DNA of 64,000 nucleotides, taken from the NCBI GenBank assembly GCA_016882525.1, contig VGPU01000003.1, positions 45,978 through 109,977 of the forward strand, written 5' to 3'. The notes under the pieces were generated by a model. It worked only from the letters and a program-made list of their open reading frames with translations, ran no database searches and had not been told where the DNA came from. This document shows, piece by piece, positions 1-64,000 of this stretch. Position 1 is the stretch's first letter. The number at the start of each line of letters is the position of its first letter. The position numbers were made by a program, and so were the translations under genes. The DNA is from Cyanobacteria bacterium M_surface_10_m2_119 (lineage in GTDB: Bacteria; Cyanobacteriota; Cyanobacteriia; PCC-6307; Cyanobiaceae).

Positions 1-1624
1 GCAGGTGGCGCTCCAGCAGGCTCTGGCAGAAGGCCGCCACCTGGCCCTCCAGCTGGGCCGGCTCCAGCTCCAGCAGCTGCAGCGGCAGCTCATCGGCTGC
101 CAAGGTCAGGCACGCGCCACGAGCGCGGCACACCACCTCAGGCACCTCCAGCCGCGAGCGCACCAGGCCGGGCCGCATCAGCGCGTTCAAGCCGTCGATC
201 AGGCCGGCGCTGGAGCGGCGGTTCTCCACCAGGCCGTAGCGGGCCGCGGCCTGGTCGGCGGCCTGGCGGTAGGTGGCCAGCTCGCCGCCGCGGAAGCGGT
301 AGATCGCCTGCTTCGGGTCGCCCACCATCACCAGCAGGTGGCGCGGCGGATCGCCGCCGAAGGCACCCTGCAGGATCCGCCACTGGATCGGGTCGGTGTC
401 CTGGAATTCATCGATCAGGGCGGCCCGGTAGCGGCCAGAGACGGCCCGCAGGAGGGCGGTTTCGCCCTGGTCACCGGGGTCCAGCAGCTCCAGCAGTTGG
501 CCATAGCCCATCTCGCCGCTGCGCTCCCGCCGGCGAGTCAGTTCCGCCCGGCCCCAGTGGGCGAAGTGCAGCAGCACAAGTTCCGCCGGCCCGTCCACCA
601 GCGCGGCGATCGTCGCCAGCAGCTCGGCCTGGGGCAGGCGGGCGTCGTCGCCGTGGGCGGCGCTTTCCAGCTTCTGCACGGGGCCGGGGTGGAAGGACTC
701 GCGGAGCTCCTTGCGCTCCAGCAGCTCCGCGTAGCCGGGCGGCTGCTCCAGGCCCGTCAGCCAGGCGTCCACGGCCTGAACCTTGTCCGGCTTGGGCTTG
801 AGCCGGTAGGGGCGGTAGTCGTTGCCGATCGCCTTGGCGGCGCTGGCACTGGCGGCCAGGTTCTGCTCGAGGGTTTCGGCCTCGCGCGGCCAGAGGGCGC
901 GGAAGCGTTGCCAGTTCCCCAGCCAGTGGTCCGCCAGCCGCGCGGCCAGGGGCGTCGCCAGTTGCCAGGTCTCGGGCAGCGGATCGAGCTCAAGGGCTGG
1001 ATCGCCATCGAGGGCCTGCAGCACGCTGGCCAGCCGGTCGGGGTCGATGCCGCGGTTGATCAGGCCCGCCAGATGGGCGCTGGGCAGGGGCAGCACCTGC
1101 TGCTGCCAGTAGTCGTGCACGATCTGGCCGCGGCGCTCGGCGGCACCGTTCTCCAGGGCCACCGCTGGACCCAGCCCCGCCTCCAGGGCCTGCCGCTGCA
1201 GAGCGCGGCGGCAGAAACCGTGGATGGTGGTGATGTCGGCGCGATCAATCTGCTCGAGGGCCAGCAGCAGGCGCCCCCGCAGCTGGGCGGAGGGATCGGG
1301 CCCCCGGGCCGCCAGCCAGTCCGCCAGGGGTTGATCGAGATCCGCGGGCAGCTCTGCCTCGCCCGGGGTGGTGGCGGCAGCCTCCAGCAGAGCCAGGGCC
1401 TGCTGCAGGCGCCGGGCGATGCGGTCGCGCAGCTCGGCGGCCGCGGCATCGGTGAAGGTGACCACGAGCAGCTGCTCGATCGCCAGGGGCCGCGGCCCCT
1501 CGCTCAGCAGCCGCAGCACCAGATGGGCCAGGGCGAAGGTCTTGCCGGTGCCGGCGCTGGCCTCCAGCAGGCGGATGCCCGGGTCCAGGGGCATTCCGTT
1601 GGGCTCGAACGGGGGCAGGCTCAT
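1..1624 (-). CDS. recB: RecBCD enzyme subunit RecB (N-terminal part; runs off the window start)
   Basis: Minus-strand translation from 1624 reads MSLPPFEPNGMPLDPGIRLLEASAGTGKTFALAHLVLRLL...LLVVTFTDA, the UvrD/RecB Walker A region. Start overlaps the recC stop (ATGA). Confidence 0.85.
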   Translation of the reverse strand, partial: MSLPPFEPNGMPLDPGIRLLEASAGTGKTFALAHLVLRLLSEGPRPLAIEQLLVVTFTDAAAAELRDRIARRLQQALALLEAAATTPGEAELPADLDQPLADWLAARGPDPSAQLRGRLLLALEQIDRADITTIHGFCRRALQRQALEAGLGPAVALENGAAERRGQIVHDYWQQQVLPLPSAHLAGLINRGIDPDRLASVLQALDGDPALELDPLPETWQLATPLAARLADHWLGNWQRFRALWPREAETLEQNLAASASAAKAIGNDYRPYRLKPKPDKVQAVDAWLTGLEQPPGYAELLERKELRESFHPGPVQKLESAAHGDDARLPQAELLATIAALVDGPAELVLLHFAHWGRAELTRRRERSGEMGYGQLLELLDPGDQGETALLRAVSGRYRAALIDEFQDTDPIQWRILQGAFGGDPPRHLLVMVGDPKQAIYRFRGGELATYRQAADQAAARYGLVENRRSSAGLIDGLNALMRPGLVRSRLEVPEVVCRARGACLTLAADELPLQLLELEPAQLEGQVAAFCQSLLERHL

Positions 1625-4600
1625 GGCTTCAGCTCCTGCCGCAGCTCCAGTAGTGGCCCGTGCAGCGCCAGGGCCAGCTCTTCCACCGCAGGGGTGAGCA
1701 ACTCCGCCAGGGGCTGATCGCTGCCAAAGCAGAGGGCCAGGGCCGCTTCGCAGCGTTCCCCGGGAGTGCTGAATCCCCCCTCCCAGGCGTCACGCGCCTT
1801 GCTCCAGCCCCGGCCCTGGTTTGGTTTGGCCGCTTCCGCTTCGGCATAGGCCCAGCCCGTTTCCGGGGGCAGGGGCCAGCAGCTCAGGCGGTGCGCCTCG
1901 CGCCAGCCGCGCAGTTGCTCCAGCAGCTCGGCGGCGCGCGCGGGCGGTGGGGCGCTGAGTTGCTCCAGCAGGCGGAAGCGCTGCTTGTCGCGCCCCACCA
2001 GGGTGGCGCCGGCGGGGGCCTGGCCGGCGGCGGCTGCCAGGAGCAGCTCCAGCCACAACCGCAGGCGCTGCCGGCAGCGGGGACGGCCGGTGTGGGCGAG
2101 CACCAGCTGGCGGCCCCGCCAGGGCAGCACCGCTTCCAGCCCCCCCCAGCTCACCGCCTCCTGGCGGGCCGGCCCCAGCCGCTCCAGGCAGTCCTGCAGC
2201 GAGCGCCAGCGCGTCGCGAGCTGCTCCACCTCCAGCTCGCCGGCGGCCAGGGGCGGCAGCACGCCCCGTCCCCGCTCGAGGGCGGCCCAGTCGGGGTCGA
2301 GCTCCGGTGGCGGCAGGCCGTCGCCATCCAGCTGGGCTCGCAGCAGGGCGGCGCGGCGCCGTTCATCCAGCCGCAGATCCTCCAGGTCGCGCACCGGTTC
2401 CTCCCACTCCCGCGGCCGCAGGCCCAGCTCCTCCAGCCAACGGCTCTGGGGTGCCTCGATCCAGGCGCGCAGGTCGGCCCAGCCTTCGGCGGGGGTATCC
2501 GGCGGGGCCGGCTGGCCGCTGTTGCCGCCTGGTTCCAGCTGGCGCCAGGCCAGGCCCGCGACCGCCGCCTCGTTCGCGGTGTCCAGTTGGCGGCGGGCCA
2601 GGAGCAGGCGCCGGTCGCAGCTGGCCGGCGGCCAGTGGGGCTCCGCCAGGAAGTTGCGCCGCTCCAGGGGGCTGGCGGCGTGCTCGCGCAGGGGCAGCTG
2701 ACCCTCCAGCTGGAGGGCCAGCAGGTCGAGCCATTGGCGCACCGGCGCGGCCGGCTCCTGGGCTTCACCGGTGCGTTCGTCGCGGTTGCTCCAGCTGATC
2801 AGCAGGTGTCCCCGGGCCGAGAGCAGGCTCTCGAGCAGCACGTAGCGATCCTGATCGCCGCTGCTCGGATCGCCGAGGCGGCGCTGCTGCTCCAGCAGGT
2901 GGAATCCCGGGCGCTGGCGCTGGCGCGGGAAGGCGCCGGCATCGAGGCCCATCAGCACCACCACCTTGTGGGGGATGGCGCGCATGGGCTCCAGGGCGCT
3001 GATCGTGAGCGCGCCGGAGCGGTGGCCAAAGCGACCGCTGCCCTCGCTCAGGCGCTCGGCCAGCACCTCCGCCACCACCGCCGCCTCCAGCAGCAGCGGG
3101 CTGGCACCCGCGATGGCGTTCCAGTCGGCCAGCACCGCCTGCAGGCTCTGCAGCTCCCACGCCCGCTCGCCGCCGTCGCCGAACAGGGCGGCCAGCTGGT
3201 CGCGCAGCCCGCCCACCCAGTCGGCCACGCTGCGGGCCTGCCCCAGCCAGGCCAGGCTCTGCTCCAGTTGCCGCAGCAGCGCCAGCCAGCGCCCCTGCTG
3301 CTCCAGGCTTCCCGCCATTGCCAGCGGGGCTGTCTCGGCCGGCGCCAGCCCCGGGGTGTCGGGCAGCACCAGCCCAAGCACCAGCCGATCGATCGCCCAG
3401 CGCAGGCTGTGGCGCGGGTCACCGCCGCGGGCACGGCCATCGAGCCCCCAGCGGAAGCCGCTGCGCTGCAGGAGCGCCGTGATCTCCCCGGCCTCCGCCG
3501 GATCAATCCCCTGGTGGGTCAGCAGGGGCGCACAGCCGAGCACGGTCTCCAGGGCCGTGGCGGTGAGCCGGTCCCCCGCCAGCTGCAGCAGGGCCAGCAG
3601 CCCCTGGCTGATGCCTGCCTCGCTCTGCTGGCTGCGGTCGGTGAGGCGCCAGGGCAGGGTCACGCCGGTGGCCTCGCTGTCGCCGAACACCGCTCCCACC
3701 AGGGGCGCGAAGGCCTCCACCTGGGGGGTCATCACCAGAATGTCGCGCGGTTCGAGTTCGAGATCGGCCGCCAGCAGCTGCAAGAGCCGGTCGCGCACGA
3801 CCTGCAGCTGGCGCAGCCGTCCCGGACAGGCATGGAACTCCAACGAGCTGTCTGCAGGGCTGCGCTCCAGGGGTTGGTCCGTCTCCCCGGTGGCCAGCCG
3901 CTCCTGGAGTTGCTCCAGCAGGGTCGGGCGGTCCAGGGCCGCGCGGGCCGGCAGGAGGAAGGCGTCGTGGTCGTGCCAGGTGCCCGGCTGCGTGTCGCCG
4001 CTGGCCTCCAGCAGCTGCTGGAACTCCGCTCCCAGCCGGCCGAAGCGGGCCTCCAGGCCCGGCACGGCGAGCAGCCAGTCGCTGCCCAGCGGCTCGCCGG
4101 CGCGGGCATCGTGGCGGTGCCACAGGTCGCGGCAGGGCGTGAGCAGGTAGAGCTCCACCGCCATCCGCTGGGAGAGGGCCTGCAGCAGCTCCACCTGCAC
4201 CGGCGCCAGGCTGCTCAGGCCGAACAGGCGCAGGGGCTGGCCCGCTGACCTGGCAGCCTCTGTCCGCCGGCTGGCGGATGGGGCGGGCTCCTGCTGCAGC
4301 AGGGCGATCGCCTGCCGCGCCCTCAACCCGAAGGGCAGTCGCTCCAGCCGTTCGGCCAGCTGGCGCAGCAGCAGGGGCTGCCAGCGCAGGGGCTCGGCCA
4401 GCGGCGCTCCGGTGCCATCGAGATCGCGGCCCTGGAGCCAGTCCTCGAGCATGGCGGGGCGGTAGAGGCCGTAGTCGTCGAGGGCGTCGGCGATGGCACG
4501 ACCGAGCTGCCACAGAGGTGCATCCAGCAGTCGGTGGTCGGCATCGCGCCGCTCCAGCCACTGCCGCAGCGGTGTCGCCTCCGGCGCCTCCAGCAGGGCT

Positions 4601-4953
4601 GGCAGCAGCTCCAGCACCGGCCACACCAGGTTCTGCGCGCGCCAGGGGTCGGAGCCGGCGGGGGTCGCAGCGCTCCTGGTCTCAACAGCGTCCCCGGCCA
4701 GCAGCTGATCCACGAGCTCGCGCAGCCGGCCGGCGGGAAAGGGAAAGCGCAGGTTGGCGGCGATCCCGCCCCCGGGGGCGTCGGTGGGATCACAGATGCC
4801 CAGAGCGATCTGCTCCCCCAGCCAGCGGCTGGTGGGCCAGGTGTTCACCACGACCTGCACCTGTTCGAGCGGGCCCGGGGGCTCCAGGCGCAACCGGGTG
4901 GCCAGCACCTGGGCCAGCAGCTCGGCGCGGTTACTGCGGTAGAGGGTGAGCAA
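1621..4953 (-). CDS. recC: Exodeoxyribonuclease V gamma subunit RecC
   Basis: 1110 aa ORF beginning MLTLYRSNRAELLAQVLATRL...VVNTWPTSRWLGEQIALGICDPTDAPGGGIAANLRFPFP, typical RecC N-terminus; followed by recB. Confidence 0.92.
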   Translation of the reverse strand: MLTLYRSNRAELLAQVLATRLRLEPPGPLEQVQVVVNTWPTSRWLGEQIALGICDPTDAPGGGIAANLRFPFPAGRLRELVDQLLAGDAVETRSAATPAGSDPWRAQNLVWPVLELLPALLEAPEATPLRQWLERRDADHRLLDAPLWQLGRAIADALDDYGLYRPAMLEDWLQGRDLDGTGAPLAEPLRWQPLLLRQLAERLERLPFGLRARQAIALLQQEPAPSASRRTEAARSAGQPLRLFGLSSLAPVQVELLQALSQRMAVELYLLTPCRDLWHRHDARAGEPLGSDWLLAVPGLEARFGRLGAEFQQLLEASGDTQPGTWHDHDAFLLPARAALDRPTLLEQLQERLATGETDQPLERSPADSSLEFHACPGRLRQLQVVRDRLLQLLAADLELEPRDILVMTPQVEAFAPLVGAVFGDSEATGVTLPWRLTDRSQQSEAGISQGLLALLQLAGDRLTATALETVLGCAPLLTHQGIDPAEAGEITALLQRSGFRWGLDGRARGGDPRHSLRWAIDRLVLGLVLPDTPGLAPAETAPLAMAGSLEQQGRWLALLRQLEQSLAWLGQARSVADWVGGLRDQLAALFGDGGERAWELQSLQAVLADWNAIAGASPLLLEAAVVAEVLAERLSEGSGRFGHRSGALTISALEPMRAIPHKVVVLMGLDAGAFPRQRQRPGFHLLEQQRRLGDPSSGDQDRYVLLESLLSARGHLLISWSNRDERTGEAQEPAAPVRQWLDLLALQLEGQLPLREHAASPLERRNFLAEPHWPPASCDRRLLLARRQLDTANEAAVAGLAWRQLEPGGNSGQPAPPDTPAEGWADLRAWIEAPQSRWLEELGLRPREWEEPVRDLEDLRLDERRRAALLRAQLDGDGLPPPELDPDWAALERGRGVLPPLAAGELEVEQLATRWRSLQDCLERLGPARQEAVSWGGLEAVLPWRGRQLVLAHTGRPRCRQRLRLWLELLLAAAAGQAPAGATLVGRDKQRFRLLEQLSAPPPARAAELLEQLRGWREAHRLSCWPLPPETGWAYAEAEAAKPNQGRGWSKARDAWEGGFSTPGERCEAALALCFGSDQPLAELLTPAVEELALALHGPLLELRQELKP

Positions 4954-4971
4954 GGCGGGCCGGGTGGAGCG

Positions 4972-5658
4972 TCAGCCCCGGCCGCCGGCCAGGGGCTGAC
5001 GCTCCCAGGCCATCCAGGCCGGGCATCTGAGGCTGGCGCTGGGCAGAGAACGCAGCCCTGGCACCGACCGCACCTCCTCGGTCTCCGGACAGTAGGCGGA
5101 GAGCTCGCCGCCGTAGCAGGCGCCGGTGTCGACCATCACGATGTGTTCGAGCCGGCGCACTTCGTGGCCCGGAGTGTGGCCGATCACCACGGTGCCGAAT
5201 CGACCGTCGTAGGACTGCCAGAACGGCGTGCGGATGCTCAGATCGGGCACCCATGTGTCGGGATCAAAGCCGGCGTGGGTCGCCAGCCAGCCCTCTCCCT
5301 GGTAGGTGAGGGGCAGCTGTTCCAGGCGTTCCAGCCACTGGCGGCTCTGGCGATCGCCCAGCTGGCGATAGGTGTCGCAGCCAGCCAGGGCCCGTTGGGC
5401 CTGCCAGTGGCCCGCGTGGAGGGCCTGCACCAGGTCGGCCTCATGGTTGCCCTGCAGCCAGATGGCCCGGCCACTGCTCACCAGGGTCCAGACCAGCTCC
5501 ATCGTTTCAACGATGCGGGGGCCGCGATTGATCACATCCCCGCAGAAGACCAGGCGATCGCGCCCGGGAAGAAGGGCCACCAGGGACCGGAGGGAGTCGG
5601 CGCAGCCGTGAACGTCCCCGATCACCCAATGGTGGCTGGGACGTGAGGGGGACGTCAT
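4972..5658 (-). CDS. Metallophosphoesterase / serine-threonine phosphatase-like protein
   Basis: Motifs GDVHG, GDVINRGP, GNHEADL, ATHAGFDP, VVIGHTPGHE. Start chosen at MTSPSRP inside the longer ORF. Confidence 0.85.
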   Translation of the reverse strand: MTSPSRPSHHWVIGDVHGCADSLRSLVALLPGRDRLVFCGDVINRGPRIVETMELVWTLVSSGRAIWLQGNHEADLVQALHAGHWQAQRALAGCDTYRQLGDRQSRQWLERLEQLPLTYQGEGWLATHAGFDPDTWVPDLSIRTPFWQSYDGRFGTVVIGHTPGHEVRRLEHIVMVDTGACYGGELSAYCPETEEVRSVPGLRSLPSASLRCPAWMAWERQPLAGGRG

Positions 5659-5760
5659 CGGTCCGTCGCGTTGCCACCAGTCTTGCCTTTCAAAGCGCGG
5701 CTTGTCAGCCCCCGCAGCCGAACAGCGCTGGTACGGTCGCCCCAGACGGCAAGGGGCGCC

Positions 5761-6123
5761 ATGGATCTTCAGTCGCTGCCGGTGAGTCAGCGGGTCAACG
5801 CCCTGGTGAAGGCGCTGAACGGGGCCAGGCGCACCAACGAGGCCCTGGCGCGCTGCAGCGACGGCGAGGCGATGCTGGATGTGCTGCTGGATGCCTCCGC
5901 CAAGCTCGGCCTCGGGCTCACCCGCGAGCAACTCGCCAACACTCCGCCGATCCGCGACTGGGTGTGGTGGAAGAACAAGGAGGCCCTGCTCACCATCGGA
6001 GACAACAAACCCCGCTACCAGCAGGACGGCGGCCAGGGCAGGCCCCCATCCCCCGGTGGCGGCGAGGGAAGCGAGGGGACAGCCGGAGACCAGCCCCGGC
6101 GTCGCTTTCTCGGCCTGTTCTGA
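5761..6123 (+). CDS. Small conserved-looking cyanobacterial protein, possibly Nif11-like
   Basis: MDLQSLPVSQRVNALVKALNGARRTNEALARCSDGEAMLDVLLDASAKLGLGLTREQLANTPPIRDWVWWKN; weak Nif11-like helical pattern. Confidence 0.5.
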   Translation: MDLQSLPVSQRVNALVKALNGARRTNEALARCSDGEAMLDVLLDASAKLGLGLTREQLANTPPIRDWVWWKNKEALLTIGDNKPRYQQDGGQGRPPSPGGGEGSEGTAGDQPRRRFLGLF

Positions 6124-6154
6124 CTTCCGGGTCAACCCCCGCGGAGGGCGGCCC

Positions 6155-6472
6155 TCAGAGCGTGGCGAGGGCCTCGGGAATGGTCTCGGAGGGGGCGTCG
6201 AACCGCCCTTGAAGCACGAATTCGAGCCGCAGTTTCAGGAACGTGATGAACTTCTCGTCGGTGGAGACCACCGCTGCGGCGGGCCGGGCCACGGCCGTTG
6301 CGCTGCCGTTGAGGTCGCTGCTTTCCAGGAATGCCGGACGGCGCACCAGCCAGAAGTCGATCGCCTTGCCCTGTTCGCCGTAGTTGCGCACCCGCTCACG
6401 CAGCACCTCTTCGAGGGGCTCCTCCTCGCAGAGGAAGCGCTCGCTGGCGGCCACGAAGTGGTAGGTGGTCAT
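6155..6472 (-). CDS. ycf54: Ycf54 / MgPME-cyclase complex family protein
   Basis: [51 protein letters not shown]...[38 protein letters not shown] matches recalled Ycf54 sequences throughout. Confidence 0.88.
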
Positions 6473-7218
6473 GGGCGGGGGCTGCCGAACAGGGGATCGC
6501 GGCGGGGATTCTGGACCATCGCCTTCATCTCCCGCACCGCCTGCTCCAGCCCCACCGCCAGGGCGCGGGCCACGATCGTGTGGCCGATGTTCAGCTCCTC
6601 CATACCCTCGATGGCCGCCACCGGTTCGACGTTCTGATACGTGAGGCCATGGCCGGCGTTCACCCGCAGGCCGAGGCTGCGGGCGATGAAGCTGCCCTCG
6701 CACAGCCGGGCCAGTTCGCGCGGCTGCGCACTCCAGCCAGCCTCGGCGTAGGTGCCGGTGTGCAGCTCCACCCAGCGGGCCCCGGTGGCGGCGCTGGCCT
6801 CCAGCTGGGGGGCATCGGCATCGACGAACAGGCTCACGGCGATGCCGGCGTCCTGGAGCCGGGCCACCATCGCCGCCAGGGTTGCCTGCTGGCCTGCCAC
6901 ATCCAGGCCCCCCTCGGTGGTCACCTCCTGGCGCTTTTCCGGCACCAGGGTCACCATGTCGGGCCGGATCCGCAGGGCGATCGCCTCCATCTCCGGGGTG
7001 GCGGCCATCTCCAGATTCAGCCGGCTGCGCACGGTGGCCCGCAGCAGCTCCACATCCCGGTCCTGGATGTGGCGGCGGTCTTCGCGCAGGTGCACCGTGA
7101 TGCCATCGGCGCCGCCCAGTTCGGCCAGCAGGGCGTAGGTGACGGGATCGGGCTCCACCGTGCGGCGGGCCTGGCGCACATTGGCGATGTGGTCGATGTT
7201 GACGCCGAGGCTGGCCAT
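6469..7218 (-). CDS. pdxJ: Pyridoxine 5'-phosphate synthase PdxJ
   Basis: [56 protein letters not shown]; full length 249 aa. Confidence 0.95.
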
Positions 7219-7330
7219 GGCGGGAGCTGCGCTCGCCGGATCCTATGGACGGCTGCCGGCCCAGCAACTGCCCGAGGTCGAACAGACGGCGACGGCAGGC
7301 TCCCTAAGGTCTGGAGGTGATGGATCGCCT

Positions 7331-8077
7331 GTGTTGACGGCGGAGACGGCCGAACCGACCGACAGGCTGCCTGCGCTCCAGGCCGGTGATGGCGATCGTC
7401 TGGTCAACACGCACGTGAGCCCCTGGCTGGGGCCGCTGGCGATGGTCACCACCCAGGACCTTGCCCTCCCCCTCTGGTTCCGCGAGATTCAGGTTGAGGG
7501 GCGCGGGTGTCTTCCCCCTGCTGGACCGGTGCTGCTGGCACCCACCCACAAGGCCCGCTGGGATGCCCTGCTGCTGCCCCATGCCGCGGGGCGACGGGTC
7601 ACCGGTCGCGACTGCCGCTTCATGGTCACGCTCGATGAGATGCGCGGTCTGCAGGGCTGGCTGCTGCGGCGCCTGGGCTGTTTTGCGGTGAACCAGGCCC
7701 GCCCCACCCTGGCGAGTCTGCGTCACGCCGTTGATCTGTTGGCCCGGGGAGAGCAGTTGGTCGTCTTTCCCGAGGGGCGGATCCGCCGCGAGGGGCCCGG
7801 GGCCCTTCGCCTGCACCAGGGGCTGGCGCGCCTGGCGGCCCTGGCGGCCAGCCGTGGGGTTGCCGTGCCGGTGTTGCCCGTGGGCATTGCCTACAGCCAT
7901 GCACTTCCCCGTCCCTGTGGTCGGGCGGCTGTGGTCATCGGCGAGCCGATGTGGATCACTACCCCGGGCCGCGACGGGGCCCTCGCCTTCACCAGGGAGC
8001 TGGCTGCGGCGATGGCGGCCCAGGAGACCCGCGCCTGCGCTCTGATCGCTGCAGGAGCACACCGGAGCCCCCACTAG
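7331..8077 (+). CDS. 1-acyl-sn-glycerol-3-phosphate acyltransferase family (PlsC-like)
   Basis: PlsC-like regions APTHKARWDALLLP and VVFPEGRIRREGP; likely GTG start at 7331. Confidence 0.7.
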   Translation: MLTAETAEPTDRLPALQAGDGDRLVNTHVSPWLGPLAMVTTQDLALPLWFREIQVEGRGCLPPAGPVLLAPTHKARWDALLLPHAAGRRVTGRDCRFMVTLDEMRGLQGWLLRRLGCFAVNQARPTLASLRHAVDLLARGEQLVVFPEGRIRREGPGALRLHQGLARLAALAASRGVAVPVLPVGIAYSHALPRPCGRAAVVIGEPMWITTPGRDGALAFTRELAAAMAAQETRACALIAAGAHRSPH

Positions 8078-8080
8078 AGT

Positions 8081-8635
8081 TTGGCCACTTGCCCTTGCAG
8101 CGCTGTGCGCAGCCCCGACCGGCTCTTGAGTGGTGCGCTTCTGGCCTCCCTGCTCTGCATCGCCCCGACGTTCAGCCTGCCCGCCGCCGCCCAGCAGGCC
8201 CAGCCCGCCTCTGCAGCTGCAACCAATCCCCTCAGCCTCGATGGGGTGCGTGCGCTGCTGGCCCGGGGGGATGCGGCGGCCGCTGCCGGTCGACTCACCG
8301 AGGCCCGGGGGTTCTACGACCAGGCCCGGGATCTCTCCCGCCGTCTGCTCGGCTTCTACAGGGATCTGAGCGGGTCCTTCCGTGGCCTCGATGCCCGGAT
8401 TCCCCGGGAGATGGATCAGAAGGGACGCGAGACCCTCACCCTTCTCTCCCAGGCCAACCTGCGTCTGGCCGCGGTCTTCCGCCGGCTCAACCAGCCGGAG
8501 GTGGCCGTTCCCCTGCTGGTGGAGGTGGTGAAGGTGATGACGCCCACCAGTGAGGAGGGCCGCAAGGCCTACCAGGGACTGGTGGAGATCGGCTTCGTCG
8601 TCACCCCCTACACCGCTGGTCAGGCCGCCCAGTAG
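8081..8635 (+). CDS. Conserved hypothetical exported protein
   Basis: Signal-peptide-like N-terminus ([25 protein letters not shown]) then helical repeat-like domain. Exact start uncertain. Confidence 0.6.
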
Positions 8636-8669
8636 GCCCACTAGATTCCTGGCGAGTTTCTTTTGCCTG

Positions 8670-8903
8670 ATGGTGCAACCTGACCAGGTCAAGGCCGCCA
8701 TCCATCGCGCCCTCCCCGATGCCGCCGTTGAGGTGGAAGATCTCACCGGTGGTGGAGATCACCTGCAGGTCAAGGTTGTGTCTGAAGCGTTTGCGGGGTT
8801 GAACCGCATCAAGCAGCATCAGCTCGTGTACGGGGCTCTCCGCCAGGAACTGGCGAGCGAGGCCATTCACGCCCTTGCCCTGCAGACTTCAGCCCCGGCC
8901 TGA
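8670..8903 (+). CDS. BolA family protein
   Basis: [57 protein letters not shown]; BolA fold signature, followed by a monothiol glutaredoxin. Confidence 0.9.
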
Positions 8904-8972
8904 TGCGTCCCGGGGCCAGCCTTCCTGGCCTGCACGCTTTTTCCCGTCTTTTCGTCCTTCCTCTGTTCCAAC

Positions 8973-9296
8973 ATGGATGCCACGGTCAAGCAACGGATTG
9001 AAACCCTGATTGCCAGCAGCCCCGTCTTCGTGTTCATGAAGGGCACCAAGCTGATGCCCCAGTGCGGCTTCTCCAACAATGTGGTGCAGATCCTGCATGC
9101 CCTCGGCGTGCCATTCGAAACCTTCGATGTTCTCTCCGACATGGAGATCCGTCAGGGAATCAAGGAGTATTCAGAATGGCCCACGATCCCCCAGGTTTAT
9201 GTCAAGGGGGAATTCATCGGTGGATCGGACATCCTGATCGAGATGTACAACTCTGGGGAATTGCGCGAACAGCTTGAGGTGGCGCTGGCCAGCTGA
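8973..9296 (+). CDS. grxD: Monothiol glutaredoxin, Grx4 family
   Basis: VFVFMKGTKLMPQCGFSNNVVQIL...WPTIPQVYVKGEFIGGSDIL; CGFS active site. Confidence 0.95.
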   Translation: MDATVKQRIETLIASSPVFVFMKGTKLMPQCGFSNNVVQILHALGVPFETFDVLSDMEIRQGIKEYSEWPTIPQVYVKGEFIGGSDILIEMYNSGELREQLEVALAS

Positions 9297-9312
9297 TCCT
9301 GGCGCCCGGGCT

Positions 9313-9582
9313 TCAGAGATGGCGCCCGGGTTCGTAGAGGGTCCGGGGATCGCCATCGGCGCCGATGAAGCTGGAGGGATCCTGGATCCAGCGGTCCACC
9401 AGCTCTTCCAAGCGCCGCTGGGCCAGGGGATCGAGAACGGCGGTACGGCGGAGGGCGTGCAGGTAGCCGTCGGCGTAGAGACGCAGTTCCCCAGGCCCGT
9501 GGTGGCGGTGGGCCAGTTCCTGGCAGGCGTCGCACAGCGACTGGAAATGGCGAATGGCGTCCGGGTGCTGCAGCGCGGTCAT
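9313..9582 (-). CDS. Conserved cyanobacterial protein (DUF6761-like)
   Basis: MTALQHPDAIRHFQSLCDACQELAHRHHGPGELRLYADGYLHALRRTAVLDPLAQRRLEELVDRWIQDPSSF. Confidence 0.65.
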   Translation of the reverse strand: MTALQHPDAIRHFQSLCDACQELAHRHHGPGELRLYADGYLHALRRTAVLDPLAQRRLEELVDRWIQDPSSFIGADGDPRTLYEPGRHL

Positions 9583-9727
9583 CGTTGGGCGTGCCCTCGT
9601 GCCCATTGTGGCCCTCCCGTGCCACCCGCGGTGGCTGCCCCGTCGGTGGTCAGTTGCAAAGGCAGCGGCTGATACCGGCCTGCCCTGGTCAGGTCCGTTA
9701 GCTTAGGCCTCAATCCGGGCAGAACCG

Positions 9728-10540
9728 ATGGCGTCCGCCCAGTCACCTCCATCCCCATCCACGCCGCCTTCCGCTGCTCCCATGGGGGATCCCTCTGCTG
9801 CTGCCACGCCTGGAGCCAGTGCAGCCAAGCGGGTGCTGGTGGTGGATCCTCACGCCACCTTGCGCACCGTGCTGGCCCAGCGCCTGCGCCAGGATGGACA
9901 TCTGGCCGCGGCCGTGGCCTCGGCCCGGGAAGCCATCGATCTCTGTCGTGACCAGGCTCCCGACCTCCTGGTGAGCGCCGAGCTGCTCGATGAGAGCAGT
10001 GCCCTGCGCCTCGCTTCCCATCTCCGTTGCCCCGTGATGGTGCTCACGGCCCGCACGGGGTCGGAGCCCGTGGTGAATCTGCTGGATGCTGGGGCTGACG
10101 ACGTGCTGCGCAAGCCCTTCGGGCTGGAGGAGTTGGCAGCCCGCTGCCGATCCCTGCTGCGCCGCAGCGGCAGCGGACTGCAGGAACGGGTCTGTGTGGG
10201 GCCGCTGGAGGTGCACCTGCTGCTGCGCCAGGTGACTCTGCGCGACCAGCCTGTGGAACTCAGCCCCCGGGAATTCGCCCTGCTCTGTGCCCTCCTGATG
10301 CCACCTGGGGTGGTGCGCAGCCGTCAGGAGCTGTTGCGCATGGCCTGGCCTCCCTTCAGTGGGGGGCCCCGCTCCGTCGACACCCAGGTGCTCACCCTGC
10401 GTCGCAAGCTGGAGCAGGCTGGGCTCGGTGAGGGGGGCGGCATCGAGACGATGCGCCAGCAGGGCTATCGCTTCAGTCTGGACAACCTGCCGGAGGTGGT
10501 TGACGATCCGGCAGCGGTCAACTCCCTGGCCCGGAACTGA
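9728..10540 (+). CDS. OmpR/PhoB-family winged-helix response regulator with atypical receiver domain
   Basis: Receiver-like VLVVDPH...PDLLVSAELL...VMVLTAR...DDVLRKPFGLEEL, then wHTH domain VELSPREFALLCALLMPPGVVRSRQELL...RSVDTQVLTLRRKLE. Confidence 0.88.
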   Translation: MASAQSPPSPSTPPSAAPMGDPSAAATPGASAAKRVLVVDPHATLRTVLAQRLRQDGHLAAAVASAREAIDLCRDQAPDLLVSAELLDESSALRLASHLRCPVMVLTARTGSEPVVNLLDAGADDVLRKPFGLEELAARCRSLLRRSGSGLQERVCVGPLEVHLLLRQVTLRDQPVELSPREFALLCALLMPPGVVRSRQELLRMAWPPFSGGPRSVDTQVLTLRRKLEQAGLGEGGGIETMRQQGYRFSLDNLPEVVDDPAAVNSLARN

Positions 10541-11117
10541 GCACGGCAGGGAGAGCGGCCGCGGCCCTGAGGGTGAACAGCCCCCAAGCCAGTTCCGCTA
10601 GCAGCATGGTGGCGCTCAGGCCCGCCAGCAGCTGATAGGTCCAGGGTGGGCTGATCCGGCCGATTGAGCTGGTGTCCAGGCCTGTTGCCAGGGAAAAGCG
10701 GCGCAGAAAGACATCAAAGGCGGCAATCCTCTGGGGCAGGAGGAATGACTGATCCCCGCTGCGCAGATAAAACACGCGACCGCCCTGGCTGGTGGCCACG
10801 GGGGTGATGGCTTCGATGGCTTGCCAGGGCAGCTGCCAGCCCCGACGCAGCAGCCAGGCGCACCAGGCGGGATGGCCGACGCGAAGGCCGCTGCTGCTCA
10901 GCTGCACCTCTTCACTGGTGGCCGCCCAAACCAGCAGCAGCCCGGCGGCCAGGGCCAGCCACAGGGCCGTCTGCAGCCCAGCTGGTGCCAGCCAGGGCAG
11001 GGGTGCTGCCAGGGCCAGGTAGAGGCTCACCAGGGTGAAGCGGATCAGGGGCGCCATGGGGAAGCGGATCGGGGACCCATGGCTGCAGTCCTCCGCTGCC
11101 GGGGTGGGGGGCATCAC
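10518..11117 (-). CDS. Conserved membrane protein
   Basis: Hydrophobic N-terminal pair and C-terminal TM around a PH-like soluble segment; 199 aa. Confidence 0.6.
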   Translation of the reverse strand: MMPPTPAAEDCSHGSPIRFPMAPLIRFTLVSLYLALAAPLPWLAPAGLQTALWLALAAGLLLVWAATSEEVQLSSSGLRVGHPAWCAWLLRRGWQLPWQAIEAITPVATSQGGRVFYLRSGDQSFLLPQRIAAFDVFLRRFSLATGLDTSSIGRISPPWTYQLLAGLSATMLLAELAWGLFTLRAAAALPAVLSSGPGS

Positions 11118-11398
11118 CGGTCGTCGGCGGAGCCGGGCAATGGCTCGATCAGCGTCGGCGGGGTGTACTCCCCGCCGAACACCTCGCGTTCGCGCCCGTT
11201 CCAGAACTCGCCCAGCCGCATCAGATCTGCATGGGCCTCCAGCAGCCGGCGCATGTAGTCCTCGGGATCGAGGGTGTCCTTGGCTTCCTTGAGTTTGACC
11301 AGGCGGAGCTGCATCAGCATCCAGGGCTTGCTCAGCTCGCCGCGTTGCTCGAGATAGCGGGCCAGTTCGGCGGCGCTGGGTTGGGGAGAGCCGCTCAT
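11114..11398 (-). CDS. Conserved hypothetical protein
   Basis: MSGSPQPSAAELARYLEQRGELSKPWMLMQLRLVKLKEAKDTLDPEDYMRRLLEAHADLMRLGEFWNG; overlaps downstream gene by 4 nt. Confidence 0.6.
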   Translation of the reverse strand: MSGSPQPSAAELARYLEQRGELSKPWMLMQLRLVKLKEAKDTLDPEDYMRRLLEAHADLMRLGEFWNGREREVFGGEYTPPTLIEPLPGSADDR

Positions 11399-11428
11399 CG
11401 TCAGCGCAACCACACAGGTCGGCCCAGG

Positions 11429-13849
11429 CTATGCAGGGGGGAGGGGCGAGTGCGGCGGGAAGCGGTTCCCTGTAGCCGCCAGCTGCTGGCGGCTGATGGG
11501 GCGGGAGAAGTGGCAGCCCTGAAAGTGCTCCAGGCCGGCATCGCGCAGCAGCCGGACCATGGCCTCCTCTTCCACCCCTTCCGCCACCAGGGTGAGGCCC
11601 ATCTCCCGGGAGAGGGCATGGAGCAACCGCACGATCTGAAGGGCGATCGAATCACTGGTGGCTGCCAGCACGAAGGATTTGTCGATCTTGAGTTCATCGG
11701 GCTTCAGCCACATCAGCAGGCGCAGCGAGGAGAAACCGGTGCCGAAATCGTCGAGGGCCAGTTGAACGCCTGCGCGGCGCAGGCTCTCGAGGTTGTCGGT
11801 GAGTTCGACGCTCGTCTCCACCACCGCGGATTCGGTGATCTCGAGGGTCACGCTGTCCGCGGTGATGCGTTGCTCACTCAGTGCCGCCAGCAGCATCGGC
11901 CCGAATCCCTCCCCGGCGAGCTGGCTGGCACTGATGTTCAATGCCAAGGGCAGATCGGGGCGTTGCAGGTCCTCGCGCAGCAGCTTCAACTCCTGCAGCG
12001 TGATGGCCAGCAGCAGGCGGCCGAGCTCCGGCATCAGCCGGTAGCGCTCTGCCAGGGCGAAGAACACGTCGGCTGGCACGTTGACGAAGTCCGGGTTGTT
12101 CCAGCGGGCCAGGGCCTCAACCTTCAACAGCTGCCCCTCGGCATTGACGATGGGCTGGAAGAGGATCTGAAAGCGTTCCTGGGCATGGCTGATATCACTC
12201 TGGAGGGCGTTGAACAGGCGGTAGTTGTTCAGTGCATCCCAGTCGCTCTCCAGATCAAACACCGAGACATGCTGATGATGGCCTGTCTTGGCCATCACCA
12301 TCGCCATGTCGGAGCGCCGGATCAGTTCCTCTGCCGAGGTGCCGCCGGCATCGCTCACGGCGACGCCGATGCTCAGGCTGATCTTGATCCGATCGGGTTG
12401 GCTGCTGACGCGAAAGCGGAAGGCCTCAAGCAGCTGGAGTGCCCGCCCATGGGCCTGGCTGCGCACCGCAGCCGTGTCACCCGGCTCCAGGGCCATGGTG
12501 TCGAGGATCAGGCTGAATTCGTCGCCACCGAAGCGGGCCAGAAAGTCGTTGGTGCCGATCAGCCGTTGCAGCTCGTCGGCGACGAAGCGCAGCGTGCTGT
12601 CCCCCGTGCTGTGGCCGTAGGTCTCATTGATCTGCTTGAACTTGTCGATGTTGATGAACAGCAGGGCCAGGGGCCTGCCGTTGCGGCCGCTGCGTTCACT
12701 TTCCCAGTGGAGCCGCTCGAGAAAGTAGTTACGGTTTGGCAGGCCGGTGATCAGATCCAGCAGTGCCAGGGATCGGGCGGTCTGCAACACCAGTTCAAAC
12801 CGTCCCGCCAGCCGCTCCAGCCGTCCCTGCTCCGGGGTGTTTCCGGGCTGGTCGGTTTCGTGACGCTTCAGCAGCCGGGCAAAGGCCATGGTGTCGGACC
12901 CCTCCTCGCCGATCTGCACCTGATCGAGCAGGCGGCGCAGCTCGCGCTCCGTGCCGCGGATGCGCTGGTTCACCAGGCGCTCGCGGCAAAGCCTCTCCAG
13001 CCGCAGGCGTCTCTGGCCCAGCATCCAGCGCATGCGCTGCGTCAGGGCCAGGAGCAGCCCGCCAGCCACCAGTCCGCCCAGGGCCAGCCATTCCCCGGAC
13101 ACCCGTTCGCCCCACGGGGGCTCACGCACCTGCAGCGGCCGTCCAGCACTGGTCCACAACACCGGTTGGACGGTGCGGAGCTGGCCGCCTGGCCCTGACT
13201 TTTGCCCATCGAGCACCAGCTGGCCGGCGAGGCTGCGCAGGCCGGATCGCAGCGGTGAACCATCGCCCGGGGAGAGCAGGGGCACCATGTAGGTGAGGGT
13301 GGCGCTGCTGCGCCGTATCCCGTCGGTGTCGGAGATCACTGCGATGCCGCCCACCAGAGGGCCCGAGGTGCTTGGGCAGATCACCGGCAAATGGTCAGCG
13401 GCCTGGCGCAGACGCTCCCGGCTCACGTCATCGAGGCAGCGGATCAGCGGACTGTCGCTGGACCGGTCCTGCCGGTCCACGCCTTCAAGGGCCAGCCGGC
13501 GGCCGCCACCGTCATGGATCGCCATCACGGCCCCGCCGTCGAGCAGGGCGGTGGTGCGCATCAAGCGCTCTACGAAGTCGGGCTGACGCCCTTCGCTGAA
13601 TGCCAGAGCTTCGTCCCACGCTGCCCAGTCGTTGAGGGGGCGTTTGTTGTCCCGCACCAGCGACTGCAGCACCTGCAGCTGTTCCTGCTGGTAGTTGGAG
13701 AGCTGCTCTCGGGTGTTCTGATAGCGACGCAGCGCCTCCAGGCCGATCAGCAGCAGCACCAGTGCTCCTCCGGCGCGCAGGTTTCGGAGCCAGCGGCTGT
13801 CGCTAGCCGCCAGTCGCTCCTGCTTCAGCCAGGACCGCAGACTGTGCAC
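11429..13849 (-). CDS. CHASE4-like sensor, GGDEF and EAL domain protein (c-di-GMP turnover)
   Basis: N-terminal TM and CHASE4-like region (NDWAAWDEALAF), GGDEF motif ARFGGDEFSLIL, EAL motifs VEALARW, NISASQL, DDFGTGFSSL. Confidence 0.93.
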   Translation of the reverse strand: MHSLRSWLKQERLAASDSRWLRNLRAGGALVLLLIGLEALRRYQNTREQLSNYQQEQLQVLQSLVRDNKRPLNDWAAWDEALAFSEGRQPDFVERLMRTTALLDGGAVMAIHDGGGRRLALEGVDRQDRSSDSPLIRCLDDVSRERLRQAADHLPVICPSTSGPLVGGIAVISDTDGIRRSSATLTYMVPLLSPGDGSPLRSGLRSLAGQLVLDGQKSGPGGQLRTVQPVLWTSAGRPLQVREPPWGERVSGEWLALGGLVAGGLLLALTQRMRWMLGQRRLRLERLCRERLVNQRIRGTERELRRLLDQVQIGEEGSDTMAFARLLKRHETDQPGNTPEQGRLERLAGRFELVLQTARSLALLDLITGLPNRNYFLERLHWESERSGRNGRPLALLFINIDKFKQINETYGHSTGDSTLRFVADELQRLIGTNDFLARFGGDEFSLILDTMALEPGDTAAVRSQAHGRALQLLEAFRFRVSSQPDRIKISLSIGVAVSDAGGTSAEELIRRSDMAMVMAKTGHHQHVSVFDLESDWDALNNYRLFNALQSDISHAQERFQILFQPIVNAEGQLLKVEALARWNNPDFVNVPADVFFALAERYRLMPELGRLLLAITLQELKLLREDLQRPDLPLALNISASQLAGEGFGPMLLAALSEQRITADSVTLEITESAVVETSVELTDNLESLRRAGVQLALDDFGTGFSSLRLLMWLKPDELKIDKSFVLAATSDSIALQIVRLLHALSREMGLTLVAEGVEEEAMVRLLRDAGLEHFQGCHFSRPISRQQLAATGNRFPPHSPLPPA

Positions 13850-13915
13850 GCACCCCCCCGCTGTGGCCGGGTCACTGGTCTTCTCTGGCCACTATGGCAG
13901 CGATGGCCGGTTGGT

Positions 13916-15535
13916 TCAGGCCGGCAATGCCCAGGGGTTGAGGCCCAGGTCGGCGCCGATGCGGTGGGCGCAGGCGAAGCCGCTGAAGGCCACCGCATTC
14001 AACCCCTGGCCCGGGAAGCAGGAATCGCCGACGCAGTAGAGGCCCCGCAGCCCGGTGCGGTTGAAGGGCATCGGCAGCAGTCCGGGCAGGCGCAGGGCCG
14101 GGATCGGTCCGTAGCTGCCGCCCATGCGGCCCAGGAAGCGGCGGTGGCTGCGGGGCGTGCCGATCTCCTGGTGGCGGATGGCGCCCTTCAGCCCCGGCAG
14201 GATCGCCTCCAGGCGCTGGATCAGGCGGGCGGCGTCGGCTTCCTTCTTGGCCCGATAGGCGCTGGGCGAGAGCTCGCGCCAGTGCTCCATCGCGCTGGGG
14301 GTGAAGGTGTGCAGGATGTGGCACCCCTCCGGTGCCAGGGAGGGATCAAGCAAGGTGGGCATCGACACGAACACCACCCCCTGCTCCGCCTCCATCTCCT
14401 CCCAGCGCTCCAGCAGCAGGTGGTGGCAGTGGAATCCCTCGGGGACCAGGGCCGCGTCGATGCCCAGGTGCAGGGACAGGAATGAGGGCGAGGGCCTGTA
14501 GCGGCGGCGCCAGGTGGCTTCGCTCTTGGGGGTGTGGGCGGCATCCACCAGGGCCGCAGCGGCCGGGCGATGGATGTCTGAACCCTCTTCGGCGGTGGCA
14601 AAGGTGTCCCAGCGGGTGGCGTTGCTCACCACGCGGCGGGCCCGCAGTTCCTCACCACTGGCCAGCTTCACCCCCACGGCCTGCGCGGAGGCAGCGTCGC
14701 CCTCGATCAGCACCTGGGTGACGCGGGCCCCGTAGCGGATGGCGCCGCCGTGCTGCTCCAGCCCGGCCACCAGCTTCTCGGCGATCACGCCCACACCGCC
14801 TCTGGGGTAGTTGATGCCGCCGGCATGACGGTCGGAGAACACCATGCCGGCGTTGATCATTGGCGTGAGGTCGGCCGGCATCACGCTCCAGCAGAAGCAC
14901 TCCATGTCGATGAAGCGCAGCAGTTGCGCATCCTTGATGTGCTGGCGGGCCACATCGCCCACGTTGAAAGGCAGCCAGCGGGCCAGGCCCAGGCAGGCCA
15001 GCGGTGCCCGGAAAAACACCTTGGCCAGATAGGCGGGATCCTCCAGCGACAGCAGCGGCATCGCATCGAGGCAGTTGAACACCTGCCAGCAGGTGTCGTA
15101 GAAGGCGCGGATCCCCTTGGCCTCGTGGGGGAAGCGGGCGGTGAGGTCGGCCAGGAACTGCTCGTAATCCCTGGCCACGGCCACATTGAGGCCGCCGGGC
15201 AGGTGGTATTCGAGCTGGGCTGGGTCGGGTACCGTATCGCAGCGCTGGCCCACGTCGGCCAGGGCGCGGGTGAGCAGGTTGGTGTGGCCCTTCTCCCCGA
15301 AGCCGAAGATCATCGAGGCGCCCACATCAAAGGTGTAGCCCTCTCGCCGGAAGCTGCCGCCGCTGCCCCCCGGGATCAGGTAGCGCTCCAGCACCAGCAC
15401 CTTGGCCCCCTTGGCGGCCAGCTGGCTGGCGGTGACCAGGCCGCCGATGCCGCTGCCGATCACGATCACGTCCCAGGCGGTGGTTGCGGGATCGGTGCTG
15501 GTGCTGGCCGTTGCGGTCAAGGCGGTGGCGGTCAC
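13916..15535 (-). CDS. crtH: Carotenoid (prolycopene) isomerase CrtH
   Basis: FAD motif VIVIGSGIGGLVTASQLAAKGAKVLVLERYLIPGGSGGSF; CrtISO/CrtH-like throughout, GLYCVGDSCFPGQGLNAVAFSGFACAHRI. Confidence 0.88.
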   Translation of the reverse strand: MTATALTATASTSTDPATTAWDVIVIGSGIGGLVTASQLAAKGAKVLVLERYLIPGGSGGSFRREGYTFDVGASMIFGFGEKGHTNLLTRALADVGQRCDTVPDPAQLEYHLPGGLNVAVARDYEQFLADLTARFPHEAKGIRAFYDTCWQVFNCLDAMPLLSLEDPAYLAKVFFRAPLACLGLARWLPFNVGDVARQHIKDAQLLRFIDMECFCWSVMPADLTPMINAGMVFSDRHAGGINYPRGGVGVIAEKLVAGLEQHGGAIRYGARVTQVLIEGDAASAQAVGVKLASGEELRARRVVSNATRWDTFATAEEGSDIHRPAAAALVDAAHTPKSEATWRRRYRPSPSFLSLHLGIDAALVPEGFHCHHLLLERWEEMEAEQGVVFVSMPTLLDPSLAPEGCHILHTFTPSAMEHWRELSPSAYRAKKEADAARLIQRLEAILPGLKGAIRHQEIGTPRSHRRFLGRMGGSYGPIPALRLPGLLPMPFNRTGLRGLYCVGDSCFPGQGLNAVAFSGFACAHRIGADLGLNPWALPA

Positions 15536-15634
15536 AGGGGCCGGAGGTGGGTGGCGTTGCCGCGACCCTAGGAACCCGGGATCCGTCGCTTGTCCCCCGC
15601 TGGGCAGGAAGCGGCCGGTCGGGGGCTGGGGCGC

Positions 15635-17005
15635 TCAGGCCAGCGCCAGCGCCGGCTGGGTGAACGGTGCCAGATCTGCCAGGGCTCGGTCGCGGTAGGC
15701 GCCATAGCGCTCGCGCTTGCCCTTGATCCGCTCCGGCAGTTCCGGCAGCAGGCCGAAGTTGGGCGGCATCGGCTGGAAGCCGCCGCCCTTGCCCCCGCCC
15801 CCGCAGGGCGCCTCGGCGATGAAGTGGGTGAGGGCGCCGAGCATGGTGGTGGGCGGCAGGCTGATGGGCTCCTCTCCCCGGGCCAGGCGGGCGGCGTTGG
15901 TGCCGGCCAGCCAGCCCCCGGCCACGGCGGCTGCGTAGCCCTCGGTGCCGGTGATCTGCCCCGCGGCCAGCAGGGTGGGGCGCTGGCGGAACTGCAGGGT
16001 GGGATCGAGCAGCTGGGGCGATTCCAGAAAGGTGTTGCGGTGCATCACCCCGAAGCGCACGAATTCGGCGTTCTCCAGCCCCGGGATCAGGCGCAGCACC
16101 CGCTTCTGTTCACCCCATTTCAGATTGGTCTGGAAGCCCACCAGGTTCCAGAGGCGGCCGTCCTTGTCTTCCTGGCGCAGCTGCACCACGGCATAGGCGC
16201 GGTTGGCGCGGCGCACGTCGCGGTCGTTCACATCGCCCCAGCGGGGATCCCACAGGCCGATCGGCTTGAGCGGGCCGTAGCGCATCGTGTCTTCGCCGCG
16301 GCGGGCGAGCTCCTCGATCGGCAGGCAGCCCTCGAAGAAGGTGGCGTTCTCCTTTTCGAAGTCCTTGAGTTCGGCCTGCTCGGCCTCCAGCAGCGCCTCA
16401 CGGAAGGCGAGGAACTGCTCCTTGTTCATCGGGCAGTTGATGTAGTCGGCGTCGCCCTTGTCGTAGCGCGAGGCGCGGAAGGCCACCGAGAGGTCGATGC
16501 TCTCGCCCTCCACGATCGGGCTCGCCGCATCAAAGAAGTGGCAGTCTGCGCGGCCGGTGAAGGCCCGCAGCTGATCGGCCAGGGATTCGCTGGTGAGCGG
16601 GCCCGTGGCCAGCACGGCGATCTCGCCGGCCCCAGGCAGCTCGGTGTGCTCCCGACGCTCCACCGTCACCAGGGGGTGCTGCTCCAGGGCAGCCGTGAGG
16701 GCGGCGCTGTAGCGGCCCCGGTCCACTGCCAGGGCGCCCCCCGCGGGTACGGCGTGCTGGTCGGCGGTCCGAATCACCAGGGAGCCGAGGCGGCGCAGCT
16801 CCTCCTGCAACAGACCCGCTGCCCGATCGCTGCTCAGGGCCCCGAAGCTGTTGCTGCAGACCAACTCGGCGAATTGGCCACTGTGGTGGGCCGGGGAGCG
16901 GCGCACCGGCCTCATCTCCACCAGTCGCACCGGGATGCCGGCCTGGGCGATCTGCCAGGACGCTTCGGTGCCGGCCAGACCGGCACCGATCACCAGGACG
17001 CTCAA
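15635..17005 (-). CDS. trmFO: Methylenetetrahydrofolate--tRNA-(uracil-5-)-methyltransferase TrmFO
   Basis: [75 protein letters not shown]. Confidence 0.95.
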
Positions 17006-17019
17006 CGGTTGGGCCGGCT

Positions 17020-17142
17020 TCAGGCGCGGGCGCGGGCAATCATCAGCTGCAGCTGGCCGACAGCGGCACGGCCGATGTGAAACACGGCCCAGCCCGCAGC
17101 CAGAACGATCGGAGCGGCAACCAGCACGAGCCGAAGGTCCAT
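17020..17142 (-). CDS. psbY: Photosystem II protein Y (PsbY)
   Basis: 40 aa single-TM protein [40 protein letters not shown]. Confidence 0.82.
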
Positions 17143-17226
17143 GGGGAAAGCGGTCAAGAATGCAGGGATCTTAAGGACTGCCCGGCTGCCGCCGCTGCGG
17201 CCCGCCTGCTCTGCAGCACTTGGCAA

Positions 17227-17856
17227 TCATTCCAGCGCCGGAGCCCCGTGCAGCGCCGGAGCCCCGAGACCGGCGTGGGCCATGGCCAGCTCCCGGTAGC
17301 GCCTGGCATGGTCGCGCTGGTGGGCGATGGCCTCCGCACTCAGCTCCCGTTTCACCACCCCGGGGGCCCCCATCACCAGGGCACCCGCCGGCACGTCCCT
17401 GGTGACGACCGACCCTGCCGCCACGAGGGCACCGCTGCCCACCGTCACCCCGTTGAGCACGATGGCGCCGATGCCGATCAGGCAGCCATCCTCCAAGGTG
17501 GCCCCATGCACCACGGCGCGGTGGCCGATGGTCACGTCCCGGCCGATCAGCACAGGCTGGCCCGGATCCCCATGGAGCACGGCGCCGTCCTGCACGTTGC
17601 TGCCCTCCCCCACCCGGATGGCGCAGACGTCGCCGCGGGCCACGGCCGTGGGCCAGAGGCTGGCGCCGGCCTCCAACTGCACGTCGCCGATCAGCACCGC
17701 CGTCGCCGCCACCCAGGCCTGGGGGTGCACCTGGGGGGCCGGCCAGGGGGGCATGGGCCAGGGTTGGTTGCTGTTCACGGTGGTTGGCAGACCGGGGCTT
17801 CCGGCAGGGAGCAGGGGCATTCTCCGGCCTGCCCGAGGGCGGTTGGAGGATGTCAC
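17227..17856 (-). CDS. Gamma-carbonic-anhydrase-like hexapeptide-repeat protein
   Basis: Left-handed beta-helix repeats IGDVQLEAGASLWPTAVARGDVCAIRVGEGSNVQDGAVLHGDPGQPVLIGRDVTIGHRAVVHGATLEDGCLIGIGAIVLNGV. Confidence 0.88.
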   Translation of the reverse strand: MTSSNRPRAGRRMPLLPAGSPGLPTTVNSNQPWPMPPWPAPQVHPQAWVAATAVLIGDVQLEAGASLWPTAVARGDVCAIRVGEGSNVQDGAVLHGDPGQPVLIGRDVTIGHRAVVHGATLEDGCLIGIGAIVLNGVTVGSGALVAAGSVVTRDVPAGALVMGAPGVVKRELSAEAIAHQRDHARRYRELAMAHAGLGAPALHGAPALE

Positions 17857-17893
17857 CCCTGGGTGATACGTTCAATCGGTGCCCAACGGGCGC

Positions 17894-17965
17894 GGGTCGC
17901 TAGCTCAGCGGTAGAGCACTCGGCTTTTAACCGATTGGTCCTGAGTTCGAATCTCAGGCGACCCA
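17894..17965 (+). tRNA. tRNA-Lys (TTT)
   Basis: GGGTCGC acceptor pairs with GCGACCC; D arm TAGCTCAGCGGTAGAGCA, anticodon loop CTTTTAA, T arm CTGAGTTCGAATCTCAG. Confidence 0.96.
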
Positions 17966-18095
17966 TGCACGCGGTGGGTTCATCGCCCACACCCTCTCGG
18001 AGATTCAGGCCCCCCTTGGCCCGAATTCCGACCGCCTGGGACATGCCACTGGCTTTTCAGGGAGTCTCAGCAGCGGCGTTCAGGTGGACTCGGGG

Positions 18096-18656
18096 TCAAT
18101 TGCCGAGCCACGCGTAGACCCGCAGATCCAGCCGTGCACCCAGGATCGATCTCAGGTGCCGGATCCCCTGGATCTGATTTTGGTTGAGGCGGTCCTTGCC
18201 CCTGACCTTCACCTCGCAGAGTGAAACCGTCTGATCCGGCCAGTAGGCGACAACATCCGGGAAGCCTCCGCCTTGCTTCTTGCCGCTCTCTCTCCTGTAG
18301 GCCGCGATGAGCTCCCAGATCCGGTGATTCTTTCGGGTTCCGATCAGTTGGTGGTTCATCACGCCGATTCCCAGCCAGTTCTCCACCACGAAGGCTTCCG
18401 AGGCTCCGGCCTCCACCAGTTCCATCGCCGCCACCGCTTCCGGTGGAATGGGCGCGGTTGAATCCCTCCGCACGTAGAGCTGCGACTGCCTGTTGATGTC
18501 GGGTTCAGGCAGATCGAACCAGGACTGATCCGGTTCCAACCTGGCGAGATGGCGCCAGGGGCAGCTGACGCCCTTCCAATCAGGCCTGAATTCCACTCTG
18601 GCGGTCTCTTCGCCCCAGCGGATCTGGCTGTTCTCCTCGAACGCGTCGGTTGTCAC
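18096..18656 (-). CDS. VRR-NUC / PD-(D/E)XK nuclease-like protein
   Basis: GGGFPDVVAYWPDQTVSLCEVKVRGKDRLNQNQIQGIRHL contains PD...EVK and the D-x-L-x-x-x-Q pattern of VRR-NUC domains. Confidence 0.72.
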   Translation of the reverse strand: MTTDAFEENSQIRWGEETARVEFRPDWKGVSCPWRHLARLEPDQSWFDLPEPDINRQSQLYVRRDSTAPIPPEAVAAMELVEAGASEAFVVENWLGIGVMNHQLIGTRKNHRIWELIAAYRRESGKKQGGGFPDVVAYWPDQTVSLCEVKVRGKDRLNQNQIQGIRHLRSILGARLDLRVYAWLGN

Positions 18657-18674
18657 TGTGCGGCTCAGAGGGTT

Positions 18675-19070
18675 TCAGTCGGGATCCCGGGCCAGGAGGA
18701 GATCCCGGGCGCCATTCACCCGCTGCATGGCGGCATGGTCGCCGCCCCGGTCCGGGTGGTGCTCCGCCGCGCAACGTTTCCAGGCCTGATTGACCTGCAG
18801 GGGGGTGAGCCGTCCCGCCAGTGGGAGATGCAGGCGCTGGCGGGCAACGATGGCATCCAGATCGGGATGCTTGCCGAGGGGGCCCCAGTCGTTCGCGCTC
18901 AGGGCCGGGCGGCGCCTGCCACCACTGCGGCGTCGGGCGCCGCGCTCCCCCTGGGCCCGACCGAAGCCCCTGGCCGCGCCGGCACGATCGCCTGTTGGCG
19001 CGTCCTGGCTGCGACCAGCAAGGGGTGGGGCCAGGCGACCGACAGATCGCTCCGGAGAGATGGCAGGCAT
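18675..19070 (-). CDS. J-domain (DnaJ-like) protein
   Basis: C-terminal LTPLQVNQAWKRCAAEHHPDRGGDHAAMQRVNGARDLLL with HPD motif; start uncertain. Confidence 0.72.
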   Translation of the reverse strand: MPAISPERSVGRLAPPLAGRSQDAPTGDRAGAARGFGRAQGERGARRRSGGRRRPALSANDWGPLGKHPDLDAIVARQRLHLPLAGRLTPLQVNQAWKRCAAEHHPDRGGDHAAMQRVNGARDLLLARDPD

Positions 19071-19161
19071 GGGAGGTCGCGCGTCTCTCCAGCTTGCTGC
19101 ACCGCCCGTGGGTGATGGGCCGCACGGTCTTCCACGCCAGGGCCCGGCGCACCCTGGGCCC

Positions 19162-20877
19162 TCAGCCGGGCGGCTGAGGCCGGGGCCCTGGCAGGGGCGG
19201 GATGCTCACCTTCACCACGTCGCCCGGTGGCACGGTCTCAATCCAGAGGTCCCCGAGGGCAAGCGCCCCTCCCTGCCCCTGGCCCTGCAGCAACGCGCCC
19301 AGCGATCCGCCGGCTCCGTCCCGGTGAAGGGGCAACGGCACCACGAAGAAGCGCTGCAGCTGGGCCAGGCTGGTGGCCGCCGGGAAGCACAGAGCGTGTC
19401 CCCTGGGCAGGGCCAGCGCTGAGGCATCGGGTGCAAACAGCCGGTCGATCAACGGTTTCAGTGAGCGGCGCAGGGCCACGAACACGTGGTCTCCGGCTTC
19501 CAGCGAGGTGGCTCCCCGGGGAATGATCACCCGTCGCCCCCGCACCACCAGGGTGACCACCATCCCATCGGGGCGGGCCAGATCGCGCAGGGCGATCCCG
19601 GCGATGGCGGCAGTGGCTGGAACGGTGTAATCGATGATTTCGCCATCGACATGGCGCAGGGCGTTGATCTCCACCGAGAGCGGCGGTGGTGGATCCGCCG
19701 GCCGGCCCAGGCGCAACCAGCGCGCCACGAGGGGCAACGACCAGCCCTGGGTGAGGGCCGAGATCAGCACCACGAAGAAGACGGCATTGAAGATCAGGTG
19801 GCCGCCAGGGATGCCCGCCATCAGCGGGAAGGTGGCCAGGGTGATCGGCACGGCCCCCTTCAGCCCCACCCACGCCAGAAAGGCCAGCTCCCGACGGCGA
19901 AAGCGGAAGGGCCAGGCCGCCACCACCACCGCGATCGGCCGAGCCAGCACGATCAGGACCAGGGCAATCCCCAGGCCCTCGCCGGCGACGGCCAGCAGGC
20001 GGCTGGGGAAGCTCAGCAACCCCAGCATCACGAACAGCACGATCTGGCCCAGCCAGGCGGTGGCGTCGTGGAAGGAGAAGATGCCGCTGCGGAAGACGAT
20101 CGAACTGCTGCCAAGCACGATGCCGGCCAGGTAGACCGCCAGAAAACCGCTGCCGCCCAGTACGGCCGCCAGGCCGAAGGAGAGCAGTCCGAAGGCCAGG
20201 GCCAGCAGGGGGTACAGGCCCGGATAGTCGAGGTTGATCCGGTTCACCGCCCAGGTGGCGAGGCGGCCCACGCCGATGCCCACGAGGCCGCCGATCCCGA
20301 ACTGGCTGATGAAGAGCTTCAACAGGTCGGCGGCGGATCCCGCGTCGCCCGCGATCACGCCGATCAGGCCGAGGGTGAGAAAAATCGCCATCGGATCGTT
20401 GGATCCGCTTTCCACCTCGAGGGTGGCCGTGACCCGCTCCGGCAGTTTCAGGCCACTGGTGCGCAGCACCGAAAACACGGCCGCCGCGTCGGTGGAGCCG
20501 ACGATGCTGCCGAGCAGCAGACCCTGCAGCAGCGGCAGGCCGAGCACGTGTGCCGCCACCACGCCGGTCAGCAGGGAGGTGAGCAGCACCCCCACGGTGG
20601 AGAGGGCCAGCGCCGGTTGCCAGACCAGGCGCACGGCGGCCAGGGAGGTGCGCAGGCCGCCATCGAACAGGATCAGGGCCAGGGCCACGCTGCCGATGCT
20701 GTTGGCCAGGCCGTAGTTCTCAAAGGGAATGCGCCCCAGGCCCTCTGAGCCCGCCAGCATGCCCACGCTCAGGAACAGCACCAGCACTGGCACCCCCAGG
20801 CGTGCGGAGAACTTGCTGGAGGCGATGCCCAGCAGCAGCAACACCCCGGCGAGCAGAACGGCCGTGTTGATCGCCAT
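19162..20877 (-). CDS. CPA1-type K+(Na+)/H+ antiporter (NhaP2/CvrA-like) with C-terminal TrkA_C-like domain
   Basis: MAINTAVLLAGVLLLLGIASSKFSARLGVPVLVLFLSVGMLAGSEGLGRIPFENYGLANSIGSVALALILFDGGLRT; 571 aa. Confidence 0.88.
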   Translation of the reverse strand: MAINTAVLLAGVLLLLGIASSKFSARLGVPVLVLFLSVGMLAGSEGLGRIPFENYGLANSIGSVALALILFDGGLRTSLAAVRLVWQPALALSTVGVLLTSLLTGVVAAHVLGLPLLQGLLLGSIVGSTDAAAVFSVLRTSGLKLPERVTATLEVESGSNDPMAIFLTLGLIGVIAGDAGSAADLLKLFISQFGIGGLVGIGVGRLATWAVNRINLDYPGLYPLLALAFGLLSFGLAAVLGGSGFLAVYLAGIVLGSSSIVFRSGIFSFHDATAWLGQIVLFVMLGLLSFPSRLLAVAGEGLGIALVLIVLARPIAVVVAAWPFRFRRRELAFLAWVGLKGAVPITLATFPLMAGIPGGHLIFNAVFFVVLISALTQGWSLPLVARWLRLGRPADPPPPLSVEINALRHVDGEIIDYTVPATAAIAGIALRDLARPDGMVVTLVVRGRRVIIPRGATSLEAGDHVFVALRRSLKPLIDRLFAPDASALALPRGHALCFPAATSLAQLQRFFVVPLPLHRDGAGGSLGALLQGQGQGGALALGDLWIETVPPGDVVKVSIPPLPGPRPQPPG

Positions 20878-20931
20878 CGAGGCCTCGTGTGCGTGCTGGC
20901 CGTGGGCGGCTCCGAGGAGCCAGCCCTGCCC

Positions 20932-22467
20932 TCATAGCGGAGACGCAGCCTGGCTGCTGAGCACCGCGTCACTGCTCTCGCTGATGCGGCGGAAGAGATC
21001 GAGGCTCTCCGGGTTGAGCCGCACCACATCCACCTGCGAACCCGCCTGCTGGAGCTTGCGGATCACCTGGTCGAGGGCGCGCATGCCGCTCTGGTCCCAC
21101 ACGTGGGCCGTGCCCATGTCAATGGTGACGCGGGCCGGATGGGCGTGGCGTTTGAAGCCGGCCAGGAAATACACCGTGCTCACGAAGAACAGCTGGCCGC
21201 GCACCGTGTAGCGGAGGTGATCGTCGCCCAGCCACTGGGGATCGACGGCGATCACCTTGGCCACCTTGCGGCTGAACAGAATCCCTGCCAAGGCCACCCC
21301 CACCAGCACCGCAATGGCCAGGTTGCGGGTGATCACCGCAAGCAGCAGGGTCACCAGCATCACGGCCGTGTCGCTCTTCGGGATCAGCCTTGCCTTGAGA
21401 AGGGAGTTCCAGTTCACGGTGCTGATCGACACCATGATCATCACGGCCACCAGGGCGGCCATCGGGATCCGCGCCAGCCAGCTGCTCAGGGAGATCACCA
21501 GGATCAGCAGACCCACCCCGGCGGTGAGGGTGGAGAGGCGATGGCGGCCACCGGATTCCAGGTTGATCACCGACTGGCCGATCATGCCGGCGCCGGCCAT
21601 GCCGCCGAACAGCCCGGCGGTGATGTTGGCCAGCCCCTCGGCCCGGGCCTCGGCCTCGTAGTCGGCCTCGTCATCGAGCAGGTCTTCCACCACATTGGCC
21701 GTGAGAAACGACTGCAGCAGTCCCACCAGGGAAATGGCCAGGGCCGTGGGCAGGATGATCCCCAGGGTGTCGATGGAGGCAAAGACCTCCGGGATCCGAA
21801 ACACCGGCAGGTTGCTGGGCAGCTGGCCCAGGTCCCCCACCCGGGGAATCGGCAGCTGCCACCACTCGGCCAGGCCGCTGATCACCAGGATCGCCACCAG
21901 CGTGGAGGGCACCCGCTGGGTGAGTCGGGGCAGCAGATAGATGATCCCCAGGCCGAGGGCCACCAGGCCCCAGACCCACGGCCAGCTCACCGCCACGCCG
22001 CGGGCCGCGAGGCTTGGGATGCTCTCGCCGCCATCGCGGCCGAGGCCCAGCTGGGGCAGCTGGGCCAGAAAGATCAGCACGCCGATGGCGTTCACGAAGC
22101 CCACCGTCACGGCCCGGGGCACGAAGCGCATCTGCTGGGCCAGCCGCAGGTAGCCCCAGAGAATCTGGAACACTCCCGCCAGAATCGAGGCGGCCAGCAG
22201 GTAACTGAGGCCATGGGCCTGCATCAGGTCCCCCATCAGCAGGGCGACACCAGCCGTGCAGGCCGACACCATTCCCGGCCGGCCGCCCAGCAGGGCCACC
22301 ACGATCGGGATGCAGATCGAGCCGAACAGGCCCACCTGGGGGTCGACGCCGGCGACGATCGAGAAGGCGATGGCCTCGGGAATGATTCCCAGGGCAACCA
22401 CCAGGCCGGCCAGCAGCTCGCTGGGGATGGCCTGGCGATTCGGGATCAGGGACCAGGATCGGGGCAT
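20932..22467 (-). CDS. SulP family anion transporter with STAS domain
   Basis: ELLAGLVVALGIIPEAIAFSIVAGVDPQVGLFGSICIPIVVALLGGRPGMVSACTAG; C-terminal STAS-like FVSTVYFLAGF...VTIDMGTAHVWDQSGMRALDQV. Confidence 0.9.
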   Translation of the reverse strand: MPRSWSLIPNRQAIPSELLAGLVVALGIIPEAIAFSIVAGVDPQVGLFGSICIPIVVALLGGRPGMVSACTAGVALLMGDLMQAHGLSYLLAASILAGVFQILWGYLRLAQQMRFVPRAVTVGFVNAIGVLIFLAQLPQLGLGRDGGESIPSLAARGVAVSWPWVWGLVALGLGIIYLLPRLTQRVPSTLVAILVISGLAEWWQLPIPRVGDLGQLPSNLPVFRIPEVFASIDTLGIILPTALAISLVGLLQSFLTANVVEDLLDDEADYEAEARAEGLANITAGLFGGMAGAGMIGQSVINLESGGRHRLSTLTAGVGLLILVISLSSWLARIPMAALVAVMIMVSISTVNWNSLLKARLIPKSDTAVMLVTLLLAVITRNLAIAVLVGVALAGILFSRKVAKVIAVDPQWLGDDHLRYTVRGQLFFVSTVYFLAGFKRHAHPARVTIDMGTAHVWDQSGMRALDQVIRKLQQAGSQVDVVRLNPESLDLFRRISESSDAVLSSQAASPL

Positions 22468-22599
22468 CGGCTGGAGCAGGCAGTGGGCTGGGGAGGTGGA
22501 TGCAGCTTGGCCGGGCCGGGCCGCCCCGGCCTGGCCCGGCAGGGCATCCGATTTCCCGTGCAGGGCATCGTCCCCCCTCCCGGGTGTCGGGGGCTCCGC

Positions 22600-22833
22600 T
22601 CAGCCCTCCGGTTTTTCGTCGGCGGCCAGCCTGCCGCTGCTGCGGGGGGTCCACAGGGGGCAGGTGCGCAGCGAGGCCTCGGCAACGGTCAGCCCCCGCT
22701 GCCACAGCTGGCACTGGCAGATCGGTCCTGGAAAGCCCGTGATGTGCTGGCAGTTGGAGCAGAAAGCCAAGGGCGATGCCGCCAGGATGAGCGTGGTGCT
22801 GAGGAGCCCCTGGTCCCAAGCTAGGGAGATCAA
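22600..22833 (-). CDS. Small Cys-rich protein with hydrophobic N-terminus (tentative; TTG start)
   Basis: LISLAWDQGLLSTTLILAASPLAFCSNCQHITGFPGPICQCQLWQRGL...; CxxC and CxC pattern. Confidence 0.35.
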   Translation of the reverse strand: MISLAWDQGLLSTTLILAASPLAFCSNCQHITGFPGPICQCQLWQRGLTVAEASLRTCPLWTPRSSGRLAADEKPEG

Positions 22834-22854
22834 CGGGGTTGTGCCCGCGGCCCG

Positions 22855-23448
22855 ATGTCCAGCCCTCCCCTGGTTCTGGTGCATGGGCTGCTCGACAGTC
22901 CGCAGGTGTTCGCCGGTCTCAAGCGGGCACTGGGGGAAGGGCGCCAGCCCCTGCTGATTCCCGCCCTGCCCCTGCGGCTGGGGCGGACCCCGGTGGCGGA
23001 CCCCGCCGAGCTGCTGGGGGGCCATATCGAGGCCGCCTTCGGCTCCCGGGAGCCGATCGACCTGCTGGGGTTCTCGATCGGTGGGGTGATCAGCCGCACC
23101 TGGATCCAGCTGCTGGGCGGTTATCGCCGCACCCGGCGCTTCATCAGCGTGGGCAGTCCTCAGCAGGGCACCCTCACCGCCCTGCCCTGGCCGGCTCGGC
23201 TGTTTGGCGCTATCGCCGACCTCAAGGCAGGCAGTGCCCTGCTGGAGCGCCTCAACGGCAATCTCGACCCCCTGCGCCGCATTGAGTGCCACAGCTTCTG
23301 TTCAGCGCTTGATCTGGCGGTCGTGCCGGGATGGCGGGCCGTGTTGCCCGTTGGTGCCCGCACGATGCTGCCGGTGCTCACCCATCCCCAGCTCCTGCGC
23401 GATCCGGCGGCGATCCGTCCCCTGGCGCGGGAGCTGCTGCGGCCATGA
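22855..23448 (+). CDS. Alpha/beta hydrolase (lipase/esterase-like)
   Basis: [18 protein letters not shown] and nucleophile elbow [12 protein letters not shown]; 197 aa. Confidence 0.82.
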
Positions 23449-24333
23449 CGGAGGCGGGTGGCCTTTTGGGGAGCGGCTGGCTGGCCCCTGTACCGGGCTG
23501 GCTGGGGTGGCTGGAGGTCTCCCTGCTGGTGCGCTGGCTGCTGGGCTGGCTCCTGGCCCTGCGTCTGCCGCTGCTGCCCATCGGCCGGCCCACGCTCCAG
23601 CGCAGGGTCGCGGTGTTGATCCCGGCCCGCAACGAGGCCGCCACCCTGCCCCACCTGCTGGCGGCGCTGGCCCGCCAGCAGCGCCAGCCCGACGAGGTGA
23701 TCGTGATCGACGACCACTCCACCGACGGCACCGCCACCATCGCCCGCCAACGGGCAGCGGCGACGGCGCTGCCGCTGCGGGTGGTGCAGTCCCCCCCCTC
23801 TGCCCGAGGGCTGGTGCGGCAAGCCCTGGGCTCTGCACCACGGAGTGGCCGCCAGCACCGCCGAGCTCCTGGTCTTCCTCGATGCCGACACCGAGCCCGA
23901 GCCGGATTGCCTGGAGCGGCTGCTGGCCTGCCACGAACGCCTCGGCGGCCTCGTCTCCGTGCAGCCTTATCACCGCACCGAACAGGCCTACGAGCAGCTC
24001 TCGGTGCTGTTCAACCTGGTGGGCCTGATGGCGGTGCCGCTGGGGGCGGGCTGCGGGGTGGCCTTCGGGCCTGCCCTGGTGAGCAGCCGGGCTGACTACG
24101 AGCGGGCCGGCGGACATGAAGCGGTGGCCGGCAGGGTGGTGGAGGACTGGTTTCTGGCCCACTGCTACGAACAGGCCGGGCTGCCGGTGAGTGCCTTCGT
24201 CGGTGCGGGCGTCCTCGCCTACCGGATGTACCCCGGGGGCTTGGCCGACATGGTGGTGGGCTTCGACAAGAATTTCGCCACCGCTGCGGGAGAGGTGCGC
24301 TGGAAAGGGCGTCGATTCCGGACCCGCCGATGA
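23445..24333 (+). pseudogene. CrtQ-like family 2 glycosyltransferase, frameshifted at a C8 tract (23791-23798)
   Basis: Frame 1: [21 protein letters not shown]...[12 protein letters not shown]...LRVVQS; frame 2: [33 protein letters not shown]...[17 protein letters not shown]...[21 protein letters not shown]...YRMYPGG. C8 to C7 joins them. Confidence 0.8.
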
Positions 24334-24825
24334 CCACTGGGGCGGCGATCGCGGCCAGGGGCGGCCTGGCAGCCAGTGCCTGGATGGTCTTGAGTTCGGT
24401 TCTGTTCTGGGTGCTGAGCTCCCTGCTCATCGGCCTGCTGGCCAACCGTGTGCCGGAGCGCTGGCTGCAGGCCGGGGGGGGCGCCGCGGCAGCACACCCG
24501 GAGGTGGGAGCCCCCGGGCATCCGGCTGTGGAAGCGCTGGATCCCAGACGCCGGTCCCGCCCTGCCGGGTGGCATTGCCAAGGCGAGCCTGGTGCGCCGC
24601 GATCCGGCCGCCCTGGGGCGCCTGCTGCTCGAAACCCGGCGGGCTGCCCTGGTGCATCGGGTCCTCTGGGCAGCGGGGCTGGTCACGGCCCTGTGGCTGC
24701 CGCCGGCAGGGGTGGCGGTGAATCTGCTGTTCGCCACGGCCTTCAACCTGCCGTGCCTGCTGCTGCAGGGCTACAACCGCCGCCGCCTCCGGGGCTGCCT
24801 GGCCCGCCTTCAGGCCTCCCAGTAG
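24330..24825 (+). pseudogene. CrtO-like (glycosyl-diaponeurosporenoate acyltransferase family) protein, frameshifted at a G8 tract (24474-24481)
   Basis: MTTGAAIAARGGLAASAWMVLSSVLFWVLSSLLIGLLANRVPERWLQAG then, in the next frame, RRWEPPGIRLWKRWIPDAGPALPGGIAKASLVRRDPAALGRLLLETRRAALVHRVLW...FNLPCLLLQGYNRRRL. G8 to G7 joins them. Confidence 0.75.
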
Positions 24826-27057
24826 CGCTCCACCACCTCCTCAGGCAGGGTCAGCTCCAGGGCCAGACCGTCATCGTCGGCATGGCGGGCCACCACCAGC
24901 CGGTGAAGGCCTGGCTCCAGCACGAAGCCATCACGCCCCGCATCGAAGCAGGCCAGCCGTCGCAGCGGAATCAGGAGCGTGAGCTTTTGCTGTTCCCCGG
25001 GTGCCAGGGTCTGCCGCTGGAAGGCCACCAACGTGCGGAACGGCCGCTCCATGCGGTGCCCGGGGGGCTCCAGATACACCTGCAGGACTTCCGCCGCCGT
25101 CATCGGGCCGCTGTTGCGCAGGCCGAGGCTCAGCTCCACCCCTTCCCCCCCGGCGTTCCCTGCTCCAGAGGCTGCCATCCGCACCGCCGGGTCGCCGACC
25201 GCGAAGCGGCTGTAGGAAAGCCCGAAGCCAAAGGCATAGGCGGCTTCCTGGCCCTGGTGCTGCAGACGCCGGTAGCCATGCCAGAGGTTGTAGACCACGG
25301 AGGGCGCCCGCGGCTCGAAAGGGGGCAGCTGGTCGGCGTGGTGGGGGAGGGTGAAGGGCAGCCGGCCTGAGGGCGACACGGCCCCGAACAGCACATCGGC
25401 CAGGGCGTGGCCACCCTGCTCACCCGGATACCAGAGCAGCAGCAGACCCGGCACCAGGTGGTCCCAGTCGGCCGTGAGGATGGCGCCGCCGCCCATCAGC
25501 ACCACCACGGTGCGGGGGTTGGCGGCGGCCACGGCCTCGATCAGGGCCACCTGCTCCTGGGGCAAGGTCAGGTCGGTGCGATCGCCGGCGGCGAAGTCCC
25601 CCCCTGGCGCGCGGAGCCGTACCGGGTGATCGCCGCAATCAGCTGGGTGAAGCGTCGCCAGAGCGGCTGCAGCCGCGGCCAGAGCCGCCGGGTCCGCAGC
25701 CCCTGGGGCGGAGGGATCTGCTCCAGGATCGGGGCGATGTCGCCGGGGTGAATGTGTTCACCCTCGAGGCGCCAGTCGAGCCCCAGCACCAGCACCGCCG
25801 CGTCGCAGCGGGCTGCCAGGGCCCCGGCCCCTGCCCGATCGCGGCCATCGGCATGGGGGATCGCCCAGGCCGGGTAGGGCGCAGACCCTGCAGGGGCGTG
25901 ACCACGGCCCCGGGGGGCGGGCGCGTGTCGGACGATCCGCGATCCCCCAGATTCACCGCATCGGCCAAGGGGCCGATCACGGCCAGGGAGGTCAGTGCCC
26001 GCAGGGGGAGCAGGGGCTCGGCATCACCGCTGGGGCACCCGTTGCGCAGCAGCACGATCCCCTGCAGTGCCGCCTCGCGGGCCAGGGCGAGATGCTCCGG
26101 GCATCGACGCAGCCATGGTGGATACACCCCCTCGGGGATCTGCAGCTGCAGGCGCAGCTGGCGCCGTACGGCGTCATCGATGCGCTCCAGCAGCACGGGC
26201 CGCAGCCCCGGGTTCCCCTCAAGGCCCGGCTCCTGGGCGGGCTCGAGGGCCTCCGGGAGGGAGCCCTGCAGGATCATGCCGAAGGGCATTTCCAGGTCCT
26301 GCCCCGCCAGCAGACCGGCCACCCCATCCCGCAGACCGAAGATGAAGTCGGTCACCACCAGGCCGCGGAAGCCCCAGCGGCGCTTGAGGATCTCCGTGAG
26401 CAGCTGGGGATGCTGACCGCACCAGATCCCGTTCACCCGGTTGTAGGCGCTCATCACCGAGCCGGCCCCCGCCTCCACGCAGGCCCGGAAGTGGGGGATG
26501 TAGAGCTCGTGCAGCACCCGGGGGCTGGCCTGCACATCCACCAGGAAGCGGGAGCTGTCGATGGAGTTGAGTGCGAAGTGCTTGACGCAGGCAATGGCGT
26601 GGCGCTCGATGCCGCGGCTGCAGGCGGCTCCCAGGGCGCCCACGTGCACCGGATCTTCGCCGTAGGTTTCCTGGGCCCGGCCCCAGCCGGGATGCCGCAG
26701 CAGGTTGATGCACACCGCCGCCAGCCAGTTGGCGCCGAAACTGCGGGCTTCGCGGGCCATCGCCGCGCCGATGCGCTCCTCCAGCTCCGGATTCCAGCTG
26801 GCACCGCGGGCGATCGGCACGGGAAAGGTGGTGGCTCCGCCCACGAGCACCACACCCCGAGGCCCATCCACGAAGTGCGGTCCGCGCAGCCCCAGCCGCG
26901 GCAGCTGGCCCGCGGGCCACGGGTGGCGATGGGAGGCGTCGTGGAGGGCGATGGCCGCCATCCCCGACCAGAACGGGGTGTCGCCATCGAGCAACTGCAG
27001 TTTCTCGGCGAGGCTGAGCTGGTTCAGCAGCGCGTCAACCCGCTGCTCAGGGGTCAC
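24810..27057 (-). pseudogene. Glycoside hydrolase family 3 (beta-glucosidase-like), two frameshifts
   Basis: N-terminal ORF 25639-27057 (HFVDGPRGVV...CVKHFALNSIDSSR...VVTDFIFGL), middle frame 25568-25795 (LVLGLDWRLEGEHI), C-terminal ORF 24810-25565 (WYPGEQGGHALADVLFGAVSPSGRLPFTLP; fibronectin-III-like end). Confidence 0.85.
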
Positions 27058-27500
27058 GGCTGCAGCACGAGGGCCTGGGGTTCAGGGTGGGCGCGGCGGA
27101 ACTGACGATCGTCGGCGGCCCGGCGGCAGGTGAGCAGAAACAGGGGCATCTCGATGCCGAAGGTCTGCTCGAACAGGGGCACCACATCAGCGGTGCGTGC
27201 CAGCCCGCAGGCCTGGATCGCCTGGCTCAATCCCTGGCGTGGCTGGTCGGTGAGGGAGGTGAAGAGTTTGTTGAGGCGGTGTTCCTGAAGGGCCTCGGCC
27301 GGGGTCATGCCGCGGATCTGATCGAAGCTGAAGTCGAGGCAGTCGTCGCTGACGCCCAGGCTGCGGGCGGTGCTGCTCAGGGCTTCCGGTTCGCGGAAGT
27401 GTCCGGCGAAGTAGCGCAGGGCATCGGCCACGATCAGCACGGGATCGCTGCATTCACGCATGGTGCGTGGAGCCGCGAGATCATCGGGAACCAGGCGCAT
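27054..27500 (-). CDS. AraC-type DNA-binding domain protein (HTH-only)
   Basis: STARSLGVSDDCLDFSFDQIRGMTPAEALQEHRLNKLFTSL...LSQAIQACGLARTADVVPLFEQTFGIEMPLFLL follows the tandem AraC HTH pattern; no room for a sensor domain. Confidence 0.68.
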   Translation of the reverse strand: MRLVPDDLAAPRTMRECSDPVLIVADALRYFAGHFREPEALSSTARSLGVSDDCLDFSFDQIRGMTPAEALQEHRLNKLFTSLTDQPRQGLSQAIQACGLARTADVVPLFEQTFGIEMPLFLLTCRRAADDRQFRRAHPEPQALVLQP

Positions 27501-27669
27501 GTGTCTCCCTCCGGCCTCACTCCATGCTGGCCAGATTCAGGGTGAAGAACCAGGCTTTTCCGGTGAAATGGAACGCTTCTCAAGCCCCACCCCCGATCTG
27601 GGCAACGTCTCGAATCAAAACAACATGATCGAGGTAAAGCTGTGGTGATTCTGCGCTTCTCTGGCCTGG

Positions 27670-27763
27670 CTTCTCCCGCCCGCGCACCCTGGTGTTGGGA
27701 TCGCTCTGCAGCTCCTGTCGGGCGGTCCAGGGAGAAGTGGGCGCCGCTTCGGCGGCGCTTTTT
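27670..27763 (+). ncRNA. Candidate structured small RNA (minimum extent) ending in an intrinsic terminator; 5' end unknown
   Basis: Long-range complementarity CTTCTC/CCGCCCG (27670-27682) with CGGGCGG (27719-27725) and GAGAAG (27732-27737), directly followed by GCGCCGC-TTCG-GCGGCGC-TTTTT, in a gap between two minus-strand genes. Confidence 0.4.
27741..27763 (+). terminator. Rho-independent terminator on + strand
   Basis: GCGCCGC TTCG GCGGCGC TTTTT; no + strand CDS recognised upstream. Confidence 0.85.
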
Positions 27764-27787
27764 GCTGGCTCCCGGCGGGTTCGGCCT

Positions 27788-28714
27788 TCAGGATCGGGGG
27801 CGCAGGCGCGCCCGGGACTGCAGGGCCCGCTCGCTCGGATAACGCAGCCGCCTGGCCCAGCCCAGGGTTTCCAGCAGGCGGATGAAGCGATAGGTGGGAT
27901 CGGGCAGGGTCACCAGTTCACCCCGGCGCAGGGTGTAGCCCTGGCGCACCGATGCTTCGAAGGCATGGTGCAGGTTGTGCCAGCCCTCCCCGAGGGTGAG
28001 CCAGGCCACCCAGCGGTTGTTGCGGCTGCCATCGTCGGTGGCGAAGGGTTGATCGCCGGCCAGGTGGGCCACGGAGTTCACGCTGGCCACCCCGTGGAAG
28101 AGCAGGGTGGTGCTCAGGCAGAAAGCTGCCAGCCATTCCACCCCGCCGATCTGCCACGACAGCCAGGCCAGCGCCAGGGGGGGCACGATGTGCAGCCGAT
28201 CGATGAGGCGCAGCACCGGATCGGCCTCCACATCCGGCGGCAGGCTGGCGGGATGGAAGTCCGGGCTCAGCAGCCAGCCCACCTGGGCATGCCAGAAACC
28301 CCGCCAGCCGTTGTCGGTGGTGAGGGGACTGTGGGGATCGGCTGCCGTATCGACGTGGCGGTGATGACTCAGGTGGTGGGCCTTCCACCAGCTTGGTCCC
28401 ATCTGCCCGGCGGAGGCCGTCACCAGGGAGCCGAGCCACCACACCAGCCGTGGCGCTGCGTAGCTGCGGTGGGTGATCAGCCGGTGATAGATGGCGGTGG
28501 TGCCGAGCATCCGCACCAGATAGAGCGCCGTGGCCCAGACCACGGCCCCCACGCCGAGCCCTGTCCAGAGCAGCAGCAGGCATCCCAGATGCACCACCAG
28601 GATGAAGACCGGTCCCAGGCCATGCAGGATCCTGCGCATCCGGAAGGCAGGCTTCCGGGAATCCGGCAGCCGATCCAGTGTCTTCGGAGACACCGCACTC
28701 CCGGAGCCAGACAT
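27788..28714 (-). CDS. Fatty-acid/acyl-CoA desaturase (delta-9, DesC-like)
   Basis: His boxes HRLITHRSY, HHLSHHRHVD, EGWHNLHHAF. Confidence 0.92.
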   Translation of the reverse strand: MSGSGSAVSPKTLDRLPDSRKPAFRMRRILHGLGPVFILVVHLGCLLLLWTGLGVGAVVWATALYLVRMLGTTAIYHRLITHRSYAAPRLVWWLGSLVTASAGQMGPSWWKAHHLSHHRHVDTAADPHSPLTTDNGWRGFWHAQVGWLLSPDFHPASLPPDVEADPVLRLIDRLHIVPPLALAWLSWQIGGVEWLAAFCLSTTLLFHGVASVNSVAHLAGDQPFATDDGSRNNRWVAWLTLGEGWHNLHHAFEASVRQGYTLRRGELVTLPDPTYRFIRLLETLGWARRLRYPSERALQSRARLRPRS

Positions 28715-28825
28715 CGGGGCCTCTGGGGAGGGGATGGCTCGAGGGAGTTGGAGCTGCACGAGGGCCGGAATTGTTTACCCTAGGCGCTGGAGCACCCTGC
28801 GCGACGGCACTGGACTGGTGCCCAG

Positions 28826-28852
28826 CAAAAAGGCGCCGCCGTGGCGACGCCT
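28826..28852 (-). terminator. Rho-independent terminator downstream of the AbrB-like gene
   Basis: Minus strand AGGCGTCGCC-AC-GGCGGCGCCTTTTT. Confidence 0.8.
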
Positions 28853-28914
28853 GAGCACGCGTGACTGGTGGCTCTGCCGCGCTGCCTGGCGAACAGGGGG
28901 CGGCCAGCCAGCGA

Positions 28915-29280
28915 TCACTCGTCCTCGTCGGTGCTGCCGAGGGGGATCAGTTTGATCTGCTTGCGACCGAGTTTGATCTCGAATTCATCGCCAGGCTGGA
29001 GGCCGAGCTGGGCGGTGTAGGCCTTGCCGATCAGCAGGTTGCGGTTGCCCTGCACGGTGGCGATGTAGCTGAGCTTGCGGCCACCCTTGCCGCGGGCGCT
29101 CGCATCGGAGCCGATGCTCAGGCCCTTGGCTTCCAGCAGGGCCTCATAGAAAGCCGTGAAATTCAGGCGCTCGCCGCCATCCTTCTTGGTGCTCACATAG
29201 CCGCAGGCCCGAACCAGTTCGGATTTGGAGGCGTCGCCGAGTTCCTTGACCTTGGCGAGCAGATCAGCGCCGGTAAGCAT
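28915..29280 (-). CDS. Cyanobacterial AbrB-like transcriptional regulator (cyAbrB)
   Basis: MLTGADLLAKVKELGDASKSELVRACGYVSTKKDGGERLNFTAFYEALLEAKG...GNRNLLIGKAYTAQLGLQPGDEFEIKLGRKQIKL. Confidence 0.92.
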   Translation of the reverse strand: MLTGADLLAKVKELGDASKSELVRACGYVSTKKDGGERLNFTAFYEALLEAKGLSIGSDASARGKGGRKLSYIATVQGNRNLLIGKAYTAQLGLQPGDEFEIKLGRKQIKLIPLGSTDEDE

Positions 29281-29349
29281 GGTGGTCTCAAATGCTTCCC
29301 GACATTAACAATCCATCGGCAACTTGCCCATTCAGCCAGTCGAGGGATT

Positions 29350-29381
29350 GGTCCGGCATCGCATGGCGGTGATGCCGGACC
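29350..29381. repeat. Perfect 11-bp inverted repeat with 10-nt loop between glnN and cyAbrB gene
   Basis: GGTCCGGCATC gcatggcggt GATGCCGGACC; no adjacent T tract. Confidence 0.85.
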
Positions 29382-29395
29382 CTGCCCCGATGGCC

Positions 29396-31564
<2,169 letters not shown>

Positions 31565-31768
31565 GGCAGGGGGCGTTCACGTCACAATCCAGCCAACGCC
31601 TCAGCCTGCCCCCCTGTTGCTGCCGATGTCACGGGATGCGTATTCGCAGGCCCGTGGAAAGTCTGAGTATCGATACCCATCGGCCGGGTTCCGTAGTCGA
31701 TCAGGCAGCACCTGTCGCTTCCGGGATGCAGAACGGAGGTGATCTTTCGCCCTGCCGCTGCGCGTCCC

Positions 31769-34159
<2,391 letters not shown>

Positions 34160-34208
34160 CGGTCTGGCCCCGATCCGCTACAATTGGGCCCAGCCGTCTC
34201 CGGCGCCC

Positions 34209-35366
34209 ATGGACCGTTTCCCGGCTGTGTGGGGTCTGGCGCTGCGGGATCGGCTGAGCCGGGGGGCTAGATGGCTCGTGGCCCTCGGCCTGCTGCCGCT
34301 GGCCGCGCTGCCGCTGCCGGCCACCCCCTTGCCCGAGGAGTGGCCTGCACCTGCTGCGCCCCCTGCCGCGGAGCACGCCGCCCCGCGCACCGCTCTCCCC
34401 CATCCCGCGGATCCCCTGCCCGAGCGGCCAGGCCCGGTGCCGAAGCAGGTGGCGGTGGGGGACCTCACCCCGGCCACGGCCGTGGCCGCTCGGGGGATCG
34501 GTGACGGTGCGGCGACGGGCTGGCAGCATCCCCTGGCCGACGAGGTGATCGAGCAGGCGCCCTGGGGGTGGCGCTGGTCGGCCGAGCGGGGCAGCTGGCG
34601 CATGCACACCGGCGTGGATCTGATCGTGGCAGAGGGCACCCCCGTGCATGCCGCCGCTGGCGCTGTGGTGCTGCTGGCTGAGCCCGTTGCCGGCTATGGC
34701 CTCACCGTGCTGCTCGACCACGGCGACGGGTGGCAGACCCTCTATGCCCACCTCCGGGACCTGGCGGTGCAACCTGGCCAGCGGCTGCACCGGGGGGAGG
34801 TGCTCGGTTGGGTGGGGCAAACGGGGCGGGCCACCACCCCGCATCTGCATCTGGAGCTGCGGCGCCGGGGGCAGGGGGGGATGGAGGCCCTCGATCCGCA
34901 ACCGCTGCTGCAGGCACCTCGGCCGGTGCTCCCGGCCCTGGCTGCTGAAGCGCGGAGCGGCGCCTCAGAGCTCCTCTTCCACCTCTGGCTGGATGCGGCA
35001 GTCGGCGGTGGGATAACTGACGCACAGCAGCGCGAATCCCGCTGCGATCTGGTCGTCGTCCAGGAAGCTCTGGTCGGATTGATCAACGCTGCCCGAGACG
35101 ACGCGGCCGGCGCAGGTGCTGCAAGCTCCGGCGCGGCAGGAGAAGGGCAGGTCGATGCCGTTCTCTTCGGCCGCATCGAGAATGTAGGTGTCGTCGGCGC
35201 AGCTGAAGCTGCGGCCGTCTTCCAGGGTGATCGTGAAGGTGGCCATGGTGAGACGTCGGAGACGTTGCGCTGTGGATCCATTCGATCCCGTTCCGCCGCT
35301 GACTCCTGTGACCCACGACACCCCGGTGAGCGAATCCCCATGGCCGCGGCCGCCCCTCTGGCATGA
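34209..35366 (+). CDS. M23 family peptidase (LytM-like); ORF runs antisense through petF
   Basis: [27 protein letters not shown]...[19 protein letters not shown]...[18 protein letters not shown]; no in-frame stop before 35366. Possible -10 TACAAT at about 34178. Confidence 0.75.
34965..35246 (-). CDS. petF: [2Fe-2S] plant-type ferredoxin
   Basis: [83 protein letters not shown]; CxxxxCxxC...C ligands. Confidence 0.95.
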
Positions 35367-35979
35367 CCGGCGGGAGGCCGGACTCGCCCTGGCGGCAGTT
35401 CGGGCTGATCTGGGGCCGCCGGCTCTGCTGCTGGCCCTGCCGCGCGGCGGCGTGCCGGTGGAGGCGGCCATGGCCGAGCAGCTCCGGCTGCCCCTGGCCA
35501 CCTGGTCGGTGCGCAAGGTGAGCGATCCCCGGGCCCCGGAGGTGGCCATCGGTGCTGTGGCGCCCGGAGGGCTCTGCGTGTGGCGCAATGGCGGTGCGGC
35601 CCTGGAGCGCGAGGCGCGGGCCCGTCAGCAGGGTTGGCTGGCACGCGAGGTGGAGGAGCTGGAGCGCCGCCGCCAGCTGTTCGCCGATCCTTCCCCTGAT
35701 CAGCTGCAGGGCCGATCCCTGGTGCTGGTGGATGACGGCATTGCCACCGGCATGACGGTGGAGGCGGCCCTGCGGTCGTTGCGGCTCCTGGCACCGGCCA
35801 CCCTCGAGCTGGCGGTGCCGGTGGCCGATCGGGAGGTGCTGGCATCCCTGGCTCCTCTGGCCGACCGGATCACCGTGCTGGCGGCCGTGCCCTGGCTGGA
35901 GGCCGTGGGGCTCTGGTATCGGCATTTCGATCAGCTGAGTGACCGGGCCGTCCAGGCCCTGCTGGCGCAGCAGGGCTGA
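35308..35979 (+). CDS. Phosphoribosyltransferase family protein
   Basis: [19 protein letters not shown] and PRPP loop [21 protein letters not shown]; start uncertain (possible GTG at 35308). Confidence 0.82.
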
Positions 35980-36760
35980 TCACCCGCGCGGCGGGCGGGC
36001 CTCCCGGGATGGCGGGTCGCCCGGTGGCTGCAGACCCTGCCAGCTGTTGAGTGCTTCACCGGCGCAATCGGGCAGGAGCAGGGCAGTGGAGAGGGCGTAG
36101 AGACCTTCCTGCAGCTGCAGCAGGGCCTGGCTGTCATTGCCTGGGCAGTTGTCCCCCAGCTGGGAGCCGAGGCTGTCGATCGTGCGCACCAGCACCTTCA
36201 ACCCGTAGAGCACCGGCTGGAGCTGGGGGAGGGTGAGATCGATGGCGTGGGGCTGCTGCAGGTGCAGCAGGGCCTGGTCAAGATCGAGGCGCCCCCGGCT
36301 GGCGTCGCACAGATACCGGGCCAGGAGCTGGTGGGAGAGGTTGTAAACGAGGCCACTTGGCCAGCTCCGATTCCATCACGTAGTGCATGCCCGGCAGGAA
36401 CATGGCCGTGTTGCCGGCCTGGGCCAGGTAGCGGCGGGTGTCGAGCTGGTAGGTGGCGGAACCCTGCGTGACCAGCACGATCGAGCATTCCTTGCTCTCC
36501 TCCACCTCCATGCGGGTGGGGGTGATCGTGGCGGCCATCAGGCTCGTGTCGCCGGCGATCCGGTAGCTGGAGCGCTGGCGGAAGTGGCGGGACGGACCGA
36601 TGGCCATGATGTCCCGCAGGGGCACGGCGAGGGAGATGTGCTCCGCCAGCAGGTCGATGTCGTCGTTGACCCGCGCTTCGTGGTTGCCCAGCACCAGGGG
36701 GTGACGCAGAGCCTGCTCGCGCTGCTCGCTGGAACCAGGCATCCCTGTGCCTACGCTCAA
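35980..36760 (-). pseudogene. AraC-type ligand-binding (cupin-like) domain protein, one frameshift near 36358
   Basis: ORF 36278-36760 (FRQRSSYRIAGDTSLMAATITPTRMEVEESKECSIVLVTQGSATYQLDTRRYLAQAGNTAMFLPG) continues in another frame as SGLVYNLSHQLLARYLCDASRGRLDLDQALLHL...VLYGLKVLVRTIDSL. Confidence 0.6.
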
Positions 36761-36826
36761 ATCACACTAGCGTTGGGGAGGCGCTGATGCTCATCCCTGC
36801 AACAGAGCTGAGCAGGCTTCGTCCCC

Positions 36827-37471
36827 TCAGCTCTGCAGGGAGGGCAGGTGCGTGCGCAGCCAGGCCCCCAGGGTGTCGGCGGCGCGCTGGCGGAAGGCCT
36901 CCACGCTGCCGGCTTCGAGGATCGGGTAGCTGGTGTCGCTGCTGGCCTCCCCGCGCAGGGGTTTCCAGCTGGTGCGCTCCTGCTGGCGCCGCTCTTCGAG
37001 TGGGGTGAGGAAGTCGAAGCTGCCGCTGCGGGCGCCCCGGGCGGCTTCGGCGATCAGGTCCTCGCGCACCGCCACCAATTCGCGCGCCTTGAGGGTGTCG
37101 GGCAATCCCAGCACCGGCTGCAGCTCATCCAGCAGGCGCAGCTCCTCCTCCAGCAGCACCGGCCAGGCGCCCTGCTCGCCCTCCGCCAGCCCCTGGCCGG
37201 CTTCGGCCGCCAGCATGGCGTCGCGGTAGAAGGCAAGCCAGCAGTAGTGCGACTTCTCCTGCAGGCTCTTCTTGGCAGCCCCCTTCGAACCGCTCACCCG
37301 CTTGGGCAGGGCCGCCTCCGCCTTGCGCAGGAAGGCCCGGTCCTCCGGCTCCAGGTTGATCGCGCCCCAGCGGTGGCGGTATTCCCAGAGCTCCTCGTAG
37401 CGCCGCACGTCCTCGGCTAGCCAGCCCAGGGCCTGCAGTTCGTCGGCTCTGCTGATTTCGTCCTTGGCCAA
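36827..37471 (-). CDS. Conserved hypothetical protein
   Basis: 214 aa, MAKDEISRADELQALGWLAEDVRRYEELWEYRHRWGAINLEPEDRAFLRKAEAALP; no recognised domain. Confidence 0.65.
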   Translation of the reverse strand: MAKDEISRADELQALGWLAEDVRRYEELWEYRHRWGAINLEPEDRAFLRKAEAALPKRVSGSKGAAKKSLQEKSHYCWLAFYRDAMLAAEAGQGLAEGEQGAWPVLLEEELRLLDELQPVLGLPDTLKARELVAVREDLIAEAARGARSGSFDFLTPLEERRQQERTSWKPLRGEASSDTSYPILEAGSVEAFRQRAADTLGAWLRTHLPSLQS

Positions 37472-37521
37472 CGCCAGCTCCTCGCGCAGTCGGAGGCAGC
37501 GTAAGGGTCGGCTCCCAACCT

Positions 37522-37968
37522 TCAGCGCACCACCAGCACCGGGCAGGGGCTGTGGGTGAGCACCCGCTGGGTCTCGCTGCCGATCAACAGACCCTCGAGG
37601 CCCTGGCGGCCATGGGAGGCCATCACGATCAGGTCGCAGCCGTGCCCGCGGGCTTCCTCGACAATCGCCCGGTGGGGCATCGGGTTGCTCTGGAGTGCGG
37701 CTTCCGCCTGGACCCCTGCCTCCGCTGCCTGAGCCAGGGCTCCCTGGAGAATCCGGTCACCCTGCTGCCGGGCCGCGGCCACCAGGGCATCGATCGTGCT
37801 GGGTTCCACCAGCTCCCCCACACCCACCAGGCTGATCGGGAAGCTGATCTGCACGTGCAGGAAGCGCACCTCGGCCCCCAGGGCGGCGGCCAGGTCGAGG
37901 GCCTGCTGCACGGCCCGATCGGAGAGCTCGGAGCCGTCGGTCGGCACCAGCAGGCGGCGATAGGTCAT
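37522..37968 (-). CDS. Universal stress protein (UspA family)
   Basis: MTYRRLLVPTDGSELSDRAVQQALDLAAALGAEVRFLHV...CDLIVMASHGRQGLEGLLIGSETQRVLTHSPCPVLVV. Confidence 0.93.
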   Translation of the reverse strand: MTYRRLLVPTDGSELSDRAVQQALDLAAALGAEVRFLHVQISFPISLVGVGELVEPSTIDALVAAARQQGDRILQGALAQAAEAGVQAEAALQSNPMPHRAIVEEARGHGCDLIVMASHGRQGLEGLLIGSETQRVLTHSPCPVLVVR

Positions 37969-38016
37969 CGCGTGTTGGAGGGATCATCCCGGTTTAATCC
38001 GCCCGTGCCCATGGCG

Positions 38017-40098
38017 CTAGTGCAGGGGATCGCTGATCACCAGGACGGGCCTGTCCAGCTGGTGCAGCAGGCGACTGGTGCGGTCGCTGGCGGGAATCGG
38101 CAGGCCCGCCACCAGACGCCGCTGGGAGCGCAGGATCACCAGATCGTGCCGGCCGGCGGCCTCGGTGATGGCCGCCTCCACCCCCGGCCTGGGCCGCAGG
38201 TCGAGCTCCAGGGGCACCGTCGCTCCGCTGCCAACGCCCGTCGGGCCGCTGCCGGGCCGCCAGCCCTCTAGGTCCCTCCGCAGCTGCTCCCGCTCCTGGC
38301 TGTCCAGGCGCGGATCGTGCAGGTGCAGCAGCGTGATCGAGCCCCCCAGGGCCCGGGCCAGGCGTTCCGCCAGCTGCACCTGCTCCAGGGCGCCAGCGGT
38401 GAGGTCCTTGATCGGCACCAGGATCCGCCGCAGGCTTCCGGGAGTCTCAGGGAGGCGGGCCACCACCACCGGGCACGGTGCCTGCCGGCAGGTGGCATCC
38501 ACCAGGTCGCCGAACAGCCAGCGGTCCAGCCGCCCCCGCGGCGCCAGGCCCATCACCACCAGATCGCTGCCCTGTTCCAGGGCGGTGCGGGCAATGCCCC
38601 CCGCCACATCGCTGTCGACCCGCAGGAGGGTCTGGCACGGCACATCCCGCGCCAGGCAGAGCTGGCGGGCCCGCTCCAGCAGCTGGCGACCCTGCCCCAG
38701 GGCGGCGGCCAGCGCCGCGGGGGCATGGCCGCCGGCCTCGGCCTGGCGGGGCGAGACCACCGCCAGGGGGAGCAACCGGCCTGGATGATCCGCATCGCCG
38801 CCGATCAGCAGCTGCCCAAGTTCCAGCAGGGGGGCTTCGGTCTGCGGATTGGAGACCGGCACCAGCACGCTCAGGGAGCGCCGGGCCAACGCCAGCACGC
38901 CACCCTGGCCGGGGCTGAGGCGCGCGGCCGCCTCCCGCCCGAGCCGCGGCATGGCCACGGCGGTGAGGTAAGGGCCGAGGGTGGCGGTGACCACCATCAG
39001 GGCCAGCACGCTGTTGAGCACCTGGTCGTCGAGCAGGCCGGCGCGGAAGCCCACGAAGGTGGCGGCTAGGGTGGCGGCCACCTGGGGCAGGGACAGCGAC
39101 CAGATGGTGAGCATCTGGGCGCCGTTGTAGCCGTACAGCCGTCCTGCCCACCAGGCGGCCAGCCCCTTGGTGCCGATCAGCGCCCCGATCAGGGCGACGG
39201 CGAACAGGGAGCTGCTGAGGGTGCGCAGAAACGCCGGCAGGTTGAGCAGCAGGCCCAGGTCGATGAAGAAGATCGGGATGAACAGGGCCGCACCCACGAA
39301 GATCACCTGTTCCTTCACCCGCCCTTCTGGCAGCACGCCATTCACCGCCAGGCCTGCCAGAAAGGCCCCCACGATCTTCTCCACCCCCGCCAGCTCCGCC
39401 CCCAGAGAAGCGAGGAACAGGGCCAGCAGCACGGCCACGAACAGCTGGCTGTCGTTGTTCACGCTGCGCTGCACCAGCGGCCGCCCCAGCTGGTGGATCA
39501 GCACCACCACCAGGGCGCCGAAGATGGCCACCTTGAGCAGCAGGAACGCTGTGCCGGCGGCGCTCAGTTCTCCCCGCTGCAGACCCATGCACAGGGCCAG
39601 CACCAGCAGGGCGGCCAGGTCGGTGAGGATCGTGCCGCCGATGGCGACCACCACCGATTCCTCCCGCGCCTCCCCGTAGCTGCGCACGATCGGGTAGCCC
39701 AGGGGCGTGTGGGAGGCCAGGATCGAGCCGAGGAGCACGGAGCTCACCAGGGCGTAGCCGAAGCTCAGGCCCAGCAAAAGCCCGGCGACCATCGGCAAGG
39801 TGAAGGTGAGCAGGCCGAAGCGCAAGGAGCGCTGGCGGATCCGGGCGAACTCAGCCAGATCGATCTCCAGCCCGGCAATGAACAGCAGGTAGACCACCCC
39901 CACATCGGAGAGCAGGCCCACCGTCTCGCTCCCCTCCTGCAGCCAGCCGAGGGCGTGGGGGCCGAGGAGCACACCGGCGGCCAGGAGGCCCACCAGATCC
40001 GGCAGCCCCAGGCGCCGCGCCACGGGTGGCACCAGCGCACTGAGCCCGAGCAGCAGGGCAAAGACCGCCAGGGGATTTTCGGCGAGAAAGGGGGGCAC
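38017..40098 (-). CDS. CPA2-type cation/H+ antiporter with C-terminal universal stress domains
   Basis: LVGLLAAGVLLGPHALGWL...YLLFIAGLEIDLAEF; C-terminal DLVVMGLAPRGRLDRWLFGDLVDATCRQAPCPVVVARL. Confidence 0.9.
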   Translation of the reverse strand: MPPFLAENPLAVFALLLGLSALVPPVARRLGLPDLVGLLAAGVLLGPHALGWLQEGSETVGLLSDVGVVYLLFIAGLEIDLAEFARIRQRSLRFGLLTFTLPMVAGLLLGLSFGYALVSSVLLGSILASHTPLGYPIVRSYGEAREESVVVAIGGTILTDLAALLVLALCMGLQRGELSAAGTAFLLLKVAIFGALVVVLIHQLGRPLVQRSVNNDSQLFVAVLLALFLASLGAELAGVEKIVGAFLAGLAVNGVLPEGRVKEQVIFVGAALFIPIFFIDLGLLLNLPAFLRTLSSSLFAVALIGALIGTKGLAAWWAGRLYGYNGAQMLTIWSLSLPQVAATLAATFVGFRAGLLDDQVLNSVLALMVVTATLGPYLTAVAMPRLGREAAARLSPGQGGVLALARRSLSVLVPVSNPQTEAPLLELGQLLIGGDADHPGRLLPLAVVSPRQAEAGGHAPAALAAALGQGRQLLERARQLCLARDVPCQTLLRVDSDVAGGIARTALEQGSDLVVMGLAPRGRLDRWLFGDLVDATCRQAPCPVVVARLPETPGSLRRILVPIKDLTAGALEQVQLAERLARALGGSITLLHLHDPRLDSQEREQLRRDLEGWRPGSGPTGVGSGATVPLELDLRPRPGVEAAITEAAGRHDLVILRSQRRLVAGLPIPASDRTSRLLHQLDRPVLVISDPLH

Positions 40099-40151
40099 GC
40101 AGGGCCGACGGATGCCGACAGCTTGGCGGCGGGGGCTGCGCTTGGCTGCCT

Positions 40152-40808
40152 TCAGTCCAGGCCGTTCCAGCCGGCCAGGTGGGCGGCGGCGCTGGAGCGG
40201 GCGAGGGCCCGGGCCATGGGCAGCGCCGGCTCAAGCCGCTCCGAGCTGAAGGGGGGCAGGGGGCGGCTGCGCAGCCAGGCCCCCCAGCGGAATTCATGGA
40301 ATGGAATCAGCGGAGCGGCCTGCACCACCCCCTCGCGCTTCAGCTTCCACACCAGGCTGCGGTAGGGGTCGTCCTGCAGGCCCAGCAGGGTGGCGGGCAG
40401 GGCGTGGGGGGAGAGGGGGCCAAGGCCGCGACCGTCATAGAGGTAAAGCCAGCCCCGCCGGTGCAGTTCGGCGAGCACGGCCTCCGGCTCGGCCTCCGGC
40501 AGATCCAGGGCCACATAGCCGAAGGCGGTGGCCTCCGGCAGCAGCTCCAGCAGGGCCCGCAACCGGTGGTGCCGGTCGACCATCCAGAGGGAGCCGTCGC
40601 CGCCGCGCACGAGGGGCACGGGCTTGGATCCGAGGTATTGGCGGCGTTCCCGGTTGCTCTCGGCCTGGAAGTCGGCCTGGCGGCTGCGCACCTCGGCCAG
40701 GCCGATGCACAGCTGGGTGGGACGCAGCCTGGCGACCGGCACCTCGAGCAGGGGCTGTTCCGGCGGGGGCGGCGGCAGGGGTTGGAAGGGGGGAAGGCGT
40801 AGGGCCAT
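40152..40808 (-). CDS. ParB-like (ParBc_2/Srx fold) protein
   Basis: EVPVARLRPTQLCIGLAEVRSRQADF...SLWMVDRHHRLRALLEL...DDPYRSLVWKLKREG. Confidence 0.75.
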   Translation of the reverse strand: MALRLPPFQPLPPPPPEQPLLEVPVARLRPTQLCIGLAEVRSRQADFQAESNRERRQYLGSKPVPLVRGGDGSLWMVDRHHRLRALLELLPEATAFGYVALDLPEAEPEAVLAELHRRGWLYLYDGRGLGPLSPHALPATLLGLQDDPYRSLVWKLKREGVVQAAPLIPFHEFRWGAWLRSRPLPPFSSERLEPALPMARALARSSAAAHLAGWNGLD

Positions 40809-40881
40809 CCCCCCATCCTCGCCTGTTCCCCGGGCCCGGCGCCGGACTGGCGGAATAGGGTCGGGGCCGGTGCTTACGGTC

Positions 40882-42000
40882 ATGAGTTCGCCTGCCACTT
40901 CCGTGCCCCTGGAGGGGGCCCATGGACCCATCGGGGTTCTGGTCTGCGGTCACGGCAGCCGCAACCGCCTGGCGGTGGAGGAATTTGCCCGGCTGGCCCA
41001 GTCCCTGCGCGAGCGGCTGGCGCCCCTGCCGGTGGAGCAGGGCTACCTGGAATTCGCCCGGCCGATCCTGCGCGATGGCCTCGAGGCCCTGCGCCAGCGC
41101 GGGGTGCGCCACATCCTGGCGGTGCCGGCGATGTTGTTCGCCGCCGGCCACGCCAAGAACGACATCCCCTCGGTGCTCAACACCTATGCGGCCGAGACCG
41201 GGCTGCGGGTCGACTACGGACGTGAGCTGGGCGTGGATCTCAAGATGATCCAGGCGGCGGGGGCCCGCATCCGCGACACCCTCGACCAGGCCGATCGCCG
41301 CGATGCCGCCGCCGGGCGCCCGCCGCTCTCCCGGCACGACACCCTGCTGGTGGTGGTGGGCCGCGGTTCCTCCGACCCGGACGCCAACTCCAACGTGGCC
41401 AAGGTGACCCGGATGCTGGTGGAGGGCATGGGATTCGGCTGGGGTGAAACGGTGTATTCCGGCGTCACCTTTCCCCTGGTGGAGCCGGGTCTGCGCCATG
41501 TGGTGCGGCTGGGATACCGGCGGATCCTGGTCTTTCCCTACTTCCTGTTCTCCGGGGTGCTGGTGAGCCGCATCCGGCAGCACACCGAGCGGGTGGCGGC
41601 CGACCATCCCGATGTGGAGCTTCTGCCGGTCGACTATCTCGGCGACCATCCCCAGGTGCTCGACACCTTCGCGGAACGGGTGGCGGAGGTGGTGCGTGGC
41701 GACACCCAGATGAACTGCTCCCTGTGCAAGTACCGGGCCCAGGTGCTGGGCTTCGAGACGGAGGTGGGGGCCCCCCAGCACAGCCACCACCACCACGTGG
41801 AGGGCCTCACCGAGAGCTGCACTCTGTGTGAGCGGGAGTGCACCGGGGCCTGCCAGCCCGACGGCGTGCCGATCCCCCTCGGCCAGGGCCACCACCACGA
41901 CCACCACCACCACGATCACGCCCACGGGGAGCACCACCATCCGCCCTATCCCCAGGCCGACCACCCCCTGGGCCCGATCAGCCTGCGGGGGGGCTCCTAG
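40882..42000 (+). CDS. cbiX: Sirohydrochlorin chelatase CbiX-like with Cys- and His-rich C-terminus
   Basis: GVLVCGHGSRNRLAVEEF...VPAMLFAAGHAKNDIP; tail MNCSLCKYRAQVLGFE...CTLCERECTGACQ...GHHHDHHHHDHAHGEHHH. Confidence 0.9.
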   Translation: MSSPATSVPLEGAHGPIGVLVCGHGSRNRLAVEEFARLAQSLRERLAPLPVEQGYLEFARPILRDGLEALRQRGVRHILAVPAMLFAAGHAKNDIPSVLNTYAAETGLRVDYGRELGVDLKMIQAAGARIRDTLDQADRRDAAAGRPPLSRHDTLLVVVGRGSSDPDANSNVAKVTRMLVEGMGFGWGETVYSGVTFPLVEPGLRHVVRLGYRRILVFPYFLFSGVLVSRIRQHTERVAADHPDVELLPVDYLGDHPQVLDTFAERVAEVVRGDTQMNCSLCKYRAQVLGFETEVGAPQHSHHHHVEGLTESCTLCERECTGACQPDGVPIPLGQGHHHDHHHHDHAHGEHHHPPYPQADHPLGPISLRGGS

Positions 42001-42099
42001 GGCCAGCCCTGCCGCGGTTCGCTGCACCTGTTCAGGCGTCTCGTGAGCTCCGCGTCTCTCGAGACTGGCCACTGATCAGCAGAAGTGATCGCTGCTGGC

Positions 42100-42150
42100 T
42101 TTCCCCGGCTCCGGTGCGTTTTCCCCGGGAGCGGCGGGTGTTTTCCCCAG
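42100..42150. repeat. Degenerate tandem repeat, three TTT(T)CCCC(G/A)G units about 20-22 nt apart
   Basis: TTTCCCCGG (42100), TTTTCCCCGG (42119), TTTTCCCCAG (42141), followed by an opposite-orientation copy GGCTGGGGAAAGTCC (42183-42197). Confidence 0.6.
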
Positions 42151-42394
42151 GGCGGAGCGGCGCGGGCCCCTGGGGACCGTGGGGCTGGGGAAAGTCCGGA
42201 TTCGTTCATCCCTGCCTTGACAGGGGCCTGCCCCGCCGGCCCTGGCCAGGGGGCATCGCGGTGGCGGCGGCGCAGGCCAGCTGGGAGCGGCTGTCTCAGC
42301 CTGTCGTGGGTTGATTTCGCCTTCCGCGGTCTGCTTTGACGCCGGCCCATCACCTGTGGCGTACTGGGCCCCACCCCGCTCTCTGCTCCCTCCC

Positions 42395-42658
42395 ATGCCC
42401 GCCGATCCCGTCGACCGCCCCGCCCCGGCCTTCACGGCCCTGCCGGCCTCAGGCGTTGCCGACCAGTCCGACGCCATCAGCCTGGAGGCGGAGGTGCCGG
42501 AGGTGCTCTTCGACGGCATGCGCCAGTTCATTGCGGAGCATCCCCAGTGGGACCAGTACCGCCTGATCACCTCGGCCCTGGCCAGCTTTCTCTTCCAGCA
42601 CGGCTGCAAGGACGCCTGCGTGAATCAGCACTACCTGAACGGCCTGTTCCTGCGCTGA
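42395..42658 (+). CDS. DUF2811-like cyanobacterial protein
   Basis: ISLEAEVPEVLFDGMRQFIAEHPQWDQYRLITSALASFLFQHGCKDACVNQHYLNGLF. Confidence 0.75.
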   Translation: MPADPVDRPAPAFTALPASGVADQSDAISLEAEVPEVLFDGMRQFIAEHPQWDQYRLITSALASFLFQHGCKDACVNQHYLNGLFLR

Positions 42659-42674
42659 GGGGCGGGGCACGGGC

Positions 42675-42703
42675 AAAAAAAAAGCGGGGGAGCCATCCCC
42701 CGC
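42675..42703 (-). terminator. Rho-independent terminator for the GMC oxidoreductase gene
   Basis: Minus strand GCGGGGGATGGCTCCCCCGC followed by T9. Confidence 0.88.
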
Positions 42704-42803
42704 CTGTGTTCTCCCTTGCCCGACCCGTTTAGAGGTCGCCCGCTGATTGTGCGGAGCCCTCGCCCAGGCGGTTGTGGCAACCGACACCAGCAGCGGCCAG
42801 GGG

Positions 42804-44486
42804 TCAGGGATGGCTGACAGGACCCGGCTCCAGCCGGTCCCCCTCCCCCCGCCGCAGCCGCTCAGCAGCTGCCTCGCAGGCCCGCCAGGTGATGGCCATC
42901 TGGGTGAGGGTGGGGCTTTGCCAGCCGGCACTGGGCCAGCAGGCACCATCCACCACCAGCAGGTTCGGGGCGCGCCAGCACTGGTTCCAGGCGTTCACCA
43001 CCCCTCCGCTCTCGTTGGCGGCCATCGCCGCACCGCCCAGTTCGTGGATGTAGTAGCCAGGCGGCGGGGGGGAGGGGCGAGCGGCCCAGCTCTGGCGCAC
43101 CCAGGGCTCCAGCAGCGGCAGCACGAACAGGTCCTCGAGGGGGCGGATGGTGCCACCGGCGGCCGCCACCACCGCCTGCATGCGGGCCTGCATGTGGGCC
43201 ACCATCGCCGCCTCGTTCTCCCCCCAGGCCATGGCGATGTGGGGGGTGGGCAGGCCCCAGGCATCCCGCTGCCCGTGGTTGAGGGTCACCCGATTCTCCG
43301 GCCGGGGCAGCACCTCCCCATGACCGATCAGGAAGCCGCTGGCTTCCCCGGGATGGCGCTGCAGCAGCCCTGGGGGATCAAAACGCTGCAGGGCCGCCCA
43401 CAGGCCGTAGCCCCGGCAGAAGCCCTCGCCATTCCCCTCCGCCAGGTTCACCGTGTTGGGGATGAAGCAACTGCCGGCACCGGAGAGCTCCTGGGACCCA
43501 CTGACCGGCGGGCTGGCCGGCAGGGAGAAGAACCGGCTGCAGGAGATGTGATCCATCAGCCCTTTGCCCAGGCTGGCGGAGGGATCGATCAGCCCCCCGG
43601 GCTGCTCCCCTTCGCTGGAGTGCAGCAGCAGGCGCAGGCTCTCGATCGTGGAAGCGCAGAGCACCACCAGCGAGGCCTCCAGGCACCGGCGCTCTCCGCT
43701 GCGGCCATCGATCACCACCACGCCTGAGGCGCGGCTCTGGTCGGCCGTGAACAGCACGTGGCTCACCACGGCATGGCTGCGCAGCTCGGTGCGGCCGGTG
43801 GCCAGGGCCCGGGCCAGGCTGCTGCCCGGGCTGGCGCTGGCGGGCCAGCCCGGCCCGCGGCGCAGGGCGAAGCCGCGTGAATGGATGAACGGCAGGCCAA
43901 GCTCGCGGCGCACCACCGATCCCAGCTGGGCTTCCGCCGGGGTGAAGGGCAAGGGGGGGGCGTAGTCGCCATCGGGCAGCTGGGGAAGCCCATCGGCCTG
44001 GCCATGCACCCCCAGCCAGCGCTCCAGGCGGCTGTAGTAAGGGGCGAGATCGGCACTAGCGATCGGCCAGCAGGCACTGCGGCCCTCGCGCGCGCCGGCC
44101 TTGAATTCGTAGTCGCTCAGCCGCAGGGTGATGCCGCCCCAGGTGAGGCTCTTGCCCCCCACCTGCCGCCCCCGGCTCCAGAGAAAGGGCTGATCCACCG
44201 GCGTGGAGTAGGGGTTCCGGCGCTCGTCGGTGAACAGATCGGGGTTCTGCTTCCAGAAGCCGGGATGGTGACGCTGCAGGCGCTGTTTGCCGCTGCTCAG
44301 GTTCACCAGGCGGCGCAGGCTGTTGGCTGGCTCGCTGCCATAGGCCCGCTCCGGCGTCAGCTGGGGGCCGGCCTCCAGCACCAGCACCCGCAACCCTGCC
44401 TCCGCCAGCACCATGGCTGCGATGCCGCCAGTGGCGCCCGACCCCACCACGATGGCGTCGACGGCGCTGCCGTTGGTGTTGCTCAC
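42804..44486 (-). CDS. GMC family oxidoreductase
   Basis: VDAIVVGSGATGGIAAMVLAEAGLRVLVLEAGP; GRQVGGKSLTWGG; C-terminal HELGGAAMAAN...LLVVDGACWPSAGWQSPTLTQMAI. Confidence 0.9.
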   Translation of the reverse strand: MSNTNGSAVDAIVVGSGATGGIAAMVLAEAGLRVLVLEAGPQLTPERAYGSEPANSLRRLVNLSSGKQRLQRHHPGFWKQNPDLFTDERRNPYSTPVDQPFLWSRGRQVGGKSLTWGGITLRLSDYEFKAGAREGRSACWPIASADLAPYYSRLERWLGVHGQADGLPQLPDGDYAPPLPFTPAEAQLGSVVRRELGLPFIHSRGFALRRGPGWPASASPGSSLARALATGRTELRSHAVVSHVLFTADQSRASGVVVIDGRSGERRCLEASLVVLCASTIESLRLLLHSSEGEQPGGLIDPSASLGKGLMDHISCSRFFSLPASPPVSGSQELSGAGSCFIPNTVNLAEGNGEGFCRGYGLWAALQRFDPPGLLQRHPGEASGFLIGHGEVLPRPENRVTLNHGQRDAWGLPTPHIAMAWGENEAAMVAHMQARMQAVVAAAGGTIRPLEDLFVLPLLEPWVRQSWAARPSPPPPGYYIHELGGAAMAANESGGVVNAWNQCWRAPNLLVVDGACWPSAGWQSPTLTQMAITWRACEAAAERLRRGEGDRLEPGPVSHP

Positions 44487-44552
44487 ATCAGCCCCTCAAT
44501 GTGCTGCCGCGTTGTTATCGGACACCCGTTTGTGATGGGACAACCGCACAAA

Positions 44553-44582
44553 CAAAAACCCCGGCAGGTGATGCCGGGGTTT
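44553..44582 (-). terminator. Rho-independent terminator downstream of tRNA-fMet
   Basis: Minus strand AAACCCCGGCA-tcacc-TGCCGGGGTTT followed by TT and T-rich sequence. Confidence 0.85.
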
Positions 44583-44589
44583 GAGAATT

Positions 44590-44666
<77 letters not shown>

Positions 44667-44739
44667 GCGTCTCCAGAATCATACCAGCCGGGTGTCGACC
44701 GCTACCTCTCGGCCGGCACCCCTGCCTTGCTTGCGTCCC

Positions 44740-45711
44740 TCAGTCGAAGCGCAGCTCACCGCGCACCTGCAGCTGCAGGTGGGGGGCCGGTTGCAGGAAA
44801 CGCTGGCGCAGTTCTTCCAGGGTCATCGGCGTGAGCCAGTCGAGCTGCTCCAGCAGGTGCAGGGCCACGGCGTGCTTGGCGCGGGAGGCGCCGTCCTCCA
44901 CTTTGATGGCCACCCCCAGGCCCTCGCCCACCCGGCTGAGGCACTGGATGCCCTCAGCCCCCCCCTTGCTGAGCACCTGGCCATGGCCCAGGCGCATCAG
45001 TTCCGTGTCGAAGCGGCCCTCGCCGGCCACCAGGTCCGGATGGCTCAGCATCGCCCGGCTGAGGCGTTCCAGGTCGGGCTGCTCCCCGGCCCCCAGATGG
45101 GCGTAGAGGAGGGCCATCTGGGCCAGCTGCAGCTGCACCGTGGGGGCGCCGCAGTCGTCGCGGGCGGTGACCAGTTCGGCGGCGGGCAGCCCCAGCAGCT
45201 CGCCGGTGCGCTTCATCACCTCCCGCTGCAGGGGGTGGTCGATCTGCAGGTAGCTCTCGCTGCTCCAGCCCAGGCGGCGGCAGGTGGCGAGAAAGGCGGC
45301 GTGCTTGCCCGAGCAGTTGTGCTCCAGCGGGCTGGTGCGCCCCTCGGGCACCGGGCACTGCAGCTGCTCGGCTTCCAGTTCCGCCGCCCAGAGCAGGCGG
45401 AAGGCCTCGCGAGCATGCATGGCCGTGCCGGCGTGGGAGGCGCAGGCGATGGCCAGGCCGCGGTCGCCGCTCTGGCCCTGGTCGGCACTGCCACTGGCCA
45501 CGAACACCGTGGCCTGGAAGGGTTTCTGGGCCGAGCGGATGAAACTCAGCTGCTGGGGATCACCGGCGCGCATCAGCACCCGCCCGCGGGCATCGCACAC
45601 CACGGCATGCACCCGATGCACCGATTCGCTGATGCCGTTGCGCAGCAGGCGCACCTCCAGCGGCGGAATGCCGGAGCGGCTCGGGGCACCGAAGCTGGAG
45701 GGGAGGCTCAT
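44740..45711 (-). CDS. Asparaginase (L-asparaginase II family)
   Basis: SFIRSAQKPFQA, ACASHAGTAMHAREA, SPLEHNCSGKHAAFLATCRRLGW, RDDCGAPTVQLQLAQMA. Confidence 0.88.
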   Translation of the reverse strand: MSLPSSFGAPSRSGIPPLEVRLLRNGISESVHRVHAVVCDARGRVLMRAGDPQQLSFIRSAQKPFQATVFVASGSADQGQSGDRGLAIACASHAGTAMHAREAFRLLWAAELEAEQLQCPVPEGRTSPLEHNCSGKHAAFLATCRRLGWSSESYLQIDHPLQREVMKRTGELLGLPAAELVTARDDCGAPTVQLQLAQMALLYAHLGAGEQPDLERLSRAMLSHPDLVAGEGRFDTELMRLGHGQVLSKGGAEGIQCLSRVGEGLGVAIKVEDGASRAKHAVALHLLEQLDWLTPMTLEELRQRFLQPAPHLQLQVRGELRFD

Positions 45712-45757
45712 GAACGCAGGCCGGGCGAAGGCACCCAGGGACCGGCCCCGGGCGGAC

Positions 45758-46267
45758 TCAGAGAGCCTGGCAGAGCCCGGTGCCCAGCAGCATCAGGCCC
45801 GCGGCCATCACCAGGGCCCGCTGCAGGCGCTGGAGCACGGGGCGCACCTGGTGCTGGGCGATCAACAGGTCCTGCTGGCGCCAGCTGAGGGGTTTCTCCC
45901 ACACCTGGCCGTCATACCAACCGGACTCCTCATATTCCACCGTTTCACTCATCAGCCGCTGGTGAACCGTGCGCCAGCCCAGCCACTGGCGCACCAGCAG
46001 CAGGGCGGGCAGGGCCAGGGCGGCGACGGCGCCGGCCAGGGTGAGTTCCAGGGGGTGGTGGCGGAGCACCCAGCTGCCGCTGGCCACCAGCAGGGTGAGG
46101 GGGAAGGCCAGCAGCCAGCAGGCGAGCAGGGCCCTGGCCAGACCCCCGTCGCCACGGCTCGGCCAGGCGAAGAACCAGGAGTCGCGCAGCTCCTCGTATT
46201 GCTGCAAAGGCCTCTGGGCGGGGGGCACCGGACAGGGGCCACTGCTGGCGCCGGCGACATCCCCCAT
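45758..46267 (-). CDS. CGLD27/DUF1230 family membrane protein
   Basis: CPVPPAQRPLQQYEELRDSWFFAWPS...VHQRLMSETVEYEESGWYDGQVWEKPLSWRQQDLLIAQHQVRPVL. Confidence 0.88.
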   Translation of the reverse strand: MGDVAGASSGPCPVPPAQRPLQQYEELRDSWFFAWPSRGDGGLARALLACWLLAFPLTLLVASGSWVLRHHPLELTLAGAVAALALPALLLVRQWLGWRTVHQRLMSETVEYEESGWYDGQVWEKPLSWRQQDLLIAQHQVRPVLQRLQRALVMAAGLMLLGTGLCQAL

Positions 46268-46270
46268 GGC

Positions 46271-46672
46271 TCAGGCGTTGGTGGCTGGGCTGGAGCCTAG
46301 GTAGCGCACCTGCTCACCGTGGCCCCAGAACGACTCGAGGTCGTAGTACTCCCGCTCACTGGGGGTGAGCACATGCACGATCACCTCGCCGTAGTCGAGC
46401 AGCACCCAGCGTCCTTCGCTCTGCCCCTCGCGCCGCAGGGGCAGGCGATCCAGCTCGATTTCCAGCTTGTCTTCCACCGAGCGGGCGATGGCGCGCACCT
46501 GCACGTCGGAGAGGCCACTGCAGATCACGAACCAGTCGGCCAGAGAACTCACCTCATCGACCCGGATCAGGCGGATGTCGACGGCCTTGCGGTCATCACA
46601 GGCCTCGGCCGCCAGCCGGGCCATCGCCTCGGTGCGGGGATCGGGGTGGGTGCCCACCGGGGCATCAGCCAT
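46271..46672 (-). CDS. rsfS: Ribosome silencing factor RsfS
   Basis: AAEACDDRKAVDIRLIRVDEVSSLADWFVICSGLSDVQVRAIARSVED...WVLLDYGEVIVHVLTPSEREYYDLESFWG. Confidence 0.93.
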   Translation of the reverse strand: MADAPVGTHPDPRTEAMARLAAEACDDRKAVDIRLIRVDEVSSLADWFVICSGLSDVQVRAIARSVEDKLEIELDRLPLRREGQSEGRWVLLDYGEVIVHVLTPSEREYYDLESFWGHGEQVRYLGSSPATNA

Positions 46673-47336
46673 AGACGTTCTCGCTGGTGACGGATTGACG
46701 GGAGCCCTGTTGCTGGGCCATTTCGGCCCGGGCCTTGCCTGCACTCTTGCGCAGGGCCTCCAGGCGGTCGTCGTAGAAGGAGCGTTTCTTCTTCTTGCGG
46801 GTCTGCTCCGCCAGCTCCTTGAGGGCTCCCCCCAGGCTCTTATAGGCATTGGGGAGGGTGTAGCCGAACCGGCAGGCCAGGTCGATCGCCCGCTCATCGG
46901 CGGCGACGGCATCGGCCAGGCGCTTCTCGGAGTTGTTCTTGAGGAAGAGGCGGTAGCCGGCGAAACCCGAGAGCCCCAGGGCCATCACCAACAGCAGGCC
47001 GTCCTGCACCCAGAGCTCACCGATGGCACCGCCGAGGCCGATGGCCAGGGCCGCCATCTCCCAGCCATCCCTGGGAACCGCATCGTTCTGAATCCGGCCC
47101 ACTTCGTGCCAGAAGAGCAGATTGCGGTGGTCGATCGCCAGGGCATCCCACTTCTCCAGGTCGACCTGGATCTCGATCTCATCGCGGCCGATCTCTTCGA
47201 TCGTGATCAGCGGCGGATCGACGGAGGCCGCCGCTTCCACGAACACCCAGCTCTGCATTTCCGGAGGCAGCAACCCCTTCAGGCGCTGGAGTTCACTCAT
47301 GGAAAGCGCGATCACGTCAAAGTCCACGTTAGCCAT
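46665..47336 (-). CDS. DUF3318-like cyanobacterial protein
   Basis: LSMSELQRLKGLLPPEMQSWVFVEAAASVDPPLITIEEIGRDEIEIQVDLEKWDALAIDHRNLLFWHEVGRIQND. Confidence 0.8.
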   Translation of the reverse strand: MANVDFDVIALSMSELQRLKGLLPPEMQSWVFVEAAASVDPPLITIEEIGRDEIEIQVDLEKWDALAIDHRNLLFWHEVGRIQNDAVPRDGWEMAALAIGLGGAIGELWVQDGLLLVMALGLSGFAGYRLFLKNNSEKRLADAVAADERAIDLACRFGYTLPNAYKSLGGALKELAEQTRKKKKRSFYDDRLEALRKSAGKARAEMAQQQGSRQSVTSENVYG

Positions 47337-47422
47337 CCCCCACCGTCTGACCGGTGGTTGTGGCACAGCGACGCGACAGGGCCCGTGAGAGGCTAGGCGG
47401 GTTTGGCCTGCCGCCCTCGCCC

Positions 47423-50731
<3,309 letters not shown>

Positions 50732-50740
50732 CGTGGGCCG

Positions 50741-51088
50741 ATGGCCCTTCTGCTTGAGAATCTGCCCCCGGAGCTGCGCCCAGCCCTGGCATCGGTCCTC
50801 CAAACGGTGGTTGACCGACTGCAGCCTCAGGGCCTCTGGCTCTTTGGCAGCTGGGCGCGAGGCACCCAGAGTGCCCATTCCGATATCGACCTGTTGATCG
50901 AGGGATTGGAGGGCGTGCCGGTTCTCCAGGCCTATGACCAGGCCCTCTCTGCCATCGCCGATTCACCCCTGCCGCTGCAACCGCTGCTCGCCGCACCATC
51001 GCTGTTGGCCCGCCATGGGGATTCCCCCTTCTGGCGTTCCGTGAAGGCGGAAGCCAAACCGCTCCTGGCCGGCTCACGCTTTCCATGA
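50741..51088 (+). CDS. MNT-type nucleotidyltransferase (antitoxin-like)
   Basis: LWLFGSWARGTQSAHSDIDLLIEG: GSxxRG...SDIDL nucleotidyltransferase motif. Confidence 0.85.
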   Translation: MALLLENLPPELRPALASVLQTVVDRLQPQGLWLFGSWARGTQSAHSDIDLLIEGLEGVPVLQAYDQALSAIADSPLPLQPLLAAPSLLARHGDSPFWRSVKAEAKPLLAGSRFP

Positions 51089-51492
51089 GCCTTGAAGCCG
51101 CCCACGCGCGTGCGCTGCTCTGGTGGCGACAGGCGGATGCGGACCTGCGCGCGGCCCGGGTGCTGGCCGAGGCCGGTGAGTGGAGCCACAGCTGCTTCCA
51201 GGCCCAGCAGGCTGCCGAGAAAGCCCTGAAGGCGCTCCTCGCCGATCGGGATCAGGACCTGCGCAGCCATTCCCTCGCGGCTCTGCTCCGGGCGCTCGGG
51301 GGCGAGGCGCCGCATCAGTGGGCCGCCCAGGCCCGCACCCTCGACAAGCTCTATGCCCCGACCCGGTATCCCGACGCGCTGGGCGATGCGGCACCGATGG
51401 ATGTCTTCGGCCCCGAGGATGCCGCTGAGGCAATGCATGCCGCGACAGCCTTTCTTGACTGGGCGGCCGCCACGCTCCGGCCCCTAACGTGA
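51085..51492 (+). CDS. HEPN domain protein (HepT-like)
   Basis: WWRQADADLRAARVLAEAGEWSHSCFQAQQAAEKALKALLADRDQDLRSHSLAALL...LDKLYAPTRYPD; overlaps MNT gene by 4 nt. Confidence 0.88.
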   Translation: MSLEAAHARALLWWRQADADLRAARVLAEAGEWSHSCFQAQQAAEKALKALLADRDQDLRSHSLAALLRALGGEAPHQWAAQARTLDKLYAPTRYPDALGDAAPMDVFGPEDAAEAMHAATAFLDWAAATLRPLT

Positions 51493-51512
51493 GGCCTCGC
51501 CATGCCTGAGCC

Positions 51513-52220
51513 GTGACCGTAGCCGCCAGCTCCACCGCCACTCCAACCGTGATCGCCCCCGGCAGCGACTGCACCGCCGCGTTCCGGGCGGCCTATGAGA
51601 ACCGCTACACCTGGGAACCGGGGTTCGGCGGCTACCGCGGGCGCTGCGTGTGGGAGCAGGCCGGGGCCGCTGGTGAGGGCGATCGGCGTGTGGAGGGCAG
51701 CTTTGTGGTGGGTGCCGACCTGAAAGCCCAGGTGGAGGGCGTCGAGGATCAGGAGGTGCACAAGGCGATCGCCTCCCAGCTCTGGGAGGTGGCGATCCAC
51801 CGTGTGCGCCGCAGTTTCGAGCAGACCCACGGCGAGAACACCTTCACCGCCGGTGATACCGATGCGGTGGGCACCGAGGTGATCGTGGGCGGCAAGAACA
51901 CCGGCGACCGCTACCGCATCAAGGGCGATGTGGTGACGATGGTGCACCGCCACATCCACGGCACGGTGGTGACGATCTTCACCGAGAGCACCACCGACAC
52001 CGGCAGCGGCTACCTCAGCCGCAGCTACACCAGCCAGTACGCCGATCCCGCCACGGGTGAGTCCCGCGGGGGCCAGAGCCGCTTCACCGACACCTTCGTG
52101 CCCCTCACCGAGAGCGGTCCCTGGGTGCTCAGCGAGCGGCTGGTGGAGACCGAGACCTTCGCCGACACCCCGGCCGGCCGGCAGGTGTTCCGTTTCGAAG
52201 ATCTCCAGCCGCTGGTCTGA
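51513..52220 (+). CDS. DUF3386-like cyanobacterial protein
   Basis: AFRAAYENRYTWEPGFGGYRGRCVWEQ...VVTMVHRHIHGTVVTIFTESTTDTGSGYLSRSYTSQYADP. Confidence 0.78.
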   Translation: MTVAASSTATPTVIAPGSDCTAAFRAAYENRYTWEPGFGGYRGRCVWEQAGAAGEGDRRVEGSFVVGADLKAQVEGVEDQEVHKAIASQLWEVAIHRVRRSFEQTHGENTFTAGDTDAVGTEVIVGGKNTGDRYRIKGDVVTMVHRHIHGTVVTIFTESTTDTGSGYLSRSYTSQYADPATGESRGGQSRFTDTFVPLTESGPWVLSERLVETETFADTPAGRQVFRFEDLQPLV

Positions 52221-52261
52221 GGCTGGCCGCGGGGCCGTTCCCGTGACACCATCGGCGCCAA

Positions 52262-53599
52262 TTGCGCCCTGCTGTCTTGGAGCTGCTCGATCAGATCAAC
52301 GCGGTGGTGTGGGGGCCCGTGACCCTCTGGCTGCTGGGGCTCACCGGCCTCTACCTGATGGTGGGGCTGCGCTTCATGCCCCTGCGCCGGATCGGCTTTG
52401 GCATCCGCCAGGCCGCCGCCTCGATCCGCAGCAGCCAGGGCGAGGGCGATGTGAGCGCCTTCGGCAGCCTCACCACCGCCCTGGCCGCCACCATCGGCAC
52501 CGGCAACGTCGCCGGGGTGGCGGGTGCCATCACCCTCGGCGGCCCGGGGGCCGTGTTCTGGATGTGGCTGATCGCCCTGGTGGGCATGGCCACCAAGTAC
52601 GCCGAATCCCTCCTGGCGGTGCATTACCGCGAAGTGGATGAGCTCGGCGAGCACGTGGGCGGGCCGATGTACTTCATACGCAATGGCCTGGGCCCCAGCT
52701 GGGGCTGGTTGGCCACCCTCTTCGCCCTCTTCGGCACCCTGGCGGGCTTCGGCATCGGCAACGGCGTGCAGGCCCACGAGATGGCCCTGGCCCTCAACAA
52801 ATCCCTGGGGGTGCCGGAGCTGGCCACCGGCCTGGTGATGGGCGCGATCGCTTTCGCCGTGCTGATCGGCGGCATCGAGCGCATCGCCCGGGTCACCGAG
52901 GTGGTGGTGCCCTTCATGGCGGTGGTCTATGTAGGGGGTGCCCTGGTGATCCTGGTGGCCCATCTCGGTGAGATCCCGGCGGCCCTCGGCCTGATCTTCA
53001 ATGACGCCTTCAGCGGCAAGGCCGTGGCCGGTGGTGCCCTCGGCACCGTGATCCGTGCCGGCATCTCCCGCGGCATCTTCTCCAACGAATCGGGCATGGG
53101 CACCGCTCCGATCGCCCAGGCCGCCGCCAAGCCCGGCGACCCGGTGCTCCAGGGCACCGTGGCCATGCTTGGCACCTTCATCGACACGATCATCGTCTGC
53201 ACGATGACGGCCCTCGTGATCGTGATCAGCGGCCTCTACGGCCAGGGTGAGAGCGGTGTGGCCCTCACCATGAGTGCCTTCAACAAGGGGCTTCCCGGTG
53301 CGGCCTGGCTGGTGACGTTCGGCACGGTGTTCTTCACCGGCACCACCATCCTGGGCTGGGGTTATTACAGCGAGCGCTGTCTGGAATTCCTCGTGGGCAC
53401 TGGGGCGATCAAGCCCTTCCGCCTGGTGTGGGTGGCGGTGGTGGTGTTCGGTGCTGTGGCCACCGGTGGGGTGATCTGGACCATCGCCGACATCCTCAAC
53501 GGCCTGATGGCGATCCCCAACCTGATCGGCCTGCTGCTGCTCTCCGGCACGGTGTTCCGCCTCACCCGCCAGTACGACTTCAACAAGGCTGGCCTCTAG
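52262..53599 (+). CDS. Alanine/glycine:cation symporter family (AGCS)
   Basis: FGSLTTALAATIGTGNVAGVAGAITLGGPGAVFWMWLIALVGMATKYAESLLAVHYRE; TTG start at 52262. Confidence 0.93.
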   Translation: MRPAVLELLDQINAVVWGPVTLWLLGLTGLYLMVGLRFMPLRRIGFGIRQAAASIRSSQGEGDVSAFGSLTTALAATIGTGNVAGVAGAITLGGPGAVFWMWLIALVGMATKYAESLLAVHYREVDELGEHVGGPMYFIRNGLGPSWGWLATLFALFGTLAGFGIGNGVQAHEMALALNKSLGVPELATGLVMGAIAFAVLIGGIERIARVTEVVVPFMAVVYVGGALVILVAHLGEIPAALGLIFNDAFSGKAVAGGALGTVIRAGISRGIFSNESGMGTAPIAQAAAKPGDPVLQGTVAMLGTFIDTIIVCTMTALVIVISGLYGQGESGVALTMSAFNKGLPGAAWLVTFGTVFFTGTTILGWGYYSERCLEFLVGTGAIKPFRLVWVAVVVFGAVATGGVIWTIADILNGLMAIPNLIGLLLLSGTVFRLTRQYDFNKAGL

Positions 53600-53626
53600 A
53601 GGCCAGCCTGATCGGCCCCTCTGGCT

Positions 53627-53851
53627 TCAGGGCAGGGGGGCGACGCCCTTGAGCTTCTCGTTGAGCTGCATCGCCATCGACTGGCGACCCACGGCCAGCA
53701 CCTTGAGGGTGTCCTCGTGCATGCGCAGCTGGGCATCGGCCACCTGCATGCCGCGCACCAGTTCCTTCACATCATCGGGCAGGGAATTGAGGTCGTAGCG
53801 CTGGCCCTCGAAGGTGAGCACCGGGGGCTGTTGCTGGGAGTTGGCGTCCAA
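53627..53851 (-). CDS. DUF6447-like small protein
   Basis: MDANSQQQPPVLTFEGQRYDLNSLPDDVKELVRGMQVADAQLRMHEDTLKVLAVGRQSMAMQLNEKL. Confidence 0.72.
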   Translation of the reverse strand: MDANSQQQPPVLTFEGQRYDLNSLPDDVKELVRGMQVADAQLRMHEDTLKVLAVGRQSMAMQLNEKLKGVAPLP

Positions 53852-53876
53852 GGGAGTTGGTCAGAGGCAGTCGGCC

Positions 53877-54197
53877 TCAGGATACGGATTCAGCCCCGGT
53901 TTGCCCGCCGGCGGCTGCCACGGGCCGCTTGAAGAAGAACATCAGCAGCGGGCCCACCTGGGCGGCTTCCACCATCTCCCAGTTCTCCCGCCCGAGGGCG
54001 TTGAGAAAGAACTGCAGCTGCTCGGCGGGATGGCGCGCCTTGGCCGCGGTGCCGCTGTATTGCTGGGGGAATTCGCGCCGCAGGAATTCGGGGCTGAGGG
54101 CCCCGCCCAGCCGCTCGCTGTCGGCCGCCGGGGAGGGCGGCTCGGGTGGATTGCCGCTCTCCACGTTGATGTGGATCACCCGGTATTCCCAGGCCAT
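53877..54197 (-). CDS. Conserved hypothetical protein
   Basis: MAWEYRVIHINVESGNPPEPP...RHPAEQLQFFLNALGRENWEMVEAAQVGPLLMFFFKRP. Confidence 0.65.
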   Translation of the reverse strand: MAWEYRVIHINVESGNPPEPPSPAADSERLGGALSPEFLRREFPQQYSGTAAKARHPAEQLQFFLNALGRENWEMVEAAQVGPLLMFFFKRPVAAAGGQTGAESVS

Positions 54198-54208
54198 GGG
54201 TTTTGCGC

Positions 54209-55963
54209 TCAGGGGGTGAGGTCGATGAACTGGCGGCGGCAGAGGTCGCGGTAGCGGCCGCCGAGGGCCATCAGCTGATTGTGGCTGCCCTGCTCGGCGA
54301 TCCGCCCGGCCTCCAGCACCACGATGCGATCGGCGCGCTGCACCGTGGCCAGCCGGTGGGCGATCACCAGCACGGTGCGGCCGGCCATCGCCTGCTCCAG
54401 GCCCCGCTGCACCGCCTCCTCCGCCTCGGCATCGAGGGCGCTGGTGGCCTCATCCAGCAGCAGCACCGCCGGGTTGCCAAGCACGGCGCGGGCGATCGCC
54501 AGGCGCTGCAGCTGGCCGCCGGAGAGGTTCCGGCCCCGCTCCTCCAGCCGGCTGCCGTAGCCCTCCGGCAGGGCTTCGATGAAGCCATCGGCATTGGCCA
54601 GCCGGGCCGCCTCGCGCACCTGCTCGATGCTGGCGGGGCGGCCGAAGCGGATCCCCTCGGCGATGCTGCCAGAGAACACCTGGCTCTGCTGGGGCACCAG
54701 GGCCACGGCCTGGCGCAGCTCGCGGGCGCGCAGGTCCGCCAGGTCGTGGCCATCGAGCAGCACCCGCCCGGCCTGGGGCTGGTTGAAGCGCAGCAACAGG
54801 GAGAAGAGGGTGCTCTTGCCCGCCCCGGAGGGCCCCACCAGGGCCACCACCTGGCCGGGCTCGACCGCCAGGTCGAGGTTGTGCAGCACCGGCTGATCGG
54901 CGGCGTAGCCGAAGCGGATGCCCTCCAGTTGCACCGCGCCCCGCAGGGCGGGCAAGGGCAGGGCCGCGGGCCGGTCGGGCCGCTCCACCGGCTCCCGCTC
55001 GATCGCCCGCAGGCGCTGCAGGGAGGCCTGGCCCTGCTGGAACTCGTTGAAGTTGGTGGTGAGGTGGGAGATCGGGTCGATCAGCATCAGCAGGGCGGCC
55101 ATGTAGCTGCTCAGCCCCTGGCTGTCGAGCTGGCCGGCCTGGATGCGCCAGGCGCCGATCAGCAGCACCGCCAGGATGCCCACCGCTTCCAGAAAACCCA
55201 CCACCGGGTGCTGCAGGGCCAGCAGGCGCAGGGTGCGGGTGCGGGCCTGGCGGTGCAGCTCCACCTCGGCGTCGAAGCGCTGCTGCAGCCAGGGCTCGGC
55301 GGCGTAGGCGCGCACCAGGGGCAGGCCGGTGATCGCCTCGGCCAGCAGGCCCGCCAGGTCACTCACCTGGCGCTGGCTGCGCTCGGCGGCCGTCATCACC
55401 CGCGCCCCGAAGCCGGCCACCAGCAGGGCCACCAGGGGCGCCAGCAGCAGGGTGGCCAGGGCCAGGGGCCAGTCGAGCCAGAGCATGGTGGCCAGCACCG
55501 CCAGCAGCTGCAGGGCGCTGGGCAGGGTGTCGTGGATCGTCTTGTAGATCACCTCCCCCACCCGGTCGGCGTCCTCGGTGAGGCGGTAGGTGAGATCGCC
55601 GGCCGAGAGGGTGTCGAGGGCGGCGAAGTCGAGCCGCTGCAGGCGGCCGAAGAGCTGCTGGCGCAGGCCCTGGCTCACCCGCAGTGCCGGATCGGCCAGC
55701 AGGGTGTCCTGGCCGAACTGGGCCAGCTTCTGGGTGAGGAACACCAGCAGGGCCAGCAGGATCACCCGCAGGCTCGCGCCCAGGTCGCCGGCGCCGATGG
55801 CCGGGATCAGCTGGCCGGCCAGCAGGGCGAGCAGGGGCCAGCAGGCCACATACACCACCACGCAGGCCGCACCGGCCCCCAGCCGGCGCCGGTGGGGGCG
55901 CAGCAGGGGCCAGAGGCGCGCCACGCTGCTCCTCAGGCTCGGCGCGGGGGGCGGTGCAGACAT
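54209..55963 (-). CDS. ABC transporter, fused permease/ATPase (MsbA-like)
   Basis: Walker A VALVGPSGAGKSTLFSLLLRF, signature NLSGGQLQRLAIARAVL, Walker B VLLLDEATSALD. Confidence 0.93.
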   Translation of the reverse strand: MSAPPPAPSLRSSVARLWPLLRPHRRRLGAGAACVVVYVACWPLLALLAGQLIPAIGAGDLGASLRVILLALLVFLTQKLAQFGQDTLLADPALRVSQGLRQQLFGRLQRLDFAALDTLSAGDLTYRLTEDADRVGEVIYKTIHDTLPSALQLLAVLATMLWLDWPLALATLLLAPLVALLVAGFGARVMTAAERSQRQVSDLAGLLAEAITGLPLVRAYAAEPWLQQRFDAEVELHRQARTRTLRLLALQHPVVGFLEAVGILAVLLIGAWRIQAGQLDSQGLSSYMAALLMLIDPISHLTTNFNEFQQGQASLQRLRAIEREPVERPDRPAALPLPALRGAVQLEGIRFGYAADQPVLHNLDLAVEPGQVVALVGPSGAGKSTLFSLLLRFNQPQAGRVLLDGHDLADLRARELRQAVALVPQQSQVFSGSIAEGIRFGRPASIEQVREAARLANADGFIEALPEGYGSRLEERGRNLSGGQLQRLAIARAVLGNPAVLLLDEATSALDAEAEEAVQRGLEQAMAGRTVLVIAHRLATVQRADRIVVLEAGRIAEQGSHNQLMALGGRYRDLCRRQFIDLTP

Positions 55964-56039
55964 AGGCGCTCACGAGAAGGTCACGCTATCGCTGCCCGGG
56001 TGGGCGCCATGCTTGGGCGGTGCGCCTCCCCAGCCTGCC

Positions 56040-56234
56040 GTGAAGCTCGACCAATTTCTCAAATTCCAGGGGCTGGTGGCCACCGGTGGCGAGGCCAAGC
56101 TGCGCATTCAGCGGGGGGACGTGCGCGTGAACGGCACGATCGAGACCCGTCGGGGCCGTCAGCTCGCCCTCGGGGATGCGGTGACGATCGATGGCCAGGA
56201 GCTGCTGGTGAGCACCCTGCAGGCGGCCCTTTAG
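56040..56234 (+). CDS. S4-domain RNA-binding protein (YbcJ-like)
   Basis: VKLDQFLKFQGLVATGGEAKLRIQRGDVRVNGTIETRRGRQLALGDAVTIDGQ; GTG start. Confidence 0.88.
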   Translation: MKLDQFLKFQGLVATGGEAKLRIQRGDVRVNGTIETRRGRQLALGDAVTIDGQELLVSTLQAAL

Positions 56235-56262
56235 CGTTGGGGGCAGTCAACTGTGAGTGGGA

Positions 56263-57006
56263 ATGGCGCGACAGGCCGTGATCGCCGGCAACTGGAAGAT
56301 GCACATGACCTGCGCGGAGACGCGGGCCTTCGCCGCCACCTTCCGCCCCCTGATTGCCAATCTCCCGGCCGACCGCCAGGTGGTGATCGCTCCGCCCTTC
56401 ACCTCGATCCCCACCCTCTGCCGGCACCTGGAGGGGGCAGGCGTGGCGATTGCCGGTCAGAACGTGCACTGGGAAGACCAGGGCGCCTACACGGGCATGA
56501 TCTCGGCGCCGATGCTACTGGAGCATGGCGTCAGCCACGCGATCGTGGGCCACAGCGAGCCCCGCAAGTACTACAGCGAGAGCGACGAGCAGATCAACCT
56601 GCGCGCCCGCAATGCCCAGCGCCACGGCCTGATCCCGATCCTGTGCGTGGGCGAGAGCCTCGACCAGCGCGAGGCCGGCGAAACCGAGCGGGTGATCCAC
56701 CGCCAGATCGAGCAGGGCCTCGAAGACGTGGACCCCACCCGCCTGATCGTGGCCTACGAGCCGATCTGGGCGATCGGCACCGGCAAGACCTGCGCCGCCG
56801 AGGAGGCCAACCGCATCTGCGGCCTGATTCGCGGCTGGGTGGGCAACAACGAGGTGACCGTGCAGTACGGCGGCTCGGTGAATCCCGCCACCATCGACGA
56901 CCTGATGGCCCAGAGCGAGATCGATGGCGTGCTGGTGGGCGGTGCCTCCCTGCAGGCCGAGAGCTTCGCCCGCATCGCCAACTACCAGGTGCCGGCGGCG
57001 GTGTGA
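56263..57006 (+). CDS. tpiA: Triose-phosphate isomerase
   Basis: [16 protein letters not shown]...[11 protein letters not shown]...[15 protein letters not shown]...VQYGGSVNP. Confidence 0.97.
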
Positions 57007-57836
57007 GCTCCCCGCCCGTGCCCGCTCCCCTGGTGATGGGGGTGATGAACCTCACCCCCGATTCCTTCAGCGACGGTGGCCGGATCCAGGGGGTGGAGCA
57101 GGCCCTGCGCCAGGCCGGCCGCTTGCTCGCCCAGGGGGCGGCCGTGCTCGATCTCGGCGGCCAGAGCACCCGCCCGGGGGCGGAGGAGGTGGGGCCGGAG
57201 CGGGAGCTGGAGCGCCTGCTGCCTGCCCTCACCGCCATTCGCGCCGCCCATCCCGAGGCGGTGCTCTCGGTCGACACCTTCCACGCCCGCGTGGCCGAGG
57301 CGGCCCTGGCGGCCGGCGCCGACTGGATCAACGACGTGCGCGGCGGCAGCAGCCTGCGCGATCCGGCGATGGCGGCCCTTGTGGCCCGCAGCGGCTGCCG
57401 CTATGTGCTGATGCACAGCCGCGGCACCAGCAGCGCTATGGATGGGCTGGCGGTGTACGGCGATGTGGTGGCGGAGGTGCGCGCCGAGCTGGAGGCCGCC
57501 AGCGCCAGCCTGCAGGCGGAGGGGGTGCGGCGCGAGCAGATCCTCTGGGATCCGGGCCTGGGTTTCGCCAAGACCACCGAGCAGAACCTGGAGTTGCTGC
57601 GCCGCCTGCCCGAGCTGGTGGCCGCTGGTTTTCCCCTGCTGGTGGGCCCTTCGCGCAAGCGCTTCATCGGCGCGGTGCTGGAGGAGCCCCGGTCCCGCGC
57701 CCGCCTCTGGGGCACGGCGGCGGTGTGCGCCCTGGCGGCGGCCCAGGGGGCGGCGGTGTTGCGGGTGCACGATGTGGGCCCGATCGCCCAGGTGGTGCGG
57801 ATGGCGGCGGCGGTTTCGCCTCAGGCGGCGAGGTAG
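57003..57836 (+). CDS. folP: Dihydropteroate synthase
   Basis: [58 protein letters not shown] start overlaps tpiA stop. Confidence 0.95.
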
Positions 57837-58498
57837 TCGATTTCGCCGCGCTCGTTCACCCGGGCCAGGGAGAAAAAGCGGGCCATCGTCGGGGAGATGT
57901 GGCCGTTGGCCGCCAGGATCTCGCCGATGCGGCCACCGCGCTGGCGCTGCTGCTCGAGGGCCTGGTTCAGCTGCTCGCTGCTGATGGCCCCCAGCTCCAG
58001 CAGGCGCTGGCCCAGCCGCTTTTCGTTGAAGCCCTGCTCGTCGAACAGGGCGGGATTGAGCAGCAGATCGAGGATCTGGGGAGGCACCTGCAGGTTGAGG
58101 CGCAGGAACTCGCCGAAGCGCTGGGTCTCGGCGAAGGGGCGGTAATCCTCCAGGAGCTGCTCGAGTTCCTCGAGCTCGAGCACGCCGGCCTGCACCAGCT
58201 TGTTGCCCAGGGTCTGGCTCTGGAAGCTGCCGTTGCCGCTGGCACCGGCGGCGGCGTTGAGGTCGCCCTCCACCAGCTGCGGGGGCTGGAAGAACTCCTG
58301 CACCCAGCTGTCCTGGCCCAGAAATGCGTAGAGCTGCTGAGGGTTAACGGTAAGACTGCCGAAGTTTTCCTCGATCAGCTCTTCCAGGAAGGCCACTTCT
58401 GTGGTGGGGCCGATCACCTGGAACGGAAGGCGGGGTGCCTGGCCATTGGCGACGAGCTCCAGTTGCACCTGGGGGGAGGTCAGCCGGAAGCGGTACAT
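57821..58498 (-). CDS. Uncharacterised protein with C-terminal MshEN-like motif, divergent to T1SS genes
   Basis: Start at MYRFRLTSPQVQLELVANGQ; C-terminal RLGQRLLELGAISSEQLNQALEQQRQRGGRIGEILAANGHIS, with a weaker related copy LGNKLVQAGVLELEELEQLLEDYRPFAETQRFGEFLRL. Confidence 0.75.
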   Translation of the reverse strand: MYRFRLTSPQVQLELVANGQAPRLPFQVIGPTTEVAFLEELIEENFGSLTVNPQQLYAFLGQDSWVQEFFQPPQLVEGDLNAAAGASGNGSFQSQTLGNKLVQAGVLELEELEQLLEDYRPFAETQRFGEFLRLNLQVPPQILDLLLNPALFDEQGFNEKRLGQRLLELGAISSEQLNQALEQQRQRGGRIGEILAANGHISPTMARFFSLARVNERGEIDYLAA

Positions 58499-58650
58499 AG
58501 CCACTGGGGAAGATGGCTGCAAGGTAGCCCCGCCGGGCGGCAGTGGCAGCGGCTGGGCCTGTGCAAGTTTCCGCTGACTTGTGCTGCGTGAATGAATAGA
58601 TCTGGCCACCACAGCTAAGTTGCGGCTGATTTACATCAGGGCGTCGCTCG

Positions 58651-60426
58651 GTGACTCCTTCGATCTCTGGTCGGCCATCCGGCCGCTCCGCCGGATCCGG
58701 CCCTTCTCCCGGAGGTGGCGGTTCCGCCTCGGGCACTGTGCTGCAACGGTTCTGGGCGGGTGTGCAACACACCTGGCACACCAGTTTCGACCTGCTGGAG
58801 GAGCTGGTGCGCCATCGCTTCTTCCAGTCGCTGCGCGAGGTCGACTGGAGCGGCTACCAGCTCGGACCGATCCTCGTTGCTTCGGTTTTAATCAATTTAC
58901 TGGAGCTGGCCTCGCCGCTTTACATCAATATCGTTTACACATCGGTGTTGCCTTCGGGGGCGCTTTCGAGCCTCGTGGTGCTCACCGTGGGCGTGGTGGT
59001 GCTGATGGTGCTGGGGGGCTGGCTGAAGACCGTGCGCCTCGGCCTCACCGGGGCTGACGGCGCCCGCATGGAGCACCGCCGGCGGATGGAGTCGCTGATC
59101 CACTTCTCGCAGATGCGCCTGGGTGACTACCTGAGCGTGTCGCCCGCCACCCACGCCGAGCGCCTCAACAGCATCAACATGCTGCGCGACGAGAGCTCCC
59201 TGCAGGCCCTCACCACCGCCATCGACCTGGCCTTCTCGCTGCTGTTCGTGGTGGTGCTCTTCCTGATCGCCGGCAGCGTGGGCATCGTGGCGGTGATCGC
59301 CATCGTGGTGTACCTGCTGCGGGCCCTGGCCTACGCCCGCGACTTCGAGGCCCTCTCCAAGCAGCGCGACCTGCTCGAGCTCGATCGTCTCTCCTACCAG
59401 GGCAAGCTGATGGGCTCGATCGACCTGATCAAGTCGAACGGCCTGGGCCGCCAGTTCCTGGTGGGCAACGAGCAGCGCCAGGAGGAGCTGGCCTGGCAGC
59501 GGATGGTGAACAACCGCTTCACCGGCCAACAGCAGGCCTTCGGCAGCCTGATGAGCCAGCTCACCATGGCCGGCATCGTCACCTGGGGGGCCCTGCTGGT
59601 GATCCGCGGCCAGCTGCTGGTGGGGGCCCTGGCGGCGGCCCTGCTGCTGGCCGGCAAGATCCTCTCCCCCTGGCAGCAGGCGATCGGCCTGTGGAACAGC
59701 TACCGGCGCCTGGGCCATGCCCGCGATGAATACGAGGCGCTGATGGCGATGCCGATGGAATCGGAGGGGGGCGATGCCCAGCTGGAGATCCAGCCCCAGT
59801 CGGCCCTGAGCCTGGCGATGGCCGGCCAGCCCCTGGCGGTTGTGCCCTCCGGTTCGGTCACCCTGCTGCGCGACGGCAGCTTCGGCGCCGACACCCGCCA
59901 CCTCTTTCTGGCCCTGCTGCAGATCGAGCCCGAGCCCGATCTGGCGGTGAATGGCCTGCCGGTGGCCCGCTACCAGCGCGACCACCTGCGCGATCGGATC
60001 GCCTACGTGGATCCGGCCCGCGACTTCTTCGAGGGCACCCTGCTGCAGAACATCACCAGCTTCCAGCCGCGCCGTTACCAGCGCCGCGCCCTGTTCTGGG
60101 CCTTCCTCACCGGCCTCGACACCAAGGTGCGCGCCCTGCCGGGCGGCTACACCACGGCCATGGGCAGCACCGTGCCTTCCGGCCTCTCCCGCGACGCCCA
60201 GCAGCTCTTCCATGTGGTGACGGCCCTGGCCCGCAGCCCGCAGGTGCTGCTGCTCGACCTGAGTGACTGCTCCTACGGCAAGGAGTTCATCGATGGCCTG
60301 CAGCGCATCCTGCGCCGCTGCCGCGGCACCACCACGGTTCTGATCAGCGGGGCGGGCCGGGTGCTCACCACCCTCAGCGACCAGGAGCTCGCCGTTCCCA
60401 CCCTGCGCCGGGAGGTGCTCGCATGA
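58651..60426 (+). CDS. T1SS-type ABC half-exporter with degenerate nucleotide-binding domain
   Basis: TM domain like PrtD/HlyB family; at Walker A position DGSFGADTR (no Lys), Walker B VLLLDLSD (no catalytic Glu), signature region SGLSRDAQQ. Confidence 0.82.
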   Translation: MTPSISGRPSGRSAGSGPSPGGGGSASGTVLQRFWAGVQHTWHTSFDLLEELVRHRFFQSLREVDWSGYQLGPILVASVLINLLELASPLYINIVYTSVLPSGALSSLVVLTVGVVVLMVLGGWLKTVRLGLTGADGARMEHRRRMESLIHFSQMRLGDYLSVSPATHAERLNSINMLRDESSLQALTTAIDLAFSLLFVVVLFLIAGSVGIVAVIAIVVYLLRALAYARDFEALSKQRDLLELDRLSYQGKLMGSIDLIKSNGLGRQFLVGNEQRQEELAWQRMVNNRFTGQQQAFGSLMSQLTMAGIVTWGALLVIRGQLLVGALAAALLLAGKILSPWQQAIGLWNSYRRLGHARDEYEALMAMPMESEGGDAQLEIQPQSALSLAMAGQPLAVVPSGSVTLLRDGSFGADTRHLFLALLQIEPEPDLAVNGLPVARYQRDHLRDRIAYVDPARDFFEGTLLQNITSFQPRRYQRRALFWAFLTGLDTKVRALPGGYTTAMGSTVPSGLSRDAQQLFHVVTALARSPQVLLLDLSDCSYGKEFIDGLQRILRRCRGTTTVLISGAGRVLTTLSDQELAVPTLRREVLA

Positions 60427-62591
60427 CCGCCACCTCGTCCCGGAAGTCCAGCTCCAACCAGGCCAGTTCCACCCGGGCGATGTTGCTGCGCGACCTCACC
60501 CTCAGCCCGGAAGCGCCGATGGCCTTCTGCCTGCGGCTCCTGCTGCAGCAGATGCTCTGGACCGGGCGCCCCGATGAGCTGTTCGAGCTGCTCGGCTCCG
60601 ACCCCCGCCAGATGGATCTGGTGGATGCCCGCAACCTGCTGCTGCGGCTGGGATACGGCAGCAGCATGGAGGTGCTGGAGAGCTGGAGCCAGCTCAACCC
60701 CCAGCTCCTGCCGGCCCTCTATGTGGCGCCGGACAACGTGCCCTTCGTGCTCTCGCGCACCGCCCGCGGCGAGCTGGTGGCCGGCAATGTGAACGGCCGC
60801 TGCGAGCTCACGGAGCTGCCCACGGGCGGCCGCCTGGTGCTGATCCAGGAGCGGGGCAGCACCGAGCGGGTCACCCTGCTGCAGCAGGTGCTCTACCGCT
60901 TCACCAACCGCATCTCCCTGCTCTATGGCCTGAGCTTCGCCCTGGCCCTGCTGGCGCTCACGCTGCCCTTCTACATCCGGGCGATCTACAACATCGCCAT
61001 CCCCAGCAACAGCGTGATCTCCACCTTCTGGATCTTCCTGGGGGTGGTGCTGCTGTTTGTGCTGGATTGGATCCTGCGCCAGTGGCGGGCCTCCCAGCTG
61101 GCCCAGCTCTCCGGACGCCTCGATGCCCTGGTGGGCGTGAGCGTGGTGCAGAAGCTCTTCGGCCTGGATTACCGCCAGATCGAGACCCTGGGCCGGGCGG
61201 GCCTGAACAACCGCCTGCGCAACGTCGACAGCCTGATCGGTTACCTGCAGGGGCCACTGGCGCTGGCCTGCCTGGATTTCCCCTTCGTGCTGATCTACCT
61301 GGGGGCGATCGCCTGGATCAGCGGCTGGCTGGTGCTGGTGCCGATCGTGCTGATGGTGGTGAGCGGCCTGCTGGTGTGGCTGCTCTCGCGCTACTACACC
61401 GGTGCCGCCGAGCTCAACCTGGCCACCGGCATCGGCATCGGTCAGGCCCAGCAGGAGATGGTGAGCCGCTTCCTGGAAGTGAAGCTCGCCAACGTGGAGT
61501 GGGTGTGGCTGCAGCGGCTGCGGGGCCTCTCGGCCCAGAGCACCAGCAGCTCGCGGGTGCTGAGCCAGCAGGTGGGCCGCCTGCAGGTGATCACCAGCAC
61601 CACGGCCCAGCTGGGCGGCGTGCTCACCCTGGCGGTGGGCGTGTGGCTGGCCTACACCAGCAACCAGGGGGCGGCGGCGATGGGCAACCTGATCGCCGCC
61701 ATGTTCTTCGTGTGGCGCGTGTTCACGCCCTTCCAGCAGCTGATGAACGCGCTGCTGCGGTACAACACGATGAAGAACCAGTACGTGCAGCTCGATCAGT
61801 TCCTGAAGCTGCGCAGCGCCAACCGGGCCACCAGCACCCTGGCCGGTGCTGCGCCGCGCATGCGGGGCTCGGTGCTGCTCGATTTGGCGGCCTGCCGCCT
61901 GGGCAGCGAGGCGGCCCTGGCCCTCACCCGGGCGTCGCTTTCGGTGTCGCCCGGCGAGATCCTGGCGGTCACGGGTAACCCCGGCTGCGGCAAGAGCACG
62001 GTGCTGCGCCTGATCGACCAGCTGTACCCGATGGCCAGCGGCACCCTGCTGTTCGACGGCAAGGACTACCGCCAGTTCAGCGTGGAGGCGATCCAGCGCA
62101 ACATCGCTTACCTGATGCCGGATACGGCCCTGCTGCCGGGCACGGTGTGGTCGAACCACACGGCGATGAACCCCGATGCCACGGTGGCCGGGGTGCGGCG
62201 GGTGTGCGCCGATCTGGGGCTGCTGGGCTTCTTCGAGAGCCTGCCCGAGGGGCTCGACACGCCCCTGAGCGACGACATCGTGTATCAGCTGCCCAGCGGC
62301 GTGCGCCAGCTGATGGCCCTGGCCCAGGCCCTGATCAAGGACACGCCGATCCTGCTGATCGACGACATCAGCCAGGGCCTGGCGCCCGACCAGTTCCAGC
62401 GGGTGCTGGAGGCGCTGCCGGCCCTGCGGCGCTGCAGCTTCAGCGGCCAGGAGCGCAGCGTGATCCTCGCCACCGACAACAAGCAGCTGCTGGAGGTGGC
62501 CGATCGTCTCTGCATCCTCGACAAGGGGGTGACCTCCTTCCAGGGCACCGCTGAGGAGCTGCGTGCCCGCATGCAGCAGGGCGCCGCCTGA
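60423..62591 (+). CDS. T1SS ABC exporter, ATP-binding/permease, with N-terminal C39-like region
   Basis: Walker A AVTGNPGCGKSTVLRLI, signature LPSGVRQLMALAQAL, Walker B ILLIDDIS; 4-nt overlap with upstream gene. Confidence 0.88.
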   Translation: MTATSSRKSSSNQASSTRAMLLRDLTLSPEAPMAFCLRLLLQQMLWTGRPDELFELLGSDPRQMDLVDARNLLLRLGYGSSMEVLESWSQLNPQLLPALYVAPDNVPFVLSRTARGELVAGNVNGRCELTELPTGGRLVLIQERGSTERVTLLQQVLYRFTNRISLLYGLSFALALLALTLPFYIRAIYNIAIPSNSVISTFWIFLGVVLLFVLDWILRQWRASQLAQLSGRLDALVGVSVVQKLFGLDYRQIETLGRAGLNNRLRNVDSLIGYLQGPLALACLDFPFVLIYLGAIAWISGWLVLVPIVLMVVSGLLVWLLSRYYTGAAELNLATGIGIGQAQQEMVSRFLEVKLANVEWVWLQRLRGLSAQSTSSSRVLSQQVGRLQVITSTTAQLGGVLTLAVGVWLAYTSNQGAAAMGNLIAAMFFVWRVFTPFQQLMNALLRYNTMKNQYVQLDQFLKLRSANRATSTLAGAAPRMRGSVLLDLAACRLGSEAALALTRASLSVSPGEILAVTGNPGCGKSTVLRLIDQLYPMASGTLLFDGKDYRQFSVEAIQRNIAYLMPDTALLPGTVWSNHTAMNPDATVAGVRRVCADLGLLGFFESLPEGLDTPLSDDIVYQLPSGVRQLMALAQALIKDTPILLIDDISQGLAPDQFQRVLEALPALRRCSFSGQERSVILATDNKQLLEVADRLCILDKGVTSFQGTAEELRARMQQGAA

Positions 62592-62668
62592 TCCCCCGCT
62601 GATCGTTTTTCCATCGGTTTGTTCGTTCCCGTTTCCCCGCTTCGCCTTTCCACCTCGCCTCACCTGCC

Positions 62669-64000
62669 ATGACCTCCACTCCGGCCAATTCCCCCAAGGG
62701 CGGCCCGATCCCTCCGGAAGACTCCCTGGCCCTGCCGCCGGTGGGCGGGGCCTCCGGCCTGCTGGCGCGGCTGCCGGGGCTCGACAGCCCCGATGCCCTC
62801 ACCCTGGTGGGTCGCAACCGCCTCAGCCAGGCGCTGGAGCTGGAGGAGAAGCCCGACAACCGCTACCTGCGCCTGAGCCTCTACGTGCTGGGCGGGGCGG
62901 CGCTGATCTTCTTCCCCTGGGCGGCGCTGACGCCGATCACCCAGGTGGTGAATGCCTCCGGCGAGGTGATCCCCCAGGGGGAGGTGAATGTGGTGCAGCA
63001 CCTGGAGGGGGGCATCGTCGCCCGGGTGGATGTGGCCGACGGCGATGAGGTGCGCCAGGGCCAGGTGATGCTCGAGCTGCGCCCCAACCTTGTGGAGAGT
63101 GAGTACCTGGCCACCCAGCAGCAGCTGAAAAACCTGTTGGTGCAGCAAAAGCAGCTGCAGGCGGCGATTCGGGGCGAGCGGTTGCTGCCGGGTGAGCCGG
63201 GCAAGGTGAGGGACGCCCAGCGGGAGCTGCTCAACAGCCGCATCGACAACCGCGCTGACCAGATCGAGCGGGTGCAGGCCCAGATCGCCCAGAAGCGGGC
63301 GGAGATCAATGGCCTGAACGACCAGATTGCCAAGTTCCAGCGAGAGCGGGCGCTCTACGCCGAGCAGCGGCGCATGTATGCCGACCTGGTGGCCACCGGC
63401 GCCGCCTCCCGCCTCAACCTGCTCAATGCCGACCAGCAGGTGGCCGCGTCGAACACCAAGTTGGCTGAGCTGCAGGGGGCCCGCAACGAGGCCAACAAGC
63501 TGCTGAGCGAGGCCTTGGCCAACCTGCGCAGCCTGCAGTCGGGCATCCTGCTGGAGCAGAACTCCGAGATCGCCAAGCTGGTGAACGAGGAGGCCGTGGT
63601 GGCCGAGAACATCAAGAAGGTGCGCAACCAGCTGGAGCGCACCAAGATCATGGCGCCGGTGGATGGCATGGTGAGCGACCTGCGCTTCCGTGCCCCGGGT
63701 GCCGTGGTGGGCCCCGGTGCGGTGGTGATGTCGGTGGTGCCGAGCGGCACCGAGCGGATGGCCGAGGTGCGCGTGCGCTCGGCCGACATCGGCTTCGTGA
63801 AAACGGGCCAGGCCGTGGAGGTGAAGCTCCAGCCCTTCGATTCCACGATCTACGGCTCGGTGCCCGGCCGGGTGGTGAGCATCGCCGCCTCCACCGTGCA
63901 GGACCCGGACGACCGGCAGTACTACTACAAGGCGCGGGTGCAGCTGGATCGCCAGTTCGTGGACGTGGCCAACCGCAAGTACCCGATCCAGGTGGGCATG
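62669..64000 (+). CDS. HlyD-family membrane fusion protein (truncated by window end)
   Basis: VVQHLEGGIVARVDVADGDEVRQGQVMLELRP, coiled-coil middle, LERTKIMAPVDGMVSDLRFRAPGAVVGPGAVVMSVVPSG; open to 64000. Confidence 0.92.
   Translation, partial: MTSTPANSPKGGPIPPEDSLALPPVGGASGLLARLPGLDSPDALTLVGRNRLSQALELEEKPDNRYLRLSLYVLGGAALIFFPWAALTPITQVVNASGEVIPQGEVNVVQHLEGGIVARVDVADGDEVRQGQVMLELRPNLVESEYLATQQQLKNLLVQQKQLQAAIRGERLLPGEPGKVRDAQRELLNSRIDNRADQIERVQAQIAQKRAEINGLNDQIAKFQRERALYAEQRRMYADLVATGAASRLNLLNADQQVAASNTKLAELQGARNEANKLLSEALANLRSLQSGILLEQNSEIAKLVNEEAVVAENIKKVRNQLERTKIMAPVDGMVSDLRFRAPGAVVGPGAVVMSVVPSGTERMAEVRVRSADIGFVKTGQAVEVKLQPFDSTIYGSVPGRVVSIAASTVQDPDDRQYYYKARVQLDRQFVDVANRKYPIQVGM

What the first reader, a model, noticed from the sequence alone, without database searches (positions are those of the whole stretch)
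58651..64000. Asymmetric type I secretion exporter: one dead-looking and one live-looking ATPase in tandem
Seen: two adjacent, 4-nt-overlapping ABC half-exporter genes, then an HlyD-type adaptor. In the first, the Walker A position reads GSFGADTR (Lys replaced by Thr), the residue after the Walker B Asp is Leu (LLLDLSD), and the signature is unrecognisable. In the second, GNPGCGKST is intact and Walker B ends in DD. Known: classical T1SS exporters such as HlyB and PrtD are homodimers with two functional sites. Inference: this may be a heterodimeric T1SS with one non-catalytic subunit. The substrate is probably encoded just past the window end.
Basis: partly seen in the sequence, partly recalled or inferred. 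Interest (0 to 1): 0.72.

Follow-up and report, generated by a model that had tools for sequence, protein, structure and literature searches.

The report
Protein exporter with both ATPases degenerate
Freshwater picocyanobacteria keep a two-gene protein exporter, next to a gene for a large surface protein, in which neither half has a normal ATP-burning site, which raises the question of what powers secretion.

Summary
A (58651-60426) and B (60423-62591) are adjacent T1SS-type ABC half-exporters with a 4-nt overlap, followed by HlyD. A has lost the Walker A Lys, Q-loop, signature, catalytic Glu and H-switch. B is not intact either: only Walker A and the Walker B Asp survive, while catalytic Glu is Asp, H-switch His is Asp, the Q-loop Gln is gone and LSGGQ is LPSGV. 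Composite sites pair motifs from both subunits, so neither site is canonical. These residues are fixed in 20 aligned ortholog pairs, and A's NBD is under purifying selection, so this is not decay. A sister pair (6 genomes) has lost Walker A Lys in both subunits. A and B co-occur 21/21 in 201 family genomes. An MshEN-like (c-di-GMP-receptor-type) gene, divergent upstream, is in the same 21 genomes and no others. The sequence past the window was found on contig C64 (157-nt overlap): HlyD end, then a large RTX/VWA secreted protein. Two-ABC T1SSs are known (RtxB/RtxE); one without any canonical site is not known to me. Best reading: an ATP-gated heterodimeric T1SS with one atypical ATP site, very slow or no hydrolysis. 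Energetics are untested.

The parts
57821..58495 (-). Gene X (about 224 aa; ORF may start at 58612): C-terminal MshEN-like c-di-GMP-receptor-type domain, divergent from the exporter operon
   Evidence: profile hits PDB MshE 5htl E=1e-9; 24-residue motif RLGQRLLELGAISSEQLNQALEQQ matches the published relaxed MshEN consensus, second motif imperfect; present in exactly the 21/201 genomes that have A and B
58651..60426 (+). A: T1SS-type ABC half-exporter, 591 aa, no C39-like domain, NBD fully degenerate
   Evidence: TIGR03375 E=1e-56, PF00664; HlyB/PCAT fold; motif table
59875..59898 (+). A: Walker A position GSFGADTR, Lys replaced by Thr (Ala/Val in most orthologs)
60181..60198 (+). A: signature position GLSRDA (LS kept, GG/Q lost)
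60247..60267 (+). A: Walker B LLLDLSD, catalytic Glu is Leu in 20/20 orthologs
60423..62591 (+). B: T1SS-type ABC half-exporter, 722 aa, with N-terminal C39-like (CLD-type) domain and a partly degenerate NBD
   Evidence: TIGR03375 E=2e-82; TIGR01846 HlyB aligned from model position 4; best Foldseek hit HlyB 8dck over 703 columns, though the model is low-confidence
61974..62000 (+). B: intact Walker A GNPGCGKST (Lys 20/20)
62289..62309 (+). B: degenerate signature LPSGVRQ
62352..62375 (+). B: Walker B LLIDDISQ, catalytic Glu is Asp in 20/20
62466..62483 (+). B: H-switch position LATDNK, His is Asp (Asp/Glu 19/20)
62669..64000 (+). HlyD-type periplasmic adaptor, cut by contig end; its last codons are on contig G000:C64 (L116:1-259)
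   Evidence: TIGR01843 E=7e-80; 157-nt overlap with one mismatch

Best explanation
X-A-B-HlyD is a dedicated type I secretion module that exports the large Ca-binding/repeat surface protein encoded immediately downstream. A and B form an obligate heterodimeric ABC exporter that joins HlyD and a TolC-type channel encoded elsewhere. A's NBD is a structural pseudo-ATPase that cannot bind ATP normally. B's NBD binds one ATP in an atypical composite site (B Walker A and B, plus A's LSxD signature remnant), where hydrolysis is absent or far below normal. ATP binding therefore probably acts as a slow gate or clamp that opens the channel, while net movement of the very long substrate is helped by extracellular folding and Ca binding (and/or the proton motive force). 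X, a c-di-GMP-receptor-like protein, probably couples the exporter or its expression to c-di-GMP. Shown: gene set, degeneracy, conservation, selection, co-occurrence, substrate-like neighbour. Inferred: dimer assembly, export of that neighbour, ATP binding, slow hydrolysis, gating, c-di-GMP binding.
For: T1SS family matches of A, B and HlyD; HlyB/PCAT top structural hits. Order A-B-HlyD in all 19 loci examined, plus two further class-1 loci. 21/21 co-occurrence of A and B in 201 genomes. Motif loss fixed in 20/20. dN/dS about 0.08-0.19 for A's NBD between close orthologs. Substrate-like large protein downstream with RTX, VWA or LapA repeats, including in this genome. X in the same 21 genomes, MshEN similarity, GGDEF genes in 21/21 of them against 74/201 overall. 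B with B' is one clade and A with A' another (weaker), so the pair is old.
Against: No biochemistry. A sequence cannot prove absence of hydrolysis: E->D sites retain slow activity (PMC7756269). No complex was modelled (A+B exceeds the structure tool's 1200 residues); B's single-chain model is poor (pLDDT 64). X's second MshEN half-motif is imperfect and c-di-GMP binding is untested. In two genomes X is not beside A. GGDEF and module co-occurrence is confounded by shared ancestry and habitat. All co-occurrence is within one family.
Confidence: 0.5

Rival explanations
1. Ordinary asymmetric exporter: despite substitutions, the B site (intact Walker A, Walker B DD) hydrolyses ATP fast enough to power transport, with Asp as catalytic base and A's LSxD as a functional signature.
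For: B keeps Walker A Lys and both Asp 20/20, A keeps signature Ser 19/20; strong constraint on both NBDs.
Against: Catalytic Glu, H-switch, Q-loop and partner signature are all altered at once; E->D sites are described as too slow to sustain transport on their own (PMC7756269). The sister class has lost even the Lys in both subunits.
Confidence: 0.25
2. Mixed machine: the degenerate A/B dimer is a non-hydrolysing part of a larger inner-membrane complex whose energy comes from a canonical T1SS ABC dimer encoded elsewhere. HlyB works as three dimers with six HlyD (PMC11026475).
For: The own genome has a canonical LssB-like ABC beside an HlyD on contig C68, with LSGGQ, DE and H intact; three-dimer architecture is published.
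Against: No extra T1SS ABC gene in the A/B neighbourhoods read; A/B has its own HlyD. The LssB-like gene is also in genomes without A/B, so no specific partner is indicated.
Confidence: 0.15
3. A/B is no longer an exporter: a pseudo-transporter serving as a c-di-GMP-regulated anchor, sensor or retention scaffold for the surface protein, which leaves by another system.
For: Neither NBD canonical; sister class has no Walker A Lys at all; MshEN-like partner.
Against: Complete HlyD, TMDs and C39-like domain retained under purifying selection; substrate-like gene next in order.
Confidence: 0.1

Closest known systems
RtxB/RtxE two-ABC type I secretion system of MARTX loci
   Same: Two related T1SS ABC half-exporters plus one HlyD-type adaptor, TolC encoded elsewhere, very large substrate; a heterodimer has been suggested (PMC3034196, PMC4316617).
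   Different: Both ABC proteins are described there as ATPases, each needed for secretion; gene order flanks HlyD. Here A and B are adjacent and both have degenerate NBDs. No direct sequence comparison was made here.
Degenerate-site heterodimeric ABC exporters (TM287/288, TmrAB, TAP, BmrCD)
   Same: Heterodimer with E->D, signature and H-loop changes in one site.
   Different: They keep one canonical site (PMC7756269); here neither composite site is canonical.
HlyB/PrtD/LssB (LapB) T1SS ABC exporters
   Same: Same TMD and NBD families; B has a C39-like domain; HlyD neighbour; RTX/LapA-like substrate candidate.
   Different: Those are homodimers with intact motifs; A and B score far below the TIGR03375 cut-off (193 and 277 vs 693 bits).
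NHLM bacteriocin export pair (TIGR03796/TIGR03797/TIGR03794)
   Same: Tandem ABC pair plus HlyD-like protein.
   Different: A, B and HlyD score far below those cut-offs; the candidate substrate is a large protein, not a leader peptide.
MshEN c-di-GMP receptor domain
   Same: X has one consensus 24-residue motif, a 5-residue spacer and a second, imperfect motif.
   Different: X is a free-standing protein tied to a T1SS, not part of a pilus or T2SS ATPase.

Membership tests
Type I secretion system | ABC exporter of HlyB/PrtD/LssB type | tested here: met
   best family TIGR03375 for A and B, below curated cut-off; Foldseek hits HlyB/PCAT1
Type I secretion system | HlyD-type adaptor in the operon | tested here: met
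   TIGR01843 over cut-off, completed on contig C64
Type I secretion system | TolC-type outer-membrane channel available | tested here: met
   four PF02321 matches at two places elsewhere in the genome, none in the operon
Type I secretion system | RTX or large-adhesin substrate, uncleaved C-terminal signal | tested here: inconclusive
   RTX repeats and large repeat protein next in order; secretion itself not testable
Type I secretion system | ATP hydrolysis by the ABC component | not testable with these tools
   motifs predict loss or strong impairment; needs an assay
Heterodimeric ABC exporter with one degenerate site | obligate pair of half-exporters | tested here: met
   21/21 co-occurrence and fixed gene order; physical dimer not shown
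Heterodimeric ABC exporter with one degenerate site | one canonical nucleotide-binding site retained | tested here: not met
   no site has Lys, Gln, LSGGQ, Glu and His together
RtxB/RtxE MARTX T1SS | two working ABC ATPases flanking the adaptor gene, MARTX toxin substrate | tested here: not met
   both degenerate, adjacent, non-MARTX substrate candidate
NHLM bacteriocin exporter | members of TIGR03796/03797/03794 | tested here: not met
   A 79/42 bits and B 146/134 bits against cut-offs of 853/709; HlyD 66 against 156
MshEN c-di-GMP receptor (X) | two 24-residue motifs with 5-residue spacer | tested here: inconclusive
   first motif full, second partial; profile match to 5htl E=1e-9

The most novel reading that the evidence does not exclude
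A family of type I secretion exporters in which ATP hydrolysis by the exporter no longer drives transport: ATP (class 1) or nothing (class 2) gates a protein channel, and substrate folding, Ca2+ or the proton motive force does the work, under a dedicated c-di-GMP-receptor-like protein in class 1.
Probability: 0.3. Interest if true: 0.88.

Novelty: new variant of a known kind. Interest (0 to 1): 0.64.

Why it matters
Degenerate sites in ABC exporters are usually discussed as one degenerate beside one canonical site. A selected, recurrent pair with none, and a sister pair lacking the Walker A Lys in both halves, is a natural test of whether nucleotide binding alone, or no nucleotide at all, can support protein secretion. 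It also links a T1SS to an MshEN-like protein, a possible new route from c-di-GMP to adhesin export in freshwater picocyanobacteria.

Tried and rejected
Pseudogene or decay of A: rejected (intact frames in all 19 loci, NBD dN/dS about 0.1). Misplaced motifs: rejected (no P-loop in A in any of the three forward frames; HlyB alignment agrees). NHLM bacteriocin system: rejected on scores. Link to the SwmA/SwmB motility exporter of Synechococcus WH8102: considered from memory; no source or sequence found to test it. Spread beyond the family: only genomes of the window's own family, 8/386 phylum-wide; weak hits in SAR11 and others cover the NBD only. A Flavobacteriales MAG contig (L093, 4.7 kb, 52%) is probably mis-binned.

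Full report
1. Observation. A runs 58651-60426 and B 60423-62591, sharing ATGA at 60423-60426. HlyD starts at 62669 and runs off the contig, which ends exactly at the window end.

2. B is degenerate too. Across 20 A and 20 B class-1 sequences aligned with intact controls: A has Walker A Lys 0/20 (Ala, Val, Thr, Gly, Ile), Q-loop Pro 20/20, Leu at the catalytic Glu 20/20, no H-switch His, D-loop Asp to Gly 20/20, signature LS then x-Asp. B has Walker A Lys 20/20 and Walker B Asp 20/20, but catalytic Glu to Asp 20/20, H-switch Asp/Glu 19/20, no Gln at the Q-loop position (some orthologs have one a residue later), signature Pro-x-Gly-Val. Since each site takes Walker motifs from one subunit and the signature from the other, site 1 (B's Walker motifs with A's signature) is atypical and site 2 (A's with B's) lacks the Lys altogether. 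So 'one dead, one live' should read 'one dead, one half-dead, no canonical site'.

3. Not decay. All 19 neighbour loci have A-B-HlyD in order; A is intact in all of them and B in all but G121. dN/dS (Nei-Gojobori) for A's NBD is about 0.08-0.19 between close orthologs, similar to or a little above its TMD; window versus others gives 0.28-0.44 for the NBD. The NBD of A is predicted confidently (pLDDT mostly 80-92), and Foldseek's best hits for A are PCAT1 and HlyB. B's model is poor overall (pLDDT 64) but its best hit is HlyB across the full length.

4. Distribution. In 201 genomes of the family, A (over 500 bits) is in 21, and B in the same 21. Phylum-wide only this family has B at E<=1e-60 (8/386). 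Named carriers are mostly freshwater Cyanobium, Synechococcus and Vulcanococcus (habitat from general knowledge). Two further class-1 loci repeat the same pattern.

5. A sister class. Six genomes carry a related A'-B' pair with its own HlyD. In both A' and B' the Walker A Lys is gone (B' has Thr or Arg), and the catalytic Glu is His, Ser or Asp in B'. A tree puts B with B' (99/99) and A with A' (92/66, weaker), so the duplication probably predates the split and degeneration went further in class 2.

6. The missing downstream. A search of the genome for HlyD found the end of the same gene at the start of contig C64. C64 overlaps window 63844-64000 by 157 nt with one mismatch. It continues with a large protein (L116:448-4159, in two overlapping frames) with DUF7507 repeats, a VWA-like segment (by eye) and RTX repeats, a 129-aa protein, an OmpR-type regulator, then what looks like the magnesium chelatase H gene (by eye). 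Several relatives have the same layout with LapA repeats, VWA, DUF5801, RTX, cadherin or Ig repeats. Substrate status is inferred from position and domains, not shown.

7. Gene X. The divergent gene upstream is found in exactly the same 21 genomes and nowhere else in the 201; it is not adjacent in two of them. Its C-terminal part matches MshEN c-di-GMP-binding domains (PDB 5htl E=1e-9; PilF, PilB). The first 24-residue motif fits the published consensus in the window protein; the second is partial. All 21 genomes have GGDEF genes against 74/201 overall (hypergeometric 1e-10, ignoring shared ancestry).

8. Comparison. Two-ABC T1SSs exist: RtxB/RtxE (PMC3034196; PMC4316617). Exporters with one degenerate site are common, but the review of them describes a canonical second site and says E->D sites are too slow to sustain transport (PMC7756269). 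My eight paper searches found no exporter described without any canonical site; that is absence in a partial library, not proof. HlyB works as three dimers on six HlyD, which makes a mixed machine with a canonical ABC conceivable.

9. Verdict. A new variant of T1SS exporter: heterodimeric and doubly degenerate, with a c-di-GMP-receptor-like partner. What powers it is open and testable.

Noticed in passing
L116:448-4159 (contig G000:C64): The substrate-like gene of this genome is split by a frameshift inside the VWA-like region (ORFs 448-2184 and 2147-4159); draft error or real break not resolved.
   Followed up: no
L045:11806-13935: In genome G121 (same genus) B is interrupted by two in-frame stops while A is intact; A's NBD there gives the highest dN/dS against the window (0.44).
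   Followed up: partly
L116:4163-4552; L055:10074-16889: A conserved small protein follows the substrate gene; a similar stretch (32% over 82 aa, found with the L057 copy) lies inside the large protein of L055, suggesting a fusion and a role in substrate handling.
   Followed up: partly
L116:4622-5335: An OmpR-type response regulator follows the small protein in this genome and in L040, L058 and L120; no kinase seen beside it.
   Followed up: no
window 56257-58612: The module sits beside tpiA and folP in most genera examined, so it looks like an old locus with repeated loss rather than recent transfer.
   Followed up: partly
L045:6412-9924: Downstream large ORF in G121 is dominated by Asp/Ser-rich repeats (ASDDDDD units).
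   Followed up: no
G000:C3:31600-32973: One of the TolC-type (OEP) matches of this genome has an in-frame TAG in its open frame.
   Followed up: no
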